26,260 nt of DNA, from positions 1-26,260 of IMG/VR virus record IMGVR_UViG_3300030012_001145; one strand, 5' to 3'. Shown piece after piece: positions 1 through 26,260 of the stretch. The position numbers were made by a program, and so were the translations under genes. Numbering within the stretch: the first letter of the stretch is position 1; every line of letters begins with the position of its first letter. The notes below the pieces were generated by a model. The model made no database searches and was not told the DNA's origin. It was given only the letters and a program-made list of their open reading frames with translations. Origin of the DNA: a virus.

Positions 1-49
1 GAGAGGAAAGACTTCTGCTGCTTATTGGGCTGATAAAGTCAAGTGGTGA
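1..49 (+). CDS. 3' end of an unidentified upstream gene
   Basis: One frame is open from the window edge to the TGA at 47-49 and encodes only RGKTSAAYWADKVKW. The stop lies inside the GGTGAG that precedes the terminase ATG at 52, the tight junction typical of this operon. The position directly before the large terminase would suit a small terminase subunit, but fifteen residues cannot show that. The other two frames have stops in the same stretch. Confidence 0.4.
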   Translation, partial: RGKTSAAYWADKVKW

Positions 50-51
50 GC

Positions 52-1488
52 ATGGAGTTAGAGAACCTAGATTTCGTCACGAAAATGGACATGGAGTTGT
101 CGAAGAACTCCTTCCCTTATTTCTTTCAGAATCTATTGGGAAAGATGTTCCCACCATACATGCAAGAATGGCTCGAAACGATGGAGTCAACAGATAGGAC
201 AGTCATAGTTTGTAGTCGGGACCACGGCAAGTCTGTGTTCATGCACTCATGGGTAGTATGGAATTTGGTTTTCCAAGAACCTCCTTACCAAATGCTATAC
301 ATCTCATCGAACCAAAAGCAGACACTCGTTCACATGAGGGAGATAGACCGTTATTTCAACCATCCAGCGTTGAAACCCTACAAACCCTCTAGGGGGTGGG
401 CAATCGGAAACATACAACTCACCAACGGCAATGCGATCCTAGAGCGTTCCGTTGGTTCTCAGATTCGTGGTCTTCACCCACAGGAGATCATCATTGACGA
501 CCCCTTGAAGGAATTCAGCATGTCAGGAATACAGAGAGTGACTGACTGGTTCTTCGGGGATATGATACCGACACTTCACCACACATCGAAATTGAGGATG
601 ATTGGAACACCATTCACATACACGGACATATTCGCACAGTTGGAAGAGAACCAAGCATACACAGTCAACAAGTATCCATGTCTCAACTCCCTCAACGAAC
701 CACTTTGGCCGGATCGTTGGGACTACGACGCATTGATGCAAAGGAAGGCTGAGATAGGTTCGTTGAAGTTCACAAGGGAATACTTGTGCGTCCCGATTTC
801 CACTGGAACTTCTCTTTTCAATGTGGAGTTTGTAGAGAAATGCAAGAACAAGGACTATGTTCTCAAACTAGGACATCGAAAGGACAAGGGATACAAGTAT
901 TATGTTGGTGTTGATCCTGCTATCTCTACTGATGGTGACTACAATGTTGTCGTTGTTCTAGAAGTAGATGAAGAGATGAACAAGACCATTGTTCATGTTG
1001 ATCGTGCAAAGAACGTGGAGTTTAGGGAAAACTTGAATAAACTTAGGATGATAGGGAAGATATTTGAGCCTGAGCAAATCTTGTATGAAACGAATACCTT
1101 CGCCAAGGCGTTCACACAGGAGTTGAGAAACATATCTGATTTGAATGTGAAGGACTTCGATACCACTCGTAAGAAGAAGCAGGAAATCATTTTGAATCTA
1201 CAGATGAACATAGAGAATGGTAAACTCAGATTCCCATACGGAGATAACAATAGTCGTCAGATAACCAACCTGCTAATAGAGGAATTGTCCATGTTCTCCA
1301 TCACTGACTCAGGTAGATTCGAGGGTGTGGGGGCGCATGACGACTTGGTTATGGGATTGGCCTTGGCGAATGCCGCATCACAGGGACCATCAGAATCTTT
1401 CATATTGTTGGATGACTTGGATGTATTCGACACACAACCGAGGCAACGTTATTCCTCCGGTTTTGGTCTTACTGGTATAAATTTCTAA
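52..1488 (+). CDS. terL: Terminase large subunit (packaging ATPase and nuclease)
   Basis: This is the motor that cuts concatemeric viral DNA and pumps it through the portal into the procapsid. The N-terminal ATPase has a Walker A-like CSRDHGKS (residues 54-61) and a Walker B strand EIIIDDP (145-151), with acidic D149/D150. The C-terminal RNase H-like nuclease has its acidic residues in YVGVDPA (D288), LYETN (E346) and AHDDLVMG (D430/D431). The length of 478 residues is normal and both halves are complete. An in-frame stop at 34-36 limits the start to GTG 43, GTG 46 or ATG 52. I chose ATG 52, although the GGTGAG ending at 50 is very close to it, so one of the GTGs remains possible. The ATPase and nuclease motifs in family order make the call firm. 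Confidence 0.95.
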   Translation: MELENLDFVTKMDMELSKNSFPYFFQNLLGKMFPPYMQEWLETMESTDRTVIVCSRDHGKSVFMHSWVVWNLVFQEPPYQMLYISSNQKQTLVHMREIDRYFNHPALKPYKPSRGWAIGNIQLTNGNAILERSVGSQIRGLHPQEIIIDDPLKEFSMSGIQRVTDWFFGDMIPTLHHTSKLRMIGTPFTYTDIFAQLEENQAYTVNKYPCLNSLNEPLWPDRWDYDALMQRKAEIGSLKFTREYLCVPISTGTSLFNVEFVEKCKNKDYVLKLGHRKDKGYKYYVGVDPAISTDGDYNVVVVLEVDEEMNKTIVHVDRAKNVEFRENLNKLRMIGKIFEPEQILYETNTFAKAFTQELRNISDLNVKDFDTTRKKKQEIILNLQMNIENGKLRFPYGDNNSRQITNLLIEELSMFSITDSGRFEGVGAHDDLVMGLALANAASQGPSESFILLDDLDVFDTQPRQRYSSGFGLTGINF

Positions 1489-1500
1489 GGAGGTGAAAAA

Positions 1501-2970
1501 ATGGGAGAGAAGGGCGATAAACTAAGAGATGCTGCTATTGAGATCGATATGAAGGAAGAAGAGATAGAAGAAATAAAAGACAAGTTGGAGAACGAACTTG
1601 AACTAAGTAAGATATGGTTGTACTCTCAACCTCTAGACAGTCATGAGAACATCGTCAAGAACTATGCCAAGAAGAACTCCATGTCTCTCACCGATGCGAA
1701 CAAGAGATTGGAAGTCATCATCAAGAGGTACGAGATAGAGGGAAACGACATACCTGACATCATCAAGCAGATGAGAATGTTGAGAAGAAACCTCAAGGGT
1801 GAGAAGAGGATGGAGATGAGCAAGGCCATCGATAGCCTGATTGATGGATACAGCGATCACCTAGACAAGAGCATCGAGTCGATATACTGGATAAGCAAGT
1901 ATAAGCCAGCAGTCAAGGATATGATGCTATCTGAGTCCGACCTGATCAAACTAAGCAAGATCAATGACTACGATACTAGGGCTGCTCTAATCGATGAGGT
2001 GTGCAAGTATTGGGAGGCGAAGTTGTTCAGAAAGGGAATGAAGTTAGATTCCGAGTACGCACAATTGACGAAAAAAATGAACGTAGCCAAGAAGGGATTC
2101 AAGGACATCTACAAGAAGTACAATACTACTTCCGCTAAGGAGGAACTACGAGACACTATCACAAAGATGGTCTGTGAGTATCCCGGTATATCATCTAGGG
2201 AAATACACGATAAACTACCTGTGAATCTGATGAGGAAATCTACAGCACCGATGATCACCACGATAGCGAAGAGTCAGAACATCACGAATGTAGATGGTAT
2301 GCTGTTCAAGTTGTCTGACGACATCAAGAAGGACATCTATGCATACACGGCTGCTTTCATAGACTCTGATGGTTTCATCACGATGGACAAGAACAGCAAC
2401 CCTAGAGTCGGTCTTGTCGCTACGGGTGATAGAGGCAAGGCATTCATGCTTGAGATGCATAAGTCGCTAGGTGGTGGGAAACTACACTTGGATGAGAAGT
2501 CACCACAGGATACCCGCCTGATAAACAGATTGAACTTCTACTCGCAGAAGGATGTGTTTGACCTACTGACAAAGTGTAGGCCACACTTCAGATTGAAGGG
2601 AGAGCAAGCAGACATACTCCTTGAGTTAATCAGAATAAAGAAGGGATACAAGAAGGAGAGTTGGGCGAGGTCTAGAATCGGTGAGTTGTTCAAACTCATG
2701 AAGTACGAGAACCACAAGGACAACCGCAAGTTCGATTGGGGCAAATACAACATAGACCTAGATAATATTGCGAAATACAGGGAAAATTCTAAACTCCACC
2801 TGATGACTGATCTCGATTCGATAAAGAAGGAAAACCTAGATAACGCAATCGATGATCTAGAGGAAATAGTGGATGACTACGAATTGACTGAAGATGAGTG
2901 GGCAAGCCTAGATGATGCCAGTGATTTCCTCTTTGAGCATAAGGGACCGAACAAGGAAGAGGAAGAGTGA
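1501..2970 (+). CDS. LAGLIDADG-type domain protein with helical N-terminus
   Basis: The 489-residue product has three visible parts. Residues 1 to about 200 are highly charged and helical. Residues about 210-275 look like a winged-helix DNA-binding segment (YPGISSREIHDKL, then a short hydrophobic strand pair). Residues about 280-400 resemble one LAGLIDADG homing endonuclease repeat: TAAFIDSDGFIT keeps the metal-binding Asp-Gly pair, followed by a beta-rich stretch and FYSQKDVFDLL. The C-terminus is acidic. The start is secure: TAAGGAGGTGAAAAAATG follows the terminase stop directly. It sits between terminase and portal and has the same codon style as its neighbours, so it does not look freshly inserted. 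It could be a free-standing homing endonuclease, or a resident packaging or DNA-binding protein that uses a LAGLIDADG fold, as the regulator WhiA does. The domain call is good; the role is unknown. Confidence 0.7.
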   Translation: MGEKGDKLRDAAIEIDMKEEEIEEIKDKLENELELSKIWLYSQPLDSHENIVKNYAKKNSMSLTDANKRLEVIIKRYEIEGNDIPDIIKQMRMLRRNLKGEKRMEMSKAIDSLIDGYSDHLDKSIESIYWISKYKPAVKDMMLSESDLIKLSKINDYDTRAALIDEVCKYWEAKLFRKGMKLDSEYAQLTKKMNVAKKGFKDIYKKYNTTSAKEELRDTITKMVCEYPGISSREIHDKLPVNLMRKSTAPMITTIAKSQNITNVDGMLFKLSDDIKKDIYAYTAAFIDSDGFITMDKNSNPRVGLVATGDRGKAFMLEMHKSLGGGKLHLDEKSPQDTRLINRLNFYSQKDVFDLLTKCRPHFRLKGEQADILLELIRIKKGYKKESWARSRIGELFKLMKYENHKDNRKFDWGKYNIDLDNIAKYRENSKLHLMTDLDSIKKENLDNAIDDLEEIVDDYELTEDEWASLDDASDFLFEHKGPNKEEEE

Positions 2971-2975
2971 TTTGA

Positions 2976-4628
2976 ATGGTTGAGGAAAAAAGAAGGTTCT
3001 CGATAACGAACCTGTTCAGGAGAACCACTCCTAAACCCGGTGACAGAAAAGTGTTCAATCCCGGCATTCAGGAGAAAGACGCATCGTACATGATTACGTC
3101 ACCGATCATATATCATGTGGCAAATCAATCCATCGTCCTCAGAACTTGCATCACCCAATTAAAGAATGAGATTTTCAGAAGGGGATACCATTGGGAAGAG
3201 AAGTTCACAAGGAAATGCAACTCCTGTGGTAAGCAACACCAACGACCCACTGATGTCTGTGTAGAGTGTGGCTCAAATGATTTGAGGAAGCCCGACCCAA
3301 TGCAACTCAAGTACATAGAGAAATTCATGGATGGGCATGTAAACAAGGCCAAGCAGATGTTCATCGATGTTCTGAAGGAGATGGAGGATGATCTCAATAT
3401 CATGGATGACGCATATCTTGTCATGGTCAAGGAATACTTCTTGGACAACAACGGTGCTATTCGTATGCATCGGATAAAGGAGGTCTTCAGAGGCGATCCA
3501 GTATCGATGCACATCTATGCTGATGAGTTAGGTGAGAGAGGCAACAAGGGATTCACCTGCATAAAACATAGGGACTTTATCACAGAAGACCCCGGAGAGA
3601 GATGCGAGACGTGTGGTGGAGGTGTCTCGCTCTATCCTGTACACTATGTCAATAGAGTGAATGGCATGGAGCAATACTATCTAGAGAACGAGGTGTTGCA
3701 TTTCAGCAAATACTCACCCGGAAGACTGTATGGGCTTTCTCCTGTCATCACCCTGTTCAATGCCATTACTACTCTCATCGCTATGGACAATTACGTTAAC
3801 TCTTCATACACGAAAGCGAGGATGCCGAGAGGACTACTCGCTGTTCAAACAAGGAACATCGAGTCAATGAAGTCCTTTTGGAGAGGGGTCAAGGAGAAGA
3901 TGGAGCAAGACCCACATTTCATACCCGTCATGGGAATAGAGGCTGAAGGTGGAAAGGGTTCTATCGAGTGGGTCAAGTTCATGGACTCACTCAAGGAGAT
4001 GGACTACATCTCAGTCAAGGATGACTTGAGAGACAGGATATCCGCATTCTATGGTGTGAGTAAAATATTCATGGCAGACAACTCTTCCAGTGGTGGTCTG
4101 AATAACGAAGGTATGCAGATACTTGTCACCAACAGAGCAGTTGAGATGGCACAGACGATATGGAACAACTATGTCTTCCCATTCATCACGAAGGAGTTCG
4201 GTATCACTGATTGGGATTTGAAACTACCACCATCAGAGGAAGAGGATGAGATCGCCAAACTAAGAAAGAGGGAAATAGAGGTCAACGTCGCAGCGTCGAT
4301 CAAGAACCTAGGGTTCGAGGTTGACATGGATGACGAGGGCAGGTTCATTTTCTCCAAGCCTGAGCCCAAGCCTGAACAACAAGGTGGAGATGAGGCACAG
4401 GATGAGAAAGCAATAGAAACTGATCCGTTTGCTGGAACAAACGTCGATGCTTCTCAATTAGGACAATTACAAGAACAAGCCCTAACAGGAAGCAAACCAC
4501 AAGAGAACCCACCTGCAACAAGGAATAAGCCATCTATGGAGACTGGTCCTGACAAGAGATTCTCAGGCTTACCAGCAGAAGCAGGAAATCAAAATGTTGA
4601 TTCACGAACAGAGAGGCGGGTAGGCTAA
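2976..4628 (+). CDS. Portal protein with two inserted zinc-binding sites
   Basis: The portal is the dodecameric ring at one capsid vertex through which DNA enters. The 550-residue protein carries portal-like text in its middle: EVLHFSKYSPGRLYGLSPV followed by a long helical stretch, then DRISAFYGVSKIFMAD and NNEGMQILVTNRAVE near residues 355-395. It follows the terminase region, as expected. Two Cys-rich segments stand out: C81-x2-C84 with C95-x2-C98, a compact four-cysteine ribbon, and C195-x2-H198 with C210-x2-C213. The last 110 residues are Pro/Gln/Glu-rich and probably disordered. The ATG at 2976 follows GAGTGATTT, five bases after the previous stop. The stop shares a base with the next start (TAATG at 4626-4630). 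Confidence 0.88.
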   Translation: MVEEKRRFSITNLFRRTTPKPGDRKVFNPGIQEKDASYMITSPIIYHVANQSIVLRTCITQLKNEIFRRGYHWEEKFTRKCNSCGKQHQRPTDVCVECGSNDLRKPDPMQLKYIEKFMDGHVNKAKQMFIDVLKEMEDDLNIMDDAYLVMVKEYFLDNNGAIRMHRIKEVFRGDPVSMHIYADELGERGNKGFTCIKHRDFITEDPGERCETCGGGVSLYPVHYVNRVNGMEQYYLENEVLHFSKYSPGRLYGLSPVITLFNAITTLIAMDNYVNSSYTKARMPRGLLAVQTRNIESMKSFWRGVKEKMEQDPHFIPVMGIEAEGGKGSIEWVKFMDSLKEMDYISVKDDLRDRISAFYGVSKIFMADNSSSGGLNNEGMQILVTNRAVEMAQTIWNNYVFPFITKEFGITDWDLKLPPSEEEDEIAKLRKREIEVNVAASIKNLGFEVDMDDEGRFIFSKPEPKPEQQGGDEAQDEKAIETDPFAGTNVDASQLGQLQEQALTGSKPQENPPATRNKPSMETGPDKRFSGLPAEAGNQNVDSRTERRVG

Positions 4629-4741
4629 TGGGAATCGTTGCGGCTATGGTGAAGGACTTAGAACATCTAGAAATAGTAAGGCAATGGAAGCAAGAACTAG
4701 AAGCATTATACGTAGAACAAGATGTGGGGAATAAGAAATGA
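4628..4741 (+). CDS. 37-residue overlapping small protein
   Basis: This very short frame encodes a 37-residue charged, mostly helical peptide starting MGIVAAMVKDLEHLE. Its support is positional. Its ATG overlaps the portal stop as TAATG and its own TGA overlaps the next start as ATGA, so it fills the gap exactly, as its neighbours do. Translational coupling from the portal gene would explain the lack of a strong binding site. No family is recognised. It could be a small head accessory protein, or simply a coupling peptide that carries ribosomes to the next gene. Confidence 0.6.
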   Translation: MGIVAAMVKDLEHLEIVRQWKQELEALYVEQDVGNKK

Positions 4742-5241
4742 ATTGGAAAGGACAATTGAATAAACAAGAAGAGTCCAAACCACAGTTCGTAGACCCTCAA
4801 AATCAAGAGGATGAAGAGATGGAAAAGGTAGAGAAATTCCTTGGTAGGTTCAAGAAACCACAACCCCTACCTATAGAAAGATGGAATCAAGTATTGAATG
4901 AAATGTCGGGTTCTCTAAAAAATCTAGTTGGATTCTTACTTGCTATAGATAGTAAAGAAGGGTCTGACGTAGATTTACTATGGGACCAAAAAAAGCAAGG
5001 TTCTTTTACTCTACAAGAACAAGTTGCTGCATTGAAAAAATATGGCAATACAGCAGATGAGATAGTGAATCTGATGTCACAACGGATAGAGACTGGTGAC
5101 GCAAATAATCTCGAAGCAAGAGTGGAGGGATTCGCAAGAGTATTCAGTAGTACGCTTGGTATTAGGGATAAGGCAATTCCTCTTATAAGACAGATAGCAC
5201 AACAAAAAGACCAACAACAACAAACACAAGGAGGACAATAG
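4738..5241 (+). CDS. Hypothetical helical protein
   Basis: The 167-residue product is not recognised. The first 50 residues are polar and acidic and probably disordered. Residues about 50-150 are predicted helical with conserved-looking hydrophobic spacing (WNQVLNEMSGSLKNLVGFLLAI). The C-terminus is a Gln-rich tail (QQKDQQQQTQGGQ). There is no signal peptide or clear membrane segment. It starts within the ATGA overlap with the 37-residue gene. Its codons are somewhat more A-rich than those of the terminase and portal. The position between portal and capsid protease suggests a head or packaging accessory role, which is inference only. Confidence 0.75.
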   Translation: MNWKGQLNKQEESKPQFVDPQNQEDEEMEKVEKFLGRFKKPQPLPIERWNQVLNEMSGSLKNLVGFLLAIDSKEGSDVDLLWDQKKQGSFTLQEQVAALKKYGNTADEIVNLMSQRIETGDANNLEARVEGFARVFSSTLGIRDKAIPLIRQIAQQKDQQQQTQGGQ

Positions 5242-5242
5242 G

Positions 5243-5467
5243 ATGACAGAGAAAGGAGTAAAGGAACTACAAAGAGAATTGAAAGCAGCAGAAATGCGAC
5301 AGAGGGCAGAGCAGAGAGAAGCAGTCACGAAGAACCGTGACTATTCCATGTATGCTGGTCCTGAGCCGGGACAAGAGAGAAACACCCATCCCGGCACAAG
5401 GGACATTCCCGATGTGATCACACTGCCAAAGAAAAGACCATTGAAGAAAGAGAACATCCCTTGGTGA
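5243..5467 (+). CDS. Small basic hypothetical protein
   Basis: The 74-residue protein begins with a charged helix (about residues 5-30, KELQRELKAAEMRQRAEQRE) and continues as a Pro-rich, basic, probably extended segment (GPEPGQERNTHPG, LPKKRPLKK). No family is recognised. The ATG is well placed: GGAGGA at 5230-5235 precedes it and the previous stop ends one base upstream. The helix plus extended arm suits a small protein that binds a larger assembly, but nothing in the sequence proves that. Confidence 0.7.
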   Translation: MTEKGVKELQRELKAAEMRQRAEQREAVTKNRDYSMYAGPEPGQERNTHPGTRDIPDVITLPKKRPLKKENIPW

Positions 5468-5471
5468 TTAC

Positions 5472-6845
5472 ATGAGTTGGGTTTCTATTCTAAAGGCAGA
5501 AGAAGAGAAACCTGAGCCTAAGACAAACCCTACTTTCTTCCCTCCAAAGGGAAAGCCAATGGAGAAGAAAAAGAGGAAAAGTAAACGTAAGGATGCAATA
5601 AACAAATACGCACTGAAGATACGGGATATACTCAGCAAATATAACACCACAGGGGGTATGAGTCAGGACATAGTATCTGAGATAAAGCAAAGCACGAATA
5701 TTTTCAGAAATACTCAGTTGCCTAATATATTTCATGTCTTTTCTACCATCGGCTCTGAAAAAATAGATGAACTGAAATCATCAACTGATAGTGATCTCAA
5801 ACCAATACAAAGGAGACTATCAGCAAACTATGGTGGAGATGAAGGATACGCTCTCCTTGAGAAGATATACGACTCTATTCCTGAGATGAGAGGTAGGAGA
5901 ATGAATCCAAAACTCAGGGAGGATCTCACTGTCGAGTTTACCACAGCCAAGAAAGGATTCCCAACTGTCGTCAAGGATATGGAGACACTGGAGGAATTCA
6001 AGTTTGAGAACAACGAGAAGGGAATACCTAGTCTTGTGGCATTGAAGAGGAAAATTGAAGATACTAAGAAAATAGTAGATGAGGGTGAGTCCTCATTACC
6101 ATCAGATGAGATAGAGGAATATCGTAAGAAGAAAGATCAGATAAAACAGAGAGACTCACAATTGAAGGATAAGGTGGCGGATTTACTTAGAGAAATAAGA
6201 CCAAGGGACTCATTGAAGTTTATGAGGTTCCTCGATGATATGACAGAGAGGAATGTGATTAGTGGAGAAGCAAGATCAAGACCTGTGAAGGTAGAAGGAA
6301 AGGATCTCCAAATGAAAATACCTAGAGAGTTTACAGAATTAAGAAGCAGTGCTAGGGAATACGGATTTGACATAAACCCTAAACAAGCGAGGATGATCTT
6401 AACAATTAGTAAAGCAAAGGCAAAACTCCAAGAAGCAAAGGATGAGTTGTCCAAAGAATTAGAAGAAATGGAGAGGAACATCAAAGCAACTTCAAGTGGT
6501 GGGAAATATAGCCTCTCTGAATTGAAGGAGTTTGGAGAGTTCCTAGTTGAAGGAGAGAAGACATTGAACTACTACACACTTATGGTAGAAAACAATCTCG
6601 ATACCTTAGAAGAAAACCTAACAGAATTCGAGGGAGATGGAATGGATGTTATTAGAGAAAGTGCCAAAGCATACCTTCCTGTTCTGAAGAAATACATCAA
6701 CATTGCTGAAGAACTAAATTTATATGTTGATCAAGATGCAAGGGAGTATGTGGAGTTGTTGGATTCACTGCTATCTACCCGAATGATAGACTTCGATCTA
6801 GACTCTGCCTTGAGTGATGTAAGGGAGGGTGAAAAGGATGAGTGA
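5472..6845 (+). CDS. Coiled-coil rich hypothetical protein
   Basis: The 457-residue protein opens with MSWVSILKAE, followed by a Pro/Lys-rich linker and a very basic patch around residues 30-45. From about residue 45 onward it is almost wholly charged and helical, with likely coiled coils near residues 190-240 and 310-345. No enzymatic motif, signal peptide or membrane segment is visible. The start follows GGTGATTAC, which overlaps the previous stop, and the stop overlaps the next gene as ATGAGTGA. A long helical protein in a head operon could be scaffolding-like, an inner-capsid or ejected protein, or a packaging factor. The opening MSWxxILK resembles short motifs in three other proteins here. 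Confidence 0.75.
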   Translation: MSWVSILKAEEEKPEPKTNPTFFPPKGKPMEKKKRKSKRKDAINKYALKIRDILSKYNTTGGMSQDIVSEIKQSTNIFRNTQLPNIFHVFSTIGSEKIDELKSSTDSDLKPIQRRLSANYGGDEGYALLEKIYDSIPEMRGRRMNPKLREDLTVEFTTAKKGFPTVVKDMETLEEFKFENNEKGIPSLVALKRKIEDTKKIVDEGESSLPSDEIEEYRKKKDQIKQRDSQLKDKVADLLREIRPRDSLKFMRFLDDMTERNVISGEARSRPVKVEGKDLQMKIPREFTELRSSAREYGFDINPKQARMILTISKAKAKLQEAKDELSKELEEMERNIKATSSGGKYSLSELKEFGEFLVEGEKTLNYYTLMVENNLDTLEENLTEFEGDGMDVIRESAKAYLPVLKKYINIAEELNLYVDQDAREYVELLDSLLSTRMIDFDLDSALSDVREGEKDE

Positions 6846-7167
6846 TTGGAGAGAAATCATACGAAAGGAGAATGCTCCCCTGCTAGAGAAACTAGACCCC
6901 AAGATGAAGAAGAGGGTGAAGAAGAACCTACAGGCCGCTCAACCCTCGGAGTTCTTCGGACAGGACTTCACTCGATTAGGTGAGTTGATCGAGACATTGA
7001 AATCCATAGGTGTCGAAAAGAGTGCCAACAAGAAGATAGAGGCGATGGAAGAGAAAAACTTAGACATCGTGGCGAATGCAGCCGAACTAAGAAAGGACTA
7101 CGAATTGCTATACAACCAAGTAAGAAGCATGATATACCCCAAGAAGAAAGGTGATTTGAATGAGTGA
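6838..7167 (+). CDS. Hypothetical helical protein opening MSDWREIIRK
   Basis: I place the start at ATG 6838 rather than GTG 6829. The ATG follows GGAGGGTGAAAAGG at good spacing, and the product then opens MSDWREIIRKENAPLLEKL, comparable to the upstream protein's MSWVSILKAE. The 109-residue product is charged and helical, with a basic patch near residues 22-35 (KMKKRVKKNLQ) and a likely coiled coil toward the end. It overlaps its neighbours at both ends by the same ATGAGTGA arrangement, which argues for coupled translation. No function is recognised. Confidence 0.75.
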   Translation: MSDWREIIRKENAPLLEKLDPKMKKRVKKNLQAAQPSEFFGQDFTRLGELIETLKSIGVEKSANKKIEAMEEKNLDIVANAAELRKDYELLYNQVRSMIYPKKKGDLNE

Positions 7168-7387
7168 ACAGGACAATGAGATGATGCTACTCCTGAAGGA
7201 GTTAGTAAACAAAGTGAAAGAACTAGAGAAGGCCGTGTACGATAAGGACAACATTCTGATGAAATCAGGGTATGTTGTTGTGGATAGTCCTTCTCCAACG
7301 ATGGGCAACACAACGACTCCAACAAGCGACAACATCGCAAAGATGTCTTGGGATGACATACACAAGATGGTGGAGAACGTAGGGTGA
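7160..7387 (+). CDS. 75-aa protein with scaffold-like C-terminal tag
   Basis: The protein has an acidic N-terminal coiled-coil helix (residues about 5-32, LLLKELVNKVKELEKAV), a Ser/Thr/Pro-rich linker and a C-terminus DNIAKMSWDDIHKMVENVG. That tail nearly repeats the C-terminus of the capsid protease-scaffold (ENIADMSWDDIHKLAGNY). In many tailed viruses the extreme C-terminal helix of the scaffold binds the capsid protein, so this small protein may dock on the same partner. The start follows GGTGATTTGA and overlaps the previous stop. The tail similarity is seen directly; the capsid-binding role is inferred. Confidence 0.75.
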   Translation: MSEQDNEMMLLLKELVNKVKELEKAVYDKDNILMKSGYVVVDSPSPTMGNTTTPTSDNIAKMSWDDIHKMVENVG

Positions 7388-7391
7388 TAGT

Positions 7392-7874
7392 ATGATACCG
7401 GAGAAAGTGACGATTGAAGAGAAAGCACTAGAGATGTTAGCGAAGGCAAAAGAGACAATAGACCACTATCAGCATCTAACTCAAGGAAAGGACGTGACAG
7501 GCGAAGAGGTCAAGGTGAAAAGACCCTCAAAGAATCCAAAGGAAGAGAAGGTGGAGAACCCTGCTGCTGGTGAGGTAAACGAGGTCAAGAAGGGAGAGAT
7601 GAGTGATACCATCAAGAAGGCTGTGGATGACATACTCAAGACCGTCAATGATCTACTTGAGAAAAATGAAATGCCTATGCAGAGTCGCAAGAGGTCAGAA
7701 CCAATAGGAAGAGTCAATGACCTATACGTTGAACTTAGAGAATTGACTGCTGAATTGAAGGCTGCAAATGAGAAAAATGATGCAGATGAAGCGGAAAGAA
7801 TAGTGGATTTGATGACAAAGACCATAAAACAAATGAAGCGATTGAGAGCCACTTCAGGTGCAGGATATATCTGA
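7392..7874 (+). CDS. Hypothetical charged helical protein
   Basis: The 160-residue protein is rich in Lys and Glu. It has two helical regions (residues about 5-30 and 70-150) separated by a Lys/Pro/Glu linker (VKRPSKNPKEEKVENP). It contains no cysteine and no membrane or enzymatic motif. The ATG lies four bases after the previous stop, with GGGTGATAG as binding site. Its position before the ligase and after the scaffold-tagged small protein fits a head-assembly accessory role. No family is recognised. Confidence 0.72.
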   Translation: MIPEKVTIEEKALEMLAKAKETIDHYQHLTQGKDVTGEEVKVKRPSKNPKEEKVENPAAGEVNEVKKGEMSDTIKKAVDDILKTVNDLLEKNEMPMQSRKRSEPIGRVNDLYVELRELTAELKAANEKNDADEAERIVDLMTKTIKQMKRLRATSGAGYI

Positions 7875-7889
7875 GTAGAAGTGTGAGAC

Positions 7890-10427
7890 ATGCCAACATC
7901 GGGAGTAGCATTCGAGAAGGATGCCGCATTCACAAAACGTGTCCTCGATGTTTTTGAGAAGGTCAGATTTTCCTACTTATCTGCATTACAAGACCCCAAG
8001 GAATACAGGGGAGAATGGAAGAAGGCAGTTAGTGGAGTCAGGAAGCATTTCGATGAGTTGAATGACTTCACTAGGGAACTGAAGAAGTTCGTGGATGAGA
8101 AGTACCTGTTTGACGACGAGGTTGAGAAACCCGATAGCCTTCAAGCCAAGAAACTATACAATGACATCAAGAGAATGAGATTCTCATCCAAGAAGATCAG
8201 TGATCCCTTCAGCGAGCAACTCGGTGAAAACGTACTCGATGTGTTGATGGAGAAGGAGGGGATGATGATAGCATTCCTACATTATGCAATAAGAACAGAG
8301 ACACTACCGATAAAGGAAGAGACATGGAAGAAGTATGATCTGCCTGTCGATACGATAACAGATGGCTCAAAGGGATTGGACCTGAAGGTATCTGACATTC
8401 CTCTCTTCATTATGGAACACTACGGTGAGGGTAAGAACACCAAGAGAGTGAAGGCCAAGGTTGACTCAGCGATGAAGAAACTCAAGGAGATGTACCTTGA
8501 GGATAACACAGAAGAAGAATGGGAGGCACTACTTGCTCTTGAGCAATCTATAACCAAGTCAGAGAAGGAGAAATCAGAGGTTGAGTTCTACATTCCAAAC
8601 AAGCCAATGTATAGAATATTCGAGATAGACGACATGAAGTACATCAAGGGTCTATCCGGTGAGTTTGTCGTGCAAGAGAAGTATGATGGAATGAGAATTC
8701 AGATACACAAGAAGGGCAGTGATGTCAATATATTCTCATTCAACAAGAAGGACATCACCGATAAATGCAAGAAGCAAGTCGATGAGATGAAGAAGAAACA
8801 TTTCGGGGATTGCATACTAGACGCAGAACTGGTAGGGTTTCAAGGGGATGAGCCTGTTCACAGGGCAGATGTCGTCACTCACATATTCAAGAAGGAAGTA
8901 GACGGGTTAGAACTCAAGGCACACGTTTTCGATGTCATGTACCATGAGGATAAGAACGTCGCAGAAGAACCCTTGAGGGAGAGAATCAACATATTGTTCT
9001 ACCAATATTCCCAACACTCATCGGAACATTTGGCCTTTCCGTCAAAGAAGGACACTAGAATCGCAGACTCATTCGATGAGATAGACAAGTACGCAAAGGG
9101 AATCATGGATCTCCCAACATCAGAGGGTGTGGTCATCAAGGACATAGAATCAACATACTATGTGGGAATACAGAAGAATCCTAAGTGGATCAAGTGGAAG
9201 AAGTTCGTTGATCTCGATGTCGTTGTGTTGGGTAAGGACAAGACAAAGAGTGGTCTTTTCACCTATAGAATAGGAATAGGACCAGTCACTGCTGAACAGG
9301 CTAGGGAGCATAAGACAGTGGAGATGGATGACATTGCATACATACCCGTAGGGAAGGCACTTAACACCAAGACCTCTGTTGATGTGGGTTCTATCGTTAG
9401 GGTGAAGGTTGATGAAGTCAGAAGAAATGGAGATGCCTACTCACTATACTCTGCCAAGGTCATAGAGATACCTGAAGTAAAGGAATCCGATAAACTACAG
9501 ACACTAGAACTTCTAGCACAAGATGCGAAGAAGTCATTGATCCAAGACTCAAAGGAATACATGATTAGAACTGAGGGACTAAAGAAAATGATAATCACTG
9601 ATGGAGTGCATGGTAATGCAGAGATCATAGTAAAATCGGATCTCGATGGCTTTCAGGTATACGGCATAGAGGGAGATGACCTGATGGCTAAGAATGCCCT
9701 TTACGACATAGACATATGGAAAGAGGAAATGACTGAAATGATGAAGACCATCAGATCAGAACTTAGATTGGCGATATATCAGTTCCTAAAGGATAAAGGA
9801 AGACCAACCCCATACAAAGATATTCTTGAGTTCGTCAAGGAAAAGCACTTGGATAAATTTGAGGGATATGTTTTCGATGGGGATCAGGATAAATTCAAGA
9901 AGTGGTTGATGAATCAAGAAACGGCTATTGTATATGATAAGAACAATGACACATTCTCTGAGAATGAGGAAACAATCGTAAAAGAGGCAAGTCAAAAGAT
10001 AGGGAAGTTTGTTGTAAACAAGAGAGAGGATGACAACCTAGACTTGGTTTTGATGCACGATGACAAAGAGTATGTTTGGACAATAGACATAGATGACATT
10101 GAAGATGTGTTCAATCTATTCGGTAAGTCTAGTAAGTTCCCTGCCGAGATAGCAACGAATAGACAGGACGGAATAAAACTAGACCAAGGGGAGGTTCTAT
10201 TCGGAGTACAAAGACATGGGTATCATGAATACAAGTTAGATGGTGATAGGTTCAAGACTCGACTACATGCTAGAGTAGTGCCTGTGGATGGTAAGGATAC
10301 ATGGGTAATATGGACAGGTATGAAACAAGAGATGCTAGATGACTCAGAAGATGAGGGACTTATCGATATAACAAAGGATAGGAATAAAAAGTTAACCCTA
10401 TCTAATACGGATGATCGAGACGCTTAA
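7890..10427 (+). CDS. ATP-dependent DNA ligase with extended C-terminus
   Basis: This enzyme would seal nicks in DNA through a lysine-AMP intermediate. The nucleotidyltransferase motifs are present in order: motif I EKYDGMR (K264, the predicted AMP-accepting lysine), motif III LDAELVGF (E313), motif IIIa AHVFDVMY, motif IV EGVVIKD (E412) and motif V WIKWKKF (K435, K437). An OB fold follows, ending near VDEVRRNGDAYSLYSAKVIE. The KYDGMRIQIHK text is archaeal/eukaryal in style, not bacterial NAD-type. The first 240 residues only loosely recall a ligase DNA-binding domain. Beyond about residue 545 come a winged-helix-like segment and a final domain (about 700-845) whose DGDRFKTRLHARVVPVDGKDTWVIWTG weakly recalls the LigD phosphoesterase domain. 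At 845 residues it exceeds the usual 550-600. The start follows GTGTGAGAC. Confidence 0.9.
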   Translation: MPTSGVAFEKDAAFTKRVLDVFEKVRFSYLSALQDPKEYRGEWKKAVSGVRKHFDELNDFTRELKKFVDEKYLFDDEVEKPDSLQAKKLYNDIKRMRFSSKKISDPFSEQLGENVLDVLMEKEGMMIAFLHYAIRTETLPIKEETWKKYDLPVDTITDGSKGLDLKVSDIPLFIMEHYGEGKNTKRVKAKVDSAMKKLKEMYLEDNTEEEWEALLALEQSITKSEKEKSEVEFYIPNKPMYRIFEIDDMKYIKGLSGEFVVQEKYDGMRIQIHKKGSDVNIFSFNKKDITDKCKKQVDEMKKKHFGDCILDAELVGFQGDEPVHRADVVTHIFKKEVDGLELKAHVFDVMYHEDKNVAEEPLRERINILFYQYSQHSSEHLAFPSKKDTRIADSFDEIDKYAKGIMDLPTSEGVVIKDIESTYYVGIQKNPKWIKWKKFVDLDVVVLGKDKTKSGLFTYRIGIGPVTAEQAREHKTVEMDDIAYIPVGKALNTKTSVDVGSIVRVKVDEVRRNGDAYSLYSAKVIEIPEVKESDKLQTLELLAQDAKKSLIQDSKEYMIRTEGLKKMIITDGVHGNAEIIVKSDLDGFQVYGIEGDDLMAKNALYDIDIWKEEMTEMMKTIRSELRLAIYQFLKDKGRPTPYKDILEFVKEKHLDKFEGYVFDGDQDKFKKWLMNQETAIVYDKNNDTFSENEETIVKEASQKIGKFVVNKREDDNLDLVLMHDDKEYVWTIDIDDIEDVFNLFGKSSKFPAEIATNRQDGIKLDQGEVLFGVQRHGYHEYKLDGDRFKTRLHARVVPVDGKDTWVIWTGMKQEMLDDSEDEGLIDITKDRNKKLTLSNTDDRDA

Positions 10428-10431
10428 ATAC
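10424..10431 (+). promoter_or_regulatory. Candidate archaeal TATA box ahead of the capsid module
   Basis: TTAAATAC, preceded by purine-rich GAGACG, overlaps the ligase stop codon and resembles an archaeal BRE/TATA element. If the box spans -30 to -23, transcription would start near 10454, where an in-frame GTG of the protease gene lies, giving a leaderless message. It is one of few AT-rich breaks without a GGTGA binding site before the next gene. AT-rich octamers are common, so this is tentative. Confidence 0.35.
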
Positions 10432-10438
10432 AAAGAAT

Positions 10439-11674
10439 GTGAATTTGTTCAGCGTGTTGGAACAACCAATGAGACTAGCCACAGATACTGGTGGTAGTTT
10501 TAATATCCTAAAATCAGACAACTTGGTTATAGGTGGCTATGCTTCCATAGAGGTTGTAGACAAACAAAACGATCTCATTACGTTGAAGGCATTGAATGAG
10601 GCAGTTCAAGGTTTCATGGGTGACAAGAAGTTCAGGAACGTCATGTCTAATCATTCAAACGTACAGGTTGGAGAGGTTATAGAATCATACAGGGATACGA
10701 ATGGAACCCTGCACAAGACGCAAGTAGATGATGTTGGGTTCTATGTTGTCATCAAACTAAGGGATGACATAGAGAAGGCCAAGGAAATATCAAGGGGAAT
10801 CCGAAAGGGAACCCTACGTTCCTTCAGCATCGGTGGTCAAGCACTATCGAAGCAGAAGAGGAACAACGACGAGTTTGGGGAGTACAATGAAATCGACAAA
10901 CTCGAATTACACGAAGTCACAATTTGTGAGAAGGGTATCAACCCGGAAGCCAAATTTGACATTTTAAAACAGGAAAAAGGTGAAAAAATGACTGAAAAGT
11001 TAGAAAAAGCCCTTGAGGAACTGAACACCCTGATGAAAGAGGTTGATGCCCTTTCAAAAGAGGAAATGGACGAGAAGGCCATGATGGATGCAAAAGCAAT
11101 GGACGAGAAGGCCATGTACGACAAAGCAATGGGTGAAGAGGAAACCGACAAGGAAGAAATGACAGAGAAAGAAGAGATGGAAGAAATGGACATGGCAGCC
11201 AAAGCCCTTGATGAAGATTCAACAAGGGACTACGAGGCTGGTGAAGAGGTTGTCAGTGGTGGAAGGCCAACGGCAGCACCTGCACAACTCGGACCAATTT
11301 CCAAAGGTCTAGAGAGTGGTGACTTCACTACTCTTGATCTATCCGTCGAGAACGTAGAGAAAGCGTATGAGCAGTTTAAGGCCGAGCAATTGGAGAAACT
11401 AGCATACGATTCTCTATCTAAGCAATTCGAGTCTCGATTTGCTAGAGAGATGGAAATGAAGAAATCTCTTGCTGAGAGAGCAGAATACGACGCACATGCT
11501 GAAGTATCCGCACTCAAAGAAGAGTTTGCTGAACTACGCAAGTCTCTAACAGAGAGGAACGATGCAATCGTTAAGGCAGCAGTGCCTTCCCTCCCTGAAG
11601 ACGTGCTAAAATCCGTTGAGAATATCGCTGACATGTCGTGGGACGACATACACAAGTTGGCGGGGAACTACTGA
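10439..11674 (+). CDS. Capsid maturation protease (XkdF-like) fused to scaffold
   Basis: The first 175 residues resemble the XkdF/HK97-type serine protease that matures procapsids: IGGYASIEVVDKQNDLI, a likely catalytic His in SNHSNVQVGEV (H72), and a likely catalytic Ser in GTLRSFSIGG (S128 or S130), closed by LHEVTICEKGINPEA. From residue 184 on it is a charged helical scaffold with a Met/Asp/Lys/Ala repeat (about 209-232), a linker near 262-285, a coiled coil at about 300-380 and the tail MSWDDIHKLAGNY. It lies directly upstream of the capsid protein. The start is uncertain: GTG 10439, GTG 10454 and ATG 10469 are all in frame and none has a clear binding site. Family and order are convincing. 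Confidence 0.88.
   Translation: MNLFSVLEQPMRLATDTGGSFNILKSDNLVIGGYASIEVVDKQNDLITLKALNEAVQGFMGDKKFRNVMSNHSNVQVGEVIESYRDTNGTLHKTQVDDVGFYVVIKLRDDIEKAKEISRGIRKGTLRSFSIGGQALSKQKRNNDEFGEYNEIDKLELHEVTICEKGINPEAKFDILKQEKGEKMTEKLEKALEELNTLMKEVDALSKEEMDEKAMMDAKAMDEKAMYDKAMGEEETDKEEMTEKEEMEEMDMAAKALDEDSTRDYEAGEEVVSGGRPTAAPAQLGPISKGLESGDFTTLDLSVENVEKAYEQFKAEQLEKLAYDSLSKQFESRFAREMEMKKSLAERAEYDAHAEVSALKEEFAELRKSLTERNDAIVKAAVPSLPEDVLKSVENIADMSWDDIHKLAGNY
10979..10990 (+). promoter_or_regulatory. Internal ribosome binding site and ATG for scaffold alone
   Basis: GGTGA at 10979-10983 is followed after four bases by ATG at 10988-10990, inside the protease gene and in its reading frame (residue 184). The spacing and sequence match the starts of the LAGLIDADG-type gene (GGAGGTGAAAAAATG) and the capsid gene (GAGGTGAAAAGAAATG). 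It sits exactly where the protease domain ends and the scaffold begins. Confidence 0.7.
10988..11674 (+). CDS. Nested scaffold protein from an internal start
   Basis: A 228-residue protein is predicted from the in-frame ATG at protease residue 184. It would contain only the helical scaffold, beginning MTEKLEKALEELN and ending with the MSWDDIHK tail. Phage lambda makes its Nu3 scaffold from an internal start in the protease gene C in the same way, so the arrangement is known in tailed viruses. Making more scaffold than protease would suit procapsid assembly, which needs many scaffold copies and few protease copies. The internal GGTGAAAAAATG is better than any start signal of the full-length gene. 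That the shorter product is made is inference. Confidence 0.65.
   Translation: MTEKLEKALEELNTLMKEVDALSKEEMDEKAMMDAKAMDEKAMYDKAMGEEETDKEEMTEKEEMEEMDMAAKALDEDSTRDYEAGEEVVSGGRPTAAPAQLGPISKGLESGDFTTLDLSVENVEKAYEQFKAEQLEKLAYDSLSKQFESRFAREMEMKKSLAERAEYDAHAEVSALKEEFAELRKSLTERNDAIVKAAVPSLPEDVLKSVENIADMSWDDIHKLAGNY
11066..11131 (+). repeat. 33-base tandem repeat in the scaffold region
   Basis: The 18-base unit ATGGACGAGAAGGCCATG occurs at 11066-11083 and again, identical, at 11099-11116, a period of 33 bases. The encoded peptide reads MDEKAMMDAKA then MDEKAMYDKAM. A more diverged third unit follows. The repeat lies in the flexible, acidic start of the scaffold and probably varies in copy number between relatives. 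Confidence 0.75.
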
Positions 11675-11685
11675 GGTGAAAAGAA

Positions 11686-13035
11686 ATGAGTGGATATGTT
11701 AAAACAATGAGAGATTTAGAAAGTTCTTCATATGGACTTACTGGCGGTGCTGCTGGTAATGCTGTATTGAAGAGTGCCGGATTGGTTGGCGGTTTCGGAA
11801 CTGCACACGATGGTGGAACATCCATCGCTACAGGTGCAACTGGACTGGCCGACCTATACAACGTCCTTTACGGACAGAAAGTTTGGTCGATGCTTAACCA
11901 AGAGGTTAACGCATTGTCTATGGTTGCTAAAAGACCATACACATCATCGGGATGGAGGGTTCTAAAGAGCCGTCCTCAAGGTGGCAGTGGTTCGTCCTTT
12001 AGCGTCACATCAGGCGGAGCAGCAGGTTCAACGTCTCCTGACCCGGCTATCATCGGTGGTGTTATTGAAAACGCTTCCCTAGGTAGCACTGGTTTTGAGG
12101 CTCTTGCTCCTGAGTATGACAAACTATTCGTCAGCCCAAAGACGGTGGCCCATCTATTCGAGTTCTCTGAACTTGGTATGGAACTTGCCGCTATCGATGA
12201 CGGTGTAGGTGACATCAGAGCAATAGTCCGTGAGGACATGGGTAAGCATCACGCTGAGTCTCAGAACAAGATGCTTCTGATGCCATTCGAGTTGTATGGT
12301 GCTGACACAAACGACGACGCAACACCAACCGATGACCTATCGAAGAACTACACTTCACTATTGAAGATCGTTTCTTCAGAGGCTGAAGTTGAGGCAATGG
12401 CTGCTGCTGGTCTAATCGGTTCATCCGATGACACCATCGAGAACGCTGCTGCTGCAATGAGGCAGATATACGGCAAAGCAAGAGGTGCAACTGGAAACGG
12501 ATACCTAGACGCTGTAATCAACTTCGGTGGTGGATACGCAGCAGGTGACGCAAGGCTACTAACACTAAGCCTACTCAACAGCGTCATCCGTGAGGTACGT
12601 GAGAACGGTGGAAACACCAAGGTCATGTTGACTGGATACGACACTGTTCAGGCTATCGGTGATCTCCTACAGGCCCAAGAGAGGTTCATGGACAGGAGAG
12701 AAATCGTGCCAACCCACAACGGTGTTCGTGGTGTCAAGGGTGCAGAAGTCGGCTTTAGGGTCGCTACCTACTACGACATCCCGATCATCCCATGCAAAGA
12801 CATGCCAAAGACGGGACAGGGTTCAGGTAAACTCAGCGACATTCTGTTGCTAGACACTGACCACCTATGGCTATCTGTGATGAAACCAACCCAATACTTT
12901 GAGGATGGTATCACCAACGGAAACCCATTCGGTGTTGGTAAACTCGGAAACCAAGGAATGTACAGAACCATCGGGGAAACCTGCTGTTCATTCTTCAAGG
13001 GACAAGCCAAGATTACGAACCTAAAGAGTGCTTGA
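11686..13035 (+). CDS. Major capsid protein (HK97 fold)
   Basis: This 449-residue protein should form the icosahedral shell. It directly follows the protease-scaffold and has the strong site GAGGTGAAAAGAAATG, overlapping the previous stop. The sequence is Gly/Ala/Ser-rich at the N-terminus. It continues with LYNVLYGQKVWSMLNQEVNALSMV, a surface-exposed variable region, and a C-terminal half typical of HK97-like shells: VMLTGYDTVQAIGDLL, a loop with REIVPTHNGVRGV, then VATYYDIPIIPCKDMP and ILLLDTDHLWLSV. Codon use is even and GC-richer than that of flanking genes, consistent with high expression. I see no transmembrane segment. The fold assignment rests on gene order plus these segments. Confidence 0.88.
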   Translation: MSGYVKTMRDLESSSYGLTGGAAGNAVLKSAGLVGGFGTAHDGGTSIATGATGLADLYNVLYGQKVWSMLNQEVNALSMVAKRPYTSSGWRVLKSRPQGGSGSSFSVTSGGAAGSTSPDPAIIGGVIENASLGSTGFEALAPEYDKLFVSPKTVAHLFEFSELGMELAAIDDGVGDIRAIVREDMGKHHAESQNKMLLMPFELYGADTNDDATPTDDLSKNYTSLLKIVSSEAEVEAMAAAGLIGSSDDTIENAAAAMRQIYGKARGATGNGYLDAVINFGGGYAAGDARLLTLSLLNSVIREVRENGGNTKVMLTGYDTVQAIGDLLQAQERFMDRREIVPTHNGVRGVKGAEVGFRVATYYDIPIIPCKDMPKTGQGSGKLSDILLLDTDHLWLSVMKPTQYFEDGITNGNPFGVGKLGNQGMYRTIGETCCSFFKGQAKITNLKSA

Positions 13036-13044
13036 GGTGATTAA

Positions 13045-13395
13045 GTGACACATACAGTGACTGTACTAGCAGACCACAAAGGCTACGTTGGCCCAAGGGT
13101 CGCTGGTGACGAATACTTTGTGGATGCTAATATCAACATCACCTCATACACTGAGGATGGCGAGATAATCACAGCAGCATCACTAGGACTTACTAGTGTC
13201 ACTGCTGCTATGATTACTGGCTGTGAGGTCGCATCAGGGGTTGCTTTGAACAGATTTGTAGTGGAACTAAGTGCGGCAGGTGCTTATGAGAGCAGTTCAT
13301 CATTCGCTCTTGTCGGTACTGTTGCATCTTCCGGTGCTGAATCTGCTAACAGCGACCTAGGAATGATTAGAGTCCGTGTTTACGGGAATCTCTAA
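13045..13395 (+). CDS. Small beta-rich protein, likely capsid accessory
   Basis: The 116-residue product is rich in Val, Thr, Ser and Ala with alternating hydrophobic residues (HTVTVLADHKGYVGPRVAG, MIRVRVYGNL), the look of a small beta protein. It has no cysteine pair or membrane segment beyond one cysteine. It begins with GTG, supported by GAGGTGATTAAGTG directly after the capsid stop, and is followed by a strong hairpin. The place directly after the capsid gene suits a decoration or capsid-stabilising protein, but no family match is recognised, so the role is inferred from position. Confidence 0.75.
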   Translation: MTHTVTVLADHKGYVGPRVAGDEYFVDANINITSYTEDGEIITAASLGLTSVTAAMITGCEVASGVALNRFVVELSAAGAYESSSSFALVGTVASSGAESANSDLGMIRVRVYGNL

Positions 13396-13413
13396 ATAGA
13401 TCAACGAAAAGTT

Positions 13414-13449
13414 TAGTCCTGTCCCTCCTAAAATGGAGGGACGGGGCTA
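13414..13449 (+). terminator. Strong hairpin after the capsid genes
   Basis: TAGTCCTGTCCCTCC (13414-13428) pairs with GGAGGGACGGGGCTA (13435-13449) around a six-base loop, a 15-pair stem with two G-T wobbles and an 8-pair perfect inner part. It lies in one of only two real gaps in the window. No long T tract follows, so it may be a transcription attenuator, an RNA-processing or 3'-end stabilising element rather than a classic terminator. Confidence 0.6.
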
Positions 13450-13468
13450 CAACCTAACGGTGTTTAAT

Positions 13469-13954
13469 ATGGTAAAAATTAAACTAAAGAACAAATCATT
13501 GGATGAACCAAAAATCATTAGAAGAGGTGGAGTGACTTACTCCATCACCTCAACAGAAGAAATAGACATGCCTCTAAGGTATGCTGCCTACATCATAGAT
13601 AGCACAATGCAATATGGTTTCGTGCCTTCAGATAAATCAGACCTAATTTCTGCTAGTGGGGATTTGCTGAGAGTAGTCCTAAGTCTAGAAAATGAAACCA
13701 CGATAGATGCTGTCGTAAACAAATACTTCGCAAAGAAACTATCCAAGGTAGAGGCAAAGCCTGAACCCAAGGTAGAAGAGAAGCCCGAACCTAAAGTAGA
13801 GGAAAAGGTCGAGGAAAAACCAAAAACAGAATCAAAAGCAGAGAAGAAACCTGCTCCTAAGAAAAAAGGAAGACCACCTAAGAAGAAGACAGATACTTCC
13901 TCTTCAACAACCAAAGCAAAGAAAACTAAGAAAACCACCACCAAGGAGGAATAA
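13469..13954 (+). CDS. Protein with lysine-rich, AT-hook-like tail
   Basis: I start this gene at ATG 13469, preceded by GGTG at 13459-13462, not at ATG 13433, which lies inside the hairpin loop. The 161-residue product has a folded-looking N-terminal half (about residues 1-90, GGVTYSITSTEEIDMPLRYAAYIID). Then comes a tail of KPEPKVEEKPEPKVEEK repeats ending in a Lys/Ser/Thr-rich segment. The tail contains KKKGRPPKKK (G134-R135-P136), close to the GRP core of AT hooks that bind the minor groove of AT-rich DNA. Histone H1-like tails are similar. A virion-internal DNA-binding protein or connector is plausible. The N-terminal half is not recognised. Confidence 0.75.
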   Translation: MVKIKLKNKSLDEPKIIRRGGVTYSITSTEEIDMPLRYAAYIIDSTMQYGFVPSDKSDLISASGDLLRVVLSLENETTIDAVVNKYFAKKLSKVEAKPEPKVEEKPEPKVEEKVEEKPKTESKAEKKPAPKKKGRPPKKKTDTSSSTTKAKKTKKTTTKEE

Positions 13955-13956
13955 GC

Positions 13957-14229
13957 ATGGCATGTAATTCAAGCGGAGTAAAAACAGCCGACGCACTAAT
14001 ATCAAATGACAGATGTAAATTAATCAGCATTCACGCATCAGGATTCAGTAGCACAGGTACGATCAAACTATTCGACAATACTGCTGCAAGTGGAAAGGAG
14101 ATTGTTAGGATATCATTCGACGCAGCCAAGCAGACTGCCATAGAATTCGACATGCATGGTGCTATAGCAAACAATGGATTGTACTTGGACATAACAGGTA
14201 CTGCTGCTGTTTCTGTGGAGTTTGCATAA
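13957..14229 (+). CDS. Small beta-rich structural-type protein
   Basis: The 90-residue product reads like a small beta sandwich: CKLISIHASGFSSTGTIKLFDNTAASGKEIVRISF and a closing ITGTAAVSVEFA. Proteins of this style, a short strand pair around LFDN and SGKEI, are common among virion decoration and appendage proteins of marine tailed viruses, from general familiarity rather than a search. It starts with GGAGGAATAAGCATG, directly after the previous stop. It has two cysteines (C3, C20) and no membrane segment. The exact role is unknown. Confidence 0.72.
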   Translation: MACNSSGVKTADALISNDRCKLISIHASGFSSTGTIKLFDNTAASGKEIVRISFDAAKQTAIEFDMHGAIANNGLYLDITGTAAVSVEFA

Positions 14230-14230
14230 T

Positions 14231-14638
14231 ATGAGTTATAATACATTTGAGGATGACACTCGCCTAGTGATGACAATCCTATTCGTTGGTGCTGTAAGTG
14301 GTGTCAACGTATACTTCTTCGCTACATTCGGGTCTGCTTTCCTAAGTGTCTATGGCCCTTACACCCTAGCAGTTCTATTTGGTGTATTGACAGTGGGGGG
14401 AATAATGATTCTAAAATCTATATTCGACTTGGTGTTGAACGAGTACATCGAGGATTTCCTACTACAGAGAAGCATCAACACCTATTGGGCTAGGAAAGCC
14501 AAGGACGAAGAGAACCGCAAGAGAGTACGTGAGTCCATGCGTCAGTATGAAGAGTTCAGGTTTAGGCCGATTCCACAGCAGCAACAGTATGTCGATGAGA
14601 ACGTGATAAATCCGTCCTTCTTGATGACTGAACAGTGA
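14231..14638 (+). CDS. Small membrane protein with two predicted helices
   Basis: The ATG at 14231 is preferred over the TTG at 14222. The 135-residue product has two hydrophobic segments, about residues 13-35 (VMTILFVGAVSGVNVYFFA) and 42-62 (PYTLAVLFGVLTVGGIMIL). A charged, helical, soluble C-terminal half follows (ARKAKDEENRKRVRESMRQYEEF) and ends PIPQQQQYVDENV. It is followed within five bases by another membrane protein and then by a small GTPase. The layout suggests a hairpin-like membrane anchor with a cytoplasmic arm that could bind the GTPase, which is inference. Such a protein is unexpected between capsid and adaptor genes. A virion membrane, a holin or a host-membrane docking factor are alternatives. 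Confidence 0.75.
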   Translation: MSYNTFEDDTRLVMTILFVGAVSGVNVYFFATFGSAFLSVYGPYTLAVLFGVLTVGGIMILKSIFDLVLNEYIEDFLLQRSINTYWARKAKDEENRKRVRESMRQYEEFRFRPIPQQQQYVDENVINPSFLMTEQ

Positions 14639-14642
14639 GAAT

Positions 14643-14867
14643 ATGCTAGACCAACTATTGATGGGCATTGATGAATCGACTCTTGCATATGACTTGCAGA
14701 GAGCGCATTCAGCAGACCTGATGTTCATGAGGTTCAGGTTTTGGTTTTGGGGGTTCATATCCACAATAAGTGGCTTCCTCGTAGGGCATATGATAGCCTT
14801 ATCCGGCTACAACATCTTTGCAGGAATATGGGAGGGGTTGCTGGACTTTTGGCATCATCTATTCTGA
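14643..14867 (+). CDS. Second small membrane protein
   Basis: The 74-residue product has a short polar N-terminus (MLDQLLMGIDESTLAYDLQRAHSADLM), then an aromatic-rich hydrophobic helix from about residue 31 to 55 (RFWFWGFISTISGFLVGHMIAL). A second weaker hydrophobic stretch ends FAGIWEGLLDFWHHLF. It is probably membrane-inserted by one helix, with an aromatic, amphipathic C-terminus. GTGAG precedes the ATG, and the GTPase gene starts nine bases after its stop. A holin is a possible alternative because of size, but holins usually sit in a lysis cassette and no lysis enzyme is seen nearby. Confidence 0.72.
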   Translation: MLDQLLMGIDESTLAYDLQRAHSADLMFMRFRFWFWGFISTISGFLVGHMIALSGYNIFAGIWEGLLDFWHHLF

Positions 14868-14876
14868 GGTGTTGAA

Positions 14877-15545
14877 ATGTCATTGATGGCTGGTTTCGCA
14901 ATCGTTATTGTCGAGGCAGTTGGTAAACTATACAGTAAATTACATGCAATAAACTTTGGAGTATATGGAGCGACACAAGTAGGAAAGACAACACTACACC
15001 ATCAATTGAGAACAAGGGGGGATGTACCGAATATCAAAGAGAGAACAGTTGGATTGAAGAGGGCAACTAGAAAGTACGTCAAGATAGATGGAAATGCCCA
15101 CACGGTCAAGACAGCAGATGTAGGGGGAGAGACACTATACTGGGGGGAATGGGTAAAGGACATGAAAAGCCGACATGTCAAATACATCATTTTTATGATC
15201 GATGACAGGCACTTGTCCAAGCACTATGACATCGAACAGCAACTATCTTGGTCATTCCTAGTAGATACCATCTGTTCACCCTATTGGGATATGATAAATA
15301 AGAAGGGCAAGAAAAAGTCCTCTGACTATCCAATCGCTGTAGGTATATGGGCAAACAAATTCGACTTGTGGAAAGACAAATACAACTATGACGAAATAGA
15401 GAAACATCCAATATTCGCAGCATTTGAAGGAGGAATAGAGAAACTAAATGAGAAGGGGGTTCCTGTCTTCAAGTATATAGTAAGTGCTAAATCAGATTCA
15501 AAGATGGTATATAGGGGAATACTGACGATGATAGACGATTACTGA
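14877..15545 (+). CDS. Arf/SR-beta-like small GTPase
   Basis: All five G-motifs are present in order: G1 GATQVGKT (31-38), a switch I threonine in ERTVG (T57), G3 ADVGGE (80-85), G4 NKFD (160-163) and G5 SAK (203-205). The DVGG form of G3 is typical of the Arf/SR-beta branch rather than of Ras (DTAG). Glu85 replaces the catalytic Gln, predicting slow intrinsic GTP hydrolysis or dependence on a partner. Residues 2-15 form a hydrophobic helix (SLMAGFAIVIVEAV), like the membrane-binding N-terminal segment of Arf or SR-beta. At 222 residues it is slightly long, with an insertion around 140-150. The start is firm (GAGGTGTTGAAATG). Its neighbours are two membrane proteins and a zinc-site protein. 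A viral-encoded, membrane-associated switch is the natural reading; its process is unknown. Confidence 0.88.
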   Translation: MSLMAGFAIVIVEAVGKLYSKLHAINFGVYGATQVGKTTLHHQLRTRGDVPNIKERTVGLKRATRKYVKIDGNAHTVKTADVGGETLYWGEWVKDMKSRHVKYIIFMIDDRHLSKHYDIEQQLSWSFLVDTICSPYWDMINKKGKKKSSDYPIAVGIWANKFDLWKDKYNYDEIEKHPIFAAFEGGIEKLNEKGVPVFKYIVSAKSDSKMVYRGILTMIDDY

Positions 15546-15555
15546 GGTGAAAAAC

Positions 15556-16224
15556 ATGGCTATGCAATTTAATCCACAAAGTTTCATTGACGCTAGAACG
15601 ACGACTGTAGAACAGAATGCCTTCCTTCCAAGGGAGAAACTCGCAAGGGCTCCCGGCACTGTTATGAAATATGAATTCAAGGCAATTAAACCCAAGAAGC
15701 AGATCAAGGAAATCATAAAGATACTGAAACCTGAAAAGAAAAAATTCTTATTTTTCAAGTTTGGACATCAATTCAACATCAAAGATAGATGTGTTGTCTG
15801 TGGTACACACAAGGTATGGGAGGTATCCGACCCATACAGACCCGGCATACCACTGCACAAGGTTAGGAAAGGATACCCAATGAAGGGAACCTACTGTGCA
15901 AAACATGCTTCGATGTACAAGCAGTACGAAATGTTGGAGCAACAGATACTTGCAGATGAGCATGGTTTGAGTTTCAGCGCATACGTTCCATCTCCAAAGA
16001 AATTAATATCCTCCGGCCCTCTCACAACACTGAGGATGGAAGACATTCAATCGCTTTCTGCGGTTGGATGGACTATCAAACCTCCCAATGTGGAGGTTTC
16101 CTCCAAGGAAGAAGAGTTGTTTTTATTACTGATAGAACAGAAGTCAAATACGGAGAGGATACAGGCACTACTGAAGACAGGCACACGAATAGTAGAAGAG
16201 GAAGCAGTGGAGGATGAGGATTAA
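15556..16224 (+). CDS. Zinc-site protein next to the GTPase
   Basis: The ATG at 15556 follows GAGGTGA (15544-15550); the earlier in-frame GTG is part of that site. The 222-residue product has a basic region (residues about 40-70, KAIKPKKQIKEIIKILKPEKKK), then C79-x2-C82 and C114-x2-H117, a likely single zinc site bridging 30 residues. A helical C-terminal half ends in an acidic tail (EEEAVEDED). It has no membrane segment. Position suggests it works with the GTPase or in head assembly, possibly as an adaptor or effector. The fold family is not recognised. Confidence 0.75.
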   Translation: MAMQFNPQSFIDARTTTVEQNAFLPREKLARAPGTVMKYEFKAIKPKKQIKEIIKILKPEKKKFLFFKFGHQFNIKDRCVVCGTHKVWEVSDPYRPGIPLHKVRKGYPMKGTYCAKHASMYKQYEMLEQQILADEHGLSFSAYVPSPKKLISSGPLTTLRMEDIQSLSAVGWTIKPPNVEVSSKEEELFLLLIEQKSNTERIQALLKTGTRIVEEEAVEDED

Positions 16225-16946
16225 TGGGACTATTCGGGACTAGCAACGGACAATTAGCATCTGTAATAACAGATGGACAGAACGCACAATTCAAAGCAGT
16301 AAACAACCTTTTGACATTACAGGAGAACCATGTCGAAGAATTCTTTGAGTATCATGGTCCTCAATTCCTAACTGCTTTTGAGCAGTTGATCGAGGATGTA
16401 GTAGAGAGAGTGGTATCTACGCAATTGAAGAATCTCAAGTTCAATACCGCATCCAGTGGGGAGATCGTTCTCCATGCTGATAGCGAGGCAGCATACAACA
16501 ACGTCAGTGACGCAACACTACAACTAGACATACAGAATCTACTATCTGCTGCTGTAAACACTGAGGTCATACTACAGAGAAGAATGGCGAAACAGCAGTA
16601 CCTTGAATCGCAAGGGTTCTCTGCTGGACCTGCTGCACCAATGCAGCCATCTATGGGACAACCTACAATGGGACAACCGGGCATGGCCCCATCCAACATA
16701 CAAGGCAACGCTGCCTTTGGTGGTGTGAATAATCAACTAGCAATGCAACAACAGGCATTCAACCCCATGAATCAATCAGGATATCCAATACCACCAGCAG
16801 GTTATGACCAAATGAACAACCCGTATTGGATCGACCCTGCTACTGGTCAACCTACCTATACTCCACCACAAAGCGGTTTGGGACTAGGTAGTGCTTTGGT
16901 ACACGGAGCCTCAAAAGCAGCAGCATGGGCAAAATGGCTGGCATAG
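16224..16946 (+). CDS. Protein with Pro/Gln/Met-rich low-complexity tail
   Basis: The 240-residue product has a helical N-terminal part (about residues 10-130) with two long helices, one beginning EFFEYHGPQFLTAFEQLIEDV. A disordered region follows, rich in Pro, Gln, Met, Gly and Asn, with repeats MGQPTMGQPGM near residues 150-160. It ends in a short Ala-rich, possibly amphipathic helix (SALVHGASKAAAWAKWLA). The start is the TAATG overlap with the zinc-site gene, so the two are translationally coupled. No enzyme motif is visible and no family is recognised. The layout suggests a scaffold or linker protein rather than a catalyst. Confidence 0.75.
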   Translation: MGLFGTSNGQLASVITDGQNAQFKAVNNLLTLQENHVEEFFEYHGPQFLTAFEQLIEDVVERVVSTQLKNLKFNTASSGEIVLHADSEAAYNNVSDATLQLDIQNLLSAAVNTEVILQRRMAKQQYLESQGFSAGPAAPMQPSMGQPTMGQPGMAPSNIQGNAAFGGVNNQLAMQQQAFNPMNQSGYPIPPAGYDQMNNPYWIDPATGQPTYTPPQSGLGLGSALVHGASKAAAWAKWLA

Positions 16947-16955
16947 GTGTTCTAG

Positions 16956-19115
16956 ATGGTGGAAGGTGAACCTACTACAATAGAAGGTAGGGCATTCAAC
17001 CAACCCACAGAAATAGAACTCAAAAAGATATCCTCCTTTGGTGAACTGCCCAAATGGACTAAGCCAATCACCCACGGTCCCTTTCTCAACTTCAAGGAAG
17101 CAAGACAAGGACAGATGGAAAGTAGGTATTCTGAACTTACGGACAAGAAACTCATAGAAAAACTGAGTAAGGATGAGAGGGATAAATACATCAAATACCT
17201 AAAGGAACTAAGTGAACTGATACTCAACACTCCTTTGGATGATATGAAGTTGGAGTTCTCTACGGACCTAGCAAACCTCTCATTAGAAAGATACGTCAAG
17301 GGAGAGAAACTAACACTCAAGGATCTAAGTGAGGAAGATTTCGTAAAAGACACCTTTCAAACAAAGGAACAAGCATTGTCAAGGGATAGAAAGGGATCAA
17401 GATTAACAAGCGCATTGATAAATCCAAACAAGATAAATGAGATACTGGACCCTGATACACTCAACAGACACATCGATACCGAATGGGAGGGTGACAAAAT
17501 AATCATTAGGTTTGATTCTCTAAAATACATGAAGGATTTGTTTGAAGAAAACAAGTATGATGAGCCATTTAAGTTTGAGACTGATGATAAATTCAACTTG
17601 ACAGGACAACTCGCAATAGAGAAAGATGGTGAACTACTGAAAATTCCCGAATCACACCTAATCGTCACTGGTGGAGAGGACATTTCTATTGGCTTGGTGG
17701 GGTCATACATAGAGGGAGAGGGACTTGCCACTAATACTGTAATAACAAGATCCAAGAACAAAGGCAAGGTCGAAATAGATGGTAAAGTAGTGCAAGAATA
17801 TGACTACATCACAGTGTCACCACCAAAAAAAGACACAGAATCAACAAAGAATAACCAATACAAACTTACAGTAGTGCATACAAACGTGAACTCCAAACTT
17901 GGGGTCACTGACTACAATAAGAAGGAAACTAGAAAGAAAACAAATGAATTCAAGAACTTCGTGTATTGGTTGGAGATAATAGACACTGAAGGATCATATG
18001 ACTTCATGAAGGACAAGGAAATATACGCAGTATACTCAGCAAATAAACGTGACCCAATTATTGACTTCACCACCGCCGAACAAATGGCAGACAAACTTAA
18101 CGAGATGTTTACTGGTTCTTATGTCTCTACGAAAGACGACAAGATACCGTATAAGTTCAAGAACATGGATGAGCCAATAGGTGCTATCATAGCAAATTCC
18201 TTGAAGCCTAGGCAACAGGATTCAGGTTTGATAGCCAATTCGATCTTTGACACTACAATACCATTAGGCACAATCGAGATCGTATTGAAGAGTAAGTTAT
18301 ACGAGCAAATCAAGGTGTTGGGAGGAAAAGAAGGTAAGGAAGGTAAAGAAGTTGAGGAAGAAAGTGAGCCCAAGAATCCTAGGCTCATGGCCTTGATCAA
18401 AGACTACAAGAAATATCAAGGTATGATAGAAGCATTCGACAAGGCGATAAAGGGAGGGGGAGATAGCCCCTCTTCGTATCGCATTACGAATCCAAGGATG
18501 CAAGGACCGAAGCAAGAGGGTGGTAAAGAATTAGGAAGGGGTGTGGAGATCGAGGATGAATATGCAGATCCCTTCACAGAATTCAGTAGAATGGTTCCCA
18601 ATGCCACTGCCGAGGACTTCAATGACCTAATAGACATATACGAGGGTAGTGAGTCTAGGGGATACAGAAAAGGAAGAGAAGTCTACAAGGCTTTGTTGTT
18701 CATGGCAGACAAGGACATCGACGCAGATGCTCTCAAACAAGCAGCAAAGGAAGGCACTGACGACAAGGTTATTGCTGCGGCAATAGAGGTACTCGAAGGA
18801 CTAGCAGGAAAAGATAAGGAAAGACCAAAGGAGTTCAGTAGTTCAGATTTCCTATTGGATTTCCTCGGTATTGGATTTGGAGTTGGAAGAACTAAGATAA
18901 AATTGGAGAAGAAAACACCACTGATTGCTCTAGAGGCAGTTGACTATGCGTATAGGAAACAGATAAACCTAAGCGGATCGATGGACATCGCTGGCAAGAA
19001 GACAGAAGATGGGAAGATACCAACGTATAACATCAAGGGGAACAAGACTAGGCTCCAACAACTCATAAGGGGAGTAAGACAGTTTAATAGACGCATAGAA
19101 GCGTTAGGTGGTTAG
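16956..19115 (+). CDS. Large hypothetical protein (719 aa)
   Basis: I do not recognise this protein. The start is supported by AGGTGTTCTAG just before the ATG. Residues 1-170 are helical and charged (KLSKDERDKYIKYLKELSELI). Residues about 170-440 look beta-rich, with motifs such as KIIIRFDSLKYM and IVTGGEDISIGLVGSYIEG. There is a Gly/Lys/Glu linker near 445-465 (GGKEGKEGKEVEEE). The last 150 residues are mixed (DLIDIYEGSESRGYRKGREVYKALLFMADKDIDADALKQ). No membrane segment, nuclease or hydrolase motif is evident. It is the last gene before the head-tail adaptor. A virion structural or ejected protein is possible but unproven. Confidence 0.7.
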   Translation: MVEGEPTTIEGRAFNQPTEIELKKISSFGELPKWTKPITHGPFLNFKEARQGQMESRYSELTDKKLIEKLSKDERDKYIKYLKELSELILNTPLDDMKLEFSTDLANLSLERYVKGEKLTLKDLSEEDFVKDTFQTKEQALSRDRKGSRLTSALINPNKINEILDPDTLNRHIDTEWEGDKIIIRFDSLKYMKDLFEENKYDEPFKFETDDKFNLTGQLAIEKDGELLKIPESHLIVTGGEDISIGLVGSYIEGEGLATNTVITRSKNKGKVEIDGKVVQEYDYITVSPPKKDTESTKNNQYKLTVVHTNVNSKLGVTDYNKKETRKKTNEFKNFVYWLEIIDTEGSYDFMKDKEIYAVYSANKRDPIIDFTTAEQMADKLNEMFTGSYVSTKDDKIPYKFKNMDEPIGAIIANSLKPRQQDSGLIANSIFDTTIPLGTIEIVLKSKLYEQIKVLGGKEGKEGKEVEEESEPKNPRLMALIKDYKKYQGMIEAFDKAIKGGGDSPSSYRITNPRMQGPKQEGGKELGRGVEIEDEYADPFTEFSRMVPNATAEDFNDLIDIYEGSESRGYRKGREVYKALLFMADKDIDADALKQAAKEGTDDKVIAAAIEVLEGLAGKDKERPKEFSSSDFLLDFLGIGFGVGRTKIKLEKKTPLIALEAVDYAYRKQINLSGSMDIAGKKTEDGKIPTYNIKGNKTRLQQLIRGVRQFNRRIEALGG

Positions 19116-19123
19116 GTGATATC

Positions 19124-20197
19124 ATGGGCTCAACAGTTTCCTCCCCTAGTGACTTCACGAACATAAACGTCAACTACGCTCAAGGCAGTGGATACTACAC
19201 TACCCACACTGATGTTTCCAATCTGTTGCAGATATCTCCATTTACTGACTCAACCACACCCAACAGGGAAGAGGTAGGTAAACTCATACGAAGGGTGGAG
19301 GCAAAGATAGACGACGCTGTTGGGTATGCGTTTCGACCAATCATATACAAGGACGAATATCATAGCACTGACTTCGTTAGATTGAACTCCTATGTTGTTG
19401 AGCAATACAAGGACTATGTGGGATTCATACAACTAGAGAGGCCAAAGGTCATGAAGATCGTCAGACTTGAGGTTTGGCAAGGAAACGACTACGAGGATAT
19501 AGCATCTGCCACTGCATCCTATATTGCCCCGACATCGGGAAGCGGATACACCTTGACGTTGGGTGTTGGTGGCTTTAGTTTCGTATTGACGGAGGGAGTT
19601 CACTTCTTTGGTGACTTTGGGCAGAAGACCACAGCCAAGCAGATAGTATCAGCGATCAACGAGGTGTTCCCACAGGACACTGCACAATTCACAGGAGAGA
19701 CTGCGGCCAAGAGCGTCACTGCTACTAGTGGCTCTCTAACTAGGGGAGTATCGGACTTCTTCTATGCCACAACTCACTCAGAGGATTCAAAGAAAGTAGT
19801 AATCTCATCATTGTTGCCGGGTGATGATGGCTCTGATTGTACGATAGCGACATCCTCCGGTTCGATCACGGCATTCACTGACAATCAGAACCAAGGAAGA
19901 ATGGATGACTTTTGGATGATCAACAGCGAGGGTAAGATATTCTTCCATCAGAAGTATCCATTTGTAGCGAGTCACGGATGTAGGGTCACATATGTCAGTG
20001 GTGACAGCAGGGTTCCATCATGGGTTCATGAGACTACCACGAAACTCGTTGCTGCTGAAGTCATCAGACATGACGACAACTCCATACTCATCACCGAGAC
20101 AGGATCGAACATCGATCTCAAGGCCAAGCATGACATACTCATAGAAGAGGCCAAGGAAGTATTGAAGGGGAAGAAGATAGTTATCTATATGCTGTGA
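19124..20197 (+). CDS. Head-tail adaptor (gp6-like) with an inserted domain
   Basis: The ends match the connector that sits under the portal. Residues about 29-62 (TDVSNLLQISPF...REEVGKLIRRVEAKIDDAVG) are the helical opening seen in HK97 gp6/YqbG-like adaptors. The C-terminal part (RVTYVSGDSRVPSWVHETTTKLVAAEVIR) is the strand plus helix that follows in those proteins. Typical adaptors have 100-130 residues, whereas this has 357: about residues 115-270 form an extra beta-rich segment (SGYTLTLGVGGFSFVLTEGVHFF and later GSDCTIATSSGSIT). It opens a standard adaptor-terminator-tube order. The start follows TTAGGTGATATC. Confidence 0.72.
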   Translation: MGSTVSSPSDFTNINVNYAQGSGYYTTHTDVSNLLQISPFTDSTTPNREEVGKLIRRVEAKIDDAVGYAFRPIIYKDEYHSTDFVRLNSYVVEQYKDYVGFIQLERPKVMKIVRLEVWQGNDYEDIASATASYIAPTSGSGYTLTLGVGGFSFVLTEGVHFFGDFGQKTTAKQIVSAINEVFPQDTAQFTGETAAKSVTATSGSLTRGVSDFFYATTHSEDSKKVVISSLLPGDDGSDCTIATSSGSITAFTDNQNQGRMDDFWMINSEGKIFFHQKYPFVASHGCRVTYVSGDSRVPSWVHETTTKLVAAEVIRHDDNSILITETGSNIDLKAKHDILIEEAKEVLKGKKIVIYML

Positions 20198-20201
20198 TAT
20201 C

Positions 20202-20417
20202 ATGAATCGCCAAGAAGTCATTTCCATAATGAGGGAGGCAGAAAGGATACAACGTGAGAGAAACGAACTTCTCAAAGAGGTATCCAAGGAGATAGGAATG
20301 GATATTAGTTTCTCCGACGAGGCTCTAGTTAGAGAGATAACTGATCTAGCAGGTGAGAAACTTCTACAGTTAGTAGGCAAGGAGGTGGAAGCATCGATGA
20401 AGTCACTTTTATCTTGA
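20202..20417 (+). CDS. Small helical protein between adaptor and terminator
   Basis: The 71-residue product is predicted almost wholly helical, with a charged first half (REAERIQRERNELLKEVSKE) and a second helix ending EASMKSLLS. It starts four bases after the adaptor stop, with only a weak site (GTGATATC). It sits where a head-closure protein often lies, but those are usually beta-barrels of about 100 residues, so I do not assign that role. No family is recognised. Its stop overlaps the next start as TTGA. Confidence 0.65.
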   Translation: MNRQEVISIMREAERIQRERNELLKEVSKEIGMDISFSDEALVREITDLAGEKLLQLVGKEVEASMKSLLS

Positions 20418-20908
20418 GGTTGCTATCTGACAATTGGGCCTCTACTGCAACGTCCCTTGCCAATGCTGGAACAATATCATCCAATCATGCTGAAACTCCC
20501 AAGTTCATCGATGTCCGTTCAATACAACCCAATGAGGGAAGAAGAGTGGATGTCGATTCACAGTCAGTTATCGTGGTCTTTGAGGATAGTAGTTCAACAG
20601 AATATCCCACAGTCGATTATAGTGTGAGGAATGAAACTTTCACCTTCACACTGCATATACGTGTGTTGCATAGAAGAGACTTCACAGAACTTACTTTTTC
20701 GAGAGATAGACTGAAAGCATTATATGTCATTGCTAGGCATATCCTAGAAAGTAAGGCGTTCAGGCCGAAGGTAGTTGATGGTAGCAACAATACAGAAGGT
20801 TCCGCAGATTTGATAAAACTTACAAGTAGGAGTGAAGCAAACGATAGAAATAAAAGACTATTGGGCTACAAGGTGTCAGTGGAGTTAAAGCGGTTCGCAG
20901 TATGTTAG
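20414..20908 (+). CDS. Tail terminator / tail completion protein
   Basis: The 164-residue product opens MRLLSDNWASTATSLANAGTI and continues with VDSQSVIVVFED, RNETFTFTLHIRVLHR and a helix DRLKALYVIARHILESK. This strand-strand-helix layout with an opening LLxDNW resembles tail-completion proteins lying just before the tail tube gene. The terminator caps the tube and joins it to the head. The start is the unusual feature: no ATG or GTG is in frame upstream, and TTG 20414 overlaps the previous stop, with TTG 20420 an alternative. Translation is probably coupled to the preceding gene. Family assignment is moderate and leans on position. Confidence 0.65.
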   Translation: MRLLSDNWASTATSLANAGTISSNHAETPKFIDVRSIQPNEGRRVDVDSQSVIVVFEDSSSTEYPTVDYSVRNETFTFTLHIRVLHRRDFTELTFSRDRLKALYVIARHILESKAFRPKVVDGSNNTEGSADLIKLTSRSEANDRNKRLLGYKVSVELKRFAVC

Positions 20909-20923
20909 TATGGTGAGAGAAAA

Positions 20924-22381
20924 ATGACAGAAGTTTTTGTTGGAGCAGGAGCAAACGCAACATTTGTTCCTGAGATGGATGTACAATTGAATGACGTGGT
21001 ATTTGCGAGTAATGTCGGTACTTTGGACAGTAGTGACACGGCACTGATACAACTTGTCCCTGATCTATACGTAGGATGTAGAGTCACCATAGGCACTACA
21101 GAAACCATCATCACTGGGAACACTGCGACTACAATTACCGTTGAATCTGTAAGCGATGGTACTTCTGATGTCACACTACATGGTTTCGGTGCGCCTGTGG
21201 CGGGACCAAAATCAAACACTACCCCTACCTTGCTGTCAGACAATTGGCTAGGACTGGTAGAGACATTGACCCCACCGAATGTAGAGGTAGAGATGAAGCA
21301 ACTTAATCTAGCGGTATCAGGCAGTAGAAACTTCGCATATCAATACAAGGGAGCAGAGACGGTGAGTGGAGGCTCCTTGGACATATCCTTGAACAATGGT
21401 TCTTGGTTATACTACACTCTAGGAAATGGCACATTCACCATAGATACGAGTGGCAATAAGGCAACAGGGACTTGGGATGGCAACACGAATGACTTCATAC
21501 TGGATGCTAGTAATAATAGACTGATAAGATCGATTGGCGGAAATGAGTATCCTCTGAAACTCCATTCCGATGCTGACGTGCTAGAGCATGGTGATGGTGG
21601 CTATGTCGCTCTAAACACTGCTGCCATCGACTATACATTCACTGAGTTGAATGGTGACTCCCTACCATCATTCGCATTGGAGGTCACATACGACAAGTCA
21701 ACAACTGCGGTGACAGATGTAATTGACTCAAACACACACAATATCAACAGGTATTGCAGGATATTCACAGGTTGCCAAGTGAACAACTTGACTCTAAACT
21801 TTGAAGAGGGTCAAGAGTTGAAGGCCAACTTGGATCTAGTCACAAGGAGAGCATTCGATGCTCCCAATGGTTTCCTACCAAGGAGAGGCGTTGCTGCGGG
21901 TGCAACGGCATTGGAGAACTTCTCTACGACGAAGGCGAACAACTACCCATTCCTCTTCTCTGATGGTTCCATCAAAGTATTCGGTCAGAACGTGACGAGG
22001 GTGAAGAGTGGAAGCCTATCAATAATCAACAACATCACACCTCAGAGATTCATAGGAAACACCAACAGAGAGGTCATGAGCGCACATATACCCGGTCAGA
22101 GAACATACGAGTTGTCGTTGACAATGCTCATCACAGATACACAACTATGGGACGAATTGAGAAGCCAAGAGGAATACGATACAGATACTGGTCTTATCGA
22201 GTTGAAATTCACGAAGGACAATGGAGAAGAGATAGAGATCAAACTTGATGACTATATCATACAGAACGTCAACGTTCCCTTCCCTGATGATAAGGGACCA
22301 ATAGAGGTAGAGGCCACTATTCAAGCAAGGACATTGACCTCCTGCACCTACTCCAACGCATTTTGGGCTATCATGATGTAG
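20924..22381 (+). CDS. Major tail tube protein
   Basis: This 485-residue, strongly beta-rich protein has features of a tail tube subunit: VSGGSLDISLNNGSWLYYTLGN near residues 146-170, GCQVNNLTLNFEEGQELKANLDLV near 281-305, and a C-terminal region ending in QNVNVPFPDDKGPIEVEATIQARTL. It follows the terminator and precedes the chaperones and tape measure, the standard order. It is larger than most tube proteins (often 150-250 residues), and the first 110 residues may be an extra domain. No sheath gene lies beside it, which favours a non-contractile tail. GGTGAGAGAAAAATG gives a strong start. It is followed by a hairpin. Confidence 0.82.
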   Translation: MTEVFVGAGANATFVPEMDVQLNDVVFASNVGTLDSSDTALIQLVPDLYVGCRVTIGTTETIITGNTATTITVESVSDGTSDVTLHGFGAPVAGPKSNTTPTLLSDNWLGLVETLTPPNVEVEMKQLNLAVSGSRNFAYQYKGAETVSGGSLDISLNNGSWLYYTLGNGTFTIDTSGNKATGTWDGNTNDFILDASNNRLIRSIGGNEYPLKLHSDADVLEHGDGGYVALNTAAIDYTFTELNGDSLPSFALEVTYDKSTTAVTDVIDSNTHNINRYCRIFTGCQVNNLTLNFEEGQELKANLDLVTRRAFDAPNGFLPRRGVAAGATALENFSTTKANNYPFLFSDGSIKVFGQNVTRVKSGSLSIINNITPQRFIGNTNREVMSAHIPGQRTYELSLTMLITDTQLWDELRSQEEYDTDTGLIELKFTKDNGEEIEIKLDDYIIQNVNVPFPDDKGPIEVEATIQARTLTSCTYSNAFWAIMM

Positions 22382-22427
22382 TTTAGTATGGAGGCTAAAG
22401 TGCAGTAGAGAAGCAATATCAGATTCC

Positions 22428-22459
22428 ACCAACATCCGTTTGTTTGTTTGTTGGTTTTA
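22428..22459 (+). terminator. Hairpin with short T tract after the tail tube gene
   Basis: ACCAACA (22428-22434) pairs perfectly with TGTTGGT (22449-22455), with a 14-base loop rich in GTTT, followed by TTTTAT. It lies in the 91-base gap between the tail tube stop and the chaperone start, the longest non-coding gap in the window. It may reduce read-through after a heavily made protein. The stem is short and the loop long, so the call is tentative. Confidence 0.4.
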
Positions 22460-22472
22460 TGTAGGTGGAAAT

Positions 22473-22835
22473 ATGGAAAACAAAGTAGTTAGTGATAAGA
22501 CAAAGTTGTTTATAGCGACAGATAGCGAATGCCATGAGATAAAGGTAGCACCCGACTCAGATGAAGTGCTAAAGGTTTGGATAAAGCAACCAACTTGGTT
22601 GCAGGTAGAACAGGCCCTCTCAACCGTCATGAATATAGATTCATCGACTCAATCTATGGATATAGATTTGAACAAGATGTATAAGTTCATGGTGACGAAT
22701 TTCATAGATAGGACAGAACCATCCCTATCAGCGACAGACTTGATGAGGTTGACTCCATTCGTGGGGAACCAATTAAAAGAAATACTTCCTAATCCCTTTC
22801 AAGACTTGGAGGGGGATGCGGGAAACGAAAACTGA
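22473..22835 (+). CDS. Tail assembly chaperone, G-type
   Basis: The ATG at 22473 follows TAGGTGGAAAT; the in-frame upstream extension to 22440 lies in the hairpin region and is not supported. The 120-residue product has the look of lambda gpG-like chaperones: a beta start, then VLKVWIKQPTWLQVEQAL and a helical, acidic end (LKEILPNPFQDLEGDAGNEN). It sits between tail tube and tape measure, where this chaperone pair lies in siphoviruses. It would coat the tape measure before tube assembly. Its last codons contain a slippery heptamer that leads to the longer GT form. Confidence 0.78.
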   Translation: MENKVVSDKTKLFIATDSECHEIKVAPDSDEVLKVWIKQPTWLQVEQALSTVMNIDSSTQSMDIDLNKMYKFMVTNFIDRTEPSLSATDLMRLTPFVGNQLKEILPNPFQDLEGDAGNEN

Positions 22836-23035
22836 TACGAAGGGCATTGAAGGGAGGAAGCGTTTCTCCCATCATGGCTTCTCGTATCATGATATACACA
22901 TACGCAAGCACATTCAACATAAATCCAGTAGATGCATACGATACGCCATTTGAATTAGTTAAGGAAATGTTAGAGATACACGGAGAAGTAAAAAGAATAG
23001 AATCCGAGGAACTTGAAAAGATGAAAAAGAAGTGA
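22473..23035 (+). CDS. Tail assembly chaperone GT fusion by -1 frameshift
   Basis: Reading shifts back one base at GGGAAAC (22820-22826). It continues from 22826 in a second frame, open from 22793 to the TGA at 23033-23035. The fusion has 118 residues of the G-type protein and 69 new ones, starting RKLIRRALKGGSVSPIMASR at the junction and ending ELEKMKKK; 187 in all. The second frame has no good independent start (TTG 22847 lacks a binding site; ATG 22874 is 16 bases from GGGAGG). Its T-like position, directly before the tape measure, matches lambda gpGT, where the T part recruits tube subunits. The shift is predicted from sequence. Confidence 0.75.
22808..22826 (+). other. Programmed -1 frameshift site GGGAAAC
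   Basis: In the G frame the codons are gcG GGA AAC, so the heptamer G GGA AAC fits the X-XXY-YYZ rule exactly; lambda G/T uses the near-identical GGGAAAG. A Shine-Dalgarno-like GGAGG (22808-22812) lies seven bases upstream, similar to the upstream stimulator in bacterial dnaX. A stem follows after six bases. Confidence 0.78.
22833..22889 (+). promoter_or_regulatory. Stem-loop likely to stimulate the frameshift
   Basis: TGATACGA (22833-22840) pairs perfectly with TCGTATCA (22882-22889). Inside it, GGGAGGAA (22852-22859) pairs with TTTCTCCC (22863-22870) around a three-base loop, with one G-T pair. Three more pairs continue the outer stem past one bulged base (22841-22843 with 22878-22880). 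The outer stem starts six bases after the slippery heptamer, within the usual 5-9 base spacer. Confidence 0.65.
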
Positions 23036-23039
23036 TACC

Positions 23040-24641
23040 ATGTCAGACATACTAGAGAAGCAAGAAGAGATGATTGACAAACTCGGTGGCATGAGTGCTG
23101 AACTAGTAAGGGCAACTAAGGATGCTAAGAAACTAAGGGCAGAACTACTCAACATCAGTGGTGTTGTTGAGAGTAAGAACTACGAGATTCTCAGTCGTTT
23201 CCTATCGGGAACAGGGGCTTGGAGGATTCTGAACAAGTTCAAGGCAACAGTACAGACATTGGGACAACTACTCAACATAAGTGAGGATTCTGTCTACAAG
23301 GAGGCTGCTACCCTACAGGGTATCGCTAAGATGGAGGAAAGAAGGGCCAAGTTCGCTCAATTGTCTGAAATAGCAGCAAAGGCAGAGTCAGGTGATAGAA
23401 GGGCAATAGCAGAGATGATGGAGCAACTTCCCGAAGTCAAGGGATTAGCCTCCATGATCGGTGAAGAGAGAGCAATAAAGAGATACAGGAAATTCGTAGA
23501 TAAGGCCAATGATGGTGTATTGAAAACGATGAAAAGCCTAGGAGGAAAGGGATTCTTTGGAGATTTGAAGGATAGAATAAAATTTGGTAGTGATATTCTT
23601 GATAGGCAAGAAGAAGAGAAGAAGCAGCAGAAAATAATAGGTGATTCTTTCTATGACATGACTTTAGAGGAAGACAGAAAAAAGGCTCAAAGACCCATGC
23701 AAATACTAAAGCGATTACTTACAAGTCCAATAAAAAGTATATCAGACAAAGTAAGTTTCTTCTTTAGTCCTAGTAGGTATAAAGAGAGACAAAAGGCATT
23801 TGCGAAAGTAGGGGAAACAGTAAAAAAAATAGGATTATCACTTAGTAAGTTTTTCATAGGCTTCGCTCTATTGGCCCTTGGTGCTTTCGCCCTATTCAAA
23901 CTGTTAAAGTCAGAAGAATTCTTATCAGATATGAAGGGAGTAATACTCGACTTCTTCGACATATTCGCTTATCTATTTTCAGAGGTTTATTCAGGAATAA
24001 TGTTGCTAGTTGATGGATTCAGAACAGGAGATTTCTTCACAGTGATACAAGGAGTAGCAAAGATCACACTATCATTGATTGGTATCGCATTAACGGCACT
24101 AGGAGTTGTCATTGTCGGAGCAGTCATGTTAGTATTTAGCATACTCAAGGTGACGATCAAAGCAATATTGACTAGAATGGCTTCCTCGTTGGACAAGGCT
24201 GCTTCTACTCTCCTATACATCGGTGCTGCTATCGCATTCATAGTCGCTGCCTTCTCCACAGTTCCGGTTGCTATTGGTTTGGCTGTAGCGGGTGCTATTG
24301 CCGCATTGCTAGGTAGGAACATAGACAAAAGAGGAAAGACAACATACGCAGAAGCAATACCAAGACCGATCAGGGCATTCTCCAAGGGAGGACTCATGCC
24401 TAGGACTGGTCTTGCATTAGTGGGTGAAGGCGGAGCAGAGTTGGTCAGACTACCAGCAGGTGCAAGGGTGTTCTCCAACAAGCAGAGTCAGAACATCGCC
24501 AATGGAACAACGAACATAACTGTTCAAGTCAGTGGTAGGGTTGGTGCTTCTGACCAAGAGATAAAGGATATCGCAAGAAAGGTATCGAGGGAGATAGGAT
24601 TGCAGATGAATAGAACAGGATCAACGGCGGTGAGGTTCTAA
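23040..24641 (+). CDS. Tail tape measure protein
   Basis: The tape measure sets tail length and is ejected with the DNA. The 533-residue protein starts with a coiled-coil, charged half (EKQEEMIDKLGGMSAELVRATKDAKKLRAELL). Several hydrophobic helices follow, at about residues 265-290, 305-325, 340-370 and 385-425. The C-terminal region GGLMPRTGLALVGEGGAELVRLPAGARVFS is a hallmark of tape measure proteins. It is short; at about 0.15 nm per residue the tail would be near 80 nm, an estimate from general knowledge. The start follows GTGATACC, four bases after the chaperone stop. The stop overlaps the next gene as TAATG. Confidence 0.88.
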   Translation: MSDILEKQEEMIDKLGGMSAELVRATKDAKKLRAELLNISGVVESKNYEILSRFLSGTGAWRILNKFKATVQTLGQLLNISEDSVYKEAATLQGIAKMEERRAKFAQLSEIAAKAESGDRRAIAEMMEQLPEVKGLASMIGEERAIKRYRKFVDKANDGVLKTMKSLGGKGFFGDLKDRIKFGSDILDRQEEEKKQQKIIGDSFYDMTLEEDRKKAQRPMQILKRLLTSPIKSISDKVSFFFSPSRYKERQKAFAKVGETVKKIGLSLSKFFIGFALLALGAFALFKLLKSEEFLSDMKGVILDFFDIFAYLFSEVYSGIMLLVDGFRTGDFFTVIQGVAKITLSLIGIALTALGVVIVGAVMLVFSILKVTIKAILTRMASSLDKAASTLLYIGAAIAFIVAAFSTVPVAIGLAVAGAIAALLGRNIDKRGKTTYAEAIPRPIRAFSKGGLMPRTGLALVGEGGAELVRLPAGARVFSNKQSQNIANGTTNITVQVSGRVGASDQEIKDIARKVSREIGLQMNRTGSTAVRF

Positions 24642-25300
24642 TGGCAGAACCAACGAATTACAAGGTATTTCTAGAGTTGCAGAGAAGAAACGATGTAGGA
24701 ACTGGAACAATGAACAGGATTGCATTGAATGCACTCTCAGTCACTATAAACACTAACAAGACAATACCAAACGTGCCTGTTCCCTTGGCTGGTGCAGTCA
24801 CAGGCGAGTCAGTTAACCTAGCATTCGACATGGGTATAGCATCAAAGACGATAAGCGTCAGTGGGGTTCTACTAGAACAACAACTAAAGAAGACAAAGAC
24901 AGAGGTATCGGATGCAGTGACCGTCACGTTCACACCATTTGAGTTGGCGCAGTTGATCCATGCATACGTTGATTCATCATCCTTTCAAGACGATCAGAAC
25001 ATAAACAAGTTGATCATACTCATACCTAGTAAGGTGGACAACAATTTCACAGCAAGAAGTGAAGTAAACATACCTTTCACATTCAAGAACAGGGTGTATG
25101 ATAACTCATTCACTGCTTTCACCGATGTCCCTGTTGAAGCATTCGAGGCAGACAATAGTATAGATGACAATAGTTTCGAGGGAATAACAGGATTCGTAAG
25201 GTCATTCAGCACGACATTCACAGGTGAGCAACCAAACACCGTTGAGTTTCAATTGGAGTTTGAAGAGGCTAAGGTAATCGCAGACAATTTCTTCGACTAG
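24641..25300 (+). CDS. Tail protein after the tape measure, possibly distal tail
   Basis: The 219-residue product is beta-rich with acidic patches. Its opening MAEPTNYKVFLELQRRNDVG, the segment GIASKTISVSGVLLEQQLKKT, and the end TGFVRSFSTTFTGEQPNTVEFQLEFEE suggest a tube-like or distal-tail fold. In siphoviruses the gene after the tape measure is usually the distal tail protein that closes the tube tip. It could equally be a baseplate or second tube-like protein. The TAATG overlap couples it to the tape measure gene. No enzymatic motif is visible. Confidence 0.65.
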   Translation: MAEPTNYKVFLELQRRNDVGTGTMNRIALNALSVTINTNKTIPNVPVPLAGAVTGESVNLAFDMGIASKTISVSGVLLEQQLKKTKTEVSDAVTVTFTPFELAQLIHAYVDSSSFQDDQNINKLIILIPSKVDNNFTARSEVNIPFTFKNRVYDNSFTAFTDVPVEAFEADNSIDDNSFEGITGFVRSFSTTFTGEQPNTVEFQLEFEEAKVIADNFFD

Positions 25301-25309
25301 GTGATTTGA

Positions 25310-26260
25310 GTGGCGAATGCATATGTCGGTAATCCATATGCATTAATCTTCCCCGTTGACTGTGACGGTTTCCTGAAGATACCATATACCACACATAGCG
25401 ATATCACTGAGCCCGATCTTTGGTCGCATGGTGCAGGGTTTACCGTAGAGGCAGTAATTACGCCATATGATGTGAATGGTAATGGTCAGACAGGCAAGGG
25501 TAAAACACTGGAAATTACAGGTCCGAGTGGCTCTTATGCAAATGGTATAACTGATAGTGGAAGATACTCACAGAAGATGATGCTTTTCTCTAACACTAGT
25601 TTTCAATTCTACCTAGAGAATCAAACAAGCAGTAATGTGAATCAACCTGCTGAATACAGATTAGCAGCAAAGGTAGGGACTACGACACTCAACTCTCCTA
25701 TCGTCATCAAACCCGTAGGCACACTACATGGATACTATGATGAGAATGGTTTCTACAATGGCATGAGGACTTCCTTGACAAAAATATCAGCAAACGCCTC
25801 ACATTCACCACCAAGTAGAGTCATCACGATAGATAACAACAACTTCACAAATGAAACGAATGTCGCCTCTACTTCTGCTACAGGGGATGTCACTTTCTTG
25901 GCTGGAACTTCAAATGCACCTGAGTCCTACTATCCTGCGCAACAGGCAACGGCAAGTATCACATTCAACAACAACAATTTTGCTGTTGATACCACACCCG
26001 TTGCTGGAACAGGAACAATAGAGTTTCACAGTACATTGAATACAGTCATTAACAACAACGCATCTAGATACATACAGGTAGTAAGTGAAGATGGGAATAC
26101 AACAACAAGATGGTTTCCGGTTAGTGGGGCAATACATAGCAATAATGTTGACTTGAATGCTTTTGACTCAGACTCTTGGGATTCGGGAGATAGGGGTTTT
26201 ACTGTCACAGACAATTCTGGAAATCTTCTAAATAGATTCGGACAGGCTAAACAATTTGAG
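25310..26260 (+). CDS. Tail tip or fibre protein, LamG-like, cut by window end
   Basis: The frame is open from GTG 25310 to the window end, 317 codons with no stop. The start has TAGGTGATTTGA, overlapping the previous stop. Residues about 10-60 (ALIFPVDCDGFLKIPYTTH and then WSHGAGFTVEAVITPYDVNG) resemble a concanavalin A/LamG jelly-roll opening, where FTVEAxVTPY is a recurring phrase. Further on there are two similar strand units, RVITIDNNNFTNETN and ASITFNNNNFAVDTT, and an Asn/Thr/Ser-rich region. Proteins like this form tail tips or receptor-binding fibres. The C-terminus, needed for certainty, is outside the window. Confidence 0.65.
   Translation, partial: MANAYVGNPYALIFPVDCDGFLKIPYTTHSDITEPDLWSHGAGFTVEAVITPYDVNGNGQTGKGKTLEITGPSGSYANGITDSGRYSQKMMLFSNTSFQFYLENQTSSNVNQPAEYRLAAKVGTTTLNSPIVIKPVGTLHGYYDENGFYNGMRTSLTKISANASHSPPSRVITIDNNNFTNETNVASTSATGDVTFLAGTSNAPESYYPAQQATASITFNNNNFAVDTTPVAGTGTIEFHSTLNTVINNNASRYIQVVSEDGNTTTRWFPVSGAIHSNNVDLNAFDSDSWDSGDRGFTVTDNSGNLLNRFGQAKQFE

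Follow-up and report, generated by a model that had tools for sequence, protein, structure and literature searches.

A conserved internal start site in a viral prohead protease gene points to a nested scaffold protein in putative magroviruses

The stretch of DNA analysed here (the window) is a virus record of 26,260 bases with genes for a terminase, a portal protein, an ATP-dependent ligase, a prohead protease and an HK97-type capsid protein; all features described below lie on the plus strand. The gene of interest is an open reading frame (ORF) of 411 amino acids, counted from GTG 10439, in which the protease is fused to a predicted scaffold. It is followed by the gene for the major capsid protein (11686–13035; HK97 fold, SU10/HVTV-1 type; PF17236, PHROG 24667), which has its own Shine-Dalgarno (SD) sequence at 11675–11679 (-11.5 kcal/mol). 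An HK97 capsid, a prohead protease and an ATP-dependent ligase belong to the gene content described for the Magrovirales (PMC10160649, PMC10768690, PMC12999244), and the published description of this group (Aoguangviridae, Apasviridae) agrees both with the gene content of the window and with its marine relatives, found on contigs of up to ~100 kb. The window combines this capsid/protease/ligase content with a relation to the Druskaviridae, as set out for the Magrovirales (PMC10160649). Going by gene content, the viruses of this group appear to be magroviruses. Their hosts are presumed to be archaea (Poseidoniales), on the strength of published descriptions of similar viruses rather than of the window itself. 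Only three contigs of this virus type were present in GTDB genomes (L268–L270), in metagenome-assembled genomes labelled as bacterial (Maricaulis, Altibacter); these contigs are probably mis-binned, and hence no host link is drawn from them.

The N-terminal half of the protein is a prohead protease of the herpesvirus/HK97/T4 gp21-like kind. Its Peptidase_S78 domain (10502–10927) is recognized by Pfam (PF04586, E = 2e-10; match to residues 30–184) and by PHROG (head maturation protease); AlphaFold predicts a beta domain here, and the only significant Foldseek match in the PDB is T4 prohead protease gp21 (5jbl, E = 1.8e-4). The AlphaFold model, run on a 45-sequence alignment, has a mean pLDDT of 66 and a pTM of 0.38, and is therefore used for domain boundaries only. 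Numbered from GTG 10454, it consists of (i) the beta-rich protease, to residue 158, (ii) a disordered stretch at residues 161–180 (pLDDT <50), (iii) helices at 181–219 and 298–375, and (iv) a C-terminal helix pair at 382–405. Between protease and scaffold runs a variable linker (10934–10987), 7–16 codons long in relatives. The C-terminal tail (11597–11668; NIADMSWDDIHK; helices 382–388 and 396–405) is a putative capsid-binding element, and W396 is invariant in the 45-sequence alignment. Scaffold parts can be as little as 28% identical between pairs. The coiled coils, the helix pair and the position before the capsid gene fit the scaffold role predicted for the C-terminal half.

Elsewhere in the window, a coiled-coil-like protein of 75 amino acids (7160–7387) ends in NIAKMSWDDIHKM, a copy of the scaffold C-terminus NIADMSWDDIHKL. 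This protein matches the scaffold profile (E = 7e-8), and 21 IMG/VR loci encode relatives, several of which share the tail. It is possibly a second scaffold, or cargo with a capsid-binding tail, and as such part of head assembly.

The linker also holds a putative ribosome-binding site. The sequence GGTGAAAAAATG (10979–10990) contains the SD motif GGTGA (10979–10983) and an ATG (10988–10990) that, as the first-pass annotation had it, is in frame at codon 184 of the ORF read from GTG 10439. Pairing of this SD with the anti-SD (AUCACCUCCU) is predicted at -9.7 kcal/mol. Initiation at the ATG would yield a scaffold of 228 amino acids (10988–11674), in the same frame and with the same stop codon as the protease ORF. 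In the protein numbered from GTG 10454 the nested methionine is residue 179, at the border between linker and coiled coil, with the first scaffold helix starting at residue 181; both this model and the end of the Pfam match at residue 184 uphold the proposed location at the protease-scaffold border. One genome alone does not put the site beyond chance, because, among 491 internal start codons in frame with genes of the window, 24 (~5%) score comparably (SD pairing of -8 kcal/mol or stronger). It is conservation in 210 distinct relatives that lifts it above chance.

The start of the full-length protein appears to be of a different type. The in-frame candidates (10439, 10445, 10454, 10457 and 10469) have SD pairing of only -0.1 to -3.7 kcal/mol. 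The likeliest is GTG 10454–10456 (-3.7 kcal/mol, no SD), which aligns with the initiating Met or Val of relatives; it is on this basis that the nested Met is counted as residue 179 of the real protein. GTG 10454 lies ~26 nt after the centre of a TATA-like box (TTAAATAC, 10424–10431) that shares bases with the stop codon of the DNA ligase gene before it, is the single match to our TATA patterns anywhere in the window, and is a putative promoter of a protease-scaffold-capsid transcript. Of 182 relatives, 155 carry a TATA-like box (TTAATATAG, TTAAATA) in the corresponding position, where shuffling predicts ~10, and 152 of these 155 also have an in-frame start codon 21–28 nt past the box centre. 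This is the distance that transcription initiating at the start codon itself would produce, and so the protease message is probably leaderless: the gene has the TATA box ~26 nt upstream and the lack of an SD that mark leaderless first cistrons in archaea. Archaeal ORFs that have a leader, distal operon cistrons among them, are often preceded by an SD, which leaderless ORFs lack (PMC7531240). A protease probably read from a leaderless message, with scaffold and capsid translated from SD sites downstream, would be in keeping with this pattern. The earlier claim that the nested start signal is stronger than any available to the full gene therefore stands for SD strength (-9.7 against at best -3.7 kcal/mol), but the two signals are not directly comparable if the full gene starts by a leaderless route. 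As a side observation, relatives share a conserved TTAATATAGT-like element, which could help to locate late promoters in these viruses.

Conservation of the nested site was examined in 210 distinct ORFs covering the border, after removal of duplicates and of halovirus-type genes. A first search for relatives used six peptide patterns, one of which (KQEKGEKM) spans the nested site; for this reason relatives were re-collected through the neighbouring capsid gene, with the capsid protein, two divergent capsid proteins and a capsid alignment including haloviruses as bait, and the result held. Most of the 210 ORFs come from this capsid-based collection. At the aligned position, 191 carry ATG, 13 TTG, four GTG and two ATT. 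The first set, of 80 IMG/VR protein relatives (63–84% identity), has ATG, TTG or GTG throughout, and a capsid-anchored sample of 80 loci, independent of the nested site, gives the same picture as the full set. On a tree of 153 sequences the nested start codon changed six times, and four of these changes stayed within ATG/TTG/GTG; in other Met-rich columns, just two of 52 changes from ATG yielded GTG or TTG. Residue 2 of the nested product is Ser or Thr in 193/210 relatives, as at a genuine N-terminus.

The SD is no less well preserved. It is kept in 205 of the 210 relatives—as GGTGA, GGAGG, GGAGGT or GGAGATGA—whichever of the three codon phases it falls in, and over 107 different seven-residue upstream peptides. 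While linker length ranges from 7 to 16 codons, the aligned SD-to-start spacing is 2–4 nt in 168 of the 205. Against synonymous codons drawn at family codon usage, the real SD has the stronger pairing in 97 of 107 peptides (mean -9.2 versus -6.0 kcal/mol; Wilcoxon P = 7e-18, to be read as approximate, since related sequences enter as independent peptides), and 15 control offsets in the same genes show no comparable excess over recoding. Across relatives, SD strength is equal to that of the capsid gene (-9.6 and -9.8 kcal/mol, respectively), and predicted RNA structure is lowest at the nested site (-0.9 kcal/mol, versus -1.5 to -7.7 nearby). A structure peak at +50 (mean -7.7 kcal/mol, 41 nt) marks a possible hairpin ~40–60 nt downstream of the nested start, and may be a mere consequence of the coding sequence.

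The first-pass annotation had proposed weighing the internal GGTGA and ATG of relatives against codon-neutral change. Both come through: substitution at the nested codon is of a kind particular to start codons, and the SD persists whatever its codon phase. Relatives with the same fusion and no internal site, which would speak against a nested start, are confined to one magrovirus-type ORF (L266, with ATT and no SD), in part a second (L129, with ATT and the SD GGTGA kept), and the distant haloviruses discussed below. As far as sequence comparison can speak to it, the evidence for a selected nested start signal is decisive.

The explanation that we favour, and regard as very probably correct, is that one gene gives two in-frame proteins: a leaderless protease-scaffold fusion and an SD-led nested scaffold. 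The TATA-like box at 10424 would drive a transcript with little or no leader, beginning at or next to the full-length start codon, and the full-length fusion would be translated from the 5' end of this transcript. On the same mRNA, 30S subunits would bind the internal GGTGA (10979) and initiate at ATG 10988, giving the 228-residue scaffold alone. The scaffold half of the fusion would take the protease into the procapsid, the nested product would be the bulk of the scaffold supply, and the protease would degrade the scaffold at maturation. What the sequences show is the site, how well it is conserved, where it sits at the domain border and how the TATA box is spaced from the start; ribosome use of the nested start, the leaderless protease mRNA, the excess of scaffold and these assembly roles are what we infer. 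Within coding sequence an SD does not have to initiate translation, a point discussed for Haloferax (PMC3986360).

Free scaffold could, hypothetically, arise by proteolysis only, with the protease cutting itself off at the linker. The flexible linker of the AlphaFold model is a plausible cut site, and fused protease-scaffold proteins without a known nested product do exist, phage P2 gpO being one. The encoding of protease and scaffold by a single gene is also mentioned in PMC8508860. Proteolysis leaves the nucleotide-level conservation of the SD and start codon unexplained, and as the sole source of scaffold we judge it improbable; self-cleavage at the linker may act in addition to the nested start.

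Alternatively, the scaffold could have its own internal promoter, as in herpesvirus UL26.5, rather than internal initiation on the long mRNA. Just upstream of the site, the AT-rich DILK codons (CATTTTAAAAC, 10960–10970) do resemble a TATA box. Yet the distance from the KFD motif to the start varies between 7 and 16 codons among relatives while the SD spacing is nearly constant, some relatives have GACATTCTGAAGG at the DILK position, the promoter-box pattern occurs only once in the window, at 10424, and a leaderless message would need no SD. An internal promoter was rejected as a general explanation because of the varying spacing, and its overall chances are low.

It is very unlikely that the site is a scar of gene fusion, that is, an unused SD and ATG left over from a once-separate scaffold gene. 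The components do occur apart: on contig L201, a distant relative, the S78 protease and a short acidic gene ahead of the capsid gene form two ORFs, and the protease of vir335 (Methanomassiliicoccales) is also unfused. An unused SD would, however, have decayed, whereas this one persists at synonymous positions and across indels and changes of frame phase, despite pairwise scaffold identity down to 28%. Finally, the notion that the SD-like sequence merely slows elongating ribosomes, letting the protease fold before the scaffold half with no initiation, draws on the domain-border position of the site (AlphaFold) and on the frequency of intragenic SD motifs in some archaea (PMC3986360), but is hardly credible given that pausing needs no start codon at a fixed distance, while 208/210 relatives keep ATG, GTG or TTG, with changes among these and with Ser/Thr following.

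Scaffold genes nested in protease genes are established in phage lambda (C/Nu3) and in Mu-like phages, and herpesviruses offer a related arrangement. In herpesviruses, UL26 encodes a protease-scaffold fusion and UL26.5 a shorter in-frame scaffold from a separate transcript. The present gene resembles this pair in having a fusion plus a predicted short in-frame scaffold product, and a protease fold of the same clan; it differs in that an internal SD, rather than a separate transcript, is indicated for the short product. The parallel with phage lambda C/Nu3 (Shaw and Murialdo 1980, as cited in PMC8508860), drawn in the first-pass annotation, holds up well: the N-terminal half is a prohead protease, the scaffold reading frame begins within that of the protease, in phase with it, and ends at the same stop codon, and a selected ribosome-binding site and start codon sit at the domain border. 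It does not extend to the protease family. Lambda C, from a bacterial phage, is of the ClpP/S49 type, and membership of that family was rejected for the present protease, which is Peptidase_S78/T4 gp21-like and from a presumed archaeal virus; a further difference from lambda is the leaderless look of the full-length start, behind a TATA box. In Mu-like phages (protease I/scaffold Z, BcepMu, KS10 gp28/gp29) the scaffold gene likewise sits within the protease gene, in the same reading frame, and has a separate SD and ATG (PMC2628397). These phages are bacterial, and a search of the phage collection detected no sequence similarity to them.

The closest named relatives are Druskaviridae haloviruses (HVTV-1, HCTV-1, HCTV-5 and HCTV-16), whose protease and capsid genes are homologous to those of the window and follow one another in the same way. 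Their protease, too, is fused to a long acidic scaffold-like region, but has a long N-terminal extension and linker. No SD-led start was found at their protease-scaffold border, and this fusion is the strongest counter-example to the arrangement described here. The missing SD does not exclude a nested start, since, according to experiments in Haloferax, translation there is not driven by SD pairing in 5'-UTRs (PMC3986360); the haloarchaeal hosts may not use SDs. Halovirus-type genes (L161–L164, L191, L192 and L196–L200) share a conserved Met in the motif NM[GTS][DE] beyond the protease domain, without an SD; this Met is a candidate nested scaffold start.

A more distant virus of methanogens, vir519 (Methanofastidiosa; BK063666, L365 2352–4751), encodes a fused protein of 800 amino acids, annotated as hypothetical, with an S78-like protease domain at ~397–586. 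At codon 590, 4–6 residues past the protease domain, lies a strong internal SD and ATG (-12.1 kcal/mol). This is a single case, and no relatives of vir519 were found in IMG/VR. Our tentative generalization, to which we give slightly less than an even chance, is that archaeal tailed viruses set the protease:scaffold ratio by leaderless and internal SD-led starts on one mRNA, that the arrangement is old and common to distant methanogen-virus relatives such as vir519, and that haloviruses have replaced the SD by another kind of internal start.

The literature searched, whose coverage takes in few of the subscription journals, yielded no description of a nested scaffold in archaeal viruses; the magrovirus papers within it give a prohead or capsid maturation protease and no scaffold. 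The arrangement is a known plan, that of lambda C/Nu3 and the Mu-like phages, in a new setting: a protease clan other than lambda's, a presumed archaeal host and a leaderless-type upstream start. Magroviruses, all of them uncultured, are described as ranking with the more abundant viruses in surface ocean waters, and their translation is listed as 'unknown' by the ICTV. If the nested start is used, a core morphogenesis gene of these viruses would gain a second product that annotation has missed, the nested protease-scaffold plan of lambda, Mu and herpesviruses would extend to an archaeal lineage, and the gene would offer a simple test bed for how archaeal viruses may pair leaderless and SD-led initiation to set protein ratios.

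Follow-up and report, generated by a model that had tools for sequence, protein, structure and literature searches.

A lineage of ocean viruses that probably infect Marine Group II archaea was found to carry a small GTPase gene of the Ras type in its particle-building gene block, together with four companion genes that come and go with it as one unit. Among the 14 module proteins compared, the GTPase is the most conserved, and one or two of its companions are predicted to lie in the membrane. These results suggested a virus-encoded, membrane-acting machine, which is not described for tailed viruses in the papers that we examined. The DNA analyzed here, hereafter the window, is a stretch of 26,260 nucleotides (positions 1 to 26,260 of IMG/VR record IMGVR_UViG_3300030012_001145).

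Identification of the small GTPase gene

The open reading frame at positions 14877–15545 (+) runs from ATG to TGA and encodes 222 amino acids. The five G motifs are in order: G1 (GATQVGKT) at residues 31–38, the G2 Thr at residue 57 within RTVG (56–59), G3 (DVGG) at 81–84 followed by Glu85, G4 (NKFD) at 160–163, and G5 (SAK) at 203–205. An ordered G1-G3-G4-G5 pattern with GTPase-like spacing appeared in 0 of 200,000 shuffles of the same protein. One close search of IMG/VR returned 187 relatives, and in 139 distinct sequences the motif residues of G1, T57, DxGG, NKxD, and SAK were invariant. Residue 85 was Glu in 103 of these and Gln in 36; a tree required 3 changes between them, at least 2 of which were forced by well-supported branches, although this was a quick tree without bootstrap. 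Hence, the Glu is a natural alternative rather than a fixed loss. The dN/dS against the three nearest relatives was about 0.02–0.03, although dS was near saturation in two of them. A chance ORF was therefore rejected.

The initial annotation had described a complete small GTPase with all five G motifs, a hydrophobic N-terminal helix, Glu in place of the catalytic Gln, and coupling to head and tail genes, and this observation was confirmed, with the reservation that Glu85 is correct for the window but is not a fixed trait of the family. A helix was predicted at residues 3–22, with a Kyte-Doolittle (KD) maximum of 1.63 over residues 1–19 and a mean moment of 0.33; membrane binding was not assayed, so that these values leave it undecided whether this is a membrane-associated helix as in Arf proteins. 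As for the coupling, the genes from the major capsid protein (MCP) through the GTPase to the adaptor lie on one strand with gaps of −8 to 37 bp, and GAGGTG-like ribosome-binding sites precede several of them.

Family assignment and predicted structure

Each of 33 diverse members matched NCBIfam small_GTP (TIGR00231; best E 2.4e-6). Of the same 33, 31 matched Pfam MMR_HSR1, 26 Roc, 25 SRPRB, 19 Ras, 14 Arf, and 10 G-alpha. By sequence the best families were MMR_HSR1, Roc, SRPRB, Ras, and Arf, but the window protein itself stayed below every curated cut-off: it scored 16.8 bits against the cut-off of 25 for SR-beta (PF09439), and it was not matched by Arf (PF00025) at E 0.1. A single-sequence search of PDB found nothing useful, and profile searches gave Ras/Arf only at E 0.013–0.04. 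No relative of the GTPase was found in 50,697 phage records.

Structure prediction had been proposed in advance as a test, since a non-GTPase P-loop fold would have contradicted the assignment. A first AlphaFold2 model from 31 alignment rows was too poor to use (pLDDT 62). With 136 rows, the model reached pLDDT 76.9 and pTM 0.79, with helix 3–22 ahead of the canonical alternating strand-helix order of a GTPase; the P-loop and residues 31–60 were modelled poorly. Foldseek against PDB gave Rab and Ras chains with probability 1.00, E values to 5e-9, and TM up to 0.70 on the target length. Against predicted viral structures (BFVD), the top 50 were nearly all giant-virus (nucleocytovirus) proteins, led by Ras/Rab proteins (E to 1.7e-8), and no tailed-virus protein was among them. 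Therefore, we concluded that the gene encodes a small GTPase, with the ordered motifs and the predicted fold of the Ras superfamily (TRAFAC P-loop), although binding and hydrolysis of GTP were not measured. In contrast, these analyses did not assign it to the Arf or SR-beta branch: the T-x-G and D-x-G-G-[E/Q] motifs read like Arf/G-alpha, whereas the fold search ranked Rab/Ras first.

The window as a probable magrovirus fragment

The window holds genes for terminase, portal, ATP-dependent ligase, prohead protease, HK97-type MCP, adaptor, tail, assembly chaperone, and tape measure; the ligase family was confirmed on relatives. The MCP (11686–13035, +) matched phrog_24667 (E 5.6e-26) and SU10_MCP. 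The ligase lies beside the prohead protease (7890–11674, +), an arrangement reported for a Group A magrovirus (PMC7318539). Between terminase and portal, a 489-aa ORF (1501–2970) holds an HNH endonuclease domain only at residues 280–409 (phrog_5046, 4e-7), possibly an endonuclease inserted into, or fused with, another packaging protein. The portal and capsid proteins were nearest, among phage records, to those of the haloarchaeal druskaviruses HVTV/HCTV. As the window is a 26 kb fragment, DNA polymerase and genome size were examined on relatives: those on 84–103 kb contigs have family B polymerase (PolB) in two pieces, and half of those tested encode a chaperonin. A split PolB, GroEL, and ligase are described for Aoguangviridae, order Magrovirales (PMC10768690). 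These results indicated that the window is very probably a magrovirus fragment; the host assignment to Marine Group II/Poseidoniales comes from those papers, and the magrovirus type records (ON649702, OR863078, and PP497039) were not part of the comparison. A scan of genome contigs gave only two magrovirus contigs (loci L082 and L083), binned in a 'Maricaulis' MAG in GTDB, which is probably a binning error that would mislead host assignment.

A five-gene cassette gained or lost as a unit

The GTPase gene is the third of five genes at 14222–16946 (about 2.7 kb). The first (14222–14638, +; alternative ATG at 14231) encodes a 138-aa membrane protein with two predicted transmembrane segments (about residues 14–37 and 45–73) followed by a charged tail. 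The second (14643–14867, +) encodes a 74-aa probable membrane protein with an invariant, unexplained R-A-H-S-A-D motif before a hydrophobic stretch, whose hydropathy is borderline in the window (1.57) and 1.5–2.0 in relatives. These two and the GTPase gene are coupled with gaps of 4–9 bp. The fourth (15556–16224, +; alternative GTG start at 15547) encodes a 222-aa protein with invariant C79-x2-C82 and C114-x2-H117, a probable zinc site. The fifth (16224–16946, +) encodes a 240-aa protein with a conserved N-terminal M-G-x-x-G-T-S-N, a Pro/Gln/Gly/Met-rich middle, and a conserved C-terminal A-W-A-K-W-L. None of the four companions had a convincing relative in Pfam, and none of the three tested (the first, fourth, and fifth gene products) had one in PDB or in the 50,697 phage records.

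The cassette is flanked on the left by the MCP gene and three small genes (13045–13395, 13433–13954, and 13957–14229, +) that are shared, in part, with cassette-less sister viruses. On the right (16956–20197, +) are a 719-aa protein (16956–19115) and a head-tail adaptor (19124–20197), a homolog of HVTV-2 gp126 and HCTV-16 gp121 (blastp E 4e-9 to the latter); the name adaptor is inferred from position. The large protein before the adaptor varies from 433 to over 1000 aa and is barely conserved, tending to be longer where the cassette is missing (L278:11459-13825, L313, and L302). We considered homology of the GTPase with a haloarchaeal virion gene at the same place (HVTV-2 gp125/gp126), but gp126 matched the adaptor and no GTPase is there.

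A search for the same gene beside capsid genes in other archaeal viruses had been named as a check, and absence from all related genomes as grounds for refutation. To avoid selecting for the GTPase, we collected loci by capsid protein only. Of 80 loci, 52 had at least 4.5 kb downstream, and all 52 carried the same five genes. We next collected more distant relatives with a capsid alignment led by HVTV-2. In 50 of those both the capsid gene and the adaptor gene were visible: 7 carried the four companions, each with the GTPase as well, and 43 carried none of the five. Searches of the whole contigs of 14 cassette-less relatives found no GTPase elsewhere. Many cassette-less viruses have otherwise the same operon (portal, two small genes, ligase, protease, capsid, 13045-type gene, and adaptor), and in them the gene at the 13957 position is followed directly by the large protein that precedes the adaptor.

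In the contigs tested (including G001–G023), cassette-bearing viruses have split PolB and two ATP-dependent ligases, one of them inside the virion module (7890–10427 in the window). Cassette-less magroviruses in which PolB was found have it in one piece (split and one-piece forms were compared in the contigs of L030, L163, L278, and L321), and the five with uninterrupted ligase matches have one ligase. Hence, the cassette marks a lineage.

Among the capsid-selected loci, the median identity of the GTPase to the window was 72.5%, against 67.3% for the MCP and 65.7% for the protease. No moron-like variability was seen, and a 'moron' was rejected. Ten near-complete contigs of 84–103 kb each hold exactly one small GTPase, which is this one. 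One contig of 184,733 bp (IMGVR_UViG_3300021958_000021; L060 and L071) holds two different GTPase genes, two chaperonins, and four PolB pieces, that is, two magrovirus genomes joined, by assembly or in nature.

Discussion

Here, we tentatively propose that the cassette is a core, late unit of one magrovirus lineage that encodes a membrane-associated small-GTPase switch. In this view, the GTPase would bind the host membrane through its N-terminal helix and the two small membrane proteins, cycle between GDP and GTP, and use the zinc-site protein as a regulator (candidate GAP/GEF) and the AWAKWL protein as an effector. The output may be a membrane event late in infection, most likely membrane remodelling or docking of heads for release from the cell. 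Our analysis showed the GTPase motifs and predicted fold, the strict co-occurrence of the five genes, their operon position, and purifying selection. Late expression was inferred from operon position, and nucleotide cycling, membrane binding of the GTPase, the regulator and effector roles, and egress are likewise inferences. Membrane attachment rests on hydropathy only, the roles of the companions are guesses because they have no recognisable homologs, and no experiment, virion proteome, or expression data were included. The cassette could also act in entry or against the host.

The interpretation in the initial annotation was thus partly supported. A real small GTPase in the virion operon, conserved beside capsid genes across a large virus lineage, was borne out; the Arf/SR-beta-like assignment was not settled by our data, and its proposed need at assembly, egress, or entry is still inference. 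The all-or-none cassette had been missed, and since sister magroviruses with otherwise the same operon lack it, the GTPase is not needed for tailed-virion assembly in general and would serve a lineage-specific step.

Among the alternatives, the least unlikely is an assembly platform, in which the membrane proteins and GTPase form a membrane-attached site where procapsids start or where head and tail are joined, with the GTPase as an assembly timer or chaperone. The position between capsid/decoration genes and the adaptor gene, on the same strand and operon, is consistent with this. However, sister magroviruses with the same portal, protease, MCP, decoration, and adaptor genes have no cassette, and the druskaviruses HVTV-2/HCTV-16 build tailed particles without it. 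It is also doubtful, though possible, that the proteins are packaged in the virion and act on the membrane of the new host. The location among virion genes, the small membrane proteins, and the conserved aromatic/hydrophobic C-terminus of the 240-aa protein would fit, but tailed virions normally hold no lipid, and integral membrane proteins in them would be odd. Slightly less likely is host manipulation or superinfection exclusion, in which the cassette changes the membrane or trafficking of the infected cell and sits in the late operon only for expression timing. Gain or loss as a unit in one lineage, the membrane proteins, and the lack of homologs favor it, whereas presence in all 52 tested members and conservation above that of the capsid protein are unlike typical accessory genes. 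A GTP-binding scaffold with little hydrolysis, suggested by Glu85 in 103 of 139 relatives, is very unlikely, given Gln85 in 36, the repeated changes between the two, the invariance of the other motif residues, and the fact that some GTPases hydrolyse without this Gln.

Small GTPases as membrane switches are a hallmark of eukaryotes, and few archaeal examples have been tested. A virus lineage widespread in the surface ocean has kept one under stronger constraint than its own capsid protein, with membrane partners gained or lost with it. This gives a defined five-gene target for the open question of how viruses of Marine Group II archaea get out of or into cells, and a second test case, independent of cellular genomes, for what Ras-type switches do in archaea. 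It is possible, though we consider it less likely than not, that tailed archaeal viruses evolved their own GTPase-driven membrane-remodelling machine (GTPase, two membrane anchors, zinc regulator, and effector) to leave or enter a host whose release mechanism is unknown, which would be the first Ras-type switch that is part of a tailed-virus life cycle. The magrovirus and archaeal tailed-virus papers examined make no mention of a GTPase, but as these did not include the founding magrovirus paper and two later ones, an annotation in their tables cannot be excluded.

The nearest tested precedent for a small GTPase acting on an archaeal membrane is ArvA/OapA of Haloferax volcanii, which drives vesicle formation (PMC10927574). 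ArvA is an archaeal small GTPase, also annotated with PF01926, with a predicted N-terminal membrane-binding amphipathic helix, and its operon contains two partners, one with a zinc-binding motif (zinc ribbon); the viral protein is likewise a small GTPase with a predicted N-terminal helix, though its membrane binding was not assayed, and it is encoded beside a probable zinc-site protein. The viral partners, however, are not ArvB (OapB, PF09846) or ArvC (OapC, PF09845) by profile: OapB was absent from ten magrovirus contigs, OapC gave one sub-cut-off match elsewhere in one of them, neither was found in the cassette neighbors, and the viral operon has membrane proteins. We claim likeness rather than membership, and the vesicle analogy is functional at best; the ArvA sequence (HVO_3014), MglA with its specific switch and partner MglB, and Poseidoniales host GTPases were not compared. 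The Arf/SR-beta/G-alpha branch shares weak profile matches, the T-x-G and D-x-G-G-[Q/E] motifs, and an N-terminal helix with the viral family, whereas SAK in G5 is Ras-like and the catalytic position is Glu or Gln. The Ras/Rab-like GTPases of giant viruses (Pithovirus, Edafosvirus, Tupanvirus, and mimivirus Rab, the last proposed to act in virion membrane biogenesis; PMC4569851) are also virus-encoded proteins of this fold, but with only about 8–20% identity; they belong to eukaryotic nucleocytoviruses, whereas the present gene lies in a five-gene cassette in the virion operon of a tailed archaeal virus. Finally, portal, MCP, and adaptor are shared with both Magrovirales (Aoguangviridae and Apasviridae) and Druskaviridae, and ligase beside prohead protease, a size of 90–110 kb, and split PolB are shared with magroviruses (PMC10768690, PMC7318539), while Druskaviridae and the sisters with one-piece PolB lack the cassette.
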